Shown piece after piece: positions 1-64,000 of a DNA stretch of 64,000 bases. Under the pieces are notes generated by a model. That model worked only from the letters and a program-made list of their open reading frames with translations, was not told the origin of the DNA and did not search any database. The position numbers and the translations under genes were made by a program. The stretch comes from Haloplanus sp. GDY1. GTDB lineage: Archaea; Halobacteriota; Halobacteria; Halobacteriales; Haloferacaceae. Positions within the stretch are counted from its first letter, which is position 1. Each line of letters begins with the position of its first letter. The stretch is taken from positions 2,081,998 to 2,145,997 of the forward strand of contig NZ_CP098514.1 of assembly GCF_023703775.1 (NCBI RefSeq). Direction: 5' to 3'.

Positions 1-160
1 AGCGCTCGTACGCCTCGCGGTCCCCGAACAGGTCGATCAGCACGTCCTGTACGACGTTGCACGTGTCCTCGTCGGAGGCCAGTCGCTCGTCGACGTGGTC
101 GATGAACTCCTCGAGGCCGGCGTCGGCCTCGATGGGGAGCGAGACGTGTCGCTTCGTCAT
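1..160 (-). CDS. Small hypothetical protein (3' end cut by window)
   Basis: Reading leftward from the ATG at 160, the visible product begins MTKRHVSLPIEADAGLEEF and is open to the window edge, so only about 53 residues can be seen. It is acidic and predicted helical, with no motif I recognise. It is transcribed in the same direction as pitA, which lies upstream of it, with 107 bases between them. The function is unknown; the call rests on a clean start and haloarchaeal-type composition. Confidence 0.5.
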   Translation of the reverse strand, partial: MTKRHVSLPIEADAGLEEFIDHVDERLASDEDTCNVVQDVLIDLFGDREAYER

Positions 161-267
161 TGCAGGCGTGATAAGACGGGGGTTCCCAAAGGGGTTCGGG
201 TGTGCGTGCCGGGCGGGAAACTGGGCGGGCGGAGGCGAGGAGACGGAGCGGTGCGAACCGGTGACGG

Positions 268-1767
268 CTACGCGAGGAAGACGTGTCGCGGCCGGTCGGC
301 GAGCACGTCACGCCCCCACGAGACGGTGTCCGCGAACTCGTCGGAGCGGAAAAAGCCCATGGCGTCGTCCTTCGAGCGCCACTGGCTGGCGATGAACATG
401 TCGTTCTCGTCCTCGAGGTTGACCATCAGATCCGTCTCGCCGTGGCCCTCCATGTCGGCGAGGAGGCCGCCCACCGTCTCGAACTTCTCGACGAAGTCCT
501 CGCGGTGCTCCGGCTCGACGGTGTAGAACATCCCCATGGTGCCGAAGCCGGACTCCTCGCCGGCCCGGCTGACGATGTCGGGGAGGTCCGACAGGAAGCC
601 GGCGGCGGTGTCGGCGGCGCTCGCGGTGTCCCAGATGCTCACGACCGCCCGCCGGTCGCGTTCGAGGGCGTCGTACACCGCCGTCTTCACGTGCGTGTCG
701 TAGTGATCGAAGTTCGAGCGGAGGCCGTCCACCTCCTCGAACAGGTCGTCCGCGTCGGCCTCGGAGTAGAGCACCGTCGCGTAGACGTCCTCGCCGTGGG
801 GCTTGCCGGCGTAGACGTCCAGATCCGCGAGTTCGCCGCGGATGTCGTCGTCGCTCTCGTCGGTCCCGCCGCCGCTCTCGTCGTGGTGGGCGTCAGAGCC
901 GTGGTGGCCACCCGCCTCGTCCTCGCCGCCGTGGTGGGCGTCAGAGCCGTGGTGGGCGTCGGCCTCGCTCCCGGCGTCCGCGTCGCCCGTCGGCACCGTC
1001 TCGCCGTCGAGGAAGGCGGGCAGGTCCGCGGGCGGGAACCGCCGGCCGACGTAGAAGGGGCCGAACTCGCTGTAGCGGGCGCTCGCCTCGTCGTATCGCA
1101 TCTCGTAGACGATGTCCTTCAGATCCGTCGGATCCTCGGAGAAGAGCGTCACGCCCCACTCCCAGTCGTCGAGGCCGACCGACGACGCGACGATCTGTTT
1201 CACCCGACCGCCGAACTCGCGGCCGTGTTCGCCGTGTTCCTCCATCATCTCGCGGCGGCGCTCGAACGGCAGGTCGTACCAGTTGTCCTGCTCGCCGCGC
1301 TTCCGGCTCATCGGGTAGAAGCTGAGGTACTGTCCCTCCGGAATCTCGGGTTCGAGTTTCCCCTCGATGTAGCGTTTCAGGCCGGTGTCGACCTCCTCCT
1401 CCTCGTCGGCGAAGTAGGCGTCGGAGACGTAGCCGCTCACCTCGGTGACGGAGACGTAGGAGGTGGACTGCTCGGTGACGGCGCCGAGGGCCGTGCGGTC
1501 GAAGCGCCGTTCGGCCGTCGAGAGGGCGTCGAGCGTCGGCCGCAGGTGGACGATCAGCAGGTCCGCCTTGTGGCCGAGCATGGCGAAGACGGCGGAGGCG
1601 CCGTCGTCGGCGTCCTCGACGTTCTCGTGGGCCCGGAGGTACGCCACGCCCTCCTCGACGGCCCGCTCGCGCTCCCGTTCGGGGGCGTCGCGCCACGCCG
1701 CCCAGTCGATGCGACGGAAGTCGTGCAGTACGTACCAGCCTTCGTCCGTCCGGGGAGGCTCTCGCAT
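268..1767 (-). CDS. pitA: PitA-type heme protein: chlorite-dismutase-like domain fused to ABM domain
   Basis: The protein has 499 residues. The N-terminal part (about 1-245) matches the chlorite dismutase/HemQ family, including the stretch FYPMSRKRGEQDNWY and the following EEHGEHGR that carries the likely heme-ligand histidine. A linker rich in His, Asp and Gly (about 270-315, repeated DAHHGS units) joins a C-terminal antibiotic-biosynthesis-monooxygenase-like ferredoxin fold (about 320-499). This fusion is the described haloarchaeal PitA architecture. A heme-related role (coproheme decarboxylation or heme binding) is inferred from the Cld half; the ABM half has no proven job. I chose the ATG at 1767 because a CCATACCCC TATA-like box is centred about 27 nt upstream; the frame extends further with low-complexity residues that look non-coding. 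Confidence 0.85.
   Translation of the reverse strand: MREPPRTDEGWYVLHDFRRIDWAAWRDAPERERERAVEEGVAYLRAHENVEDADDGASAVFAMLGHKADLLIVHLRPTLDALSTAERRFDRTALGAVTEQSTSYVSVTEVSGYVSDAYFADEEEEVDTGLKRYIEGKLEPEIPEGQYLSFYPMSRKRGEQDNWYDLPFERRREMMEEHGEHGREFGGRVKQIVASSVGLDDWEWGVTLFSEDPTDLKDIVYEMRYDEASARYSEFGPFYVGRRFPPADLPAFLDGETVPTGDADAGSEADAHHGSDAHHGGEDEAGGHHGSDAHHDESGGGTDESDDDIRGELADLDVYAGKPHGEDVYATVLYSEADADDLFEEVDGLRSNFDHYDTHVKTAVYDALERDRRAVVSIWDTASAADTAAGFLSDLPDIVSRAGEESGFGTMGMFYTVEPEHREDFVEKFETVGGLLADMEGHGETDLMVNLEDENDMFIASQWRSKDDAMGFFRSDEFADTVSWGRDVLADRPRHVFLA
883..955. repeat. Perfect 25-bp direct repeat in the pitA His-rich linker
   Basis: The 25-mer beginning GTGGTGGGCGTCAGAGCC occurs at 883-907 and again, identically, at 931-955, a 48-base period. 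It encodes the repeated His-His/Gly-Ser unit of the PitA linker, so linker length probably changes by slippage or recombination between the copies. Confidence 0.85.
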
Positions 1768-1891
1768 GTCCGCCCGTTGGGACCGCTGGGGTATGGGAGT
1801 TGCGTGTCTTCGCGGTCGCCGGGAACGTGGGCGGCCCCGGCGCGGACCCCGACCGCCGGGTTTTCCGGGCGCGAGGCCGACGGGTGGGACG

Positions 1892-2161
1892 ATGACCCAC
1901 GGGACTGTCGCGGCGCTCGCCGGGACCGCCGCGCCCACGCTCGGCGGTGCCGTCGAGCGACTGGCGCTCCTGGTCGCCTTCGGCGCCCTCGTCGTCGCCG
2001 CCCTCGCCCTCCAGTTCGCGAAGGTGCGGGCGCTGTACGGGGGCGACGCGACTGACGGCGACGAGCGCGTCACCTGTCCCGCGTGTGGCGCCCGCACGGC
2101 GGCCGACGCGGCGACGTGTGACTACTGTGGCGACCCGCTCGGCGACGGCGAGGGCGGGTGA
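1892..2161 (+). CDS. Small membrane-anchored zinc-ribbon protein
   Basis: The product is 89 residues. One hydrophobic segment (about residues 22-43, LALLVAFGALVVAALALQFA) is followed by a C-terminal zinc ribbon, CPACGARTAADAATCDYCG, with two CxxC pairs 10-12 residues apart. This is a common layout for small haloarchaeal proteins whose function is not established. A GGTTTTCC TATA-like element lies about 29 nt before the ATG, supporting a leaderless start and excluding the longer upstream frame, which is antisense to pitA. Confidence 0.7.
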   Translation: MTHGTVAALAGTAAPTLGGAVERLALLVAFGALVVAALALQFAKVRALYGGDATDGDERVTCPACGARTAADAATCDYCGDPLGDGEGG

Positions 2162-2191
2162 GCGTCGGCCGCGGGCCGGCCGACAATCGGG

Positions 2192-3988
2192 TCAGGACAG
2201 CAGTTGCGGGCCGAAGATCATCAACACGAGCGACGCGAGCATCGTCAGCCCGACGCCGGTGGTGATGGTCCGGACGACCCGCGCGGGGTCGCCGACGGGG
2301 AGCCGCGACACCACCGCCTCGGTGGACGTCTGCAGGATGCGGCCGCCGTCGAGCGGGTAGCCCGGGATGCAGTTGAACAGGCCGAGCTGGAGGTTCACCC
2401 ACGCGGCCCAGAAGAGGACGTTCGCGAGGATGAACACCCCGTCGCCGAGCGGGGCGAGCGGCCCCTGGACGACGTAGAAGTTCGTCACCGCGGGGGTGAA
2501 CCCCGGGAAGTTGGGAATGCCGAGGACGACGGAGGCGAGCGGGAGGACGAGCGCGACGTAGACGAGGCTGAGCGGCGAGTCGGTCAGCCCGGCGAACGGC
2601 GAGGCCGCCCCCGGACCGCCGTCGCCGCCGAGGAGTTCGAGGTAGGCGCCCGCCGGGTAGTTTCGCACCCCGAAGTCGGTGATCAGCAGGCCGCTCGTCC
2701 CGGGGAAGATGTCGACGCCGAGGAACCCGCGGCCGTCGCGGGGGTTCTCTCCGAGGCGGACGTCGTACGTCCGGAACTCGCCGTCGACGTACGCCCGGAC
2801 GGGGACCCGGTCGCCCGGATCGTACTCGTCGAGGACGCGCGACAGGGAGTCCGAGGAGGTGACGCGCTGGCCGTCGATCCCGGTGACGATCAGGCTGGTG
2901 TTGGTCGGCGCGGTGCTGGTGTTGGCCATGGGGCCGTCGGGGGCGACGCGCGTGACGTAGGCGCCGACGGGGACGACGGCGTCGCCGGCGGTGGTTTCGA
3001 GGCGGGCGAAGGTGCGGTTCGCCGTCGCCGCCCGGAACTCGCCGCGGGTGTGGACCGGCGTGCCGTTGACGGCCGTCACCCGGATGGGGTCGCTCCCTGG
3101 CTCGACGCTGATGTTCGCGGGGTTGCCCGCGACGCTCCCGACGACGACGAGCGAGCGCTCGACGCGAACCGTCCGTTCGCCGTCGAGTTCGACCGAGACG
3201 GTGCGGTTCTCGGCGGCGAGGAGGGCGGCGTCGAGGTCGCCCTCGCTGCCGACAGCGGTCCCGGCGACGCCCGTGATGCGGTCACCGTTTTCGACGCCCG
3301 CCGTCGCCGCGGGCGACCCCTCGTAGGCGCCGTCGACGGCGACGCCGGGGGCGACGCCGACGGCGCCGATGACGGGACCGAACAGGAGGGCGAAGGCGAC
3401 GGCCGTCAGCACGAAGTTGTTGGTGACGCCGGCCGCGAACATCCGGGTGCGGCCGCCGCGGTCGGCCTCGCGCTGGCTCTCCTCGTCGGGTTCGACGAAC
3501 GCGCCGACGGGGAGGACGGCGAGAAAGACAACGCCCATGGATTCGATGTCGATGTCCTCGACCCGGCAGAGCAGGCCGTGGCCGCCCTCGTGGACGACGA
3601 GGCCGAGCAGGAGGCCGAAGACGATTTCGGGCGCCACGGCCAGGGGGAGGAAGTCGTTGACGCCGGGGACGACGAGGAAGTTCTGTGGCTGGTTGACCGC
3701 CGACGGCGCCGGCGGGTTCCGGAGGATGGTCACCGCCTGAAAGACCAGGAGGACGAACATTCCGGCCATGATGACGAGGGCGACGCCGACGCCGACGTTG
3801 CTGTACGCGCGCCAGAACCGCTTGGGGCGGGCGAGGCGGGTGAGGAGGGCGCGGCCACGGCGGGTGTGGATCGTCGCGATGGGTCCCTGGAGACGGATCG
3901 CGTCCGGGAGATACCCCCGGATCTGGAGCGCCTTCGCACCGAGGGAGTAGACGAGGACGCCGACGAGCACCCACAGCAGCGTGTTCAT
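2192..3988 (-). CDS. Site-2 protease family intramembrane metalloprotease with PDZ domains
   Basis: The protein has 598 residues and several membrane spans. The zinc-binding HEGGH motif sits in a hydrophobic helix near residue 133, and the second catalytic element, GYPLDGGR, is near residue 543. The interval between them (about 215-460) holds PDZ-like segments, including GAYEGSPAATAGVENGDRI. The family cleaves membrane proteins, usually anti-sigma or regulatory factors, within the bilayer; the substrate here is unknown. The ATG at 3988 has a CCTTTCCC box about 29 nt upstream. A long extension of the same frame upstream is antisense to the next gene and was discarded. Confidence 0.88.
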   Translation of the reverse strand: MNTLLWVLVGVLVYSLGAKALQIRGYLPDAIRLQGPIATIHTRRGRALLTRLARPKRFWRAYSNVGVGVALVIMAGMFVLLVFQAVTILRNPPAPSAVNQPQNFLVVPGVNDFLPLAVAPEIVFGLLLGLVVHEGGHGLLCRVEDIDIESMGVVFLAVLPVGAFVEPDEESQREADRGGRTRMFAAGVTNNFVLTAVAFALLFGPVIGAVGVAPGVAVDGAYEGSPAATAGVENGDRITGVAGTAVGSEGDLDAALLAAENRTVSVELDGERTVRVERSLVVVGSVAGNPANISVEPGSDPIRVTAVNGTPVHTRGEFRAATANRTFARLETTAGDAVVPVGAYVTRVAPDGPMANTSTAPTNTSLIVTGIDGQRVTSSDSLSRVLDEYDPGDRVPVRAYVDGEFRTYDVRLGENPRDGRGFLGVDIFPGTSGLLITDFGVRNYPAGAYLELLGGDGGPGAASPFAGLTDSPLSLVYVALVLPLASVVLGIPNFPGFTPAVTNFYVVQGPLAPLGDGVFILANVLFWAAWVNLQLGLFNCIPGYPLDGGRILQTSTEAVVSRLPVGDPARVVRTITTGVGLTMLASLVLMIFGPQLLS

Positions 3989-4079
3989 CGATCCGAGGGA
4001 GGGTCCCGACGGGGAAAGGCGTTCGGATACCTGGGCGAAACCCGCCCGACTTTTAGCCGCTGGGGTCCAAGAGTCGAGC

Positions 4080-4508
4080 ATGACACGGTTCGACGCCGCC
4101 GACGCCGCCGGGCGACGCAAACTGTTCGCGGAGGCGGTTCTCGCCCACCGGAATCGCGGCAGCCCGTTTCTCACCGTCGAGGTCGACCCGGCGGACGCGC
4201 CCGGTGTCGACGACGACGACGACGAGGACGAGGACGAGGGCGAGGCGCCGATCCCCTGGATCCAGTTCGCGGAGGAGACGTTCAACCTCGACTGCACCGA
4301 GGCGGAACTCGGCCGCCTGAAGGACCTCCTCTCGGAGTTCCCGGAGTTCCGCATCGAGCGGATCGAACGCCCCGACGAGGCCGAGGGCGCGAACGTTCGG
4401 GTGACCGCCCGCTCGGACGCCAGCCGTCTCGGCCAGTTCCTCGACCGCGCGCTACAGGCCACCTACGACCTGGACGACGACTACCGAGCGTGGGTGACGG
4501 AGCTATGA
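4080..4508 (+). CDS. Conserved acidic haloarchaeal protein of unknown function
   Basis: The product has 142 residues. A run of Asp and Glu (about residues 42-54) separates an N-terminal segment from a C-terminal region with alternating hydrophobics ending WVTEL. I do not recognise the family. Its TGA overlaps the ATG of the universal stress protein gene (ATGA), so the two are almost certainly co-translated. An ACTTTTAGC box lies 27 nt before the ATG and would serve the whole operon through 7227. It may act with the stress proteins, but only position supports that. Confidence 0.7.
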   Translation: MTRFDAADAAGRRKLFAEAVLAHRNRGSPFLTVEVDPADAPGVDDDDDEDEDEGEAPIPWIQFAEETFNLDCTEAELGRLKDLLSEFPEFRIERIERPDEAEGANVRVTARSDASRLGQFLDRALQATYDLDDDYRAWVTEL

Positions 4509-5002
4509 GCGACGCCCTCCTCGCTCGCCCCCTGATCCCGGTCGCGAGCGAAGGCGACGCGAGCGCGACCTGTCGGGCGGCGTTTCCCCGCATCGCCGCC
4601 GCGGGCGGCCGCCCGCTGGTCGTCCACGTCGTCGAGAAGGCCGGCGGCGCCCCGGACAAGGCGAGCGTCGAGCAGCGGGAGGCGGTCGCCGAGGCGGCCT
4701 TCGCCGCCGCCCGCGACTGCGCTGCCGAGTACGACCTCGAGGTCGAGACCGACGTCATCTACGGCACCGACGTGGGCGAGGCGATCATCGAGGCGGCGAA
4801 CGCCGTCGACGCCAGCGCCGTCGTCTTCCAGCCCCGCGGCGGGTCGTGGTGGCTGGACCTCCTGACCGGCGACGTGCGCGAGACGCTGGTCACGAAGGCC
4901 GACCGACCGGTCGTGGTGTTGCCGGACGCCGAGGACGCGGCGGCGACCGGAGCCGGCGCCGAGGACGCGGACGCGAACGCGAACGCGGAGGACGACCAGT
5001 GA
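4505..5002 (+). CDS. Universal stress protein (UspA family)
   Basis: The product has 165 residues. It has the Usp fold order: a beta strand LLARPLIPVASEG, the strand PLVVHVVEK, DVIYGTDVGEAIIEAA, then DASAVVFQPRG and the C-terminal RPVVVLPDAEDA strand. The usual G-2x-G-9x-G-S/T nucleotide loop is only partly recognisable (FQPRGGSWWLDLLTGDV), so ATP binding is uncertain. The gene overlaps both neighbours, by ATGA on the 5' side and GTGA on the 3' side, so expression is coupled to the transporter that follows. The tail is low-complexity Ala/Asp/Glu. Confidence 0.85.
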   Translation: MSDALLARPLIPVASEGDASATCRAAFPRIAAAGGRPLVVHVVEKAGGAPDKASVEQREAVAEAAFAAARDCAAEYDLEVETDVIYGTDVGEAIIEAANAVDASAVVFQPRGGSWWLDLLTGDVRETLVTKADRPVVVLPDAEDAAATGAGAEDADANANAEDDQ

Positions 5003-7227
5003 GCGACGAGGAACTCGCGAAGGACCTCGGGCCGCTGGCGGCGCTGACCATCGGCGTCGGGACGATGATCGGCGCGGGCATCTTCGTGTTGCCCCGGACC
5101 GCGATCAGTCAGGCGGGCTCGTTCGCCGTCGTCGCGTTCGTCCTCGGCGGCGGTATCGCGCTGCTGACGGCGTTCTCCGCGAGCGAACTCGGGACGGCGA
5201 TGCCGAAATCCGGCGGCGCGTACTACTACGTCAACCACGCGCTCGGGCCGCTGTTCGGCTCCGTCGCGGGGTGGGCCAACTGGCTCGGCCTCGCCTTCGC
5301 CTCCGCGTTCTACATGGTCGGCTTCGGGCAGTACATCCAGCAGATATTCGGGCTCACGGGGACGGTCGGGTTCGGGCCGATAGCGCTCGATCCGGTGAAG
5401 ATCATCGCCCTCGTCGGCGCCGTGTTGTTCATCGCGATCAACTACGTCGGTGCGAAAGAGACCGGGCGCCTCCAGAACATCATCGTCATCGTCCTCGTGG
5501 GCATCCTCGCCGTCTTCACCGCCTACGGCGCGCTCCGAGCCGATCCGGCGAACCTGCCGCCGCCGGCGACGTTCACGGACACGATGGCCGTGACCGGCAT
5601 CATCTTCGTCTCCTATCTCGGCTTCGTCCAGATCACGAGCGTCGCCGAGGAGATCAAGAACCCGGGCGTCAACCTGCCGCGGGCGGTCATCGGGAGCGTC
5701 CTGCTCGTGACGCTCATCTACGCGCTCGTGCTGGTGACGATGGCCGCGGCGGTGGAGCAGGGGTTCATCAACGCCCTACCGAGCGAACGGATCGCCGTCG
5801 TCGAGGTGGCGCGCCTCCTCCTCGGCCCGGCGGGCGCCGTCGCCATGCTGCTCGGGGGGCTGCTGGCCACCGCCTCCAGCGCCAACGCCTCCATCCTCGC
5901 GTCCTCGCGCATCAACTTCGCGATGGGACGGGACGGCATCGTCAGCGAATCGCTGAACGAGATCCACCCCCGGTTCGCGACACCCTACCGTGCCATCGCC
6001 ATCACCGGCGCCCTGATCGTCCTCTTCATCGCCGCGGGGACCGTCGAGACGCTGGCGGCGATGGGCAGCGTCCTCCACCTGGTCATCTACGCCCTCCTCA
6101 ACGTCGCCTTGATCGTGATGCGCGAAGCCGACCCCTCGGACTACGATCCGGACTACACGATTCCGCTCTACCCGGTCGTCCCGATCCTCGGCGCGCTCAC
6201 GGCACTCGGGCTGATCGTCTTCATCGCGCCGCTCGTGATCGCACTGAGTGCCGCCCTCGTCGCCGGCGCCATCGTCTGGTACTTCGGCTACGCCCGCTCC
6301 CGCGCCACCAAGCAGGGCGTGCTCTCGGAGTACATCCTCGACCGCGCGGATCGGATGCCCGACGCCGCGGTCGACGCCGCGACGAGCGTCCAGCCCGACG
6401 GCGGCGAGTATCGGGTGATGGTGCCGCTCGCCAACCCCGAACACGAGCGGGATCTGATCGAACTCGCGAGCACCGTCGCCAAGGAACGCGGGGGCACGGT
6501 CGTCGCCACCCACATCATCACGGTGCCGGATCAGACGGCGCTGGAGCGGGCGAAGGGCCGCTCCGACGAAATCGACGAAACCTCGAAACACCTGCTCGAC
6601 CGGGCGCGCGAGGACGCCGAGACCTTCGGCGTCGAGGTGGAGACCCACACCATCCTCTCGCATCGCTCCTACGAAGCCATCTTCGACGCGGCACACACCC
6701 ACGACGCCGACCTCGTGGTGATGGGCTGGAGTCCCGGCGCCCACGGCGCCCCCGGCCGCGTCGAGGGGACGATGGACGAACTCGTCCGCTCCCTGCCCTG
6801 CGACATGCTGGTGTTGAACGACCGCGGGTTCGATCCCTCGCGGATCGTCGTCCCCACTGCGGGCGGTCCCGACTCCGAACTCGCCGCGGAGGTGGCGGCA
6901 CTCCTCCGTCTCACCAACGACGCCGAGGTGCGGGTCCTCCACGTCGCCGACGACGTGGCCGAAGGCGAGGCGTTCCTCGAGGGCTGGGCGGCCGAACACG
7001 GCCTGGAAGGCGCCGAACTCGTCGTCCGCTCCGGCGACGTGGAGGCCGCCATCGAGGCCGAAACCGACGACGCGACCATGCTCATCATCGGCGCGACCGA
7101 ACGCGGCCTGCTCTCCCGACTGGTGCGGGGGACGCTCGTCCTCGACGTGGTGAACGACGTGGACTGTTCGGTCCTGCTGGCCGAGCGAAAACGGGATCGG
7201 GGGCTGCTCGAACGGCTGTTCGGCTAG
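4999..7227 (+). CDS. APC-family amino acid transporter with two C-terminal Usp domains
   Basis: The protein has 742 residues. The first 430 or so form a multi-span APC permease with the conserved GVGTMIGAGIFVLPR in helix 1. After a short linker come two Usp-like modules (about 468-610 and 612-735); the first contains VVMGWSPGAHGAPG, resembling the Usp nucleotide loop. The Usp tails presumably sense nucleotide or stress and gate transport, which is inference. The GTG start at 4999 overlaps the preceding stop (GTGA) and gives VSDEELAKDLGPL; earlier in-frame codons lie inside the usp gene. Confidence 0.9.
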   Translation: MSDEELAKDLGPLAALTIGVGTMIGAGIFVLPRTAISQAGSFAVVAFVLGGGIALLTAFSASELGTAMPKSGGAYYYVNHALGPLFGSVAGWANWLGLAFASAFYMVGFGQYIQQIFGLTGTVGFGPIALDPVKIIALVGAVLFIAINYVGAKETGRLQNIIVIVLVGILAVFTAYGALRADPANLPPPATFTDTMAVTGIIFVSYLGFVQITSVAEEIKNPGVNLPRAVIGSVLLVTLIYALVLVTMAAAVEQGFINALPSERIAVVEVARLLLGPAGAVAMLLGGLLATASSANASILASSRINFAMGRDGIVSESLNEIHPRFATPYRAIAITGALIVLFIAAGTVETLAAMGSVLHLVIYALLNVALIVMREADPSDYDPDYTIPLYPVVPILGALTALGLIVFIAPLVIALSAALVAGAIVWYFGYARSRATKQGVLSEYILDRADRMPDAAVDAATSVQPDGGEYRVMVPLANPEHERDLIELASTVAKERGGTVVATHIITVPDQTALERAKGRSDEIDETSKHLLDRAREDAETFGVEVETHTILSHRSYEAIFDAAHTHDADLVVMGWSPGAHGAPGRVEGTMDELVRSLPCDMLVLNDRGFDPSRIVVPTAGGPDSELAAEVAALLRLTNDAEVRVLHVADDVAEGEAFLEGWAAEHGLEGAELVVRSGDVEAAIEAETDDATMLIIGATERGLLSRLVRGTLVLDVVNDVDCSVLLAERKRDRGLLERLFG

Positions 7228-7240
7228 CGGCAACCTGACG

Positions 7241-7250
7241 GTTTTTATTT
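7241..7250 (+). promoter_or_regulatory. TATA box of mutS-mutL
   Basis: GTTTTTATTT is the most AT-rich stretch in the area and is centred 26 nt before the mutS ATG, so the transcript should begin at or next to the start codon (leaderless). Confidence 0.75.
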
Positions 7251-7271
7251 CTCGGCCGCCCGGTAGCGGGT

Positions 7272-9983
7272 ATGAACGCGGCCGCCGACACGGACGCCGA
7301 CGGGGACGCCAGCGCCGTCACCGGCCCCCCGGACGGCATGGTCGACGCCCGAGAGGAACTGACGCCCATGCTGCGTCAGTACTTCGAGTGCTGTGCCGAC
7401 TACGAGGACGCCCTCCTCCTCTTCCAGAACGGCGACTTCTATCAGACCTACTGCGACGCCGCGGAGGAGGTGGCGCGCGTGTGCGAACTCACGCTCACTC
7501 GCCGGGAGGACAGCACCGGCTCCTACCCGATGGCTGGCATCCCCGTCGACAACGCCGCCACCTACGTCGAGCGGTTGCTCGACGCGGGCTACCGGGTCGC
7601 CGTCGCGGAACAGGTGGAGACGCCCGAGGAGGCGTCGGGACTCGTCGACCGCGCGGTGACGCAGGTGGTGACGCCGGGGACGGTCCTCGACGACGAACTC
7701 CTGGGGACGGGGACCACGAACTACGTCGCCGCGGTGGTGCGCGAGGGGGCGACCCGGGCCGTCGCCGCCGTCGACGCCTCGACGGGCGACTGTCTGGTGA
7801 CGAGCGTCGACGACGAAACGGGGCTGACCGCGGAACTCGACCGCCTCGCGCCCGCCGAGTTGCTCGTCGGCCCCGACGCGTCGGTCGACCGCGAGGCGCT
7901 GTCGGTCGACCCGATGGTCACCGACCACGAGGCCGCGGGGATGGACGTCGAGGCGGCGACGGCCCGGCTGGAACCGTACGTCTCCCGTCCGGAGGCGGCC
8001 GTCGAGTCCGCCGCCGAGCGTCGGGCCTGCGGTGCCGTCCTCGGCTACGCGGAGTGGACGCAGGGAGACGACGGACCGCTGGAGTACGTCACCCGGATCC
8101 GGCGGTACGACCCACGGGACGCCCTCGGCCTCGACGCGACGGCGATCCGCAGCCTCGAACTGTTCGAGAACCGCGGCGCCGGCGCGAGCGAGACGCTGTT
8201 CTCCGTCGTCGACGGGACGGCCTGCGCGCTCGGCCGCCGCGAACTCGACGGCTGGCTCCGCCGACCGCTCGTCGACCGCGAGCGGATCGAGGCGCGACAC
8301 GAGGCGGTGGCCGAACTCGCCGACGAGGCGCTCACCCGCGAGACCGTCCGGGAGGCCCTGCACGAGGTGTACGACCTCGAACGCCTCGCCGGCCGCGTCT
8401 CCCGCGGCCGGGCGAACGCCCGCGACCTCCGGTCGCTCGCGACGACGCTCGACGCCGTGCCGGCCGTCGTCGACGCCCTGGACGGCGCCGAGGCGCCCCG
8501 CCTGCGGGACCTCCGGGAGCGGATCGACCCCCTCGACGACACTCGGGATCTGATCGAGCGGGCGATCCGTCCCGATCCGCCCGTCGAGGTGACCGAGGGC
8601 GGCGTGATTCGCGAGGGGTTCGACGACGAACTCGACGAGTTGCGGGCGACCGAACGGGAGGGACGGGAGTGGGTGGCCGACCTCGAGGCGAAAGAGCGGG
8701 AGCGAACCGGGATCCAGTCGCTTTCGGTCGGACACAACCAGGTCCACGGCTACTACATCGAGGTGACCGACCCCAACCTGGACCGGGTGCCCGAGAACTA
8801 CACCCGGCGCCAGACCCTGAAGAACGCCGAGCGGTTCTACACGCCCGAGCTGAAGCGCCGCGAGGACGAGATCATCGGCGCCGCCGAACGGGCCGACGCC
8901 CTGGAGTACGAGCGCTTCCGGGAGGTTCGGGAGACGGTCGCCGCGGAGACGGACCGCCTCCAGGCGCTCGCGGACGCGCTCGCGGAACTCGACGCGCTGG
9001 GGGCGCTGGCGACCGTCGCCGTCGAGCGGGACTACGCGCGGCCGACCTTCCACGACGGGGGAATCGACATCGAGGCGGGCCGGCACCCGGTCGTCGAGGC
9101 GACCCAGGAGCGGTTCGTCCCCAACGACGCCGCCCTGCCGCCGGGGAGCGTGACGCTCGTGACGGGGCCGAACATGAGCGGCAAGTCGACGTACATGCGG
9201 CAGGTGGCGCTGATCGTCGTCCTGGCACAGGCGGGCGGGTTCGTCCCGGCCGACGAGGCCCGCCTGCCCGTGATCGACCGGGTGTTCACCCGGGTCGGCG
9301 CGAGCGACGACATCGCTGGCGGGCAGTCGACGTTCATGCGCGAGATGGTCGAACTCACCGAGATCCTGCACGAGGCGACCGACGACTCCCTGATCCTGCT
9401 CGACGAGGTGGGCCGCGGGACCAGCACCGCGGACGGCCGGGCCATCGCCCGCGCCACGGCCGAGTTCGTCCACGACGAGGTGGGCGCGACGACGCTCTTT
9501 GCCACGCATTATCACGACCTGACGGAGTTGGCCGACGAGCGCGACCGGGTGCGGAACCTGCACTTCGCCGCCGAACGCGACGGCGACGACGTCACCTTCC
9601 TCCACCGGGTCGCCGAGGGCCCGGCCTCGTCGTCCTACGGCGTCGAGGTGGCACTGATGGCCGGCGTCCCCGACCCGGTAGTCGAGCGGGCGCGTGCCCT
9701 CGTCGACGGCGGGGCGGACGACGACGAACGGGGAACCCAGGTGACCCTGTCGGGCGTCGGCGGAGTGGCCGAGAACGGTGCGCAGGCGGGCGACGGGACC
9801 GGCGCGCGGGCGGGCGACGGGACCGGCACGACGGCCGCCGAACGTGACGGGGCGGCACGCGACGCCGCGGGGGTCGATCCGAGCGTCGCGGCCGCCCTCC
9901 GCGACGCCGACCTCGCCACGACGACGCCCATCGAGGCGCTGAACCTGCTCGCTGACCTGAAAGAGCGGGTCGGGGAGCCATGA
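7272..9983 (+). CDS. mutS: DNA mismatch repair protein MutS
   Basis: The protein has 903 residues. The order is the N-terminal mismatch-recognition domain, connector, core/lever, clamp, and C-terminal ABC-type ATPase with Walker A GPNMSGKST near residue 632 and Walker B LILLDEVGRGTSTADG near 707. The family binds mispaired DNA and recruits MutL. Odd point: the Phe-X-Glu mismatch-reading motif is F56-Y57-Q58 (NGDFYQTY), so the conserved Glu is Gln. An Ala/Gly/Thr-rich linker (about 830-870) precedes the last helices. The stop overlaps the mutL start (ATGA), so the pair is co-translated. Confidence 0.95.
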   Translation: MNAAADTDADGDASAVTGPPDGMVDAREELTPMLRQYFECCADYEDALLLFQNGDFYQTYCDAAEEVARVCELTLTRREDSTGSYPMAGIPVDNAATYVERLLDAGYRVAVAEQVETPEEASGLVDRAVTQVVTPGTVLDDELLGTGTTNYVAAVVREGATRAVAAVDASTGDCLVTSVDDETGLTAELDRLAPAELLVGPDASVDREALSVDPMVTDHEAAGMDVEAATARLEPYVSRPEAAVESAAERRACGAVLGYAEWTQGDDGPLEYVTRIRRYDPRDALGLDATAIRSLELFENRGAGASETLFSVVDGTACALGRRELDGWLRRPLVDRERIEARHEAVAELADEALTRETVREALHEVYDLERLAGRVSRGRANARDLRSLATTLDAVPAVVDALDGAEAPRLRDLRERIDPLDDTRDLIERAIRPDPPVEVTEGGVIREGFDDELDELRATEREGREWVADLEAKERERTGIQSLSVGHNQVHGYYIEVTDPNLDRVPENYTRRQTLKNAERFYTPELKRREDEIIGAAERADALEYERFREVRETVAAETDRLQALADALAELDALGALATVAVERDYARPTFHDGGIDIEAGRHPVVEATQERFVPNDAALPPGSVTLVTGPNMSGKSTYMRQVALIVVLAQAGGFVPADEARLPVIDRVFTRVGASDDIAGGQSTFMREMVELTEILHEATDDSLILLDEVGRGTSTADGRAIARATAEFVHDEVGATTLFATHYHDLTELADERDRVRNLHFAAERDGDDVTFLHRVAEGPASSSYGVEVALMAGVPDPVVERARALVDGGADDDERGTQVTLSGVGGVAENGAQAGDGTGARAGDGTGTTAAERDGAARDAAGVDPSVAAALRDADLATTTPIEALNLLADLKERVGEP

Positions 9984-11629
9984 GGCGACTGGACCGGGAG
10001 ACGGTCGACCGCATCGCCGCCGGCGAGGTGGTGACGCGGCCGGCGCGCGTCGTCGAGGAACTCGTCGAGAACGCGCTGGACGCGGGCGCCGAGCGGATCG
10101 AAATCGAGGTGTCGGGCGGGGGGACAGAGCGGATCCGCGTCGCCGACGACGGCCGCGGGATGAGCCGAGAGGAGGCCGAACTCGCCGTCGAGCGGCACAC
10201 GACGAGCAAACTCCCCGAGGGGGAGTTGGAGGCGGTCGAGACGCTCGGCTTCCGGGGGGAGGCGCTCGCCAGCATCGCGGACGTGGCGACGCTCTCGCTG
10301 ACGACCAACGACGGCGGGCCGCGGGCGACGCGGGTGCGGGTCGCGGACGGCGAGGTGACCGTCGACGCCACCGGCCGGGGCCGGGGGACGACCGTCGAGG
10401 TGACGGACCTGTTCCACAACCGCCCGGCACGCCGGGAGTCGCTGGCCGCGCCGGCGACCGAGTTCGAGCGGATCAGCGACCGCGTCGCCGCGTACGCCCT
10501 CCTCAGGCCCGCGGTGGCCACGAGCCTCGACCACGACGACCGGCGGACCTTCGCCACGCCCGGGTCGGGGTCGTTCGCGGACGCCGCGCTGTCGGTCTAC
10601 GGGCGGGAAGTGGCCCGCGAGAGCGCGACCCTCGACGCCGAGGCGGGCGTCGACGTCGGCGGGGCGGACGACGCGACGGTGAGCGTCCGGGGGCTGCTGG
10701 CCTACCCCTCGATCACCCGCGCGTCGGCCGATCACGTCCGCCTCGCGGTCAACGGGCGCCCGGTCGCGATGCCGGACCTGCGCCGCGCGGTCGAACGGGG
10801 GTACGGCTCGCTCCTCGCCGGCGACCGCCACCCCGTCGCCGCGCTGTCGGTGTCGCTGCCGGCGCGGGCGGTCGATCCGAACGTCCACCCGACGAAAGAG
10901 CGGGTGGCGCTCCGCGGGGGCGACGCCGTGGCCGACGCGGTCGAGGACGCGGTGGCCGACGCGCTCTCGACGGCCGACCTCCGTCGGTCGGCCGAGGTGG
11001 CGATGGACCTGGACGCCGCGCTCGATCCGGTCGAGTCGGCGCCGTCGGCGCTCGGCGACGTGGACGTCATCGGCCGGTTCCGCGACTGCTACCTGCTCTG
11101 TGCCGCCGACGACGAGTTGCTGGTGATCGACCAGCACGCCGCCCACGAGCGGATCAACTACGAGCGCCTGCGCGAGGCGGTCGAGTCGGAGGCGGTGCCC
11201 TCGAAGCCCCTCGATCCGCCGGCGACGCTGTCGCTCGCGCCCGACGAGGCCGCCGCCGTCGAGGCTCACGCCGACGAACTCGCGGCACTCGGGTTCGACG
11301 CCGCGCCGTTCGGCGGCGGGACCGTCCGCGTGCGCGCCGTCCCGGCGCCGTTCGGCCGGGTGGCCGCCCCCGAGTCGCTCCGGGACGCGCTCGACGCCCT
11401 CCGCGACGGCGCCGACGCCGAGGGCCGGGACGCGCTCCTCGCGGACCTGGCCTGTCACCCGTCGCTGAAGGCGGGCGACGACGCGAGCGACGACGAGGCG
11501 GCGGCCCTCGTCTCCCGCCTCGGCGCCTGCGACCGGCCGTTCGCCTGCCCGCACGGCCGGCCGACGGTGCTCGCCATCGGGGCGGAACACCTCGCCCGCG
11601 GGTTCGACCGGCACCCGCGGCGCGGGTGA
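9980..11629 (+). CDS. mutL: DNA mismatch repair protein MutL
   Basis: The protein has 549 residues. The GHKL ATPase motifs are intact: ELVENALDAGA, DDGRGM and TLGFRGEALASI. The C-terminal dimerisation domain carries the endonuclease signature DQHAx2Ex4E (VIDQHAAHERINYE, near residue 383), then CHPSLKAGD and CPHGRPT, which complete the metal site. It is therefore predicted to be a nicking MutL like those of organisms without MutH. It overlaps mutS by four bases and is followed by a convergent gene 35 bases away. Confidence 0.95.
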   Translation: MRRLDRETVDRIAAGEVVTRPARVVEELVENALDAGAERIEIEVSGGGTERIRVADDGRGMSREEAELAVERHTTSKLPEGELEAVETLGFRGEALASIADVATLSLTTNDGGPRATRVRVADGEVTVDATGRGRGTTVEVTDLFHNRPARRESLAAPATEFERISDRVAAYALLRPAVATSLDHDDRRTFATPGSGSFADAALSVYGREVARESATLDAEAGVDVGGADDATVSVRGLLAYPSITRASADHVRLAVNGRPVAMPDLRRAVERGYGSLLAGDRHPVAALSVSLPARAVDPNVHPTKERVALRGGDAVADAVEDAVADALSTADLRRSAEVAMDLDAALDPVESAPSALGDVDVIGRFRDCYLLCAADDELLVIDQHAAHERINYERLREAVESEAVPSKPLDPPATLSLAPDEAAAVEAHADELAALGFDAAPFGGGTVRVRAVPAPFGRVAAPESLRDALDALRDGADAEGRDALLADLACHPSLKAGDDASDDEAAALVSRLGACDRPFACPHGRPTVLAIGAEHLARGFDRHPRRG

Positions 11630-11664
11630 GCGTCGGCGGTCGGAACGCGACGCGCCAGCGAGGT

Positions 11665-13041
11665 TCAGTGATCGTGGTCGTGGTCGTGGTCGCTGGCGTG
11701 CCCCCCGTCGCCGGCGACGAGGGCGTCCGAGTCGCCGTCGATCATGTCCATGTTCTTGAGGTTGTCGCGCTCCTCGAAGTCCTCGACGGCGTCGAGGACG
11801 TCCTCCTGGGTGAGCGTCGTTCGCTCCTCGGTGAGCGCCTCCAGCACCGCCTCCCGGAGCACCATCCGGAGGTCGCTCCCGGTGAGGCCCTCGGTGCGCT
11901 CGGCGACGGCCTCGGGGTCGAACTCGGCGATGTCCATGCGCCGGGTGATGACGTCGAGGATGTCGGCGCGCATGTCGCGGTCGGGCTTGGGGAAGTTGAC
12001 GATCTCGTCGAAGCGTCGCCACGCCGCGGCGTCGAGTTGGTCGGGATGGTTCGTCGCGCCGATCAGGAGCACCTCGTCCCGGATGAGGCTGATGTCGTCG
12101 ATGCTCTTGAGTAGCGTGTTGACCGCCCGCTTGAGCGCGGCGTGTTCGTCCGAGCGGCGGGTCTTGGCCACCGAGTCGAACTCGTCGATGAAGAGGATAC
12201 ACGGCGAGAGCCGCTTGGCCACCTCGAAGGTCTTCTCGACGTTTTTCGCCGTCTCGCCGAGGTACTGGCTGGTGATCATCGACAGCTTCACCTCGACGAA
12301 GGGGAGGCCGAGTTCGTGAGCCAGCGCCCGCGAGGCGGTCGTCTTGCCGGTCCCCGGCGGGCCGACGAAGAGGAGCTTGCCGATCTCGCGGAGGCCGATC
12401 TCGGCCAGATACTCCCGGTGTTCGATGGCCTTGACGATCTTCTGGATCTCGCCCTCCTGGTCCTCGGTGAGCACGAGGTCGTCGAGGGTCATCTCGATCT
12501 CCTCTGGCGCGCGCACCTGCACGAGATCCAGCATCTCGCCGTCCTCGTCCTCGTCGAAGTAGGCGTCGAGGAGGCTGTCGATCCACACCCGGTCGGCGTG
12601 GATCGGGCGGGTCTGCTCGCGGGCCTCGGCGAGCGTCACGTCCACGTCGTCGCGGTCGGCGACGGCGGACGCGAGCGTCGGGTTGGTCGCCAGTCGCTCG
12701 CGGTCGGCGCGCTCGACCACCCAGTCGACGGCCATCTCCGGTTGGGTGAGCGAGATGCGCCCCGAGAAGTTCTCCTGTTCGGTAAAGAGCAGGTCGGCGA
12801 CGGCGTCCCAGGGGTGTTCGACCCCGGTCGCCTGTCGAGCGGTGGTCTCGGTGACGACGAGCGGTCGCTCGATCCCGCCGGCGGGCGCCTCGTCGTCGCC
12901 CTCGTCGTCGTCCGCGTCCTCGTCGGCCCAGAACACCCGCCGGTACCGCGGCGGCAGGTCGTTCTCGTCGAGGCTCCGGTCGTTCGTATAGACGTGGGCA
13001 GTCAGGAGAAACTCCACGACTTCGAGAGCCGGGTCGGTCAT
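11665..13041 (-). CDS. AAA-family ATPase with His/Asp tail
   Basis: The product has 458 residues. An N-terminal region of about 190 residues, unlike other AAA families I know, precedes a single AAA module: Walker A GPPGTGKTTASRA, Walker B CILFIDEFD, and a second region of homology IGATNHPDQLDAAAWRRFD. The protein ends in alternating His and Asp (HASDHDHDHDH), a possible metal-binding tail. It resembles Cdc48/proteasomal-type remodelling ATPases but has only one module, and its substrate is unknown. A CTTAAACGG box centred 27 nt upstream fixes the ATG at 13041. Confidence 0.85.
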   Translation of the reverse strand: MTDPALEVVEFLLTAHVYTNDRSLDENDLPPRYRRVFWADEDADDDEGDDEAPAGGIERPLVVTETTARQATGVEHPWDAVADLLFTEQENFSGRISLTQPEMAVDWVVERADRERLATNPTLASAVADRDDVDVTLAEAREQTRPIHADRVWIDSLLDAYFDEDEDGEMLDLVQVRAPEEIEMTLDDLVLTEDQEGEIQKIVKAIEHREYLAEIGLREIGKLLFVGPPGTGKTTASRALAHELGLPFVEVKLSMITSQYLGETAKNVEKTFEVAKRLSPCILFIDEFDSVAKTRRSDEHAALKRAVNTLLKSIDDISLIRDEVLLIGATNHPDQLDAAAWRRFDEIVNFPKPDRDMRADILDVITRRMDIAEFDPEAVAERTEGLTGSDLRMVLREAVLEALTEERTTLTQEDVLDAVEDFEERDNLKNMDMIDGDSDALVAGDGGHASDHDHDHDH

Positions 13042-13229
13042 CCCTATCCCGTTCTCGTGGCAGCCGTTTAAGGTCGTCGGATCGCACAACGGCATCGACG
13101 CGGCGTGGGACGGCGGTTCGCGCGCTCGCCACCGGTCCCGGTGGCACGGGCGCGCGCCGGCCCGTCCGGGGGTGTGGCGGATCGCGACGCCCGACGGTAC
13201 CGCGGTCGTGCCCCCAGGGCGGTCGAGGG

Positions 13230-15179
13230 TTAGCCGTCCACGCCGCCGTCGCCGTGGTGGGGTCGGCCGGCCTCCGTCGGGTCGCCGGGCGATCCCGACA
13301 CGGGGGACGAGCCCTCGTCGTCGGGGTGGGCGAAGGCGAGCGCCTTCCTGACGGACTCGGCGTCGCCGATGAACGTGATGCGGTCGCCGCGTTCGAGCGT
13401 GCAGTCGCCGTCCGGGACGATGGTCTGCCCGTCGCGGGACACCAGCGCGATGAGACACCGCGGGGGGAGCTGTGGGCCGATCTCCGCGATGGTCTTGTCG
13501 ACGAGTTCCTCGGAGGTCACCTCGATCTCCTGCACTTCGCCCTCGTGACCGATCTCGCTCATCCAGTTGACGAGCGACGGCCGCTCGATGTAGTCGTCGA
13601 AGGCCATCGCCGTCGCGTCGACGGCGGAGATGGCCCGCACTCCGAGGTCCTCGAACGCGTCGACGTTGTCGGGGTTGTTCACCCGCGCGAGGATGGTCTC
13701 CGGGGAGAACTTCGAGTCCGCCAACTGGGCGACCAGCAGGTTCACGTCGTCGTTGCCGGTGGTCGTGGCGACGATTTTGGCGTTCTCCGCCCCGGCGGCG
13801 CGCAACACCTCCGTGTCGGTCCCGTCGCCGTGGTGGACGGTCAACCCCTCGTTTCTGGACTTCTCCACGTTGTTCGCGTCCTCTTCGATGAGGACGACGT
13901 TCTCTCCGCGGTCTTCGAGGCGTCGGGCGAGGGTCCGGCCCACGTTCCCGGCGCCGATGATGATTACACGCATGGGTATGACGTCGAGGAATTCGGCGAT
14001 CTGTCTGGCGAGTCCGGCCTCCAGGGCGACCGTCAGGAAGATGACGAGGAAGACGGTGCCGACGAGGACGCTCGCGGCCTCGGGCATCCCCTGAGTGCGG
14101 AACTCGACGGCAAAGAGCGTCGCGACCGACGCGGGGATGATCCCCCGCGGACCGACGAAGCTCATGAAGAGTCGCTCCTCGCGGGTGAACCGGTCGCCCT
14201 GGGTGCAGAGGAACACGAGCAGCGGACGGATGACGAGTGCGACCAAGGCCGCGACGACCAGGCCGCCCACGCCAAGACCGAGCAGGTACTCGAACTGGAG
14301 CAGCGCCGCGAGCGCGATGAAGACGAAGGAGAGGACGATCAGCGTCACGTCGCCCTTGAAGTCCGTGATCTCGTCCTCGTAGGGGACGTCCACGTTGCCG
14401 AGGACGATGCCCGCGGTGGCGACGGCGGCGATGCCGGCCTCGGTGGCGACGGCGTCGGCGGCCCCGTAGGCGACGAGCGCCCCGCCGAGGACGAGCAGTC
14501 GGGCGTTCTGTGGCGCGTTGCCCGGCGAGAGGTCGACGTACTTGAGCGCGTAGAACACGACGGCCGCGACGGCGAGGCCGACGACGATGCCGGTCCCGAG
14601 TCGCTGGGTGAAGAGGACGAACAGTTCGCTCGGGGCGTGTACGTCCTCCATGATCGCCTCGAAGATGACGACCGCGAGGATGGCGGCCGTCACGTCGTTG
14701 ACGATCCCCTCGGTTTCGAGGGCGGCGCCGACGCGGTTCCGCACCGGCACCACCTCGAGGATGGGGGTGATGACGGTCGGTCCGGTGGCGACCAGCAACG
14801 CGCCGATCAGCGCGGCGACCATCCACCCCGTTCCGAGCGCGTAGTGGACGGCGAGCATGGTCCCGACGAGCGCGATGGCCGCCCCGAGCGTCACCAGTTT
14901 GAACGTCGCCGCGGGCGCTTCGCGCAGGCGGTCGATCCGCAGGTGGAAGGCCCCCTCGAAGACGATGATCGCCACCGAGAGGCCGACGATGGCCGGGAGC
15001 GCGTTGCCGAAGGAGTCGGGGCCGACGACGCCGAGCACCTCCGGACCGAGGATGACCCCGGAGGCGAGCAGGAAGACGACGCTCGGGATCTGGAACCGGT
15101 CCGAGAGCAACTGTGCGACGACGCCGACCCCGATGAGGGCCGCGATCAGCGTGATCAGTCCACCGCCTCCAGCGGCCAT
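13230..15179 (-). CDS. CPA1 Na+(K+)/H+ antiporter with TrkA-N and TrkA-C domains
   Basis: The protein has 649 residues. The first 400 or so form about 12 membrane spans with the ion-binding Asn-Asp pair in EGIVNDVTAAI. A Rossmann RCK/TrkA-N domain follows, starting MRVIIIGAGNVGRTLARRL, then a TrkA-C domain with EGEVQEIEVTSEELV and LERGDRITFIGD. RCK domains bind NAD(H) or nucleotides and gate cation flux, so this is a ligand-regulated antiporter for salt or pH homeostasis. Unlike most neighbours it has a Shine-Dalgarno sequence (GGAGGTG at 15187-15193), and a GTTTTATCG box lies about 47 nt upstream. Confidence 0.9.
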   Translation of the reverse strand: MAAGGGGLITLIAALIGVGVVAQLLSDRFQIPSVVFLLASGVILGPEVLGVVGPDSFGNALPAIVGLSVAIIVFEGAFHLRIDRLREAPAATFKLVTLGAAIALVGTMLAVHYALGTGWMVAALIGALLVATGPTVITPILEVVPVRNRVGAALETEGIVNDVTAAILAVVIFEAIMEDVHAPSELFVLFTQRLGTGIVVGLAVAAVVFYALKYVDLSPGNAPQNARLLVLGGALVAYGAADAVATEAGIAAVATAGIVLGNVDVPYEDEITDFKGDVTLIVLSFVFIALAALLQFEYLLGLGVGGLVVAALVALVIRPLLVFLCTQGDRFTREERLFMSFVGPRGIIPASVATLFAVEFRTQGMPEAASVLVGTVFLVIFLTVALEAGLARQIAEFLDVIPMRVIIIGAGNVGRTLARRLEDRGENVVLIEEDANNVEKSRNEGLTVHHGDGTDTEVLRAAGAENAKIVATTTGNDDVNLLVAQLADSKFSPETILARVNNPDNVDAFEDLGVRAISAVDATAMAFDDYIERPSLVNWMSEIGHEGEVQEIEVTSEELVDKTIAEIGPQLPPRCLIALVSRDGQTIVPDGDCTLERGDRITFIGDAESVRKALAFAHPDDEGSSPVSGSPGDPTEAGRPHHGDGGVDG

Positions 15180-15186
15180 GGGGACA

Positions 15187-15193
15187 CCTCCAT
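15187..15193 (-). promoter_or_regulatory. Shine-Dalgarno site of the antiporter gene
   Basis: On the minus strand GGAGGTG ends five or six bases before the ATG at 15179. Together with a TATA-like GTTTTATCG at about 15222-15231, this implies a short leader of about 20 nt, unlike the leaderless arrangement of most genes here. Confidence 0.6.
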
Positions 15194-15304
15194 CGTGTCC
15201 CCGTCGATGTGTGCGATAACGATAAAACCAGTCCTTTCGGCGCCGGTTTATCCGTCAAAAACCGCCCGACCCGACGTCGTTCCGGTGGATAATCCGACGA
15301 ACGG

Positions 15305-16204
15305 TCACTCGCCTCGCTGGTCGAGGTAGCCGAGGACGCCCCGCGCGTTGAGGCGGTACTCGGCCCGCGTCTTGCGGGCGCCCCAGGGCGCTATCGGGTC
15401 GGCCGTCTCCGCGAAGTACTCGACGACGGCCTCGTCGTCGTCGAGTTCCGCCCGCTTCTCGCGGACCCGCTCGACCCACGCCGAGAGGGTCTCGGCGTAC
15501 TCGTCCATCAGTTCGGGGGAGAAGGCGGCGTCGCCGAAGTGGCCGAAGCAGATCCGCCCGGGGTTTCGCTCGGCGATGGTCGCCGCGTCGTCGAGGCAGG
15601 TCTCCAGGTCGAAGTTGACGGGCGGCGAGGTGGGAAAGAGGTCGCCGGTCCCGCCCGGTCGGATGCCGCCGGCGTCGCCGGAGAAGAGGACGTCGTCGTC
15701 CCGGTCGTGGAAGACCACCTGGTGCGGGGCGTGGCCGGGTGCGTGGATCACGTCGACGACCCGGTCGCCCAGGTCGACGGCGTCGCCGTCCGCGAGCGCC
15801 TCGATCCGGTCGTCCGGCACCGGTTCCGGGTCGACGTAGTACTGCCACTGGTCGCCGACGGCGGCCTTCGTCCCCGCGACGAGTCTGGAGGGATCGATCA
15901 GGTGGCGGACGCCGATCTCGTGGGTGAGCACCGTCGCCTCGGGGAACTCCTCGAGCAGGAGGCCCGCGCCGCCGGCGTGATCGAGGTGGACGTGGGTCGT
16001 CAGCACGTAGGCGAGGTCGTCGATCCCGAGGTCGTCAAGGGCGTCGATCACGAGGTCGACGTTCGTCCCCAGTCCGGGGTCGATCACGGCCGGTCGCTCG
16101 GCGTCGACGAGGTAGACGGACCCGTAGCCGGGGACGTCGTAGGCGCCGACGTCGACGTAGTGGGTGTCGGTACTGGGGACGGCGGTGAGGTCGCCGATGG
16201 CCAT
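15305..16204 (-). CDS. Metallo-beta-lactamase fold hydrolase
   Basis: The product has 299 residues. It carries the metal-binding THVHLDHAGG motif near residue 91, then HEIGVRHL, HAPGHAPHQV with its conserved His, LFSGDAGG with the bridging Asp, and CFGHFGDA with the last His. All ligands of a binuclear site are present. The family includes glyoxalase II-like and thioesterase-like enzymes; the substrate cannot be read from sequence. CGCTTTTCACC, centred about 27 nt upstream of the ATG, supports a leaderless start. The gene is divergent from serS, with 85 bases between them. Confidence 0.88.
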   Translation of the reverse strand: MAIGDLTAVPSTDTHYVDVGAYDVPGYGSVYLVDAERPAVIDPGLGTNVDLVIDALDDLGIDDLAYVLTTHVHLDHAGGAGLLLEEFPEATVLTHEIGVRHLIDPSRLVAGTKAAVGDQWQYYVDPEPVPDDRIEALADGDAVDLGDRVVDVIHAPGHAPHQVVFHDRDDDVLFSGDAGGIRPGGTGDLFPTSPPVNFDLETCLDDAATIAERNPGRICFGHFGDAAFSPELMDEYAETLSAWVERVREKRAELDDDEAVVEYFAETADPIAPWGARKTRAEYRLNARGVLGYLDQRGE

Positions 16205-16289
16205 GGGCGAAGGCCGTCGGCGGCGGTGAAAAGCGTTCTGTCGGCGCGTCCCGACACGGTTTTGTCTCGTCCCCGAGAAGTGCGGGCAA

Positions 16290-17675
16290 ATGCTCAGCAG
16301 GCAGTACCTCCGGGAACACCCGGACGTGGTGCGCCGGACCCTCGAAGACCGGGGGATGGCCGACGACGTGGACCTGGATCGACTCCTGGAGATCGACGAG
16401 GAGTGGCGCTCGCTCAAGAGCGAAGGGGACGACCTGCGACACGAGCGCAACCAGGTGAGCGACCGGATCGGTCGCCTGAAAGCCGAGGGGAAAGACGAGG
16501 AGGCCGAGGAGGCCATCGAGCGCTCCCAGGAACTCAAGGCGCGTCTGGAGGACGTCGAGGACCGCGCCGACGACCTGGAGGCCGAACTGGAGGCGGGGCT
16601 CATGGAGATTCCGAACGTCCCCCACGACGACGTGCCCGTCGGCGAGGACGAGAGCGACAACGTCGAGGACCGACGCCACGGCTTCGACGACCTCCGCGAC
16701 CTGCCCGAGACGGTCACGCCCCACTACGACCTGGGCGAGGACCTCGACGTCATCGACGAGGCCCGCGCCGCCAAGACGACCGGCGCCGGCTTCTACTTCC
16801 TGAAGGGCGACGGCGCGCGCCTCGAACACGCCCTGATCCAGTTCATGATGGACGTCCACCGCGAACAGGACTACGTCGACCTGTTCCCGCCGATTCCGGT
16901 CAACTCCACGTCGATGGAGGGGACCGGTCAGTTGCCGAAGTTCGCGGACGACGCCTACCGCCTCGGCGGGTCGGAGACGGAGGACTACGACGAGGACGAC
17001 CTCTGGCTCTGTCCCACCGCGGAGGTGCCCGTCACCAACATGTACGCCGACGACATCCTCCTCCGGGAGGACCTCCCGCTGAAGCATCAGGCCTACACCC
17101 CGAACTTCCGGCGCGAGGCGGGCGAACACGGCACCGAGACCCGTGGCATCGTCCGCGTCCACCAGTTCAACAAGGTGGAACTCGTCAACTTCGTCGAGCC
17201 GTCGGAGAGCTACGAGCGACTGGAGGGACTGGTCGACGAGTCCGAGGAGGTACTCCGGCGTCTCGGCCTCCCCTACCGGGTCCTGACGCTCTGTACCGGC
17301 GACCTGACGTTCGCGTCCGCGAAGACCTACGACATCGAGGTGTGGGCGCCGGGCACCGACGCCGAGGACGGCCCCGAACGGGGCGGTCGGTGGCTCGAAG
17401 TCTCCAGCGCCTCGAACTTCGAGGACTTCCAGGCCCGGCGGGCCGGCATCCGCTACCGTCCGGAGCGCCACGAGTCGGCGGAGTACCTCCACACCCTCAA
17501 CGCCTCCGGGACGGCGGTGGGCCGCGTGATGGTCGCCATCCTCGAGTACTACCAGAACGAGGACGGCACCGTCACCGTCCCCGAGGCGCTCCGTCCGTAC
17601 ATGGGCGGCCGGGAGGTCATCGAGGGACACGAGAAGGTGGGGGAGAGCGCCGTCGGCGCGGGCGAGCGGGACTGA
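16290..17675 (+). CDS. serS: Seryl-tRNA synthetase
   Basis: The protein has 461 residues and charges tRNA-Ser with serine. An N-terminal coiled-coil arm (about 1-110, rich in Glu/Arg/Lys heptads) precedes the class II catalytic core, with motif 2 FRREAGEHGTETRGIVR and a motif 3-like HTLNASGTAVGRVMVAILE. This is the common bacterial/archaeal type, not the rare methanogen type. A GGTTTTGTC box lies 26 nt before the ATG. Confidence 0.96.
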   Translation: MLSRQYLREHPDVVRRTLEDRGMADDVDLDRLLEIDEEWRSLKSEGDDLRHERNQVSDRIGRLKAEGKDEEAEEAIERSQELKARLEDVEDRADDLEAELEAGLMEIPNVPHDDVPVGEDESDNVEDRRHGFDDLRDLPETVTPHYDLGEDLDVIDEARAAKTTGAGFYFLKGDGARLEHALIQFMMDVHREQDYVDLFPPIPVNSTSMEGTGQLPKFADDAYRLGGSETEDYDEDDLWLCPTAEVPVTNMYADDILLREDLPLKHQAYTPNFRREAGEHGTETRGIVRVHQFNKVELVNFVEPSESYERLEGLVDESEEVLRRLGLPYRVLTLCTGDLTFASAKTYDIEVWAPGTDAEDGPERGGRWLEVSSASNFEDFQARRAGIRYRPERHESAEYLHTLNASGTAVGRVMVAILEYYQNEDGTVTVPEALRPYMGGREVIEGHEKVGESAVGAGERD

Positions 17676-17748
17676 ACGCGGCGGACGTGGAGAGAGCGTC
17701 CAGCCCGCGTCGACGGCGGTCGCCGTCGGCGCGGGCGAACGGGACTGA
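17649..17748 (+). repeat. Duplicated 3' end of serS
   Basis: The last 27 bases of serS (17649-17675, encoding the final VGAGERD and stop) are repeated at 17722-17748 with one mismatch. The second copy lies in the intergenic region 73 bases downstream and includes the TGA. It looks like a small local duplication. Confidence 0.8.
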
Positions 17749-17835
17749 CCGTCGGCGAACGGCTCCGAAGTTCGCGTTGTCCCGACCGGTATCGACTCCA
17801 TAATTATGTCACTCGGCCGAGTAGCGTCGGCCACC

Positions 17836-18126
17836 ATGCCGGACCTCCCCGACGACGACCCGACCAGCACCGTCGCCGACGACTACTTCGAGCAGACGTA
17901 CGCGGTGAGCGCGAGCGAGGCGGGGGCGTTCCTGATCGACCTGGGCGAACTCCTGCGGGCGGGCGAGGACGTGACCCTCGACGGCGACGACTGGGAACTC
18001 CCCTTCGCCTACCGCGAACCGGTCGAACTGGAGATCGAGTACGTCGGCGGGTCGGAGCCGGAACTGGAGATCGAACTCGAACTGACGAGCGTCGCCGGGG
18101 ACGAGGACCCGCCCTCGCTCGGCTAG
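17836..18126 (+). CDS. Amphi-Trp domain protein
   Basis: The product has 96 residues. It matches the small haloarchaeal amphi-Trp domain, with the characteristic VTLDGDDWELPFAYREPVEL and a final amphipathic strand ELEIELELT. The function is unknown. A CATAATTA box around 17799-17806 suits initiation near the ATG at 17836 better than the earlier in-frame ATG at 17806, which lies inside the box. Its TAG overlaps the stop of the convergent next gene in a shared CTAG. Confidence 0.8.
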   Translation: MPDLPDDDPTSTVADDYFEQTYAVSASEAGAFLIDLGELLRAGEDVTLDGDDWELPFAYREPVELEIEYVGGSEPELEIELELTSVAGDEDPPSLG

Positions 18127-18446
18127 TCGGTGTACGTGGTCAGCGACTCGATCCGTTCGTCCGCGACTCGGAAGACGTCGACGAAGCCGAACAGGTCCTC
18201 GTCGTCCGCCCGGAGGCGTCCGCGCGCGAACACCGTCTCCGGGCCGACACACACCTCGTCGAGGACGTGTTCGGTGTCGGTGCGCGGCCGGTCGTCGCGC
18301 ATGAACGCCACGAACCGCTCCCGACCGTCGAGCGTCCGGTCCGGTCGCCGGTGGACGAACGCCGGATCGAGGAGGCCGGCGAGGCGGTCGTACGCCCCAG
18401 CGTCGATCGCGTCGTAGTACCCCGTCACCGTGTCGCGCCGGTCCAT
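18123..18446 (-). CDS. NTF2/SnoaL-like protein
   Basis: The product has 107 residues with the NTF2-like helix-then-curved-sheet pattern: TVTGYYDAIDAGAYDRLAGL, FVHRRPDRTLDGRERFVAFM and a final sheet ending VFRVADERIESLTTYTD. Such proteins are small-molecule isomerases, hydrolases or binding modules; no activity can be assigned. The start is supported by GGGTTACGG about 26 nt upstream. It ends tail-to-tail with the amphi-Trp gene. Confidence 0.75.
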   Translation of the reverse strand: MDRRDTVTGYYDAIDAGAYDRLAGLLDPAFVHRRPDRTLDGRERFVAFMRDDRPRTDTEHVLDEVCVGPETVFARGRLRADDEDLFGFVDVFRVADERIESLTTYTD

Positions 18447-18583
18447 ACCGTCACTTCGGCGGGACCCCCGTAACCCTTTGTCGGTGCGCCCCCGACCGAC
18501 TGCCGGTCGCGAGGGACGGGACCGTCCGGGCGAAGCACCGGATAGTGACAACAGTTTAACACCCTCGACGCGTCGACACGGGC

Positions 18584-19699
18584 ATGAGCGACGAACCGAC
18601 GACGGTGGCCGTGGCCTGTCAGGGCGGCGGCAGCCACACGGCCTTCACGGCGGGTGCCCTCCGACGATATCTCGCGGCGTCGGACTCGGCGTACGACTTC
18701 GTCGCCTTCACCGGCACGTCCGGCGGCGCGCTCTGTGCACTGACGGCGTGGTACGGGCTCCGAACCGCGGACGCCGCGGCCGCGCGGGCCGGCCTCCGTG
18801 ACCTCTGGGCCGACATCGAGGTGCGCGGGCCGCTCGACGCCGCCGTCAACTTCGGCGTCGTGAACACGGGCCGCCTCCTCGACTCCGGGTTCCCGATGCC
18901 GCAGGTCGGCCCGGCGTACAACCCGGGCGCTCGGCTGGCGAAGCGGCGCCTCCGGCGCGCCATCGAGGCGCAGGTCGATCCGGCGGTCCTCGCCGACCTC
19001 GTCGCCGAGGGCGGGGACGGGGCGCCGCCGCCCAAACTCCTCGTGAGCGCCGTCGACGCGACCGACGGGACGTTCGAGATCTTCACCGACCGGCCGTCGG
19101 AGCCGACTCCGGACGGGGCCGACGACCCGGTCGCGTCGTGGATCGAGGAGCGGCCAAAACCCCTCTCGGTCGACGCCGTCCTCGCGTCCGCGTCGGTGCC
19201 GACGGTGTTCGAGGGGGTGCGGATGCGGGACGAACCGGACGGCCCGGTCCACGAGTACTGGGACGGGCTGTTCTCGCAGAACCCCCCGATCCGGAACCTC
19301 CTCGGCGGACCGGACCGCGCGGCCCGGAAGCCGGACGAGATCTGGCTGATCCGCATCAACCCCCGCGTCCGGCGGGACGGCCTCTCGACGCTGGCCGAAA
19401 TCGCCGACCGGCGCAACGAACTGGCGGGCAGCCTCTCGCTGGCACAGGAACTCCACTTCGTCGACCGGGTCAACGACTGGATCGACGACGGCGTCCTGCC
19501 CCGGGAGCGCTACAAGCCCGTCACCGTCCGCGAACTCGAACTGGACGAGGACCGCCTCGACGGCGAGCGACCCCTCCGGACGGCGTCCAAACTCGACCGT
19601 CGGTCGGGCTTCATCGAGGACCTGCTCGCCCTCGGGGAGCGACAGGCCGACGACTTCCTCGCCGACCCCGACGCCCACCGGCTGCTGGGGCCGGCGTAG
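18584..19699 (+). CDS. Patatin-like phospholipase/acylhydrolase
   Basis: The protein has 371 residues. The catalytic dyad motifs are intact: oxyanion loop CQGGGSHTAFTAGAL near residue 10, nucleophile elbow TGTSGGALCA near 46, and the Asp in EYWDGLFSQNPP near 226. It should hydrolyse ester bonds in lipids. Haloarchaeal membranes are ether-linked, so the natural substrate may be a storage lipid or foreign lipid, which is inference. An AGTTTAAC box is centred 28 nt before the ATG. No signal peptide is visible, so it is cytoplasmic. Confidence 0.88.
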   Translation: MSDEPTTVAVACQGGGSHTAFTAGALRRYLAASDSAYDFVAFTGTSGGALCALTAWYGLRTADAAAARAGLRDLWADIEVRGPLDAAVNFGVVNTGRLLDSGFPMPQVGPAYNPGARLAKRRLRRAIEAQVDPAVLADLVAEGGDGAPPPKLLVSAVDATDGTFEIFTDRPSEPTPDGADDPVASWIEERPKPLSVDAVLASASVPTVFEGVRMRDEPDGPVHEYWDGLFSQNPPIRNLLGGPDRAARKPDEIWLIRINPRVRRDGLSTLAEIADRRNELAGSLSLAQELHFVDRVNDWIDDGVLPRERYKPVTVRELELDEDRLDGERPLRTASKLDRRSGFIEDLLALGERQADDFLADPDAHRLLGPA

Positions 19700-19744
19700 C
19701 CGACGACGGCAACCCCTTTATTCGGCGACCGCCTGCCACCGCCC

Positions 19745-20248
19745 GTGGACCTGCACGTGCGCTACGCGGGCGACGACGACCCCGAGAAGTGTACGGCCCG
19801 CAAGCTCGCCCGGTTCGACCTGGCCGACCTGCACCGCTCGGACCGGGCGACGCCGTACGGGGTGGTGCTCAACCCACACGCGGAGCGGGCGCTCTCGCCC
19901 GCCGACGCGCCCGGGACCGAGCGGCTCGTCGCCCTCGATTGCTCGTGGGAGTCCGCGGGCGAGGCGCGCTTCTCCCTGCCCGGCGACCACCGGGCGCTCC
20001 CCTACCTGGTCGCCGCCAATCCCGTCAACTTCGGCCGGCCGATGGAGTTGACGACGGTGGAGGCGCTGGCGGCGGCGCTCGTCATCCTCGGCGACCGCCC
20101 GCACGCCGAGCGGATCCTCGCGAAGTTCACGTGGGGCGGGACGTTCCTCGAACTCAACGACGAGCCCCTGCGGCGCTACGCCGACTGTGCGGACTCCGCG
20201 GAGGTCGTGGCGGTCCAGGGCGAGTATCTGGACCGCGGCGACGGGTAG
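19745..20248 (+). CDS. tsr3: Tsr3, 16S rRNA aminocarboxypropyltransferase
   Basis: The product has 167 residues and matches the archaeal/eukaryotic Tsr3 (former DUF367) family, which transfers an aminocarboxypropyl group from S-adenosylmethionine to a small-subunit rRNA pseudouridine. Recognisable stretches are [42 protein letters not shown] and the C-terminal [15 protein letters not shown]. The GTG start at 19745 is preceded by CCTTTATTC, centred 26 nt upstream. It lies near a NOG1-like GTPase, consistent with ribosome biogenesis. Confidence 0.92.
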
Positions 20249-20302
20249 CGCCCGGGGCGCCCTCGACGGTGGCGGGCTGGGCCGCGGACGGGCGAAGGAT
20301 TG

Positions 20303-20812
20303 ATGGCCGGTCGCGCCGGGCACAGGGACGTGCGGTCCCAGCGACTCCTCCCGGTGGCCGCCGCCGTCGCCGGCGCCGCGGCCATCGGCGTCGGCGTCCA
20401 CCAGGGACTCGTCCACGTCGCCCCCGGCTACGAGGGGACGATAGTGACCGGCTGGGGGCGGACGCTCAACCACGAGGAGCGGCTGCTCGCGTGGCTGGGC
20501 GCCCTCGGCGTGGCCGGTGCCGTCGGCTCGCTCCGGTGGCGACGGCTCGCCGTCCTGCCGGCGGCGACGGGCGGCGTCGTCCTGTGTTACGCGCTCCGGG
20601 CCGTGGCGACCTACGCCCTCGATCCGGGCCTCTACGTGGAGGTTTCTGCGTCCGGTGGCCCCACAAGATTCGTCCTCGGCGCCGAGCCGTTCCTGCTCGT
20701 CGCGGGCGGGGCGTTGCTCGTCGTCGCCGCCGTCCGCGGCTGGCGGGCGACGGCGGACGGGACGACCGACGGCGACGCCCCGCCCACCCCGTCGTCCCGA
20801 GACCGGACGTGA
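20303..20812 (+). CDS. Small integral membrane protein, unknown function
   Basis: The product has 169 residues. About four hydrophobic segments are visible: PVAAAVAGAAAIGVGVHQGL, LLAWLGALGVAGAVGSL, LAVLPAATGGVVLCYAL and PFLLVAGGALLVVAAVRGW, with a short charged tail. I do not recognise the family. No convincing TATA box precedes it, so it is probably transcribed with tsr3, which ends 54 bases upstream. Confidence 0.6.
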   Translation: MAGRAGHRDVRSQRLLPVAAAVAGAAAIGVGVHQGLVHVAPGYEGTIVTGWGRTLNHEERLLAWLGALGVAGAVGSLRWRRLAVLPAATGGVVLCYALRAVATYALDPGLYVEVSASGGPTRFVLGAEPFLLVAGGALLVVAAVRGWRATADGTTDGDAPPTPSSRDRT

Positions 20813-20876
20813 GGGTCCGCGGCGGTCGCCGCCGCGAACGGACGGCCTTTTACCCGCGGGTACCGAAGGCCCGGCA

Positions 20877-21881
20877 ATGATTTTCGAAGGCCTCCCGACC
20901 ACGCCCCGGTCGGAGGAACTCGTCGACAAAGCCTTCTCGCGGGCCGCCCGCTCCGGGCGTGCGAAGTCGGGGCTGGAGGCCCAGCAGTCGATGCTGCAGA
21001 CGGCGGGCAACATCCTCTCGGACAACCTGGAGAACGTGGTGACGGAGTGGCCGGACTTCGGCGTCGTCGACCCCTTCTACCGGGAACTCGCCGACGCCGT
21101 CCTGCGGCGGGAGATCGGGTCGCGGACGGCCGAGGACGGCACCGAACAGGTCGGACTGGACGCCCTCCGCGCCAGCCTCTCGGAGGTGACGTGGGCGAGT
21201 CGCCAGGTCGAGGAGATCCAGCGGGAGTACAACGCGAAGCTCCGGAAGACGGACCCGGAGACGGCACGCAAGCACCGCAAGCAGGCGTTCGCGCGGATGG
21301 CCGACGTGGTCGAGGAGGTGGCCGACGACCTCCGGCGGGTGGGCGACGCCCGGAACGCGCTCCGTGACCTGCCGGACGTCCGCCCCGACGAACCGGCCAT
21401 CGTCGTCGCCGGCTACCCCAACGTCGGCAAGTCGTCGTTCGTGAACGCGGTCACCCGCGCCGACAACGAGATCGCCCGGTATCCGTTCACCACCCGCGGG
21501 GTGCAGATCGGTCACTTCGAGCGGGACCACATCCGCTATCAGATCATCGACACCCCGGGGCTGCTGGACCGCCCCGAGGCGGAGCGAAACGACATCGAGA
21601 GCCAGGCGGTGAGCGCGCTCGCCCACCTCGCCGACGCCGTCGTGTTCGTCGTCGACGCCAGCGAGGAGTGTGGCTACCCGCTCGACGCCCAGCTCGCCCT
21701 GCGCGATGCGGTCGTCGATCGGTTCGACGCCCCCGTCCTGACGATCTGTAACAAGAGCGACCGCTCGACGGACGTGGACGCCGACGCCTACATGAGCGTG
21801 AGCGAGGGGGAGAACGTCGACGCGGTCCTCGATCTGGCGGTCGAGACGGTCGACTGGGAGCCGGATCTGCCCTCCCGCTAG
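20877..21881 (+). CDS. NOG1-like GTPase
   Basis: The protein has 334 residues. An N-terminal helical domain typical of NOG1 (about 1-160) is followed by an OBG/NOG-type G domain: G1 GYPNVGKSS, a YPFTTRGVQIG switch, G3 DTPGLLD and G4 NKSD. The eukaryotic relative acts in 60S ribosome assembly; the archaeal form is presumed to act on large-subunit maturation. CCTTTTACC is centred 27 nt before the ATG. The TAG shares a CTAG with the stop of the convergent SIMPL gene. Confidence 0.9.
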   Translation: MIFEGLPTTPRSEELVDKAFSRAARSGRAKSGLEAQQSMLQTAGNILSDNLENVVTEWPDFGVVDPFYRELADAVLRREIGSRTAEDGTEQVGLDALRASLSEVTWASRQVEEIQREYNAKLRKTDPETARKHRKQAFARMADVVEEVADDLRRVGDARNALRDLPDVRPDEPAIVVAGYPNVGKSSFVNAVTRADNEIARYPFTTRGVQIGHFERDHIRYQIIDTPGLLDRPEAERNDIESQAVSALAHLADAVVFVVDASEECGYPLDAQLALRDAVVDRFDAPVLTICNKSDRSTDVDADAYMSVSEGENVDAVLDLAVETVDWEPDLPSR

Positions 21882-22588
21882 GCGGCCGCGTACGTCACGT
21901 CGACGGTGGCCGTCACCGTCACCGGCGCGGGCTGGAAGGTCGTCTCGCTGCCGGCGGCCGCGTCCTCGAACCGGGCGACGGGGAAGGGACCGAACTCCGC
22001 GCCGGTGGTCGCGTGCGTCACGCCGGTCACCGAGAGGTCCGCGGCGGTCGCGATGCCGTCGGCGTCGGTGCGCGCGGCGCCCATCGCGCGGTCGAGCGCC
22101 GTCGACCGAAGTTCGGCGCGGCGCTCGTCGCTGAGGGTGAACTGGACGCCGTCGACGGTCGTCGCACCGGCACCGACGGCGACGTCGACGACCGAACCCG
22201 CGTTCGCGGGCGCCGTCTCGACGGCCAGCGAGTGGACCGCGCGGTAGCCGCGCAGTTCCCGTTCGCCGTCGAGGTAGTCGTAGACGGGCGCGATGCCGAA
22301 CGACGTCGTCGTCACGTTCGCGTCGGGGACGCCCGCGTCCGCGAGCGCCGACCGCACGCTGGTCACGTCCCGCGCGACGGCCTCGCGGGCGTCGGCGGCG
22401 CCGTCCGCGGTCACCTCGACGCCGAGGCTCACGACCGCCAGGTCCGCCTCGGCGCTCGCCGTGCCCGTGGCCGACACCGAGATGGTCGATCCGTCACCGC
22501 TCGCGTCCGCCGTCCCCGACTGGAGGGGACCGGCACAGCCGGCGAGGAGGACGACGAGGGCGAGCGCCGCGGGGAACAAACGTTTCAT
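21878..22588 (-). CDS. SIMPL-domain (DUF541) lipoprotein
   Basis: The product has 236 residues. A signal peptide with a lipobox, LVVLLAGCAGP, places the mature protein on the outer face of the membrane, probably lipid-anchored at Cys17. The rest is a SIMPL/DUF541 domain with the paired repeats ISVSATGTASAEADLAVVSL and VTVTATVDVTYAAA. Family functions are poorly defined (a stress or oxidative link in bacteria). The start is supported by TAGTTTTTGT centred about 27 nt upstream. Confidence 0.85.
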   Translation of the reverse strand: MKRLFPAALALVVLLAGCAGPLQSGTADASGDGSTISVSATGTASAEADLAVVSLGVEVTADGAADAREAVARDVTSVRSALADAGVPDANVTTTSFGIAPVYDYLDGERELRGYRAVHSLAVETAPANAGSVVDVAVGAGATTVDGVQFTLSDERRAELRSTALDRAMGAARTDADGIATAADLSVTGVTHATTGAEFGPFPVARFEDAAAGSETTFQPAPVTVTATVDVTYAAA

Positions 22589-22666
22589 ACCCCTCACACG
22601 ACGCCGGAGGACAAAAACTACTCCGTCGCCCCGAGGTGACACGGTTCACGGTCGGTTCGGGGGCGG

Positions 22667-24088
22667 TCAGGTGGCGACGGGCGTCGACGGCGAGGTCCGG
22701 CGCGTCGCGTGACCCGGGAGGGCCGCCTCGGCGGGGGCGACGGGCGCGGCGCGTGCCGCCCCCTCAGCGCCCGCCGCCGCGTTCGCCCGTTCGACGACCA
22801 CGTATTGGACTTCGACGGTCACGGGGCGGTCGGGGCGGAAGGGCGTCTCGGCGATGGGGGCGATGCGCTCCGCGAGGCGTTCGGCGAGCGCCGGCGTGTC
22901 GGTCCCGGGCGGGTGGCCGACGACGACGGTCACCCGCTCCGGTCGGGTGAATGGGAACGTCTCCTCGTAGGAGATCGCGAGCGAGAGGCGTTCGAGGTCC
23001 TCGTGGTCGTCGAGGACGGCGTCGACGGTCGCTCGCGTCTCCTCCTCGAACGTCGCGGTGCGGTAGGTGCTGTACGTGACCCCCGCGAGCAGCGTCGAGA
23101 GGACGAGCAGCGCGGCCCCGAGCGCGGCGATGCGTTTCAGCGTCGCGGCCCGCGCCTCCTCGGAGCGGAGCCAGCCCTTCGGGCGGTAGCCCGTCGCCCA
23201 CAGCACCGCGAGCGCGGCGAAGTTGATCGACAGGAAGTTGACGAGGACGAGGACGAGGGCGCCGGAGACGGTGCGGGGCGATCCCCACGCGAGGCCGATG
23301 CCCACGACGGCGGTGGGCGGCACGAGCGCCGCGGCGATCATGACGCCGACCAGCGCGGTGGAGACGCCGGTCGAGAGCGAGAGCGCCCCCGCGGCGCCCG
23401 CCCCCAGCGCGATGACGAGGGAGAGGACGTCCGGAACGAGGCGTTCGCGCACCTCGTCGATGGCGAACACCTCGGCCGTCTCGAGGGGAACGACGTGGGC
23501 CGTTCGCAACAGGAGGGCGAAGGCCGCGGCCGCGAGGACGGCCAGCACGCCCCCCACGACCTGCTGTTTCACGCCCCGGAGGAGCAGGTCGCGGTCGTCG
23601 ACCACGGACCCGGTGCTGGTCGCCATCGCCGGGCCGATCAGCGGGGCGATGACCATCGACCCGACGACGACGGCCGCCGAGTCGAGCAGCAACCCGGCGG
23701 TGGCGACCACCGCGCTCACCGTCGTCATCACGACGAACGTGCGCCAGTTCGGCGCCAGCGACCGCGCCCGGGCGGCGAGTTCCTCCCGGGCGATCCGGTC
23801 GCCGTTCTCCTCGCCCGCCTCGTAGCGCTCCACGAGGTCGTCGAACCGTCGCGAGATCACCGTCTCGGCGTTCAGGACGACCGTGTAGGCCTCCCGATCC
23901 AGCCCCGCCTCGCGGAGGCGTTCGAGGACCGGTTCGACCGCCGCCTGCGGGAGCGGGAAGGTGACCGCCGCGGTGTACTCGCGGTTGCTGGTCTCCTCCG
24001 CCACCACGTAGTCGATGCCCTCGTCGTCGAGGGTGCGCAGGATGGCGTCGCGCTTCCCCGGGGGGACCATCACCTGAACGAGTCGCAC
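22667..24088 (-). CDS. TIGR00341/DUF389 membrane protein
   Basis: The product has 473 residues. The N-terminal soluble domain (about 1-100, [14 protein letters not shown] onward) has an ACT/ferredoxin-like pattern; about six membrane helices follow, with the family hallmark [17 protein letters not shown] and [18 protein letters not shown]. The function is unknown. I chose GTG 24088 because GGCTATATGC is centred 28 nt upstream of it. The ATG at 24115 would lie inside that box, and family members typically begin at this RLVQV stretch. Confidence 0.87.
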
Positions 24089-24110
24089 GGGAACATGTCC
24101 ATCCCCCGTC

Positions 24111-24120
24111 GGCATATAGC
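24111..24120 (-). promoter_or_regulatory. TATA box deciding the TIGR00341 start
   Basis: GCTATATGCC on the minus strand is centred 28 nt from the GTG at 24088 and overlaps the alternative ATG at 24115, which it therefore excludes. Confidence 0.6.
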
Positions 24121-24138
24121 CTGTCGTCGACGCCGTGC

Positions 24139-24843
24139 TCAGTCCGGCGCCAGTCGCGCCAGCAGCGGCATCGCCTCGATCCGCTCCCCGGACAGCGCGT
24201 CCCACGCGACGCCCGACGGCTTCCCGGCCGCCCCCGTCCGCACGGTTCGCGCCGGCGTCACGACCAGATCCATCGGCACGTCGTGGGGCGCGGTCGGGAG
24301 GGTACCGTCGAACACCTGGCGTTCGTGGACGGTCGTGGCCGTCGTCGTGTCCTCGTCCACCAGGCCGAACTCCCGGAGGAGGGCGAACTCCAGGTCGCTG
24401 TACCCCTCGCCCTTGCCGATCCGGCCGCCGGCCTCGGTCACCGCGACGCTCCCGCTGACGATCAGGTCGAGTGGCTCCATCTCCGCGGGTCCGACGGGGA
24501 CGCCGTACTCGTCGATGCCGGAGACGGTGGTCGCGTCGTCGACGTCGTCGACGTCGGCGGGGTCGAGCCGGCGGAACGCCCGTTCGTCGCGCAGCCGCGG
24601 AACGGCCACGTACAGGGTCTTCCCGGCCCGGAGGGCCGCCCGCCGGGCCGGTAACTGCGGGGCGTCGGGGTTGGCCTTGATCGTCGACGCCGCGTCCCAC
24701 TCGGGCGTCCCCGCGAGTCGCTCGGCCGCCCCGTCGGCGCCCGCGAAGTTGGGGATGCGGCCGTGGGGCGGGAACGGGAACCGCGCCTCGCCGGACGCCT
24801 CCAGGTCGTCCCAGACGCGCTCCCTGATGCGATCCTTGTCCAT
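24139..24843 (-). CDS. 5-formyltetrahydrofolate cyclo-ligase-like protein
   Basis: The product has 234 residues and belongs to the MTHFS superfamily, with the ring [26 protein letters not shown] and a glycine-rich [15 protein letters not shown] near residue 150 that forms part of the nucleotide/folate site. The bacterial enzyme converts 5-formyl-THF to methenyl-THF; the archaeal members are divergent and their substrate is not proven. It is divergent from engB, 82 bases apart. Confidence 0.82.
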
Positions 24844-24925
24844 GGTCGATCACGGCACCGGAGGCCCATACGTCCCTCGCCCGCGACACGCCGAGTTTAA
24901 CCGCCCGAGCCGTCTACGTCTCGCC

Positions 24926-25540
24926 ATGTTCGAGGACCGCCCGGACCGCGACGAGGTCGTACTCGTCGGCCGGTCGAACGTGGGCAAGTCGACGCTGATG
25001 CGGGAGTTGACCGGGCACTCGGTCCCCACGGGCCGCAAGCCGGGCGTGACGCGCCAGCCGAACCACTTCGACTGGGCCTCGGAGGGCTTCATGTTCACCG
25101 ACCTCCCGGGATTCGGCTTCATGTCCGGCGTCCCCGAGGAGCGACGCGAGCGGATCAAGACGGACGTGGTGCGGTACGTCGAGGGGAACGCCGAGGACAT
25201 CCTCGCTGGCGTCCTCGTCGTCGACGGCAAGAGCGTCGTCGACATCATCGACCGCCACAGCGGCGAGGGCGAGGTCCCCCACGACGTGGAACTGTTCCAC
25301 TTCCTGCGGGACGTCGGGATCCCGACCGTCGTCGCCGTCAACAAGATGGACAAGGTCGACGACCGGGACGAACGGCTGGACGACCTCTGTGACCGACTCG
25401 GCATCCTCCCGCCGTGGCAGCAGTGGCGGGAGACGATCGCCCCCATCTGTGCGAAGCGGGGCGACGTCGACGCCCTGACCGACGCCCTCGAAACCCACTT
25501 CCACGAGCAGAAGCGCGACGACCTGCTGAAGTTCCTGTAG
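24926..25540 (+). CDS. engB: EngB-type GTPase
   Basis: The product has 204 residues and is almost entirely a G domain: G1 [10 protein letters not shown]3 DLPGFGFM, and G4 NKMD followed by [11 protein letters not shown]. Bacterial EngB/YihA acts in large-subunit assembly, and the archaeal form is presumed to do the same. AGTTTAACC is centred 28 nt before the ATG. The gene is convergent with the dehydrogenase gene, with four bases between stops. Confidence 0.92.
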
Positions 25541-25544
25541 CGCC

Positions 25545-26477
25545 CTACACCACGCGGTTGGTCAGCGACTCGCCTGCCCGGCGTCGGCGCAGGTTCTCGC
25601 GGACGATGGTCGCCACCCGGTCGTAGTACTCGTCGTTGAACCCCGCGGCGTGGGGCGTCAGGATCACCTCCTCGCGGTCCCAGAGCGGCGAGTCCGCGGG
25701 CAACGGCTCGGTTTCGAACACGTCGAGCCCCGCGCCCGCGACGGCGCCCGATTCGAGGGCGTCGACGAGCGCCGCCTGATCGACGACCGGGCCGCGGGCG
25801 ACGTTGATCAGGTAGGCGTCCTCGCGCATCGCGTCGAGTTCGGGCGTCGAGATCATCGCCTCGGTGTCGTCGGTCAGGGGCACCGCGAGCGCGACGAACC
25901 GGGCGTCGGCGACGGCCGCGTGGAGGTCCTCGGGCGGGAACACCTCGTCGACGCCGTCGACGGGCGTCGGCGTTCGCTTCACGCCCGTCACGTCCATCCC
26001 CAGCGCCGACGCGCGAGTGGCGATGCCCGTCCCGAGGGTGCCGAGGCCGACCACGCAGGCCGACTCCCGGCGCAGGGGGAAGGCGTCGTCCCACGCCGGC
26101 TTCCGCCACTCGCCGCGCTCCTGGTTCGACCGGTGGGCGTGCAGGCGGCGGGCGAACGCGAGCATCATCCCCACCGCCGTCTCGCCCACCACGTCGCCGT
26201 GGATGCCCGTGCTGTTGGTCAGGGCGATGCCCCGGTCGGCCAGGGCGTCGAACGGGAACCGATCCACGCCCGCCTGGATCGAGTGGATCCACTCCAGGCC
26301 GGCGTCGAGGAAGTGCTCCTCGTAGGCGAAGGTGACGAGGGCATCGACGTCGACGTCGACGTCGTCGCCGACGATCCGGACCGCCGGCCCGGCGTCCGCG
26401 AGGGCGTCGCGGATTACCGACGGAGGGAACACTTCGCCGACCGACTCGTGGATGCCGAGCGTCGAAATCGCTGCCAT
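25545..26477 (-). CDS. D-2-hydroxyacid dehydrogenase
   Basis: The product has 310 residues. The NAD-binding Rossmann motif is CVVGLGTLGTGIATRASALG near residue 140, followed by the substrate-site Arg in LINVARGPVVDQ, the Glu in LDVFETEPLP and the catalytic His in ILTPHAAGFN. It should interconvert a 2-oxo acid and its D-hydroxy acid; specificity is not readable. AGGCTTTTGC centred 28 nt upstream supports MAAISTL as the start, nine codons inside the longest frame. Confidence 0.9.
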   Translation of the reverse strand: MAAISTLGIHESVGEVFPPSVIRDALADAGPAVRIVGDDVDVDVDALVTFAYEEHFLDAGLEWIHSIQAGVDRFPFDALADRGIALTNSTGIHGDVVGETAVGMMLAFARRLHAHRSNQERGEWRKPAWDDAFPLRRESACVVGLGTLGTGIATRASALGMDVTGVKRTPTPVDGVDEVFPPEDLHAAVADARFVALAVPLTDDTEAMISTPELDAMREDAYLINVARGPVVDQAALVDALESGAVAGAGLDVFETEPLPADSPLWDREEVILTPHAAGFNDEYYDRVATIVRENLRRRRAGESLTNRVV

Positions 26478-26736
26478 GGCGGCGGCTACCGAGTCCGGGG
26501 GCAAAAGCCTATCTGCGAACCGCGACGGTGGCTCAGGAGAGTGGCGTCATCACACGGGGCTGAGTGGGGGTAACCGTCATCATCGCCACCGCTCGGCCGT
26601 TGGGCACGGGAGCTAAAGAACCCACGGCATCGGGGACGGGGCGGGCGCGGCCGACCCCCGCGGATCTCGCCATCCCCCATACGCTCGCCACCCCGGCGAC
26701 CCGACCGCCCGACCGCATCCCGCGTCCGCTCGCCAC

Positions 26737-27963
26737 TCACCCCCCGTCGTCCCACGCGGCGTGGTCGCGGTGTTCGGCCGCCACCGCCGCCACGTCGTCG
26801 CCGTCGAGTACCCCTCGCTCGGTGACGACGCCGCTCACCAGGTCGACGGGCGTCCGGTCGAAGACCGGGTTCGCCACCGACACCGGCGCCTCGCCGTCGT
26901 AGAGGGCGGCCGCCCCGCCGTCCTCGCCGAGGAACCGGTCGTCGGGGCGCACCTTGTCCGCGGCGGCGACGGCGTAGGTCGGGACGCCCTCCCGCGCGGC
27001 CGCGAGCGCCAGCCCCCGGGTGCCGGCCTTGTTGACGACGCTCCCGTCCGACAGAACCGAGTCCGCGCCGACGAGGACCGCGTCGGGGTCCCGCGCCGCG
27101 AGTTCCGCGGCCAGCGCCGCGTCGGTCGTGAGCGTCACGTCCAGTCCCGCCTCGGCCAGGTCGGTGGCCACCTCGACCCCTTCCCGCGCCGGCCGCGACT
27201 CGCCGATCAGCACCGTCGGCCGCGCCCGGTCGAGGGCCGCCCGAACGGTGCCCGACCGCGAGAGGGTGACGACCGACTCGCCACACAGGTCGGCGGCCCG
27301 CGCGGCGGCCGCGTCGTCGGCGTCGAGGGCGGCCTCCGCGGCCGCCGCCGCCCGCTCGCACACCGCGTCGGGCGTCCGCGCCGCCTCGCTCAGCACCCGG
27401 TTCACGCGGTTCGCGACGGCGGCCATGCTCGGCCGGGCGTCCCGGAGGTCGCGGGCCGCGGCCGCGACCGCCGGGAAGTCGTCGGCCGTCGCCGCCCGGT
27501 CCCGGAGGGCCTCCAGCGCGCGGACGGAGAGCCACGCCGACCCGTGGGTTCCGTCCCTCGCCACCGTCGCCGCGGTCGGCGCGACGGCCTCGTAGACCGC
27601 CCACAGCCCCGGCACCGTCTCCCGGTCGCGGATCGCGAGCGGCGACACCCACTCGTGGCCCGCTAGCTCCTCGTTCGGCTCGACGTCGCGGGAGTCCACC
27701 TCGAACAGGAAGGGGTGGACGGTCCACTCCCGGTCGCCGTCACGGACCTCGACGGGGTCGCCGGCGCGGAGCAGCGTCGCGTCCGTCAGCCCCGTCTCCT
27801 CCCGAACCTCGCGCCGGGCGTCGCGTTCGGCGTCCGCGGGGTCGCCCTCGACGTACCCCGAGACGCCCGCCCAGCGCCCCGCGTAGGTGCCGACGGCGTC
27901 GCTCCGGCGACAAAGCAGGATCGCCGTGCGGTGACGCAGAACGCAGGTGACGACGTGGGTCAC
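26737..27963 (-). CDS. NUDIX domain fused to eIF2B-alpha/ribose-1,5-bisphosphate isomerase-like domain
   Basis: The protein has 408 residues. Residues 1-140 are a NUDIX hydrolase domain with the box REVREETGL, although the upstream Gly-x5-Glu half is degenerate. Residues 150-408 match the eIF2B alpha/beta/delta family, which in archaea includes ribose-1,5-bisphosphate isomerase: SMAAVANRVNRVLSEA, VLIGESRPAREGVEVA, VLVGADSVLSDGSVVNKAGT. The GTG at 27963 gives MTHVVTCVLRHRTAILLC, a normal NUDIX first strand, with a GTATCG element about 26 nt upstream. A role in nucleotide salvage or clean-up is inference. Confidence 0.85.
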   Translation of the reverse strand: MTHVVTCVLRHRTAILLCRRSDAVGTYAGRWAGVSGYVEGDPADAERDARREVREETGLTDATLLRAGDPVEVRDGDREWTVHPFLFEVDSRDVEPNEELAGHEWVSPLAIRDRETVPGLWAVYEAVAPTAATVARDGTHGSAWLSVRALEALRDRAATADDFPAVAAAARDLRDARPSMAAVANRVNRVLSEAARTPDAVCERAAAAAEAALDADDAAAARAADLCGESVVTLSRSGTVRAALDRARPTVLIGESRPAREGVEVATDLAEAGLDVTLTTDAALAAELAARDPDAVLVGADSVLSDGSVVNKAGTRGLALAAAREGVPTYAVAAADKVRPDDRFLGEDGGAAALYDGEAPVSVANPVFDRTPVDLVSGVVTERGVLDGDDVAAVAAEHRDHAAWDDGG

Positions 27964-28042
27964 GGTCGCCCTTCGGTCGCCGGCGATACGACTCTTGTGC
28001 CGCGGGGACAGGGATATCCCGCTCGACTGCCAATCCGGGCGC

Positions 28043-28537
28043 ATGCAACTGGCGATCATCAGCGACACGCACATCCCCGGCCGCGCGACCGGGATCCCGG
28101 ACTGGGTTCGCGAACGCGTCGAGGCGGCCGACCACACCGTCCACGCCGGCGACTTCGAGACGCCGGACGTCGTCGACGAGATCCGAGCGCTGGCCGACGG
28201 GTCGCTGACCGCGGTCCGTGGCAACGTCGACCCCGCGGGCGTCGACCTCCCCGAGGCGACGAGCGTCGAACTCGGCGGGGTCGACTTCGTGGTCACCCAC
28301 GGGACGGGCGACCGGATGGGCTACGAGGACCGCGTCGCCGCCGCCGTCCGAGAGGGCGGAGGGGACGTCGGCGTCGCCGGCCACACCCACGAACACCTCG
28401 ATACGGTCCACGAGGGGGTGCGCCTCCTGAACCCGGGTTCCGCGACCGGCGCCGATCCGGCGACGGAGACGACGATGCTGACCGCCGTCGTCGACGGCGG
28501 CGAACTCGACGTGCAACTTCACCGCGGCGACGAGTAG
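28043..28537 (+). CDS. YfcE/MJ0936-family metallophosphoesterase
   Basis: The product has 164 residues. Calcineurin-type motifs are complete: IISDTHIPG, HAGDFETPD, VRGNVD, THGTGD and VAGHTHEHL, giving a two-metal phosphodiesterase site. Members hydrolyse cyclic nucleotides or small phosphodiesters; the substrate is unknown. It is divergent from the NUDIX fusion, 79 bases apart, and a GATATCC element lies about 26 nt before the ATG. Confidence 0.9.
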   Translation: MQLAIISDTHIPGRATGIPDWVRERVEAADHTVHAGDFETPDVVDEIRALADGSLTAVRGNVDPAGVDLPEATSVELGGVDFVVTHGTGDRMGYEDRVAAAVREGGGDVGVAGHTHEHLDTVHEGVRLLNPGSATGADPATETTMLTAVVDGGELDVQLHRGDE

Positions 28538-28585
28538 GGGGCACGTGGCGCGTCGCTTTTCACCGCTGCCGGCGGAGGGGGTGGT

Positions 28586-29338
28586 ATGCAGGTCTTCGCC
28601 GTTCCCGACCTCCCGGAGGTGCGCCCGGGCGACTCGCTCGCGACGCTCGTGGCCGAGCGGGTCGACCTCCGGCCCGACGACGTGGTCTGTGTCGCCAGTA
28701 CCGTCGTCTCGAAGGCCGAGGGCCGGATCGCCGACCGCTCGGAGTTCCCGGCCGGCCCGCGCGCACGCGAACTCGCCGCCGGCCTCGAACGCGCCACCGG
28801 CGAGGAGAAGGACCCCCGCTTCGCGCAGGCGGTGCTCGAGGAGAGCGCGGCCCTCCTGATGGAGGCACCCTTCCTCCTGACGGAGACGCACTTCGGCCAC
28901 GTGACCGTCAACGCGGGCATCGACCGCTCGAACGTGCGCGGGGGCGACCTGTTGCTCCTGCCCGAGGCGCCGGATGAGAGCGCCGAGCGGATCGCTGCGG
29001 GACTCGGCGCCGACCGGGTGATCGTCACCGACACCTGCGGGCGCCCCTTCCGTCACGGCCAGCGCGGCGTCGCCCTCGGGTGGGCGGGCACCCCGGCCGC
29101 CCGCGACTGGCGCGGGGAGCGCGACCGGGAGGGCCGGGAACTCGGCGTCACCGTCCAGGCGGTGGTCGACGAACTCGCCGCCGCGGCCAACCTCGTCGCC
29201 GGCGAGGGCGCGGGCGGCACGCCCGTGGTCGTCGTCCGCGACTTCGAGTTCGGCGACCACGGCGGCAGCGACGCCCTCTTCAGGGACGTCGAGGGCGACT
29301 TCGTCCGGCAGGCGCTCCACGAGTGGTCGTTCGACTGA
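28586..29338 (+). CDS. cofE: Coenzyme F420-0:L-glutamate ligase CofE
   Basis: The protein has 250 residues. It adds L-glutamates to F420-0, using GTP, to make F420-n. Family stretches are visible: VCVASTVVSKAEGR, FGHVTVNAGIDRSNV, and DTCGRPFRHGQRGVALG with metal and GTP contacts. GCTTTTCAC is centred 27 nt before the ATG. It lies directly upstream of mer, which consumes reduced F420. Confidence 0.94.
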   Translation: MQVFAVPDLPEVRPGDSLATLVAERVDLRPDDVVCVASTVVSKAEGRIADRSEFPAGPRARELAAGLERATGEEKDPRFAQAVLEESAALLMEAPFLLTETHFGHVTVNAGIDRSNVRGGDLLLLPEAPDESAERIAAGLGADRVIVTDTCGRPFRHGQRGVALGWAGTPAARDWRGERDREGRELGVTVQAVVDELAAAANLVAGEGAGGTPVVVVRDFEFGDHGGSDALFRDVEGDFVRQALHEWSFD

Positions 29339-29372
29339 CTTCGACACCGGCAGGTCCCGCGACCGACGAACC

Positions 29373-29381
29373 GCTTTTCAC
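29373..29381 (+). promoter_or_regulatory. TATA box upstream of mer
   Basis: GCTTTTCAC is identical to the cofE box, but it is centred 27 nt before the mini-ORF ATG at 29404 rather than the mer ATG at 29448, which lies 71 nt away. Confidence 0.6.
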
Positions 29382-29403
29382 CGTCCGCGCCAACCGGTTG
29401 ACG

Positions 29404-29448
29404 ATGACCGCGCGTTCGCCCACGACCCCGAGGTGCCAGCATCGCTGA
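29404..29448 (+). CDS. Mini-ORF overlapping the mer start (14 residues)
   Basis: The ATG at 29404 opens a 14-residue frame, MTARSPTTPRCQHR, whose TGA (29446-29448) overlaps the mer ATG as TGATG. Its ATG is at the exact leaderless distance from the TATA box. It may be a leader peptide whose translation delivers ribosomes to mer; expression is unproven. Confidence 0.4.
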   Translation: MTARSPTTPRCQHR

Positions 29449-30428
29449 TGTTCGGAATTGAACTCACGCCCGAACACCCGGTCGGCCGGGTGGTCGACCT
29501 CGGCACGGCCGCCGAACGCGCCGGCTACGACACCGCCTTCGTCTCCAGTCACTACAACAACCGCTCGCCGTTCGCCGTCCTCGGCCGTCTCGCGGCCGAA
29601 ACCGACGAGATCCGTCTCGGGCCGGGCGTCGTCAACCCCCTCGAACGCCACCCCGTGACCCTCGCGGGCGAGGTGGCGACCGTCGCGGAGGCGAGCGACG
29701 GCCGCGCCGTCTTCGGGATCGGTCCGGGCGACCCCGCCACCCTCGCGAATCTCGGCCTCGGGGACGACCGGGGACTGCGGCCCGTGCTCGAGGCGTTCAA
29801 GGTCGCCGAGCGGCTCTGGGACGGCGAGCGCGTCTCCCACGACGGCACCTTCGAGGCCGAGGACGCCGCGCTCAACTTCGAGGTTCCCACCCCGATTCCG
29901 ACCTACGTCGGCGGCGAGGGGCCGCACATGTGCAAGATGGCCGCGAAACACGCCGACGGCCTGCTGTTCAACGGCTCTCACCCCGCGGACCTGCGCTGGG
30001 CGCGCGAGCAGGTCGCGGACGGCCTCGCGGACCGCCTCGACGGCCTCGGGGCGTTCGACCTCGCGGCCTACGCCAGCGTCAGCGTCGCCGACGACGAGGC
30101 CGCCGCCCGCGAGGCCGCCAGGCCCCCCGTCGCCTTCATCGCCGCCGGGGCCGCGCCGCCGGTGCTCGACCGTCACGGCGTGGACCCCGACCGCGCCGAC
30201 GAGGTCGGGGCGGCGTTGAGCGCCGGCGACTTCTCGACGGCCTTCGACCGCGTCTCGCCCGCCATGATCGACGCCTTCTGCATCGCGGGCACCGTCGACG
30301 CCGTGGCCGAGCGCATGGCCGCGGTCCTCGACCACGCCGACAGCCTCGTCGTCGGGTCGCCGCTGGGTCCGGACCTCGACGCCGCCGTCGACCTCGCGGC
30401 GACGGCCCACGAGCGCGCGACCGAATAG
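29448..30428 (+). CDS. mer: F420-dependent methylene-tetrahydropterin reductase-like (LLM family)
   Basis: The product has 326 residues with a bacterial-luciferase-like TIM barrel. It begins MFGIELTPEHPVGRV, and the family signature RLGPGVVNPLERHPVTLAGE aligns with Mer, which reduces methylene-tetrahydropterin with F420H2. Haloarchaea lack methanogenesis, so a C1-folate role is inferred. The adjacent cofE supplies the cofactor. The nearest TATA box suits a mini-ORF 44 nt upstream rather than this ATG, so translation is probably coupled. Confidence 0.85.
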   Translation: MFGIELTPEHPVGRVVDLGTAAERAGYDTAFVSSHYNNRSPFAVLGRLAAETDEIRLGPGVVNPLERHPVTLAGEVATVAEASDGRAVFGIGPGDPATLANLGLGDDRGLRPVLEAFKVAERLWDGERVSHDGTFEAEDAALNFEVPTPIPTYVGGEGPHMCKMAAKHADGLLFNGSHPADLRWAREQVADGLADRLDGLGAFDLAAYASVSVADDEAAAREAARPPVAFIAAGAAPPVLDRHGVDPDRADEVGAALSAGDFSTAFDRVSPAMIDAFCIAGTVDAVAERMAAVLDHADSLVVGSPLGPDLDAAVDLAATAHERATE

Positions 30429-30457
30429 CTAAGGGGGACGCCGCCCCACCCCGTTCC

Positions 30458-30661
30458 GTGTCCGACCGATCACTCGACGAGTTCGGGGCGGGACCCGGCG
30501 ACGAGGCCGTCGACGACGAGGACGGCAGCGACCCCGACCCCGCCCGCGCGACCATGCGCTGGTCGCCCGACGGCGGCGACTGTGTCGCCTGTGGCGCGAC
30601 CGTCGCCCGCCGGTGGCGGGACGGCGAGGGCTTCGTCTGTGCCGACTGCAAGGAGTGGTGA
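30458..30661 (+). CDS. Small zinc-ribbon protein (DUF7573-like)
   Basis: The product has 67 residues. An acidic, disordered N-terminus precedes one zinc ribbon, DCVACGATVARRWRDGEGF then VCADCKEW, with two CxxC pairs about 18 residues apart. I recall this C-terminal pattern from haloarchaeal DUF7573 proteins but cannot verify it. The GTG at 30458 is supported by an ATAGCTAAG element about 28 nt upstream. The function is unknown. Confidence 0.65.
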   Translation: MSDRSLDEFGAGPGDEAVDDEDGSDPDPARATMRWSPDGGDCVACGATVARRWRDGEGFVCADCKEW

Positions 30662-30787
30662 CGGCGCGCCTCGCGGGCGGACGGCGAGTCCCGCCGCGGG
30701 ACGCACGACTCGGCGCGGGCAGTCGCCGCCGCGGACACGGCGACCCGACGGCCGGGGTTTTTGTCGCCCGCGACCCAGGTGTCGCCC

Positions 30788-31228
30788 ATGAGCGACACCG
30801 ACCTCGTCGACGCCGTCGACGGCCTCCTGCACGCGGAGACGCAGGTTCACGACGGCGGCGTCGACCTCACGGTCGCGGACGTGTCCGTCGTCGAGGAACC
30901 CGGCCGCGTGGACTTCGGGGGCGACGAACTCGACGCGGCGCGAACCGAGCCCCACGGGACGTACACTCGCCGCCCGGACGACGACTACGAGTGGTGGCTC
31001 CTCGATTCCGGCACGTACCTGATCGAGTACAACGAGTCGCTGTCGACCGACCGGCCGCTCCGTCTCGAGACCCGCGAGGCGGTGCTTGAACGGGGTGCGA
31101 CCCACCCGACCCGGGTCGTCACGTCGCTCCCCCGGATGCCGCTCTCGGTGAGCGAGGGCGGTCTCCACCTGAAGGAGAACGCGCGCGTCTCGACGCTCCG
31201 CCCTCACTCCGCCCAGTCGGGTCGATAG
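30788..31228 (+). CDS. dCTP deaminase/dUTPase superfamily protein
   Basis: The product has 146 residues. It matches the dCTP deaminase/dUTPase beta fold: HDGGVDLTVADVSVVEEPG, LDSGTYLIEYNESLS, and ETREAVLERGATHPTRVVTS followed by LKENARVSTL. The polar active-site residues of characterised enzymes are not clearly all present, so it could be a divergent or non-catalytic member. GTTTTTGTC is centred 27 nt before the ATG. Its last 25 bases overlap the convergent gene. Confidence 0.65.
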   Translation: MSDTDLVDAVDGLLHAETQVHDGGVDLTVADVSVVEEPGRVDFGGDELDAARTEPHGTYTRRPDDDYEWWLLDSGTYLIEYNESLSTDRPLRLETREAVLERGATHPTRVVTSLPRMPLSVSEGGLHLKENARVSTLRPHSAQSGR

Positions 31229-31401
31229 GCGGGCTCGGGCCGGTCGGCGTCGGGGCGAAGCAGCCCCGAGACCGCGGCCGCGACGGCGACGAACGGCAGG
31301 ATCGGGAGCAGGAAGAACAGACAGAGGGCGGCGACCCCGTGGCCGATCCGAGCCATCACCAGTTCCGAGAACGACATCCCGAGCGTGGCGCGTCGATCCA
31401 T
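31204..31401 (-). CDS. Small single-span membrane protein
   Basis: The product has 65 residues with a strong hydrophobic stretch, AALCLFFLLPILPFVAVAAA, near residues 28-47 and a charged, Pro-rich tail. It resembles the many 60-70 residue haloarchaeal membrane proteins of unknown role. The ATG at 31401 is used, but MSFSELVM at 31377 is possible. It overlaps the 3' end of the dUTPase-like gene by 25 bases on the other strand. Confidence 0.55.
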   Translation of the reverse strand: MDRRATLGMSFSELVMARIGHGVAALCLFFLLPILPFVAVAAAVSGLLRPDADRPEPAYRPDWAE

Positions 31402-31479
31402 GGTCGGCCGGACGTGACGGCTGAGTGGTACTACGGCGTTTCGGTGCCGGCGGATGTTGTCGGGAATCCGGACGGGGCG

Positions 31480-32940
31480 CTAGTCGTCGCCGCGCAACCG
31501 CCCGACGCTGCGCTCGATCTCCGCGACCGTCTCGGTCTGGCGCTCGGCCGCGCGGGCGACAGCCGAGACTTCCTCGGCGACCTCGTCGGCGCGGTCGCGG
31601 GCGTCGTCGACCATGGCGGCGATCTCCTCCGCGCTCGCCGCCTGTTCGTCGGTCGCCGTGGACACCTCCTGGATGCCGTCGACGGCGTCCTCGACCGCGT
31701 CGACGATCTCGTCGAGTCGCTCCATGCTCGCCTCGACCTCCGCGACCCCGTCGTCGATCCGCGCCTCGGTCGTGTCGAGGCTGTCGACGGTCCCCTCGGT
31801 GCGGCGCTGGACCTCGACGATCATCGACTCGATCTCCCCGGCCTGCTCCTGGGCCTGCTGGGCGAGCGACTTGATCTCGTCGGCGACGACCGCGAACCCC
31901 TCGCTGTCGCGGTCGGCGCGGGCCGCCTCGATGTTGGCGTTCAACGCGAGGAGGTTCGTCTGGTCCGCGATGTCGTTGATCACGTCGATCACCTCGTCGA
32001 TTTCGTCGACCGTGTCGCTGAGTTCGTCCACGTCGTCCCGGACCTCACGGCTCGACGTTCGGACGGCCGACATCGCGTCGCGGGCCTCCTGGCTGACCTC
32101 GCGCCCGGACTCGGCGTGATCGCGTGCCCGGCGACTGGTGTCGGCGACGGCGTCGGCCGTCGAGGCGACCTCCTCGACGGTGGCGCTGAGGTTCGACACC
32201 TCGTCGGCGACCTCCTCGGTGCGGTCGGCCTGCTCCGCGGCGATGTCCTCCATCCGGGTCGCGCTGTCCGCGACCTCTCGGGTGATCGCCCGCAGATCGC
32301 GGGTCCCCTCGTCGACGTCCGCCACGAGGTCGTCGAGCGTCGCGCCCATCTCGTTCAGCGAGTCGACGACCGTCAGCAACTCCTCGTCGATGTACTCGTC
32401 GGCGTCGAAGGTCGCCCGCGCCCCGAGGTCCCCCTCCTGGATCGCGTGCATCGTCGAGCGGACCTCCTCGACGAGTTCCTCGACTCGCCGCCGGCGTCGA
32501 ACGTCCTCGGTCCGGTCCTTGACGAGTTCGACGACGCCGACCAGTTCGTCGCCGTCGAACAGCGGTGCCGCCCTGAAGACGATGTGACGAGTGTCGCCCC
32601 GCGTGTCGGTGAACGTGCTCCGATCCCGGTACTCCGGGTCGTCGCCGTCGTCGATCCGATCGACGTCGAATTCGCGGTGGGCGTCGTGGGGGGCCTCCAG
32701 TACCTTGTCCGCGAGGGTCTTCGACCGGCGGCCGTCCTGGTACCAGGCCTCGCCGACCGAGTCCGCCGCCCGAGCGTCCGCCTCGCTGCTCCCGGTCAGC
32801 GCCTCCATCCCCCCGTTCCACAGGACGACCTCGTGATCGGCGTCGAGGACGAAGATGGGCGCGCCGATCCGACCGAGTATCGCGTCGAACGACAGGGGGA
32901 ACTCGGCCACCTGTCGGTCGGGTTGTTCGGGTGTACTCAT
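31480..32940 (-). CDS. Soluble PAS-HAMP methyl-accepting transducer (Htr family)
   Basis: The protein has 486 residues and no membrane segment, so it is a cytoplasmic transducer. Residues 15-140 form a PAS domain (IFVLDADHEVVLWNGGMEAL), then a HAMP-like linker, then the long coiled-coil signalling domain with the hairpin tip NLLALNANIEAARA and FAVVADEIKSLAQQAQEQ that contacts CheA/CheW. Its PAS domain lacks the LOV cysteine. It is divergent from a LOV histidine kinase across 314 bases. CAGATATATGG around 32980-32990 gives a predicted leader of about 18 nt. Confidence 0.9.
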   Translation of the reverse strand: MSTPEQPDRQVAEFPLSFDAILGRIGAPIFVLDADHEVVLWNGGMEALTGSSEADARAADSVGEAWYQDGRRSKTLADKVLEAPHDAHREFDVDRIDDGDDPEYRDRSTFTDTRGDTRHIVFRAAPLFDGDELVGVVELVKDRTEDVRRRRRVEELVEEVRSTMHAIQEGDLGARATFDADEYIDEELLTVVDSLNEMGATLDDLVADVDEGTRDLRAITREVADSATRMEDIAAEQADRTEEVADEVSNLSATVEEVASTADAVADTSRRARDHAESGREVSQEARDAMSAVRTSSREVRDDVDELSDTVDEIDEVIDVINDIADQTNLLALNANIEAARADRDSEGFAVVADEIKSLAQQAQEQAGEIESMIVEVQRRTEGTVDSLDTTEARIDDGVAEVEASMERLDEIVDAVEDAVDGIQEVSTATDEQAASAEEIAAMVDDARDRADEVAEEVSAVARAAERQTETVAEIERSVGRLRGDD

Positions 32941-33254
32941 GGGTCTCGCCGTCGTTACCGTCGAAACTCGCGTTCTGTCCCATATATCTGGTGGACGATT
33001 ATCCAAAATGATATCCGAGGGCGTCGACGGCGACCGATCCGTCGCCGGCGGCGCGGGCACCGACGGCTCGACCACTCGGAACGCGGCACCGGCCTCGGCG
33101 ACGACCGCCGCTCGCACCGCGCCGGTCGTGCGTTCGTGACGACGGGGCGAGAGCCGCCCTCCACGCGTCCGGGAGCGCGTCAGCCGGTCGCGCGGCCACG
33201 AGCGAACAGTTCTAATACGGTGGCCCACCAGGGACCGCCCGTGACCACGAAAGC
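32941..33254. other. Divergent intergenic region between transducer and LOV kinase
   Basis: This 314-base stretch holds no supported gene. On the minus strand CAGATATATGG (about 32980-32990) is a likely promoter for the transducer; on the plus strand TCTAATACGG (33211-33220) is a likely promoter for the kinase. A second AT-rich patch near 33000-33015 (ATCCAAAATGATATCC) could be a regulatory site. Confidence 0.5.
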
Positions 33255-34691
33255 ATGCTAACTCAGGCCGTGCTCGATGCCCTCCCCGACCGGATCGCGG
33301 TGATCGACGAGTCGGGGCGGATCGTCGAGTCGAACGCGTCCTGGCGTGCGTTCGCCGAGAACCGCGACCACCCGCTCGTGCCCGGGGACGGCGACCGGCC
33401 GTATCTCGACGCGATCACCCGGGCGTCGAACGACCAGGTGCCGGTGATCGCCACCCGTCTGCGGTCGCTGCTCGACGGCGCCGGGCACCCCGGGACCGAC
33501 CTGTCGTACCACGCCGACGAGGACGGCGACGGACTGCGAGTCCACCTCGCGGCGCTGACCCACGACGGCGACCGGTACGCCGTCCTGGCACACGCCGATC
33601 TGAACCGGGAGGCGGGGACGGGGCCGGAGTCGGTCGTCGACCTCCGACTCAAGGAACGGGCCATGGACGAGGCGCCGGTGGGAATCACCATCTCGAACCC
33701 CTCGCTGCCCGACAATCCGGTCATCTACGCCAACGCCGCCTTCGAGCGCATCACGGGCTACCCCGTCGAGGAGGTGGTGGGGCGGAACTGCCGGTTCCTG
33801 CAGGGGCCGAACACCGACCCCGAGGCGGTCGCCCGGATGCGCCGGGCGGTCGCCGACCGGAAGCCCGTGACCGTCGAGGTGCGCAACTACCGTCCCAACG
33901 GCGAGGAGTTCTGGAACCAGGTGACCATCGCCCCGATATTCGGTGCGGACGGCGACGCAACCTACTTCGTCGGCTTCCAGCAGGACGTGACCGACCGCAA
34001 GCGGGCCGAGCGCAACCTCGAAACCGAGCGCAACCGACTCGCCCTCCTCAATCAGATCGTTCGCCACGACATCCGCAACGACATGTCGGTCGCGCTGGGG
34101 TGGGGCGGCGAACTCGCGGACCGGATCTCGCCCGAGGACGAGGACGCCTTCGAGCGGATCATGACCGCCGCGACCCACACCAAGGAACTCACCGAGGCGG
34201 TCGGCGACCTCATCGAGATTCTGGGGACGACCGACCCCGAACTCGAATCGGTGTCGCTCGAGGCGATACTCCGGACGGAAATCGACCGCGTGCGCTCGAA
34301 CTTCGACTACCGCTCGCAGTCGATCACGATCCGCGGCGACGACGACCTGCCCGAGGTGTCCGTCCGGGCCACCGCCGTCCTCTCCTCGGTCTTCGGCAAC
34401 CTCCTCGACAACGCCGTCTTCCACAACGACAGTTCCGACGTCGAAATCGACGTCGACGTCGAGGTGCGCGAGGACACCGTCGTCGTCCGGGTCGCCGACA
34501 ACGGCCCCGGCATCCCCGACGCGCGCAAGCGCGAGGTGTTCGGCCGGGGCGAGAAGGGACTGGAGAGCCCCGGGAGCGGTCTCGGCCTCTATCTCGTCGA
34601 CAACCTCGTCGACACGTACGGCGGGTCGGTCTGGATCGAGGACAACGACCCCAGGGGCGCCGTGTTCTGCGTCGAACTGCAGCGGGGCTGA
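33255..34691 (+). CDS. LOV-domain blue-light sensor histidine kinase
   Basis: The protein has 478 residues. An N-terminal PAS-like domain (1-125) is followed by a LOV domain (about 133-245) with the photoactive-cysteine motif GRNCRFLQG (Cys near 179). It also has the flavin-contacting Asn pair in VRNYRPNGEEFWNQV and the Gln in FVGFQQDVTD. The kinase core has H-box LNQIVRHDIRND (His near 271), N-box FGNLLDNAVFHN, DNGPGIP and GSGLGLYLV. No response regulator is adjacent. It is cytoplasmic, with no membrane helix. A six-codon GTG frame (33241-33261) overlaps the start out of frame and may influence initiation. Confidence 0.92.
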   Translation: MLTQAVLDALPDRIAVIDESGRIVESNASWRAFAENRDHPLVPGDGDRPYLDAITRASNDQVPVIATRLRSLLDGAGHPGTDLSYHADEDGDGLRVHLAALTHDGDRYAVLAHADLNREAGTGPESVVDLRLKERAMDEAPVGITISNPSLPDNPVIYANAAFERITGYPVEEVVGRNCRFLQGPNTDPEAVARMRRAVADRKPVTVEVRNYRPNGEEFWNQVTIAPIFGADGDATYFVGFQQDVTDRKRAERNLETERNRLALLNQIVRHDIRNDMSVALGWGGELADRISPEDEDAFERIMTAATHTKELTEAVGDLIEILGTTDPELESVSLEAILRTEIDRVRSNFDYRSQSITIRGDDDLPEVSVRATAVLSSVFGNLLDNAVFHNDSSDVEIDVDVEVREDTVVVRVADNGPGIPDARKREVFGRGEKGLESPGSGLGLYLVDNLVDTYGGSVWIEDNDPRGAVFCVELQRG

Positions 34692-34731
34692 ACCCCACAG
34701 TACTTGACCGTCCGTCGAGTACCGCGCGTCG

Positions 34732-36624
34732 ATGGCCGACGAACACGGGGGCTTCGAGGACGTCCGGGAGAGCCTCGACGGCCACCCGATGGTGAGCCTG
34801 CTGGCCTACGCCGTCCCGTACTGGCCGCGACTGACCGCCGGCGTCCTCGCCTCCTTCTGTACCCGCTTCGCCCGCCTGGTCCCCCCGATTCTCGTCGCCA
34901 CCGCCATCGACCGCGTCATCAACGGCCCGACCGATCCGGGGCTGCTGGCCCGGCTGGGACTGCTCCCCGCCGACCCCATCGTCGGGGAGGCGGCCCGGAC
35001 CGCCCTCCTCGAACGGCTGGTGGTCATCGCGGCGCTCGCCTACCTCGTCCGGTCGGTCACCCGGTTCGGCTCGCGGTACCTCCTCCAGTCGGGAGCCCAG
35101 AAGATCCAGCGCGACCTCCGGAACGACACCTACGACCACCTCCAGCACCTCTCGATGGACTTCTTCGTCGACCACCAGACCGGCGCGATGATGTCGGTGC
35201 TCAACAGCGACGTCAACAGGTTGGAGCAGTTCCTCAATACCGAGTTCCGGCAGGTGATCCGCGTCGTCGCCACCGTCGGGGGCATCGCCGTCGTCCTCTG
35301 GCACTACTCGCCGAAACTCGCCCTGATCGCCCTCGCGCCCGTCCCCCTCATCGGCGTCGCGAGCGGCCGCTTTCTCACCTGGATCGAACCCCGATACAAG
35401 TCGATCCGGGAGTCCGTCGCCCGCCTCAACACCCGCCTCGAGAACAACCTCGGCGGCGCCGCGGTCATCAAGACGTTCAACCGCTACGCCTTCGAGCGCG
35501 ACCGGGTGGCCGAGCGGAGCCAGGACTACCACGACGAGAAGGTCGGCGCCCTCCGGATCCGCCGGGCCTTCTTCGCCACCCTCCGCCTGCTCACCGGCGT
35601 CGTGTTCGTCCTCGTCCTCTACGTCGGCGGCATGGACAACATCGCCGGCGTCGAGGGGGCGCTCACCGCCGGGAGCTTCGCCCTCTTCTTTCTCTACCTC
35701 CGGCGCCTCTACTCGCCGATGCGCCGTGTCGGGAAGTCCGCGAACAAGTACCAGCTCGCGAAGTCCAGCGCCGAACGGGTGTTCGGCCTCCTCGACCGCG
35801 AGCCCACGGTGACGACGCCCGACGACCCGTACCGGCCGGAGCGGGTCGACGGCGACGTCGCCGTCGAGGACGTCACCTTCGGTTACGGCGACCGCGACCC
35901 GGTCCTCCGGGACGTCTCCCTCGACGTGCCCGCCGGGGCGACCGTCGGCCTCGCGGGCACCACCGGAGCCGGGAAGTCGACGCTCGTGAAGCTCCTGCCG
36001 CGGTTTCACGACGTCGACGAGGGCGCCGTCCGGATCGACGGCGTCGACGTGCGGGAGTACGACCTCGGCGCGCTTCGCGAGGAGATCGCCGTCGTCGAAC
36101 AGAATCCCTACCTCTTCTCGGGGACCGTCGCCGAGAACGTCGCCTACGGCGACCGGGACGCGCTGGAAGCCGAGCGACGCGACGACGACACCGCCCGCGA
36201 CCGCGTCGTCGAGGCGGCGACGGCGGCCGAAGCCCACGAGTTCATCGCGGACCTCCCCGACGGCTACGACACGCTCGTCGGCGAGCGCGGCGTCAAGCTC
36301 TCCGGCGGGCAGCGCCAGCGCCTCGCCATCGCCCGCGCCGTCCTCAACGACCCCGCCATCATCGTCTTCGACGAGGCGACCAGCGACGTCGACACCGAAA
36401 CCGAAGAGCGCATCCAGGAGAGCCTCGACCGCCTCGTCGAGGACCGCACCGCGTTCGTCATCGCCCACCGCCTCTCGACCATCCGCGACGCCGACCGCAT
36501 CGTCGTCATGGAGGACGGCGAAATCGTCGAGTCGGGGACACACGCCGACCTCCTCGCCGACGAGGGCGACTACGCCGCCCTCTGGCACGCCCAGTCCGAC
36601 ACCGCGACCGTCGCCGACGACTGA
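34732..36624 (+). CDS. ABC transporter, fused permease and ATPase (exporter type)
   Basis: The protein has 630 residues. About six membrane helices fill residues 20-330, and the nucleotide-binding domain follows with Walker A GTTGAGKST, signature KLSGGQRQRLAIARA, Walker B IIVFDEATSDVD and switch AHRLSTIRDAD. This is the MsbA/LmrA-like half-transporter layout, expected to work as a dimer; the cargo is unknown. AGTACTTGA is centred 29 nt before the ATG. Confidence 0.93.
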   Translation: MADEHGGFEDVRESLDGHPMVSLLAYAVPYWPRLTAGVLASFCTRFARLVPPILVATAIDRVINGPTDPGLLARLGLLPADPIVGEAARTALLERLVVIAALAYLVRSVTRFGSRYLLQSGAQKIQRDLRNDTYDHLQHLSMDFFVDHQTGAMMSVLNSDVNRLEQFLNTEFRQVIRVVATVGGIAVVLWHYSPKLALIALAPVPLIGVASGRFLTWIEPRYKSIRESVARLNTRLENNLGGAAVIKTFNRYAFERDRVAERSQDYHDEKVGALRIRRAFFATLRLLTGVVFVLVLYVGGMDNIAGVEGALTAGSFALFFLYLRRLYSPMRRVGKSANKYQLAKSSAERVFGLLDREPTVTTPDDPYRPERVDGDVAVEDVTFGYGDRDPVLRDVSLDVPAGATVGLAGTTGAGKSTLVKLLPRFHDVDEGAVRIDGVDVREYDLGALREEIAVVEQNPYLFSGTVAENVAYGDRDALEAERRDDDTARDRVVEAATAAEAHEFIADLPDGYDTLVGERGVKLSGGQRQRLAIARAVLNDPAIIVFDEATSDVDTETEERIQESLDRLVEDRTAFVIAHRLSTIRDADRIVVMEDGEIVESGTHADLLADEGDYAALWHAQSDTATVADD

Positions 36625-36662
36625 CGGATACGCTTATCCCGATTACGGCCCCAGTGTCGGCC

Positions 36663-36980
36663 ATGAGCCGAGCAGTGCCCGACGGCTGGCTGAAAACCGG
36701 ACGCCGGGAGTACGAGAACCGAACCGTCGAGGTCGAGGTGAAGTTCCAGCCCACGCCCGATCGGAGCGGCGACTTCGAGGTGTGGATCGTCGACGAGGAG
36801 GCCGGGGAGTCGACGGCCGTCGACAACGTCCAGCCCACCGAGGCCGACGTCCGCGAACTCGCGAAGGACGTGATGGACGCCTTCACCGCGGGCTACGAGG
36901 CGGCCGTCGACGACGGCGCCGACGAGGACGCGGCGATCGAACGAGGGATCGACCGCGCTCTCGACGAGAACCGCGCCTGA
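36663..36980 (+). CDS. Conserved small haloarchaeal protein
   Basis: The product has 105 residues. A beta-rich N-terminus (TVEVEVKFQPTPDRSGDFEV) leads into acidic helices ending AIERGIDRALDENRA. The family is not recognised. GCTTATCCC is centred 27 nt before the ATG, so it has its own promoter despite lying 38 bases after the transporter gene. Confidence 0.65.
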   Translation: MSRAVPDGWLKTGRREYENRTVEVEVKFQPTPDRSGDFEVWIVDEEAGESTAVDNVQPTEADVRELAKDVMDAFTAGYEAAVDDGADEDAAIERGIDRALDENRA

Positions 36981-37026
36981 CGGCGACGAGGGAACGCCCT
37001 TTACCCTCCCCCGCGTCCGACGACGC

Positions 37027-38100
37027 ATGGCCGACGATCAGCCCCGTCCCTTCCGCGTCGACGCCGAGGTGTCTCCCGGAGAGAAGCGGCAGTTCCGCGT
37101 CGAGGTGAGCGAGACGTATCTCGGCGACCCGGTCGAACTTCCCGTGACGATCATCAACGGCGCGGCGACGGGGCCGCGCGTCTTCATGACCGCGGCGATC
37201 CACGGCGACGAACTCAACGGCGTCAAGGTGTTACAGGAGGTCGCGGATCGCTACCGTCCTGGCGACCTCCACGGGACGCTCGTCCTCCTCCACGTCGTGA
37301 ACGTCCCCGGCTACCACGCTCAGCAGCGATACCTGCCCATCTACGATCAGGATCTCAACCGCTCGTTCCCGGGCAAGGAGCGGTCGAACACCGCCGAGCG
37401 GATGGCTCACCGCGTCTATCAGCGGTTCGTCAGCCAGTGTGACCTCGGCCTCGACTTCCACACGTCGACCCGGAACCGGACCACGATGTACCACGCCCGG
37501 GCCGACGTCGACGACCCGGCGGTCGAACGACTCGCCGAGGCCTTCGGCACCAACGTCATCCTCTCCGGCGAGGGTGACGAGGGGTCGCTCCGCGGCGTCG
37601 CCTCCCGGAACGGCGTCCCGACGCTCACCGTCGAGATGGGGAAGGCCCACCGGTTCCAGCCAGGCCTGATCGAGAAGGCCCTCGACGGCGTCGAGAGCGT
37701 CCTCGCCGAGTACGGCGTCTATCCCGACGGGACCGTGACCGAACCGGCCTGGCGGAAGGTCATCGGTCCGACCGAGGAGAAACGTTGGCTGCGGGCGGAT
37801 ACGGGGGGACTGGTCGACATGACGTGGGGGCCGAATCCGCTCGTCCACGCGGGCGAGACGATCTGTACCATCTCCGATCACTTCAAGGACGAGGAACACG
37901 CGGTGGAGGCGCCCTTCACCGGCCTGATCGTCGGCGTCCTCGAGAACCCCGTCGCCCTTCCCGGCCACCCCCTCTGTCACCTCGTCCGGATCAGCGACGA
38001 GACGCGCGAGGAGATCGAGCGCGAGATCGGTCGCGGGGAGTTCGACGGCTACCGCTCCTACGGGCAGCGGTGGATGGCCGACGAGGAGGCGGCCGAGTGA
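37027..38100 (+). CDS. Succinylglutamate desuccinylase/aspartoacylase family protein
   Basis: The protein has 357 residues. The zinc carboxypeptidase-like site is visible: AAIHGDELNG supplies His and Glu, LGLDFHTST supplies the second His, and NRSFPG and TLTVEMG complete the pocket. The C-terminal domain is the usual barrel of this family. It should cleave an N-acyl amino acid or related amide; the substrate is unknown. CCTTTACCC is centred 25 nt before the ATG. The TGA is followed in the same frame by a decayed coding stretch. Confidence 0.85.
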   Translation: MADDQPRPFRVDAEVSPGEKRQFRVEVSETYLGDPVELPVTIINGAATGPRVFMTAAIHGDELNGVKVLQEVADRYRPGDLHGTLVLLHVVNVPGYHAQQRYLPIYDQDLNRSFPGKERSNTAERMAHRVYQRFVSQCDLGLDFHTSTRNRTTMYHARADVDDPAVERLAEAFGTNVILSGEGDEGSLRGVASRNGVPTLTVEMGKAHRFQPGLIEKALDGVESVLAEYGVYPDGTVTEPAWRKVIGPTEEKRWLRADTGGLVDMTWGPNPLVHAGETICTISDHFKDEEHAVEAPFTGLIVGVLENPVALPGHPLCHLVRISDETREEIEREIGRGEFDGYRSYGQRWMADEEAAE

Positions 38101-38359
38101 AAGCGGGCCCGGTCCACCGAAGACGTCGACGTCCTCATCGAACGGATCGACGAGGAGACCGCCGAGCATCAAGCGCTGGGTCGAATACATCGAATCCGAG
38201 CCCCCCGAGACGTGGGGACCACAGCAGAACGCGGTCGTCAACGACCGACTCGATGCGGCCCAGAGCGTACGGACGTCGGCTTCCCACCAGCAGCACGTGG
38301 AAGACGCGGCGGCGAAAATCCTCGAAGTGAGCGACGCGTCCGACGACGATTCGGAGTAG
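38101..38359 (+). pseudogene. Frameshifted remnant of a small helical protein
   Basis: Two coding-like segments in different frames are joined at about 38168-38171. The first reads RSTEDVDVLIERIDEETAE, and the second, after a one-base shift, reads IKRWVEYIESEPPETWGPQQ and runs with haloarchaeal composition through KILEVSDASDDDSE to a TAG at 38357-38359. No start codon precedes the first part; it abuts the previous gene's TGA in the same frame. The parent family is not recognised. A sequencing error could explain the shift, but not the missing start. Confidence 0.65.
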
Positions 38360-38418
38360 ACGGGGGCCCTGAGAGCCGTACATCGTCCTCGAAGCGAGCG
38401 GTGCTGCGACGAATGGAA

Positions 38419-38494
38419 AGCCAAGGGCCGGATTTGAACCGGCGATGGGCGGCTCTGCAGGCCGCTGCGTTAGGCCGGACTCTGCCACCTTGGC
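38419..38494 (-). tRNA. tRNA-Cys (GCA)
   Basis: The 76-base minus-strand sequence starts GCCAAGG and ends CCTTGGCT, a full seven-pair acceptor stem plus discriminator. The anticodon loop CTGCAGA reads GCA, and the T arm carries GGTTCAAATCC. CCA is not encoded. It is last in the rRNA gene cluster but has its own GCTTAAGC box at 38519-38526. Confidence 0.95.
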
Positions 38495-38518
38495 GCACCG
38501 AACACTATCCGCGTCCGT

Positions 38519-38526
38519 CGCTTAAG
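38519..38526 (-). promoter_or_regulatory. TATA box of tRNA-Cys
   Basis: The palindromic GCTTAAGC is centred about 28 nt upstream of the tRNA 5' end, suggesting independent transcription. Confidence 0.5.
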
Positions 38527-38556
38527 CCTAGCGGTCGCTGTCGGAGTCGAACGGCG

Positions 38557-38576
38557 GCGACGGGGAGCCCCGTCGC
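38557..38576 (-). other. Hairpin between 5S rRNA and tRNA-Cys
   Basis: GCGACGGGG and CCCCGTCGC form a nine-pair stem around a two-base core. Just downstream of 5S it may mark processing or termination of the rRNA transcript. Confidence 0.45.
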
Positions 38577-38605
38577 TCGTGGGTACGAAAACTGCAGTAT
38601 GAGTG

Positions 38606-38728
38606 GTGAGGCGGCGAACCGAGACTCCCAGAGGGTCGCCCACTCCAGTACTGCTCGATACGCAGGCGGGCTTAACGTCCGTGTTCGGGATGGGTACGGG
38701 TGTGTCCCCGCCGCTCTGGCCGCCTTCA
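38606..38728 (-). rRNA. rrf: 5S ribosomal RNA
   Basis: The minus strand reads GGCGGCCAGAGCGGCGGGG at the 5' side, CCCGTACCCATCCCGAACAC in loop B/C, and closes with GGTTCGCCGCC, pairing the two ends as in haloarchaeal 5S rRNA. The length of about 122 bases is normal; the ends are uncertain by a few bases. Confidence 0.93.
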
Positions 38729-38776
38729 TGCCGACCGACGGAATCGAACCGCCGTCACACCAGGGTCGGTCCGTCC

Positions 38777-38826
38777 GAAACCGTATGTACGTGCGATCCA
38801 GTTAGCGCCTGGACCCGACAGTCAAA
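38777..38826 (-). repeat. 3' arm of the pre-23S processing stem (bulge-helix-bulge)
   Basis: This pairs with 41786-41835 over about 45 bases. In the RNA the two arms form an outer helix, a four-pair central helix (GCGC with GCGU) flanked by a UAA bulge here and a CCA bulge on the other arm, and an inner helix. That is the canonical splicing-endonuclease motif. Confidence 0.88.
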
Positions 38827-38835
38827 TCGGATCAC

Positions 38836-41757
<2,922 letters not shown>

Positions 41758-41785
41758 ATTGATGGTTGTCACACTAGTGACCCGG

Positions 41786-41835
41786 TTTGACTGTCGGGTC
41801 CAGTGGACGCCTGGATCGCACGTACATACGGTTTC
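41786..41835 (-). repeat. 5' arm of the pre-23S processing stem (bulge-helix-bulge)
   Basis: It is complementary to 38777-38826. The RNA reads GCGATCCAG, then GCGT (central helix), CCA (three-base bulge) and CTGGACCCG, matching the opposite arm with bulges of three on opposite strands separated by four pairs. Confidence 0.88.
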
Positions 41836-41969
41836 ATCACGCTCTCGTGGACGCGAGAGCGTTCGACCCTTCCCATCCGCGTTCGCACGGGATGGTGCAT
41901 CGGTCTTGCGTAGCCCAACCGAGCGCCGTCACGCACTTAAGGCGTGCGATCCGGCGCGGCGGGCTGGCA

Positions 41970-42041
41970 TGGACCCGCTGGGATTCGAACCCAGGGCGTC
42001 CTCCTTGCAAAGGAGGTGCTCTACCGCTGAGCTACGGGCCC
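41970..42041 (-). tRNA. tRNA-Ala (TGC) in the 16S-23S spacer
   Basis: The 72-base minus-strand sequence starts GGGCCCGTAGCTCAGCGG, has anticodon TGC in CTTTGCAAG, and T arm GGGTTCGAATCCC. The acceptor contains the G3:U70 pair that specifies alanine. The spacer position is typical of archaea. Confidence 0.97.
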
Positions 42042-42100
42042 GGTCCCCGAGAAGGGGGACGCGGTGGTGTGGGTGAGAGTGTGAGCCGTGGTGGTTCTAA

Positions 42101-42143
42101 GGTGCCCGGTCGATGCGGTGGTCGATCCGTGGACTGCGTGGTC
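42101..42143 (-). repeat. 3' arm of the pre-16S processing stem
   Basis: It is complementary, with mismatches, to 43713-43760. The paired blocks include GGTCGATGCGGTG and GTGGTC, enclosing the 16S gene. I could not draw a perfect bulge-helix-bulge here. Confidence 0.6.
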
Positions 42144-42180
42144 GTGTGGTGGGCCTCCCGTGTGGGAGGTCCCGGTCAGT

Positions 42181-43651
<1,471 letters not shown>

Positions 43652-43654
43652 GGG

Positions 43655-43760
43655 CTCACTCTTGCGAGTGAGGGGTGGCGGGGAGACTCGTAGAGAGTCT
43701 CCGCGTCGTATAGACCACTGAGGTCCGTGGTTCGAGTCACCGCGTCGACCGGGTGACACC
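43655..43760 (-). repeat. 16S leader hairpins and 5' arm of the pre-16S stem
   Basis: CTCACTC/GAGTGAG (43655-43672) and GGAGACTC/GAGTCTCC (43682-43702) form two local hairpins just upstream of mature 16S. 43713-43760 pairs imperfectly with 42101-42143 as the processing stem. Confidence 0.6.
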
Positions 43761-43858
43761 GAACCACCAAGGCTCACATCAGATTCCGGCTTACGGCGGA
43801 CCGCAGGGGTGGAATCCTCATGTTTCGTCCGGACCTGAACCGACGGGGGCGATCCACA

Positions 43859-43869
43859 TAAGCCCGTTG
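43859..43869 (-). promoter_or_regulatory. rRNA promoter P3
   Basis: CAACG-GG-CTTATGTGG on the minus strand has the same C(G/A)ACG-NN-CTTA layout as the two upstream elements. It is nearest to 16S, about 210 bases from its 5' end. Confidence 0.6.
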
Positions 43870-43970
43870 ATCGGGCGCGGGATCGCCCCGGTCGATCTGA
43901 CCGGTCCGGGTGAGGCCGAGGGCACCGTCGCCCTCGCCCTTCGCATTACCACCGAACCCCCTTATACACT

Positions 43971-43981
43971 TAAGGGCGTCG
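43971..43981 (-). promoter_or_regulatory. rRNA promoter P2
   Basis: CGACG-CC-CTTAAGTG on the minus strand, 112 bases upstream of P3, followed by a second AT-rich GTATAAG. Confidence 0.6.
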
Positions 43982-44088
43982 GAAGCGTTCCGCCGCCGGC
44001 TGCCGATCACGACTCACCCCGGATCGGATCCGGGGCGACGGATCGGCGCCGACGACGCGCGTACTACTGTGGAGAACGGTGGCATAAA

Positions 44089-44099
44089 TAAGACCGTCG
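44089..44099 (-). promoter_or_regulatory. rRNA promoter P1
   Basis: TTCGACGGTCTTATTTATGC on the minus strand closely resembles the haloarchaeal rRNA promoter consensus and is the most AT-rich of the three. It is 118 bases upstream of P2. Confidence 0.7.
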
Positions 44100-44311
44100 A
44101 AGTGGAGGAGCATCGTCACTCGATTGCATGGGAGTGGGCCACGAGACGTCGGCCGAGAGGACGGAGATGTCGCGCGGCTGGAGACCGGGCGGTCATCCCC
44201 CGCTCGTACGGATGGTCCCGCCGGGGAGCGGCCGCGCGGCGGGACGTGCTCGGCGCATGGCCAAAGCCCTGTCGGCACTGCTCGCCCGCACGCTCCCGGC
44301 GCGTCCGCCCG

Positions 44312-44623
44312 TCACTCGTCGAGGTGTTCGATGCCTTTCTTCGAGACGTTGCCTTTCGTGATCCGGTCACCCATCCAGTCGGGTTTGTCGTCCGGCGCGT
44401 CCTGTTCCCACGCCCACGCGTCGAAGATGTGTACCTTGTCCGTCCCCTTCTCCCGGAGCCGGATTTCGGTTGGGTTGGCCTCGGCGTCCGACTCCGAACT
44501 CGCCGGAGGGAGTCGCCGCGCCGCCTTCAGGGCGGCCTGCCGGGGCATGTTCCCCGAGAACACGCTGTCCTCCTCGCCGTCCTCGCGCATCACGAAGTTC
44601 CGCTTACCGTCCTCTCGTACCAT
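44312..44623 (-). CDS. Chromosomal protein MC1
   Basis: The product has 103 residues and matches the archaeal MC1 DNA-bending protein over its length: RNFVMREDGEEDSVFSGNMP, RQAALKAARRL, PTEIRLREKGTDKVHIFDAW and DWMGDRITKGNVSKKGIEHL. It compacts DNA as a monomer. It is tandem with the rRNA operon on the same strand. Two TATA-like stretches (ATATTTATGT at 44661-44672 and GATTTATATTC near 44700) and a GAGGTG Shine-Dalgarno 9 bases before the ATG suggest strong expression from a leadered mRNA. Confidence 0.95.
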   Translation of the reverse strand: MVREDGKRNFVMREDGEEDSVFSGNMPRQAALKAARRLPPASSESDAEANPTEIRLREKGTDKVHIFDAWAWEQDAPDDKPDWMGDRITKGNVSKKGIEHLDE

Positions 44624-44660
44624 GATTTTGCACCTCTATGGGAATCGAACACATGCCACA

Positions 44661-44672
44661 ACATAAATATAT
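44661..44672 (-). promoter_or_regulatory. TATA box of the MC1 gene
   Basis: GATATATTTATG on the minus strand predicts initiation near 44640, about 17 nt before the ATG; GAGGTG at 44632-44637 then serves as ribosome-binding site. Confidence 0.6.
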
Positions 44673-44812
44673 CGGCAAAGCGAGGGCTCGTCCGGGCGAC
44701 GAATATAAATCCCCCGGCCGAACGGCCGTTCCCGACGACGCGCGACTCGTCGCGTCCAGCAGTAGACAACACTTATGTGTGTCCTGCGGCCAAAGGGGGC
44801 TAGACACCCCCG

Positions 44813-45010
44813 ATGGTCCGGAAAAAGAAGCTCAGTCCAAGCGGCGCCAAGGACGAGAACGGCGAATACCACAACGTCCACGTCAACCTGCACGAAGACG
44901 AACTCGCCGTGGCCGGAATGGAGATCGGCGACGAGGTGTTCGTCCGGGTGCGCGACGGCAAGATCATCATCCAGAAGGCCGACCCGGACGACGTCGAACA
45001 CGACTTCTGA
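44813..45010 (+). CDS. Small AbrB/MazE-like protein
   Basis: The product has 65 residues. A basic start, MVRKKKLSPSGAKDENG, leads to a swapped-hairpin-like LHEDELAVAGMEIGDEVFVR followed by DGKIIIQKADPD, the usual ending of an AbrB-type DNA-binding domain. It may be a regulator or antitoxin-like protein, but no toxin gene is adjacent. CACTTATGTG around 44770-44779 is a likely promoter. Its stop is five bases before a mini-ORF that leads into pyrD. Confidence 0.7.
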   Translation: MVRKKKLSPSGAKDENGEYHNVHVNLHEDELAVAGMEIGDEVFVRVRDGKIIIQKADPDDVEHDF

Positions 45011-45014
45011 ATCG

Positions 45015-45059
45015 ATGAGCGCTCGTGACCGCGGCGGCGGACGGACGATACGGCGATGA
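45015..45059 (+). CDS. Mini-ORF bridging into pyrD (14 residues)
   Basis: The ATG at 45015 opens MSARDRGGGRTIRR, and its TGA (45057-45059) overlaps the pyrD ATG as ATGA. It begins four bases after the stop of the AbrB-like gene, so ribosomes could pass from that gene through the mini-ORF to pyrD. No separate promoter is evident. Expression is unproven. Confidence 0.35.
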   Translation: MSARDRGGGRTIRR

Positions 45060-46111
45060 GGGGGTACGACCTGTGCAAACCGCTCCTGTTCGCGCTCCCC
45101 GCCGAGACGGCCCATCGGGCCACCCACCGACTGCTTCGCGCCGCACAGGGGACGTCCGTCGAGGACTGGCTCCGTGACCGCTACGTCGTCGACGACGACC
45201 GCCTGGCGACCGAGGCGTTCGGCTGCCGCTTCGACACCCCCGTCGGCGTCGCCGCCGGCTTCGACAAGAACGCCGAGTTGCCGTCGGTCCTGACGGCGCT
45301 CGGCTTCGGCCACGTCGAAGTGGGCGGCGTCACCGCCGAGCGCCAGCCGGGCAACCCGCGGCCGCGGCTGTTTCGCCTCCCGGAGGACGGCGCCCTGATC
45401 AACCGCATGGGGTTCAACAACGAGGGCGCCGACCGGATCGGTGCCCGACTCGACGGGACCGACCTGCCCGACGCGCCCGTCGGGATCAACATCGGCAAGT
45501 CGAAGTCGACGCCGCTGGACGAGGCGCCGGCCGACTACCGCTACACCTACGACCGCGTCGCCGACGCCGGCGACTACTTCGTCGTGAACGTCTCCAGCCC
45601 GAACACGCCGGGGCTGCGCGACCTCCAGAACCGCGAGTCGCTCGAAGCGATCCTGGGCGGCCTCGTCGACGCCGGCGCCGACCCGCTGCTGGTGAAACTC
45701 TCCCCGGACCTCGCGGCCCCGGCCATCGAGGAGGCCCTGGCCGTCGTCGACGACCTGGACCTCGACGGCGTCGTCGCGACCAACACCACCGTCGACCGGC
45801 CGCCGGGGCTCCGAAGCCCGAACCGGGCCGAGCGTGGCGGCCTCTCGGGTAAACCCATCGAGGAGCGCGCCACCGGAACGATCAGGTTCATCGCGGAGCG
45901 CACCGACGTGCCCGTCGTCGGGGTCGGCGGGATCACCGACGCCGCGGGCGCCTACCGCAAGATCCGGGCGGGCGCGAGCGTCGTCCAGTTGTACACCGGA
46001 CTGGTGTACGAGGGGCCGAGCCTCGCGCGCGACATCAACCGCGGTCTGCTCGACCTGCTGGAGCGGGACGGCTTCGACTCCGTCGAGGCGGCCGTCGGCG
46101 CGGACCTGTGA
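45056..46111 (+). CDS. pyrD: Dihydroorotate dehydrogenase (quinone), class 2
   Basis: The protein has 351 residues and oxidises dihydroorotate to orotate in pyrimidine synthesis. Class 2 features are present: an N-terminal helical extension (MRGYDLCKPLLFALPAETAH) for membrane/quinone contact, PVGVAAGFDKNAE, NRMGFNNEGAD, VNVSSPNTPGLR with the catalytic Ser, and VGVGGITDA and VQLYTGLVYEGP for FMN. No TATA box lies at the usual distance, so it is probably transcribed with the upstream AbrB-like gene. Confidence 0.95.
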   Translation: MRGYDLCKPLLFALPAETAHRATHRLLRAAQGTSVEDWLRDRYVVDDDRLATEAFGCRFDTPVGVAAGFDKNAELPSVLTALGFGHVEVGGVTAERQPGNPRPRLFRLPEDGALINRMGFNNEGADRIGARLDGTDLPDAPVGINIGKSKSTPLDEAPADYRYTYDRVADAGDYFVVNVSSPNTPGLRDLQNRESLEAILGGLVDAGADPLLVKLSPDLAAPAIEEALAVVDDLDLDGVVATNTTVDRPPGLRSPNRAERGGLSGKPIEERATGTIRFIAERTDVPVVGVGGITDAAGAYRKIRAGASVVQLYTGLVYEGPSLARDINRGLLDLLERDGFDSVEAAVGADL

Positions 46112-46177
46112 GAACGCTCCCCCGGGACGTCACGGGAGATTCGCGGGGTGGCGACCCGGGGCGACTCGGGAACCCGC

Positions 46178-48772
46178 TCAGTTCCGGACGATGACGACCG
46201 TCTCGCCCGCCTCGACCATCTCGCCGTCGCCCGCGTACTGCCGTTCCTCCTCGATCTCGAACATCTCGGGGTCGAGTTCGGCGTCCGCGACGTACAGGCG
46301 GCCGTCCTCGATTTCGTAGTCGCCCTCGGCGATCGCGGCCTCGATGTCGGAGACGCGTTCGCCGAACTCGGGACCGACGAGCGAGTAGTCGAGGTCGATC
46401 CCGGTCACGACGGACTCGACCGGCGGCTCCTCGTCGACCGACTCCAGTTCGGCGACGTGCATCACGCGCCGGATGTCGTCGGCGAAGTCGGCCACGTCGC
46501 CGTACACCCGAACGGCGTCGACGTCGGCGTTCATCGACAGCTGGTGGTCGGTCTTGTACTTCCGGAGCGCCGCCACGACGGCCATCGCCCGCTCGCCGGC
46601 GTCGAGGTCGGCCTCGACTCCCAGCGGGGCCGGCCAGTCGGTCGTGTGGACGCTCCCGCCGTCGTACATGTCCCGCCACAGTTCCTCGGTGACGTGGGCG
46701 AGGATGGGCGCGAACAGCTTGCAGAACCGCCGGTGGGCGGTCTGGAGCGTGTAGGCGGCCGACCGGTCCTCGCCGTCGCGGAGCCGCTGTTTCGCGATTT
46801 CGAGGTAGTCGTCACAGAACGTGTGCCAGAAAAAGGAGCGGAGGCTGTCGCGGGCCTTCGAGAACTCCCGGCGCTCGAAGTGGCCGGTGACGGTCTCGAT
46901 CTGCTCGTCGAGTTCCGCCAGCAGCCACCGATCGATTTCGCGGAGGTCGGGACGCGAGAGCCGCTTCTCCGGCGTCAGGTCGTCGACGAGTTTCGACGCG
47001 TTCCAGAGCTTGCGCATCAGGCGCTCGCCCGCCCGGAGCCCCTTCTCCTTGTAGGGCAGGTCGTCGCCGACGGCGCTCCCGGCGGCCCAGTAGCGCGCGG
47101 CGTCGACGGGGTACTCCTCCAGCACCTCGTCCGGGGAGACGATGTTGCCGAGCGACTTCGACATCTTCACCCGGTTCTCGTCGAGCACCATCCCGTTGAT
47201 CATCACGCTCTCAAATGGCACCTCGCCGGTGTGCTCGTAACACTTGACGACGGTGTGGAACAGCCAGAAGGAGATGATGTCGTGGCCCTGCGGCCGCATG
47301 TTCATCGGGTAGAGCTCCGGTCGCTGGATCGCCATCTCCGAGCCGTCCCACTCCCACCCCGCGTTGATCAGCGGCGTCAGCGAGGAGGTGGCCCACGTGT
47401 CGAACACGTCGTCCTCGGGGACGAGTTCGCCGTGGCCACACTCCGGGCAGCGGTCCACCGGCGGGTCGTCCGAGAGCGGGTCGACCGGCAACTGCTCGCG
47501 GTCCGCGATTATCTCGGCGTCGCAGTCGCCACAGTACCAGACCGGGAACGGGATGCCCGACGACCGCTGGCGGGAGATGGCCCAGTCCCACTGGAGCCCC
47601 TCGATCCAGTTTTTGTACCGCGTGAACATCTTCTCCGGGAACCACTCCATCGAGCGCCCGGCCTCCAGATACTCCTCGGTCTTGTCCAGCAGTTTGACGT
47701 ACCACTGCTCGGTGACCAGGAACTCGATCTCCGTGTCACACCGTTCGTGGACGTTGACGACGTGGGTGATCGGCCGCCGATCGAGCAGGGCGCCCGCCGC
47801 GTCCAGGTCCTCGACGATCGCCTCGCGGGCCTCCTCCGCGGACAGCCCCTCGTACTCGCCGGCGACGTCGGTCATCGTTCCCGACTCGTCGATGGCGATG
47901 CGAAGCGGCAGGTCGTGTGCCTGGTACCACTCGATGTCGGTCTGGTCGCCGAACGTACAGCACATCACGATGCCCGACCCGGTCTCCATGTCGACGCGGT
48001 CGTCCTCGATGATGGGGACCGTCTGGCCGAAGAGCGGAATCTCGGCCTCCTCGCCGACGAGATACGCGTTCTCCTCGTCGTCGGGGTGGACGAACACCGC
48101 CACGCAGGCCGGGAGAAGTTCGGGCCGGGTCGTCGAGATGGTGAAGGAGTCGTCGGCCCCGGCGACCGGGAACTCGATGTCGTGGAAGTGCGAGTCCTGT
48201 TCGGAGTCCTCCATCTCGACCTGCGAGATGGCGGTCTCGCAGTCCGGACACCAGATGGCGGGCGCGCGCTGGCGGTACTCCCGTCCCTTCTCGTAGAGGT
48301 CGATGAAGGAGAGCTGCGAGATGCGTTGGACCCGCGGCTCGATGGTCTGGTACGTCTCGGTCCAGTCGATGGAGATGCCGAGCGCCTGCATCTTCTCCGT
48401 GAAGTCCGCCTCGTACTTCGCACAGACGCCGCGGCACATCTCCTGGAACACGTCGCGGTCGTACTCCTGGTGTTGGACGTCGAGTTCGTCCTCCGTGAGG
48501 CGCTCGGAGGCGATGCCGTTGTCGTCGTAGCCGAACGGGAAGAACACGTCCTCGCCCTGCATCCGGTTGTACCGGGCGACGAAGTCCTGCAGCGTGAACC
48601 CGTAGACGTGCCCCCAGTGGAGGCTGCCCGACACCGTCGGCGGCGGCGAGTCGATGGAGAAGACGGTGTCCGGATCTACCGCCCCGTCGCCGTAGGCGTA
48701 CAGATCCTCCTCGACCCACCGCTCCTGCCACTGTCGTTCGACCGTCTCCGGGTCGTATTCTCCGCTCGGCAT
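46178..48772 (-). CDS. valS: Valyl-tRNA synthetase
   Basis: The protein has 864 residues. The class I motifs are SLHWGHVYG (HIGH-type) near residue 50 and VKMSKSLGN (KMSKS). The editing CP1 domain lies between them and contains FTISTTRPELLPA, and there are two zinc-like CxxC pairs (WCPDCE and CPECGHG). A tRNA-binding anticodon domain follows. CGTTTAAC about 33 nt upstream supports the ATG at 48772. Confidence 0.97.
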   Translation of the reverse strand: MPSGEYDPETVERQWQERWVEEDLYAYGDGAVDPDTVFSIDSPPPTVSGSLHWGHVYGFTLQDFVARYNRMQGEDVFFPFGYDDNGIASERLTEDELDVQHQEYDRDVFQEMCRGVCAKYEADFTEKMQALGISIDWTETYQTIEPRVQRISQLSFIDLYEKGREYRQRAPAIWCPDCETAISQVEMEDSEQDSHFHDIEFPVAGADDSFTISTTRPELLPACVAVFVHPDDEENAYLVGEEAEIPLFGQTVPIIEDDRVDMETGSGIVMCCTFGDQTDIEWYQAHDLPLRIAIDESGTMTDVAGEYEGLSAEEAREAIVEDLDAAGALLDRRPITHVVNVHERCDTEIEFLVTEQWYVKLLDKTEEYLEAGRSMEWFPEKMFTRYKNWIEGLQWDWAISRQRSSGIPFPVWYCGDCDAEIIADREQLPVDPLSDDPPVDRCPECGHGELVPEDDVFDTWATSSLTPLINAGWEWDGSEMAIQRPELYPMNMRPQGHDIISFWLFHTVVKCYEHTGEVPFESVMINGMVLDENRVKMSKSLGNIVSPDEVLEEYPVDAARYWAAGSAVGDDLPYKEKGLRAGERLMRKLWNASKLVDDLTPEKRLSRPDLREIDRWLLAELDEQIETVTGHFERREFSKARDSLRSFFWHTFCDDYLEIAKQRLRDGEDRSAAYTLQTAHRRFCKLFAPILAHVTEELWRDMYDGGSVHTTDWPAPLGVEADLDAGERAMAVVAALRKYKTDHQLSMNADVDAVRVYGDVADFADDIRRVMHVAELESVDEEPPVESVVTGIDLDYSLVGPEFGERVSDIEAAIAEGDYEIEDGRLYVADAELDPEMFEIEEERQYAGDGEMVEAGETVVIVRN

Positions 48773-48896
48773 TGCTCGCCTGACGCTACCGGAGTGACCG
48801 GTGTTAAACGCCTCGGTTACCCACCGGCCGCGCTGCGGGCCGGCGTCGCCAACTGGGGCGAACGCCGGATCGGGCGCCACGCGCTCCCGGCGACGA

Positions 48897-50606
48897 CTAC
48901 GCCAGCGCGTCCAGCCGGAACTCGAACGCCGCGACGGGGAGTTCCAGGTCGTGTTCGACCAGCACTCGGGGATGCACCTCGCCGATCACGCCGACGGACT
49001 CGCCGTCGATCACCACCTCGGCAGCCCGGCCGTCGATGAACGTCGGGTGGTCCGTCGCGGGGGTCGACAGGTCGACGCCGAAGTCACGACACAGCGCGGC
49101 GAGTCGCGCCTTCGCGTCCTCGTAGGTCGCGTCGTGGCGCGCGAGGACCGCGGCGACCGTCCGATGCTCCGCGACGCCCGTGTTCTCGTCGTCGTCCGCG
49201 CGGGCCGCGAGCCCGATGTCGGCGAGGTCCTGCGGGTAGGCCCGGTGGGTGTTGTTCTCCAGCACCATCAGCAGGGAGGGGAGCGCCCACGTTCGGAGCA
49301 TGGTGTAGTCCTCGCTGTAGGGCTCGGTGATGGTCACCGGCTCCCCGCCGCCGACGACGTCCGATCCCGGGGCGACGCCCATCCGCTCGTAGTTCTCCGT
49401 CTCGGAGATCATGTGGAAGTCGAGCAGGTCCTCGAAGCCGAGGCCGACGAGGGTCGTCCGCGCGGCGGCTTCGAGCGTCGAGCGCTCGTGTCGGCCGCCC
49501 ACGGTCGCCACGTCCGGATATCGGGGATCGAGGTCGTTGAACCCGTAGGCCCGCCCCACGTCGTCGATCAGGTCCAGCGGGTGAAGCACGTCGGTGCGAT
49601 AGGGGGGAATCGACACCTCGTAGGTCGTCCCCTCCTCCTCGTCGACGGCGGCGTCCAGCCCCGACCGCTCGAACAGGTCGACCGTCTCCTCGACGCCGAG
49701 GTCGACGCCGAGCAGTCCCTCGATGCGTTCGTGGGCGACGGTCTTGGTCTCGATCTCGAAGTCCGGGCGGACGAGCGTGCCGTCCTCGTACGCCACCTCG
49801 ACCTCCTCTATCGTCGCGCCGCGGGCGTCGAGGGCGTAACAGATGACGTTGCACATCCGGTCGATCGTCCACTGATCCGTGCCGGTGAGTTCGACGAACA
49901 GTTCCCGCGAGTCGGTCGACACCTCGGTCCGCCGGCCGTTGATGACCGGCGGGAACGAGAACAGCCCGATCTCGTCGTAGATGGCGGGGTAGCGCTCGTA
50001 CCCCTCGACGATGTCGGCGTACGTCTCGCCGGTCGGGTGATCGGTCAGCACGTCGGCGGGGGTCATCTCCCGGTCGGAGTCCAGCGGGACGAACCGGTCG
50101 CCCTCGGGGTCGACCCCGCGGTAGGCGATGGCGTTGCCGCCCTCGTCGCCGTGGACCGCGCCCTTCAGCATCGTCAGGTCGTGGATGCCGATGGCGCCCT
50201 TGGCGCGCTTGCGCCCCATCGTCGCGTGGAGTTTCTCCTGCAACTGGATCAGGGAGTCCAGCGCGTCGTCGTCGAGGTCCACCCCGCGGATCACCGCGCC
50301 GGTGACGTACGGCCGCTCCTCGGGCACCGACTCGTCCACCTCGATCGTCCAGTCGGGGTCGTTCGTGTTCGGCACGTAGACGCCGCGGTCGTCGCCGTAC
50401 TGGTAGCGGAGCGACCGGGCGATCCCCTCGACCGAGAGGCGATCCAGCCTGTCGGGGCCGAACTCCAGTTGCAGGTCGCCGTCCTCGGTCTCCCCCTCGA
50501 ACTCCAGGCCGAGGGCGAACAGGTCCTGCTTGAACTCCTCGTCGCTCTTCTCCTCGTGACCCGTCAGGTCCCGGAGTTCGTCGGGATCGACGTCGACGAC
50601 GGGCAT
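48897..50606 (-). CDS. pheT: Phenylalanyl-tRNA synthetase beta subunit
   Basis: The product has 569 residues, the short archaeal/eukaryotic-type beta subunit with B3/B4 and B5 domains and a catalytic-like C-terminal domain (RTTLVGLGFEDLLDFHMIS, ITEPYSEDYTMLRT). It forms an alpha2-beta2 enzyme with PheS. Its ATG overlaps the pheS TGA as TGATG, so subunit synthesis is coupled. Confidence 0.96.
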   Translation of the reverse strand: MPVVDVDPDELRDLTGHEEKSDEEFKQDLFALGLEFEGETEDGDLQLEFGPDRLDRLSVEGIARSLRYQYGDDRGVYVPNTNDPDWTIEVDESVPEERPYVTGAVIRGVDLDDDALDSLIQLQEKLHATMGRKRAKGAIGIHDLTMLKGAVHGDEGGNAIAYRGVDPEGDRFVPLDSDREMTPADVLTDHPTGETYADIVEGYERYPAIYDEIGLFSFPPVINGRRTEVSTDSRELFVELTGTDQWTIDRMCNVICYALDARGATIEEVEVAYEDGTLVRPDFEIETKTVAHERIEGLLGVDLGVEETVDLFERSGLDAAVDEEEGTTYEVSIPPYRTDVLHPLDLIDDVGRAYGFNDLDPRYPDVATVGGRHERSTLEAAARTTLVGLGFEDLLDFHMISETENYERMGVAPGSDVVGGGEPVTITEPYSEDYTMLRTWALPSLLMVLENNTHRAYPQDLADIGLAARADDDENTGVAEHRTVAAVLARHDATYEDAKARLAALCRDFGVDLSTPATDHPTFIDGRAAEVVIDGESVGVIGEVHPRVLVEHDLELPVAAFEFRLDALA

Positions 50607-52111
50607 CAGTGCAGCACCTCCGTGGTCCGCAGGAGGTCGAGATCACAGAGCGTCCCGTGTACGTCGCGGATGTCGTCGAAGCCGTACATGAGCATCAGGA
50701 GTCGTTCGAGCGCCAGTCCCCACGCCATCACGTCACAGTCCACGCCCAGCGGGCGGAGGACCTCCTCGCGGAACATCCCGCTGTTGCCGATCTCGATCAA
50801 CTCGCCCGTCTCGGGGTGTTCGCCGAACAGTTCGAAACTCGGCTCGGTGTACGGGTTGTAGTGGGGTTTGAACTGCAGGTCGGTGATGCCGAACTGCTGG
50901 TAGAACTCCTCGAAGGTGCCCATCAGGTCCCGCACCGAGAGATCCTCGGCCATCACCCACCCCTCGATCTGGAAGAACTCGAGCAGGTGCGTCGGGTCGA
51001 GCGTGTCGTTGCGGTACACCTTCTCGACGCTGAAGAAGCGCTCCGGGGGTTCGAGGTCGCCGATCTCGTGGCCGGAGAGGTAGCGCATCGACAGCGAGGT
51101 GGTGTGGCCCCGGAGGTCGACCTCGCGGGCGACCTCCTCGGTCCACGGCGAGTGATACCCGTCGCCGTCGTCGCCGACGCCCTCCAGGTGGGCCGAGCGG
51201 ACCCGATCCAGCAGATCCTCCGGAATGTCCCGCATGGGCGGCACGTCGAGGGCGAACTGGTCCCAGTGGGTGCGCGCCGGGTGGTCCTGTGGCATGAACA
51301 GGCAGTCGTTGATCCAGAACTCCGCGTCGGCGTGTGGGCCGTCCATCTCCCGGAAGCCCATCCCGACGAGCGTGTCCTTCACGCGCTCGGCGGTCTGGCG
51401 GAGGATGTGGACCTTCCCGCCCCGCTCTTCCGGCGCGTCGGCCTCGACGTTGTAGGCGCTGAACTCCACGTCCCGCCACTCGCCGGAGGCGAGCATCTCG
51501 GGCGTGAGGCGGTCGACCGTCTCCGCGGCCTCGACGCCCTCCATCAGCGCGGTCACGCCCGCGTCGGTGAGGGTGACCGATCGGATCGCCCGCTCCCGTC
51601 GCTCGACGAGGCCGCGTCGGACGAGCCCGTCGAGGGCGTCCTCGTCGTCGACGGCCTCGCCGGCGACGAGCGACGCCAGGGCGGCGGCCTCGGCGTCGGC
51701 GTCCGGGTCCGCGTCCGGGTCGGCGGCGATCCGCCCCGAATCGAGGTCGCCGTACCCCTTCCGGGTGTAGTTCGCGAGGGCGATGTCGACGGCGTCGCCC
51801 TCCAGGTCGGCGGCGCCGATGACGGCCCCCATCGAGACGGGGCCCTCGTCCGCGCCGGCCGAGAGCGCGGCGCGGTAGAGCCGGAGCTCTGGTAGCCCCG
51901 CCTCGGCGTACCGCTCGCCCTCCGCGGTGACGGCGTGGGACACCGCCTCGGCGGTGGAGACGGCGACGAGCCCCGCGTCTTCGAGGTCGAAGGCGGCGCC
52001 CGTCACCGTCTCGGGTTTCAGCCCCGTCTCGTCGCTCAACTGTTCGATGGTCCGTTCCTCCGTCGCGCTCGCGGCTTCCAACACCGCGGCCTGTGATTCC
52101 GGGAGTTGCAT
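50606..52111 (-). CDS. pheS: Phenylalanyl-tRNA synthetase alpha subunit
   Basis: The protein has 501 residues. An N-terminal winged-helix region (about 1-170, QLSDETGLKPETVTGAAFDL) is typical of the archaeal/eukaryotic type and interrupted by an Asp/Ala-rich insert near 130-140. The catalytic core has motif 2 FFSVEKVYRND, FEEFYQQFGI and motif 3 MAWGLALERLLML. The start MQLPESQAAVLEAA agrees with the family. Confidence 0.96.
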   Translation of the reverse strand: MQLPESQAAVLEAASATEERTIEQLSDETGLKPETVTGAAFDLEDAGLVAVSTAEAVSHAVTAEGERYAEAGLPELRLYRAALSAGADEGPVSMGAVIGAADLEGDAVDIALANYTRKGYGDLDSGRIAADPDADPDADAEAAALASLVAGEAVDDEDALDGLVRRGLVERRERAIRSVTLTDAGVTALMEGVEAAETVDRLTPEMLASGEWRDVEFSAYNVEADAPEERGGKVHILRQTAERVKDTLVGMGFREMDGPHADAEFWINDCLFMPQDHPARTHWDQFALDVPPMRDIPEDLLDRVRSAHLEGVGDDGDGYHSPWTEEVAREVDLRGHTTSLSMRYLSGHEIGDLEPPERFFSVEKVYRNDTLDPTHLLEFFQIEGWVMAEDLSVRDLMGTFEEFYQQFGITDLQFKPHYNPYTEPSFELFGEHPETGELIEIGNSGMFREEVLRPLGVDCDVMAWGLALERLLMLMYGFDDIRDVHGTLCDLDLLRTTEVLH

Positions 52112-52236
52112 GCGTCGTTCTTGTTCACGTCCATCCGAGCCGGTCAGTTAGGGGTTCCGAAGGCTCACCTGGAGCCGTAGCCCGCCGAATCGGCCGATTT
52201 CGTCCGCCCGCCGCGGGCGGAGTCCGCCGGCCACGA

Positions 52237-52317
52237 TCAGGCGTCGAAGAAGAACCCGAACCCGAGCGCGGTCGCTTCGCGGGCGAGCGAGTCGGTCGTG
52301 GCGGGTTCGGGCGCCAT
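52237..52317 (-). CDS. Candidate 26-residue small protein
   Basis: This short frame begins MAPEPATTDSLAREATALG and ends in hydrophobic GFGFFFDA. It lies alone between trpS and pheS. ACGCTTTTGG on the minus strand (52341-52350) is centred 28 nt before its ATG, the spacing seen at most genes here. No homologue is known to me. Confidence 0.4.
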   Translation of the reverse strand: MAPEPATTDSLAREATALGFGFFFDA

Positions 52318-52340
52318 GTGCGTTCGATGCGCGCCGCGGG

Positions 52341-52350
52341 CCAAAAGCGT
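52341..52350 (-). promoter_or_regulatory. TATA-like box of the 26-residue ORF
   Basis: ACGCTTTTGG matches the cTTTTg class of boxes in this window and sits 28 nt from the small ORF's ATG. Confidence 0.45.
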
Positions 52351-52379
52351 TCTGAAAGCCGTGGGATCCGGTCGCACGG

Positions 52380-53966
52380 TCAGTGGCCGTCGCCGGGAAC
52401 GCCGCGCCGGTCCGAGTCGAGGTCGATATCCAGGTCGTCGAGGACCGCCTCCATCTCCTCGCGTTTCTCCTGGTGCTCCGCCAGGAAGTCGCGCATGAGT
52501 TCGGCGGCCTGCTCCTTGCAGCCGCCACAGAGACGCTCGCCGCCGACGCACTCCTCGTACACCTCGGTCGCGAACTCGTCGTCGTCGCCGGCGAGCAGGT
52601 AGGCGTAGAGTTCGTAGACGGGACACTCGTCGGCCTTGCCGCCCAATTCCCGCTGTTTCTCGGCCGTCTCCCGCCCGCCGGTCGTCGCCGACTGCACCTT
52701 GTCGTAGCCGTCCTCGGGGTCGTCGAGCAGGGAGATGTGACTCGCGGGGACGGACGACGACATCTTCCCGCCGGTCAGGCCGGTCATGAAGCGGTGGTAG
52801 ATGGACGAGGGCGGGAGGAAGCCGTAGCCGCCGTGGTCGACCTCCACCTCGCGGGCCAGGTCCTCGGCGGCCTCGCGGTCCATGTCGAACGCGTCGACGT
52901 GCTCGTCGTAGCGGCGCTTCTCGCCCGGTATCGCCTCGACCAGGGCGTCGAACGCCTCGTCGGTGGCGTTGCGGTCGAGGAAGCGAACCCGGGGGCGGAG
53001 CGGCTCTTTCCCCGCCGCGCGGAGCTTCTCGACCGCCGCGTCGCGGGCGGCGTCCGGCGCCATCTCGGCGTCCAGCCAGTCGGCCGCGTCCGCACAGCGC
53101 ACGGTGTCGAGGTCGTCTTCGAGGGCGGCGTGGGCGGCCGCCAGGAGGTCGCGCTCGGCGGCGTCGGCCTCGAAGGAGGCGAACGCCTCGGTCACCTTGA
53201 AGTAGCGCATCCGGGCGGCCACGTCCCGGGCGAGGCGCATGTGCGGGTCCTGGTCCGGGCCGACGGGGATGACCGTCGGCTTCGGCTCCTCCAGTTGGGG
53301 ATAGAGGATGTCCGCCATCTGCGTGACCACCGACTGCATGTGGGAGACGGAGGTTTCGCCGTCGAAGCCGTAGATGCCCTCGAACTCCGCGAATCGGGCG
53401 TTCGACCCGAGTTCGAAGGCGAGATCCTGCACCTCGCGGTTGGTGGACTGTCGATAGAGTTCCCCCTCCTCGGGGTCGAACCCCAGGGCGAGCAGGGAGA
53501 GCAGGTAGTCGCGGGCGTGCTCGTCGATCTCCGCCCACGAGAGCCCGCGGGCGCTGTGGGCCTCCAGGTCCGCGATCAGCCCGTAGGCGTCGGCGCCCCG
53601 CTCCTGGTGCCAGATGATCTCGTCGAAGACGAGTTTGTGGCCGATGTGAGGATCCCCGGTGGGCATGAAGCCCGAGAGGACGGCCGCGTCCTCGCCCTCG
53701 CGGAGCGCGCGGGCGACGGGGCGGTAGTCGCGATGGCCGAAGATGACGCCCCGGCGCATCAGGTAGTGGGGCTCGGGAACCTCGCCGAGCACCTCGTCGA
53801 AGGCCTCGATGCCGAACTCCTCGAACAGGTTGCGGTAGTCGGAGACGGTCGAGGAGCCCCAGGGGTCGAGCGCCACGTCGTCCGCGCCGCCCGCGGTGTC
53901 GCTCCCGCCGTCGGGGCGGGGTGTCGGGGGGTCGCTGTCGGCGTCCTCCGGAGTGTCTCGTGTCAT
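52380..53966 (-). CDS. trpS: Tryptophanyl-tRNA synthetase
   Basis: The protein has 528 residues and is of archaeal/eukaryotic type. HIGH-type PTGDPHIGHKLVF is near residue 105 and the class I second motif is GGKMSSS near 395. The first 35 residues are acidic and disordered, and the middle contains an insert relative to shorter enzymes. A Cys cluster near the end (CVGGERLCGGCK) may bind a metal. The ATG lies one base after the endA stop, so the two genes form an operon. Confidence 0.95.
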   Translation of the reverse strand: MTRDTPEDADSDPPTPRPDGGSDTAGGADDVALDPWGSSTVSDYRNLFEEFGIEAFDEVLGEVPEPHYLMRRGVIFGHRDYRPVARALREGEDAAVLSGFMPTGDPHIGHKLVFDEIIWHQERGADAYGLIADLEAHSARGLSWAEIDEHARDYLLSLLALGFDPEEGELYRQSTNREVQDLAFELGSNARFAEFEGIYGFDGETSVSHMQSVVTQMADILYPQLEEPKPTVIPVGPDQDPHMRLARDVAARMRYFKVTEAFASFEADAAERDLLAAAHAALEDDLDTVRCADAADWLDAEMAPDAARDAAVEKLRAAGKEPLRPRVRFLDRNATDEAFDALVEAIPGEKRRYDEHVDAFDMDREAAEDLAREVEVDHGGYGFLPPSSIYHRFMTGLTGGKMSSSVPASHISLLDDPEDGYDKVQSATTGGRETAEKQRELGGKADECPVYELYAYLLAGDDDEFATEVYEECVGGERLCGGCKEQAAELMRDFLAEHQEKREEMEAVLDDLDIDLDSDRRGVPGDGH

Positions 53967-53967
53967 G

Positions 53968-55014
53968 TTAGGGCGTGAGTCGGGCGACCGAGAGCCAGTC
54001 TATCCCCTCGTTCACGTCGGTCAGCGCAAAAACCATTCGCTTCCGGACCCCGCCCGCGAGGCGCACGTCGAGCGAGAGGTCGCGGGGCAGGAAGGTGTGA
54101 TCCGGGGAGACGACACGGATCAGCCGGGTGGAGTGGTCCATCTCGTCGACCGTGGTGAACTCGTCGTAGGTGCGGAAGTCGGCGCCGAACTTGAACCCGC
54201 TCTTGGGGACGCTCCCCGCCGCCCGCAGCGCGGCGTAGGCGCGGAGTCGGCGGTCGAAGCGCTCGCCCTCCACGTCCCGGCCACGCTCGACGACGCGGGG
54301 TTCGGCCAGGTCGAGGGCGCCCCGGCGGGCGAGATACGCCGCCTCCACGAGCGACAGTTGGAGCGGGCCGGACTCGGCGGTTCGCCCGTGGAGTCGCTGG
54401 CCGTAGAACCCCCGGTCGTGGAGGTCGTCCGGCGGGTCCCAGACCACCGCCCGGTCGGCGAGGAGGGCGGCGTCGAGGGCGCTCGGGGGGTCGTACCGGG
54501 CGTTCGACTCGCCGTCCCCGGCGTCGCCCGCCGCGCCGGGACGACCCGTCTCCAGGTAGGTGAGTTCCCCCTCCTCGTCGACGACGGCGAGGGTCACGTC
54601 ACCGAGGCTGGCGGCGGGGATGGACTCGCGTTCGCCGACGACGCGGATCCGATACGCGACGTCGCCCTCCTCGGGGCCGCTTCCCCGCGGGTGGACGGCG
54701 AAGTCGATCCCCTCGGGGTCGTCGACCCAGCCCTCGCGGGCCGGGGAGAGGTAGAACCCCCGGTCCCGCAGGTCCTTGTACACGACGAAGGCGAGGGCGG
54801 CGTCCGTCGCGACGAGGAAGGCCCGGAAGTCGAGTTCGTCGTCGCCGGCGACGACGGCCTCCAGATCGCCGCGAAAGAGGAGGTGGGCGGCCTCGACGGG
54901 CGCGAGTTCGATGCGGTTGCCCGAGAGCGGCCGCCCGTAGCCGCGGGCGTCGTAGAACCGCTGTCTGGCGTCGCCCCCGACGCGAACGACGCCGTCCTCG
55001 AAGGTCCCCTGCAT
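53968..55014 (-). CDS. endA: tRNA-splicing endonuclease EndA
   Basis: The protein has 348 residues, the fused two-repeat form in which the N-terminal half is a catalytically inactive repeat and the C-terminal half carries the triad: Tyr in DFRTYDEF, His in MDHSTRLIRVV and Lys in GGVRKRMVFA. It cuts bulge-helix-bulge structures in tRNA introns and rRNA precursors such as the pre-23S stem in this window. CCCTTTATC is centred 26 nt before the ATG. Confidence 0.95.
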   Translation of the reverse strand: MQGTFEDGVVRVGGDARQRFYDARGYGRPLSGNRIELAPVEAAHLLFRGDLEAVVAGDDELDFRAFLVATDAALAFVVYKDLRDRGFYLSPAREGWVDDPEGIDFAVHPRGSGPEEGDVAYRIRVVGERESIPAASLGDVTLAVVDEEGELTYLETGRPGAAGDAGDGESNARYDPPSALDAALLADRAVVWDPPDDLHDRGFYGQRLHGRTAESGPLQLSLVEAAYLARRGALDLAEPRVVERGRDVEGERFDRRLRAYAALRAAGSVPKSGFKFGADFRTYDEFTTVDEMDHSTRLIRVVSPDHTFLPRDLSLDVRLAGGVRKRMVFALTDVNEGIDWLSVARLTP

Positions 55015-55065
55015 GTCCGACAGGGGGCGCGGTGGAGATAAAGGGCCTGCGGTGGGCGGGCGCCG

Positions 55066-55794
55066 TCACCCGGACCACCGATCACACGTCCCGTCCAGAC
55101 ACCGCCGCCCGGTCGCCGTCTCGAAGACCGGCAGTCCGCAGGGACAGTCGTCGACGACGACGCCCGAGGGGACCGTGAGGGCCGTCTCGCAGTCGGGGTA
55201 GGCGTCACACCCCGCGAGCAGGCGGCCGCGACGGCGGACGATCCGCAGGTCCGACCCGCAGTCCGGGCAGGACCACGCCCGGTCGAATCGCTCGCGGACC
55301 GCGTCGTCCAGCGGGTCGCAGCCGCGGTCGATGCACACCTCGAACGTGTCGCCGCGGTCGGCGCGCATCAGCGGCAGACCACAGTCCGGGCACGGGTCGT
55401 CGAGGACGGTCGCCCCGGCGACCAGCGGGTAGCGCGCGCCGCTTTCCAGGTCGACCACCGCCCCGCCCGTGCGGACCAGCGACCCGCCGGAGTCGGGGGC
55501 CGTGCCCACGGGCACCCCCGCCTCGGTGACGGGGTAGACCGACCGCCGGATCCGGTCGGCGGTCACCCGGAGCGTCCGGTCGTCGAGGCGGGCGGTGAGG
55601 CCGAAGCCCGGCCCGTCGCTCTCGACGGTGACCGCGTCGGCGCGGGTGAGCCACGCCACCGGCTGGTAGCCGTCGGCGTCGTGGACGAGGACGGTGCGGT
55701 CGGGCTTGACGAGGACGAGCACGCGGCCCCGGTGGGTCCGGTCGTCCGTCTCGACGGTGCAGTCGCCGGCGAAGGCGCGGATGGCGTCTGCCAT
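55066..55794 (-). CDS. NucS-N-like (DUF91) protein with topoisomerase-type zinc ribbons
   Basis: The protein has 242 residues. Residues 1-85 resemble the DNA-binding N-terminal domain of NucS/EndoMS (RVLVLVKPDRTVLVHDADGY, PVAWLTRADAV). The rest carries three Cys clusters like topoisomerase C4 fingers: CPDCGLPLM followed by CIDRGCD, CPDCGSDLR with AGCDAYPDCE, and CPCGLPVF with RRCLDGTC. The NucS nuclease domain is absent. A DNA-repair or structure-binding role is inference. GCGTTTTCACC about 29 nt upstream favours ATG 55794 over the longer frame. Confidence 0.75.
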   Translation of the reverse strand: MADAIRAFAGDCTVETDDRTHRGRVLVLVKPDRTVLVHDADGYQPVAWLTRADAVTVESDGPGFGLTARLDDRTLRVTADRIRRSVYPVTEAGVPVGTAPDSGGSLVRTGGAVVDLESGARYPLVAGATVLDDPCPDCGLPLMRADRGDTFEVCIDRGCDPLDDAVRERFDRAWSCPDCGSDLRIVRRRGRLLAGCDAYPDCETALTVPSGVVVDDCPCGLPVFETATGRRCLDGTCDRWSG

Positions 55795-55887
55795 GACACG
55801 GGGTGGGCGCGTCACCCGGTGAAAACGCCCGGACGAAGGTCTTTGGGCGATGGCTCACGGCGGGGACGGACGGGGAGAACTCGACCC

Positions 55888-58227
55888 CTACTCCACGCCC
55901 ACCGTCCGCTCGGCCACGAACGGCCGAACCGGCAACTCCGGGAACGACACCTCCACCCGAAAGTCGAGCGTGTCCGCATCGGCACCGAACACGCCCACCG
56001 GCACCGTCGTCACGTCGGAGAGGTAGGTCGTCTTCTCGTGCATCTCGACGCCGTTGACGGTGACGCGAACGCCGACGCGGGCGCCGCCGCCGGCGTTGCG
56101 CACCCGCACCTCGCACAGCTCGCTCTCGCCGGCGGCGACGCTCCCGGGGACGTCGTCCCAGGCCACCGAGACGTCGGGGAGGTCGGCGGCCGACTCGACG
56201 AGTCGCTCGGCGACGCCGGCCGAGATCCCGGCCCGTTCGAGTTCGTCGGCGCCCGCGGCGACCACGTCGGCGGGGCGGGAGAGGCCGCCGGTCGCGAGGG
56301 TGCTGGCGCGGCCGGCGCCGACGCCGTCGACGGCGGTGAGCGAGACGGCGTCGCGGCTGACGCCGTGTTCGATCCGGGCCTCCAGGCGGCGGGCGAGGTT
56401 GGCGGCCCGCGGGCCGGAAAAGCGGTCGAGGAACTCCCGGAGCGCCGCCAGCAGTCGCAGGGCGTTCCGGCGGATGATCCACGCGTCGCTGCGCAGGTCG
56501 GCGGGGACGGAGTCGCTCCGGCTGGCCTTGAGGATGGCGAGGACCTTCCGACCGCCGTCGTCGAGGTCGGGGACGTCGTCGCCCAGGACCGCGTCGACGG
56601 CGTCCGCTTCGGACTGCCGGGCGGAGACGGAGTCGAACTCGGCGGCCGCGGCGACGGTTTCGAGGACGGCGTCGGCGTCGATCCGGTCGCGGTCGGCCAG
56701 GTCGCGGAAGGCCCGCGCGGTCGAGAGCCGGAGGTAGTACTTCGAGGCGAGGCGCCCGAGGGGCGTGGAGTCGAGGGCGAGGTCCGATCCCATCTCGACG
56801 AACCCGCGGTCGACGAGCGATTCGAGCGTCTCGCGCACCCGGTCGCGGAGCCCCTCGAAGTCGTAGGCGGCGGGCTCCGACGCCGCGCGGACGTAGTAGT
56901 AGGTCGTCTCCAGCCACGAGAGGACGTCGTCGAGGTCGGAGAGGGTGCCCATCGCGATCTCGGCGTTGAGGTGGGCGTCGAGGTCCGCCGCGAGGTGGGA
57001 CTCGATCTCCGTGCCCTCCCGCAGGAGGCGACGGTAGCGATCCGCGTCCGAGCGGTCACAGATCACCCAGCCGTAGCCAACGTCGTCGTAGCCGGGGCGA
57101 CCGGCGCGGCCGAGCATCTGGAGCAGATCGAGCGGGCTGATGTCCACCTCGCCCTCCAGCGGGTCGTGGTACTTGGTGTCGCGGACGATCACGCAGCGCG
57201 CGGGGAGGTTGACCCCCCACGCGAGGGTGGAGGTCGAAAAGAGGACGGCGATCTTCCCCTCGCGGAACCACGTCTCGATCCGGTCGCGGTCGGCCTTCGA
57301 GAGGCCGGCGTGGTGGAAGGCCACGCCGTCGAGGACGGCCTTCCGGAGACGGTCGTCCTCCAGCGTCTTCGTCTCGTTGTGGAAGTCGTAGTCGCCGCGG
57401 GACCCGACGGGCACGTCGCGTTCGGCGAGTTCGTCGCGCGTCTTGGCGGCGGCGCTGACGGCGTCCTGTCGGGAGGCGACGAAGACGAGCGCCTGGCCGT
57501 CCTCGCGGACGTGCGGTTCGGCCAGATCGAGCGCGCGGTAGAGCCGGCGGTACTTGTCGGCAAACGAGTTCTCGCCGTGGGTGTAGGTCTTCACGCCGGT
57601 CTGCAGGTCGACGGGGCGGTAGTCGTCGCCGAAGGCGAAGGTGGCCTCGGGCGGGGCGTCGAGCCAGTCGGCCACGTCGCCGACGTTCGGCATCGTCGCC
57701 GAGAGCGCGACGAACCGTGGATCACACAGGCGGCGCAGGCGGGAGACGGTGACTTCGAGGACGCCCCCGCGGCCCTCGGAGTCGAGTAGGTGGACCTCGT
57801 CGATGACGACGCAGTCGACGTCGGTCACGAAGTCGTAGCGCCGGGAGTCGTGTTTGCGGGTGGCCGAGTCCACCTTCTCGGGGGTCATCACGAGCACGTC
57901 GGCGTGGCGGGCCCGCCGCGGGTGCAGGTCGCGCTCCCCCGTGACGACGTACACGGAGTAGCCGAGGTCCTCGAAGCGCTCCCACTCGCTTTCCTTCTCG
58001 TTCGTCAGGGCGCGCATCGGGGCGACGAAGAGGGCGGTCCCCCCCTCGCTCAGCGTCTTGCAGATGGCGAGTTCCGCCAGCGCGGTCTTGCCGCTCGCCG
58101 TCGGCGCCGACGCGACGACGTTGTGGTCGGTGTCGACGAGGACGGGCAGCGCCTCCCGCTGCATCCGGTTGAACTCCTCGAAGTCGAAGGCGTCGGCGAA
58201 CTCCGGGACGGCGTCGGCGACCTTCAC
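55888..58227 (-). CDS. Ski2/Hel308-type superfamily 2 helicase
   Basis: The protein has 779 residues. Helicase motifs include I APTASGKTALAE near residue 40, II VVIDEVHLL, III SATMPN and VI QMLGRAGRPG. A winged helix, ratchet helices and a helix-hairpin-helix (LTAVDGVGAGRASTLATGG near 595) follow. It ends with a Sec63-like beta domain (RVTVNGVEMHEKTTYLSDVT), which Hel308 lacks. It is likely an RNA or DNA remodelling helicase. The GTG at 58227 overlaps the TGA of an 18-residue mini-ORF; no promoter lies at the usual distance from the GTG itself. Confidence 0.9.
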   Translation of the reverse strand: MKVADAVPEFADAFDFEEFNRMQREALPVLVDTDHNVVASAPTASGKTALAELAICKTLSEGGTALFVAPMRALTNEKESEWERFEDLGYSVYVVTGERDLHPRRARHADVLVMTPEKVDSATRKHDSRRYDFVTDVDCVVIDEVHLLDSEGRGGVLEVTVSRLRRLCDPRFVALSATMPNVGDVADWLDAPPEATFAFGDDYRPVDLQTGVKTYTHGENSFADKYRRLYRALDLAEPHVREDGQALVFVASRQDAVSAAAKTRDELAERDVPVGSRGDYDFHNETKTLEDDRLRKAVLDGVAFHHAGLSKADRDRIETWFREGKIAVLFSTSTLAWGVNLPARCVIVRDTKYHDPLEGEVDISPLDLLQMLGRAGRPGYDDVGYGWVICDRSDADRYRRLLREGTEIESHLAADLDAHLNAEIAMGTLSDLDDVLSWLETTYYYVRAASEPAAYDFEGLRDRVRETLESLVDRGFVEMGSDLALDSTPLGRLASKYYLRLSTARAFRDLADRDRIDADAVLETVAAAAEFDSVSARQSEADAVDAVLGDDVPDLDDGGRKVLAILKASRSDSVPADLRSDAWIIRRNALRLLAALREFLDRFSGPRAANLARRLEARIEHGVSRDAVSLTAVDGVGAGRASTLATGGLSRPADVVAAGADELERAGISAGVAERLVESAADLPDVSVAWDDVPGSVAAGESELCEVRVRNAGGGARVGVRVTVNGVEMHEKTTYLSDVTTVPVGVFGADADTLDFRVEVSFPELPVRPFVAERTVGVE

Positions 58228-58280
58228 GCGATCGGCACCCCCCGTCGGGCGCGGGGCGGACGGCGGCCGTGGCGGGTCAT
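58224..58280 (-). CDS. Mini-ORF overlapping the helicase start (18 residues)
   Basis: The ATG at 58280 opens MTRHGRRPPRARRGVPIA; its TGA overlaps the helicase GTG as GTGA. GCCTTTGCC around 58303-58311 is about 27 nt before the ATG, so the mini-ORF, not the helicase, is at the leaderless position. Expression is unproven. Confidence 0.4.
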   Translation of the reverse strand: MTRHGRRPPRARRGVPIA

Positions 58281-58330
58281 GTGCGAGTCCGGGGGCCGTG
58301 TGGGCAAAGGCGTTTCCGTCGCGGGCGCCG

Positions 58331-59779
58331 TCAGTCCGTGGTCGCGGCGCCCTCGTCCTCGGCGCCTCCCTCGTCGACTGCGCCGGCGAACAGGCCCCGG
58401 TGGCGCGCGCGGAGGTAGTAGGCACCGACGCCGACGGCCGCGGCGACGTTCGACCCCGTGACCGCCCAGAAGACGGCGGGCATCCCCAGGTCGAACCCGG
58501 GGACGACGGCGACGCCGAGGACCGACGCCGACGCGGTGGCGGGCAGGGCCAGCGCCGCGACGGGCAGGCGCACCGCCCAGTATTTCAACAGGTCGGCGAC
58601 GAAACTCGTCCGGGTGCGCCCCGTGCCGTTGAACGCCGCGAGCAGGAGGTCGACGGCGCCGATGGCGGGGTAGCCGTACGCGAGGATCGTGAGGTACTGG
58701 ACCGTGAGGGCGAGGCCGTCGCCGGAGAGGTCGGGGACGAACAGGCGCGCGACGGGGCCGGGGACGAGCCACTGGATCGCACCGAGGGCGGCGAGGGCGA
58801 CGACGGCGACGCCGACGCCGACGCGCGCCGTCCGCCCCGCCCGGTCCGGGCGCCCGGCGCCGACGTTCTGGCCGACCATGCTCTGGGCGGCCTGCGCGAG
58901 GCCGCGGGAGGGGAGGACGGCGACGCTGGCGACCCGGGCGCCGACGGTGTAGGCGGCGAGGCCGGCGGCGCCGCCGGCGAGGGCGACGACGCCGACCAAC
59001 AGGACGCGGACGCTCTGGCTGACCACCTGCCGGCCGGTGATGGGTGCGCCGACCGAGAGGAGGGCACGGAAGTCGGCGACGGTGAGGGTGAGGTGGCGAC
59101 GCGAGAGGCGCATTCGGGGGCCGAGCGCGAGCGCGAGCGCGAGACAGAGGCCGGCGGCGTAGCCGGCGACCGTCGCCAGCGCCGCGCCGCGGATCCCCAT
59201 GGCCGGGAACGGCCCCCACCCGAAGATCAGGAACGGGTCGAGGACGACGTTGACGGCGACGGTGGCGACGTTGATCGCGAGGGAGGCACGGGAGTCGCCG
59301 CGGCCGACGAAGCCGGCTTCGAGCGCGTCGCTCGCGCCCGCCATCGGGAGGCCGAGGGCGACGACCCCGAGGTAGATGGCGGCGGCGGGCGCCACGTCGG
59401 GACCGGCGCCGACCAGGCGGACGATGGGCGCGGCGCCGAGGTAGACGGCGCCGCCGACGGCGCCGCCGACGACGAGCGCGAGGACGAGGCCGTGGACGAC
59501 GGTCCGGAGCGCGCCGGCGTCGTCCTCGGCGCCGACCCGCTGGGAGACGAGGATCTGCGTGCCGACGAAGGGGGTGACCAGCAGGGCGAAGAGCAGCCCC
59601 ATGACGGGGATGGTGAGGCCGACGGCGGCGACGGCCGTCTCGCCGAGGCGGCCCAGCCAGAACGTGTCGATCACCTGCTGGGCGACGCGAACGACGTTCT
59701 GGGCGACGAGCGGGACCGCGAGGGCGAGGAGCGTGCGGGGGATCGACCCCTCGACGATGGCCGCCCGCCGGTCACTCAT
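58331..59779 (-). CDS. MATE-family multidrug/Na+ efflux protein
   Basis: The protein has 482 residues and about 12 membrane helices in two similar halves, with VDTFWLGRLGETAVAAVGL-type sequence (here VIDTFWLGRLGETAVAAVG) in the first half and SQSVRVLLVGVVALAGG in the second. MATE proteins export cationic compounds using Na+ or H+ gradients; the substrate is unknown. CTTTGTCGG centred 28 nt upstream supports MSDRRAAIVEG as the start, which trims the longest frame. Confidence 0.9.
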   Translation of the reverse strand: MSDRRAAIVEGSIPRTLLALAVPLVAQNVVRVAQQVIDTFWLGRLGETAVAAVGLTIPVMGLLFALLVTPFVGTQILVSQRVGAEDDAGALRTVVHGLVLALVVGGAVGGAVYLGAAPIVRLVGAGPDVAPAAAIYLGVVALGLPMAGASDALEAGFVGRGDSRASLAINVATVAVNVVLDPFLIFGWGPFPAMGIRGAALATVAGYAAGLCLALALALGPRMRLSRRHLTLTVADFRALLSVGAPITGRQVVSQSVRVLLVGVVALAGGAAGLAAYTVGARVASVAVLPSRGLAQAAQSMVGQNVGAGRPDRAGRTARVGVGVAVVALAALGAIQWLVPGPVARLFVPDLSGDGLALTVQYLTILAYGYPAIGAVDLLLAAFNGTGRTRTSFVADLLKYWAVRLPVAALALPATASASVLGVAVVPGFDLGMPAVFWAVTGSNVAAAVGVGAYYLRARHRGLFAGAVDEGGAEDEGAATTD

Positions 59780-59859
59780 GCCGGCGTGGGTTGACGAACC
59801 ACCGACAAAGACGTGTCGGTCGGGGGGACTGTTCGCCTGCGGAACGGGGAAGCCCACAC

Positions 59860-59868
59860 GTTTTTGCC
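59860..59868 (+). promoter_or_regulatory. TATA box of lipA
   Basis: GTTTTTGCC is centred 26 nt before the lipA ATG, a standard leaderless arrangement. Confidence 0.6.
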
Positions 59869-59889
59869 CGGCGGGCCGAAGGGGCGGGC

Positions 59890-60819
59890 ATGGCACGCAG
59901 GCGCAAGCCCGACTGGCTGAAACAGCGGCCACCCTCGGGGCAGCGGTTCACGGAGATCAAGGAGACGCTCCGGGACCGGAACCTCCACACCGTGTGCGAG
60001 GAGGCGAACTGCCCGAACCTGGGCGAGTGCTGGAGCGGTCGCAACGGCCCCGGCACGGCCACGTTCATGCTCATGGGCGACCGGTGTTCGCGGGGCTGTA
60101 ACTTCTGTGACGTGGCGACGGGGGGGATGGAGCCACTGGACCCGGAGGAGCCCGCGAACGTCGCCGACGCCGTCTGCGAGATCGGCCTCGACTACGTCGT
60201 GTTGACGAGCGTGGACCGCGACGACCTGCCGGACCAGGGCGCCGGCCACTTCGCGCGGACGGTCGAGGCGATCAAGGAACGCGACCCCGGCATCCTGGTC
60301 GAGGTGCTCATCCCGGATTTCCGGGGCGAACCGGAACTGATCGACCGGATCGTCGACGCAGGGCCGGACGTGATCGCCCACAACGTCGAGACCGTCGAGC
60401 GGCTCCAGTGGCCGGTGCGGGACCGGCGGGCGGGCTACGAGCAGTCCCTCTCGGTGCTCGAACGCGCCGGCGACACCGCCGACGTCTACACGAAGACGAG
60501 CCTGATGCTCGGCCTGGGGGAGTACGACCACGAGGTCTATCGCGCGCTCTCGGACTGTCGCGAGGCGGGCGTCGACGTGGTGACGCTGGGCCAGTACCTC
60601 CAGCCCTCCCGCTCCCACCTGGACGTCTACGAGTACGTCCACCCCGACGCCTTCGAGACGTGGCGCCGGGTCGCGGAGGAGGAACTCGGCTTCCTCTACT
60701 GTGCCAGCGGGCCGATGGTCCGGTCGTCGTACCGGGCGGGCGAACTGTTCGTCGACGCGGTGCTCCGCGACGGCCGGAGCGTCGACGAGGCGCGCCGCGA
60801 GGCACACGCCGCCACGTGA
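59890..60819 (+). CDS. lipA: Lipoyl synthase
   Basis: The protein has 309 residues. This radical SAM enzyme inserts two sulfurs into octanoyl groups. It has both clusters: auxiliary CEEANCPNLGEC near residue 36 and radical SAM CSRGCNFC near 69, plus the C-terminal SSYRAGE motif with the Ser ligand. It lies just upstream of the 2-oxoacid dehydrogenase operon, whose E2 needs lipoate. Confidence 0.96.
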   Translation: MARRRKPDWLKQRPPSGQRFTEIKETLRDRNLHTVCEEANCPNLGECWSGRNGPGTATFMLMGDRCSRGCNFCDVATGGMEPLDPEEPANVADAVCEIGLDYVVLTSVDRDDLPDQGAGHFARTVEAIKERDPGILVEVLIPDFRGEPELIDRIVDAGPDVIAHNVETVERLQWPVRDRRAGYEQSLSVLERAGDTADVYTKTSLMLGLGEYDHEVYRALSDCREAGVDVVTLGQYLQPSRSHLDVYEYVHPDAFETWRRVAEEELGFLYCASGPMVRSSYRAGELFVDAVLRDGRSVDEARREAHAAT

Positions 60820-60838
60820 TCGGCCGTGCCCCGAACGC

Positions 60839-60846
60839 ATAAGACG
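60839..60846 (+). promoter_or_regulatory. TATA box of the 2-oxoacid dehydrogenase operon
   Basis: CATAAGAC is centred about 26 nt before the mini-ORF ATG at 60868 and 43 nt before the E1 alpha GTG at 60885. Confidence 0.5.
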
Positions 60847-60867
60847 CGGGGCGGCGAGGGGGCGTCC

Positions 60868-60888
60868 ATGGAGGGGTGTCGGCCGTGA
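60868..60888 (+). CDS. Mini-ORF overlapping the E1 alpha start (6 residues)
   Basis: The ATG at 60868 encodes MEGCRP and stops with a TGA at 60886-60888, overlapping the GTG at 60885 as GTGA. It sits at the leaderless distance from the TATA box. Expression is unproven. Confidence 0.4.
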   Translation: MEGCRP

Positions 60889-62006
60889 GTGGTCGCGGCG
60901 GCGACGCGGACGGACTGTTCGACCGCGCTCCCGACGACCGCGTGCAGGTGTTGAACGAGGCGGGCGAACTCGTCGGCGACGTCCCCGACCTCACCGACGC
61001 CGAACTGGTCGACTGCTACCGGTGGATGCGGCTGGCGCGGCACTTCGACGAGCGAGCCGTCAACCTGCAGCGACAGGGGCGGATGGGCACCTACCCGCCG
61101 CTCGCGGGGCAGGAGGCGTCCCAGGTCGGCAGCGCGGCCGCCCTCGACGACGACGACTGGGTCCTGCCGAGCTACCGGGAACACGCCGCCGTCCACGTCC
61201 ACGGCCTCGACCTCGCCGACATCCTGCTGTACTGGATGGGTCACGGCGCGGGCGGGTGGGGTGCGGAGGCGAACGTCTTCCCGGCGGCGGTGCCCATCGC
61301 GACCCAGATTCCCCACGCGACGGGGATGGCGCTGGCGTCGAAGCTCCGGGGCGACGACGCGGTCGCCGTCGCGTACTTCGGCGACGGCGCGACGAGCGAG
61401 GGCGACTTCCACGAGGGGCTGAACGTGGCGGGCGTCTTCGACGTGCCCGCGGTGTTCGTCTGCAACAACAACGGCTGGGCCATCTCGGTGCCGCGGGAGC
61501 GCCAGACCGCGAGTCCGACCCTCGCGGGCAAGGCCGCCGCGTACGGCATCGACGGCGTGCAGGTCGACGGGATGGATCCGCTGGCGACGTACGCGGTCAC
61601 CCGGGCGGCGGTGGAGAAGGCCCGCGACCCGGACGGGCGCCCGCGGCCGACGCTGATCGAGGCGGTGCAGTACCGCTTCGGCGCCCACACCACCGCCGAC
61701 GACCCGTCCGTCTACCGCGACGAGGCGGAGGTCGAGGCGTGGCGAAAGCGGGATCCGATCCCCCGACTCGAACGCTTCCTCCGCGAGACGGGGCGACTCG
61801 ACGACGGCCGGATCGCCGACATCGAGGACGAGGTTCGCGCGACGGTGACGGCGGCCATCGAGCGGGCGGAAACCACCGCCCGCCCCGATCCGGCGTCCAT
61901 ATTCGACGACGTGTACGCCGAGCGACGGGGCGAACTGGACCGACAGCGGGCGGCGCTGAACCGACTGCGCGAGCGACACGGCGAGGACGGCTTCCTGAGG
62001 GACTGA
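60885..62006 (+). CDS. 2-oxoacid dehydrogenase E1 component, alpha subunit
   Basis: The product has 373 residues and binds thiamine diphosphate through the GDG...NN motif: FGDGATSEGDFHEGLNVAG to VFVCNNNGWAIS. Other family stretches are QGRMGTYPPLAGQEA and YRFGAHTTADDPS. It decarboxylates a 2-oxo acid; in haloarchaea pyruvate is normally handled by a ferredoxin oxidoreductase, so the substrate (branched-chain or other) is open. GTG 60885 is preferred over GTG 60876 because of the exact stop-start overlap with the mini-ORF. Confidence 0.9.
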   Translation: MSGRGGDADGLFDRAPDDRVQVLNEAGELVGDVPDLTDAELVDCYRWMRLARHFDERAVNLQRQGRMGTYPPLAGQEASQVGSAAALDDDDWVLPSYREHAAVHVHGLDLADILLYWMGHGAGGWGAEANVFPAAVPIATQIPHATGMALASKLRGDDAVAVAYFGDGATSEGDFHEGLNVAGVFDVPAVFVCNNNGWAISVPRERQTASPTLAGKAAAYGIDGVQVDGMDPLATYAVTRAAVEKARDPDGRPRPTLIEAVQYRFGAHTTADDPSVYRDEAEVEAWRKRDPIPRLERFLRETGRLDDGRIADIEDEVRATVTAAIERAETTARPDPASIFDDVYAERRGELDRQRAALNRLRERHGEDGFLRD

Positions 62007-62007
62007 C

Positions 62008-63000
62008 ATGACCACGGACACACAGAACCTGACGCTGGTACAGGCGGTACGGGACGGTCTGGAGACCGAGATGCACCGCGACGAGGACGTGATCGTCCTC
62101 GGGGAGGACGTGGGCAAGAACGGCGGCGTCTTCCGCGCGACCGAGGGGCTCTACGAGGCGTTCGGCGAGGACCGCGTGATCGACACGCCGCTGGCGGAGT
62201 CGGGCATCGTCGGCACCTCCATCGGCATGGCCGCCTACGGCCTCCGGCCCGTGCCCGAGATCCAGTTCATGGGCTTCATCTACCCCGCCTTCGACCAGAT
62301 CGTCAGCCACGCGGCCCGCATCCGCTCCCGGAGTCGCGGGCGCTTCACCTGTCCGATGGTGGTCCGGGCGCCCTACGGCGGCGGCATCCGCGCGCCGGAA
62401 CACCACTCGGAGTCGAAGGAGGCCTTCTTCGTCCACGAACCGGGACTGAAGGTGGTGGTGCCGTCGACGCCGGCCGACACGAAGGGGCTGCTCGCGTCGG
62501 CCATCCGCGATCCCGACCCGGTGATCTTCCTCGAACCGAAGCTGATCTACCGCGCCTTCCGCGAGGACGTGCCCGAGGGCGACCACACGGTCCCGCTGGG
62601 CGAGGCCGCGGTCCGGCGCGAGGGGAGCGACGTGTCGGTGTTCACGTGGGGGGCGATGACCAGACCGACCATGGAGGCCGCGGAGACGCTCGCTTCGGAG
62701 GGCGTCGAGTGCGAGGTGGTCGACCTGCGGACGCTCTCGCCGCTGGACCGCGAAGCGATCGTCGAGTCCTTCGAGAAGACGGGGCGGGCCGCGGTGGTCC
62801 ACGAGGCGCCGAAGACGGGCGGGTTGGGCGGGGAGATCACCGCCATCCTCCAGGAGGAGGCGCTGCTCTACCAGGAGGCGCCGGTCGAGCGGATCACGGG
62901 CTTCGACACGCCCGTGCCGCTGTACGCCCTGGAGGACTACTACCTCCCCTCGCCGACGCGGATCGAGGAGGGGCTCCGGGAGGTCGTCGACTTCCCATGA
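62008..63000 (+). CDS. 2-oxoacid dehydrogenase E1 component, beta subunit
   Basis: The protein has 330 residues and is the transketolase-like partner of E1 alpha, with VLGEDVGKNGGVFRATEGL, DTPLAESGIVGTSIGMA, GRFTCPMVVRAPYGGGI and a C-terminal VVDLRTLSPLDREAIVES. It begins one base after the E1 alpha stop and its own stop overlaps the E2 start (ATGA), so the operon is tightly coupled. Confidence 0.95.
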   Translation: MTTDTQNLTLVQAVRDGLETEMHRDEDVIVLGEDVGKNGGVFRATEGLYEAFGEDRVIDTPLAESGIVGTSIGMAAYGLRPVPEIQFMGFIYPAFDQIVSHAARIRSRSRGRFTCPMVVRAPYGGGIRAPEHHSESKEAFFVHEPGLKVVVPSTPADTKGLLASAIRDPDPVIFLEPKLIYRAFREDVPEGDHTVPLGEAAVRREGSDVSVFTWGAMTRPTMEAAETLASEGVECEVVDLRTLSPLDREAIVESFEKTGRAAVVHEAPKTGGLGGEITAILQEEALLYQEAPVERITGFDTPVPLYALEDYYLPSPTRIEEGLREVVDFP

Positions 63001-64000
63001 CCGTCGAGACGTTCAAACTCCCCGACGTCGGCGAGGGGGTCGCGGAAGGCGAACTCGTCCGCTGGCTGGTCGAACCGGGCGAGCGGATCGAGGAGGACCA
63101 GCCGCTCGCGGAGGTGGAGACGGACAAGGCCGTCGTCGACCTCCCCTCACCGTACGCGGGGACGGTGACGGAACTCCACGCCGAGGAAGGGGAGATGGTG
63201 CCCGTCGGGAGCGTCATCGTCTCCGTCGAGGTGGAGGGAGAGGCGAGCGAGGGGTCGGCAGCCGAGAGCGGGACGGCGAGCGAGGGGTCGGCGACCGACG
63301 ACGGGACGGCGGGGCGCGTCTTCGCGCCGCCGACCGTCCGCCGGCTGGCGCGCGAACTCGGCGTGGCCCTCGGGCGCGTCGAGGGGTCGGGCGCCGGCGG
63401 CCGGATCACCGGGGCGGACGTGCGCGCGGCGGCCGAGGGCTCGGCCGACGAGGAGGCGACCGGCGGGGACGCCGGCGAGGCGGCGGCCGAGGCGGCGACC
63501 GAGACGGCCGACGCGAGCGAGGAGCCGTCCCGCGGGGCGGCGGGGGTCGGCCGGGCGGGCGGCCGGGAGCGCGCGGACCGCGACCGGACCCTCGCGACGC
63601 CCGCGACCCGGCGCCTCGCGGACGAACTCGGCGTGGCCCTCGACGCGGTGCCGACGGATCGGGAGCGCGACGGCGTCGCCTTCGTCACGGCCGCGATGGT
63701 TCGGGAGTTCGCGGCGGGGGAGTCCCGCTCCGACGACCGGGCGGCGGCCGACGAACCACGGCCCGGCGACCGCATCCCCTACCGCGGGATCAGGCGCTCC
63801 ATCGGCGAGCAGATGGAGCGCTCGAAGTACACGGCGCCCCACGTCACCCACACGGACGAGGTGGACGTGACGGCGCTGGTGGAGACGAAGGCCGACCTCG
63901 AACCCTACGCCGCGGAGTCGGGGGTCGACCTCACCTACCTCCCGTTCGTGATGCGCGCGGTCGCGCGGGCACTCGCCGAGTTCCCGCGAGTCAACGCCGA
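62997..64000 (+). CDS. Dihydrolipoamide acyltransferase E2 (3' end cut by window)
   Basis: About 334 residues are visible. The lipoyl domain (1-80) has the lipoylated Lys44 in VETDKAVVDLPSP. Two peripheral-subunit-binding-like segments follow: VFAPPTVRRLARELG near 106 and TLATPATRRLADELG near 198, joined by Ala/Glu/Gly-rich linkers. The acyltransferase domain starts near 262 (IPYRGIRRSIGEQMERS) and is truncated by the window end. E3 is presumably downstream. Confidence 0.93.
   Translation, partial: MTVETFKLPDVGEGVAEGELVRWLVEPGERIEEDQPLAEVETDKAVVDLPSPYAGTVTELHAEEGEMVPVGSVIVSVEVEGEASEGSAAESGTASEGSATDDGTAGRVFAPPTVRRLARELGVALGRVEGSGAGGRITGADVRAAAEGSADEEATGGDAGEAAAEAATETADASEEPSRGAAGVGRAGGRERADRDRTLATPATRRLADELGVALDAVPTDRERDGVAFVTAAMVREFAAGESRSDDRAAADEPRPGDRIPYRGIRRSIGEQMERSKYTAPHVTHTDEVDVTALVETKADLEPYAAESGVDLTYLPFVMRAVARALAEFPRVNA

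Follow-up and report, generated by a model that had tools for sequence, protein, structure and literature searches.

Leaderless small ORFs coupled to a downstream gene have been described in mycobacteria (Shell et al. 2015, PMC4633059). Their stop codons overlap the next start as RTGA, the linkage is over-represented in the genome, and it is the linkage and not the peptide that is conserved. The mycobacterial system was defined by mapping of transcription start sites and ribosome profiling. In Corynebacterium, a short leaderless first cistron drives a second in an engineered bicistronic design (PMC10367133). A review names ribosome delivery as a proposed function of short upstream ORFs (PMC12548453).

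In the haloarchaeon Haloferax volcanii, 72% of coding transcripts are leaderless (PMC4983044). Haloarchaeal leadered mRNAs mostly lack a Shine-Dalgarno (SD) motif, and leader SD motifs of H. volcanii were found to be non-functional (PMC3986360). Overlapping gene pairs of this species, which have stop-start overlaps and an intragenic SD motif, were shown experimentally to be coupled (Huber et al. 2019, 2023; PMC6728339, PMC10666635). Specifically, all nine pairs tested were strictly coupled, whether they overlapped by 4 or 1 nt or lay 1-10 nt apart, and the contribution of the SD motif was variable (PMC6728339). Coupling declines within about 20 nt of gap and, in Escherichia coli, the final 15 nt of the upstream ORF are enough (PMC10666635). 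Small ORFs 5' of normal genes were also surveyed in H. volcanii (Babski et al. 2016, PMC4983044).

Here we describe a 14-codon mini-ORF upstream of mer in Haloplanus sp. GDY1, a haloarchaeon with a 3.44-Mb genome, and a class of similar mini-ORFs in the same genome. In contrast to the mycobacterial and Corynebacterium systems, the class is archaeal; it is natural, has a BRE/TATA promoter, and is predicted from sequence. Its overlaps are TGATG and ATGA/GTGA, the SD motif lies inside the mini-ORF, and one helicase gene has kept its mini-ORF in most of the genera examined within a family. The donors of the H. volcanii pairs are full protein genes, whereas those of the Haloplanus class are leaderless ORFs of 8-33 codons without a conserved product. 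Babski et al. covered only 5'-UTRs of 150-250 nt and reported low-pI peptides; by contrast, the Haloplanus mini-ORFs start at the predicted +1 of leaders of about 20-100 nt and often encode arginine-rich peptides. No archaeal description of leaderless coupled mini-ORFs was found in the literature searchable for this analysis. We consider it probable (roughly 0.8), from the comparisons below, that ribosomes enter leaderless on a dispensable mini-ORF and then terminate and reinitiate at mer, and that mer belongs to a class of genes served in this manner.

Results

Locus and promoter of mer

The locus was analyzed within a 64,000-nt stretch of the genome, hereafter the window, whose relevant features are summarized in Table 1. 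Genes were predicted in 864 kb of this genome, and the 490 of them whose upstream region was free served to train a 14-nt BRE/TATA matrix. Genome-wide, start codons lay most often 36 nt (35-37) from the beginning of the matrix, a sharp peak that gives the modal leaderless distance. The box upstream of mer, GAACCGCTTTTCAC, lies at precisely this distance from the mini-ORF ATG versus 80 nt from mer, and no other site from 29300 to 29447 exceeded 5 bits. Its nonamer, GCTTTTCAC (29373-29381, centre 29377), is 27 nt from the mini-ORF ATG, and an identical nonamer occurs at 28555-28563, 27 nt before the ATG of cofE.

Table 1. Features of the mer and helicase loci; positions are those of the window
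Feature	Position	Strand	Basis or remark
cofE, gene 5' of mer	28586..29338	+	TIGR01916, 288 bits
BRE/TATA box GAACCGCTTTTCAC of the mini-ORF/mer transcript	29368..29381	+	8.6 bits; 36 nt to ATG 29404
Predicted transcription start, on or a few nt from the mini-ORF ATG	29404	+	Inferred from box position
Leaderless mini-ORF, peptide MTARSPTTPRCQHR	29404..29448	+	14 codons plus TGA; frame and stop-start overlap in 11/12 congeners
SD-like GAGGTG within the mini-ORF, 12 nt ahead of the mer ATG	29430..29435	+	Anti-SD duplex -11.3 kcal/mol; orthologues comparable
TGATG stop-start overlap, mini-ORF/mer	29446..29450	+	Mini-ORF TGA 29446-29448; mer ATG 29448
mer, F420-dependent methylene-tetrahydromethanopterin/folate reductase, 326 aa	29448..30428	+	NCBIfam NF002619, 445 bits versus cut-off 276
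16S rRNA 3' end, anti-SD GGATCACCTCC	42181..42199	-	Anti-SD verified against the 16S gene of the window
Ski2/Hel308-like DNA helicase, partner of the second mini-ORF	55888..58227	-	Best NCBIfam matches Hel308-type, all under curated cut-offs
Second leaderless mini-ORF, peptide MTRHGRRPPRARRGVPIA, GTGA-coupled to the helicase	58224..58280	-	Box 36 nt upstream
BRE/TATA box of the second mini-ORF	58303..58316	-	9.9-10.2 bits

An earlier sequence-only reading of this DNA had described the mini-ORF, its TGATG overlap with mer, and a TATA-like box that is the only one upstream of mer, matches that of cofE, and is spaced for the mini-ORF. All of these held. Its statement that most other genes carry the box at their own start was too broad: of the 50 genes predicted in the window, 20 carry one at ≥5 bits, and many of the others lie inside operons. 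It had also taken mer to lack an SD motif; in fact, the GAGGTG inside the mini-ORF pairs with the 16S rRNA 3' end. The 16S gene belongs to an rRNA operon at 38419-43651 (minus strand) of the order 16S, tRNA, 23S, 5S, tRNA.

The mini-ORF lies directly 5' of its gene, falls within the 5-50 codons of coupled small ORFs, and overlaps the start of mer with its stop. The overlap is likewise of the size (-1 or -4 nt) that marks termination-reinitiation gene pairs. An in-frame GTG at 29433 could be an alternative start of mer; it was discounted, as it is found in some congeners only.

Conservation of the mini-ORF among relatives

By the sequence-only reading, leaderless entry followed by reinitiation would be contradicted if close relatives had lost the overlap. 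Among 12 Haloplanus genomes, the ATG, the frame and the TGATG were kept in 11. In these, the ATG is 41, 44, 47, 50, 56 or 74 nt 5' of mer, all of the same residue modulo 3, corresponding to six different lengths of 13 to 24 codons. Using the Haloplanus sp. GDY1 matrix, a box scoring 8.4-11.2 bits was found 36-39 nt before the mini-ORF ATG in all 11. An aldo/keto-reductase-like gene separates cofE from mer in five of them (L009, L010, L011, L013 and L014), the promoter and mini-ORF layout being unchanged. The 12th genome (L015) has no mini-ORF, and its cofE overlaps the start of mer by 14 nt.

Outside the genus, an upstream ORF ends on the start of mer in four Salinigranum genomes, two of which have a box 35 nt upstream. 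One of the four (L038) has TAATG in place of TGATG; the stop has thus survived a base change. An internal TAG flagged in a Salinigranum mer proved to be the natural stop. In a further genus, g11, mer is in a different neighbourhood without an adjacent cofE, and a box and ATG were present at all four loci examined: two are TGATG-coupled, one has an overlap of 19 nt, and one has an ATG in frame with mer. The in-frame leaderless ATG of the last (L041) predicts an 18-residue N-terminal extension of Mer at the place of the separate mini-ORF found in congeners.

In many other genera, it is cofE that reaches the start of mer, with a stop codon overlapping or adjoining it (TGATG, TAATG or ATGA), an arrangement that looks ancestral among the relatives compared. 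Separately, Mer of several genera (L039, L040, L053 and L066) has a short N-terminal extension with an ATG that overlaps or abuts the end of cofE, the canonical start codon having been lost. The direct cofE-mer overlap of so many relatives lends itself to another explanation, that the box is inactive, mer is read through from cofE, and the TGATG is a relic whose TG, preceding the mer ATG, may have been inherited. We regard this as very improbable: the box is kept at a near-fixed distance from the mini-ORF ATG in 11 genomes, it is present where another gene intervenes or, as in g11, where cofE is not adjacent, and a relic would leave the other genes of the class unexplained. With leaderless entry and reinitiation, the simplest history would be one in which mer receives its ribosomes through reinitiation in most lineages, a mini-ORF having become the donor where mer gained its own promoter.

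A genome-wide class of coupled mini-ORFs

We scanned 1.264 Mb of the genome for similar arrangements. Gene starts other than that of mer were assigned with a simple codon model, and conclusions rest on orthologue-supported starts. The scan yielded 34 out-of-frame upstream ATGs at 35-37 nt from a box of ≥6 bits. The start of the next gene was the exact end point of the ORF (1- or 4-nt overlap) for 14 of these 34, versus 62 of 586 (11%) ATGs without a box (Fisher p = 1 × 10−5). Analyzed by box offset, 15 coupled ATGs occurred at 35-37 nt, where the remaining offsets predicted 1.9 (Poisson p = 2 × 10−9). The linkage is over-represented in this genome, as it is in the mycobacterial class. The overlap is TGATG at mer and ATGA or GTGA at most other members, whose partners we take, from reading their sequences, to include CDC48, CheW, a fumarylacetoacetate-hydrolase-like enzyme and a nucleotidyltransferase-like protein. 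Scans of 400 kb in each of two other genera returned one strict case apiece. Since the class is sparse in these genera, we do not claim that it is highly abundant across all haloarchaea, and its abundance outside Haloplanus sp. GDY1 may be lower.

The SD duplex before the downstream start had a median of -10.3 kcal/mol in the mini-ORF class. This resembles the value for overlapping gene pairs (-10.0 kcal/mol) and is unlike that of leaderless genes (-5.4 kcal/mol; p = 3 × 10−6).

The helicase and other class members

The mini-ORF coupled to the Ski2/Hel308-like helicase is present in 12 of 12 Haloplanus genomes (44-68 nt) and in 21 of 27 other Haloferacaceae genomes; the remaining six have no ATG or GTG at the leaderless position. 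This family-wide layout with unrelated peptides makes it the best model case of the class. The helicase itself scores 268 bits against Hel308 NCBIfam models with a cut-off of 1200, far enough below that it may represent a distinct Hel308-like paralogue.

The mini-ORF of CheW was kept in 10 of 10 Haloplanus genomes and that of the CDC48-type AAA ATPase gene in 12 of 12; of the 27 Haloferacaceae genomes outside the genus, 11 have a coupled CDC48. Two boxes are conserved upstream of CDC48 (loci L251-L262 and L350-L376, upstream of match position 1501). The first serves a coupled mini-ORF of 28-33 codons, and the second, at about -53, predicts a leader of about 17 nt; because it is conserved, two promoters may be in use. 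The fumarylacetoacetase-like gene is strictly coupled with an ATG in 6 of 12 Haloplanus genomes, the others having GTG or abutting codons.

Constraint on the mini-ORFs

Complete sets of mini-ORFs were available for four genes, mer, helicase, CheW and CDC48. Through at least 13 length changes, the frame was preserved in all, for which the chance expectation is (1/3)^13 = 6 × 10−7. In close pairs, substitutions in the mini-ORFs were distributed over codon positions as 148/187/173, with no third-position excess, peptide conservation or synonymous bias. By these comparisons, what is conserved is the start position relative to the box, the frame and the stop-start overlap, and not the peptide. The linkage is thus conserved without the peptide, as in the mycobacterial class.

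These data bear on two further explanations. In one, the 44 nt before mer form an ordinary 5' leader, initiation at mer occurs de novo, either at its SD motif or in the SD-independent manner of haloarchaea, and the mini-ORF is incidental. Haloferax does have leadered, SD-less initiation (PMC3986360), and an SD motif is present before mer. Incidental mini-ORFs would nevertheless not be expected to keep their frame through the length changes above, nor to end on the next start with the precision enriched in the genome scan. In H. volcanii, moreover, SD motifs drove no de novo initiation and overlapping pairs were strictly coupled (PMC6728339). De novo initiation of mer is therefore improbable.

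In the other, the mini-ORF encodes a regulatory leader peptide, a type of control that the sequence-only reading had raised; by attenuation or arrest, such a peptide would respond to a metabolite or an amino acid. Its size and position fit this role, and mycobacteria have cysteine-rich leaderless uORFs (PMC4633059). However, the peptides vary freely among congeners without codon-position bias, there are no repeated sensor codons, and the first 107 nt of the transcript show no unusual RNA structure (z = +0.25). The conserved or sensor-codon-rich peptide and alternative RNA structures of attenuators and sensing leaders were accordingly absent here, and the same layout precedes genes as unrelated as CDC48, CheW and the helicase. 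Given a peptide without coding conservation and a leader without unusual structure, the data do not favour control by a sequence-specific leader peptide, which we judge quite improbable. The other proposal of that reading, leaderless entry with reinitiation, is supported by the retention of overlap and frame in 11 of 12 congeners and by the recurrence of the layout at other genes and in other genera.

Discussion

Based on the termination-reinitiation mechanism of Haloferax, we propose the following model. Transcription from the mer promoter would begin at the mini-ORF ATG. Ribosomes would load by the ordinary haloarchaeal leaderless route, read 14 codons and stop at the TGA, where the TGATG overlap and the upstream SD motif would aid reinitiation on mer. 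The mini-ORF would act as a ribosome-delivery device in which frame and stop position matter and the peptide is irrelevant, replacing the coupling donor of many relatives, the cofE stop overlapping the start of mer.

With a predicted 5' end, the class appears to be an archaeal, TATA-driven counterpart of the mycobacterial coupled small ORFs that is family-wide for at least one gene. That leaderless mini-ORFs handing over ribosomes represent a general, conserved initiation strategy of haloarchaea is somewhat favoured by these data. The arrangement provides a directly testable hypothesis and a conserved model gene. It would also answer the problem of how leadered mRNAs are translated by way of two mechanisms already demonstrated in haloarchaea, and might account for the translation of some genes without direct initiation. 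If the proposal is true, some of the annotated 5'-UTRs credited with SD-less initiation would in fact represent leaderless entry plus reinitiation, and a ribosome entering on a leaderless AUG could serve genes with any N-terminus or with a GTG start. The comparisons also show a reading frame that is under selection while the peptide it encodes is not, with consequences for the assignment of start sites and 5'-UTRs and for catalogues of small proteins.
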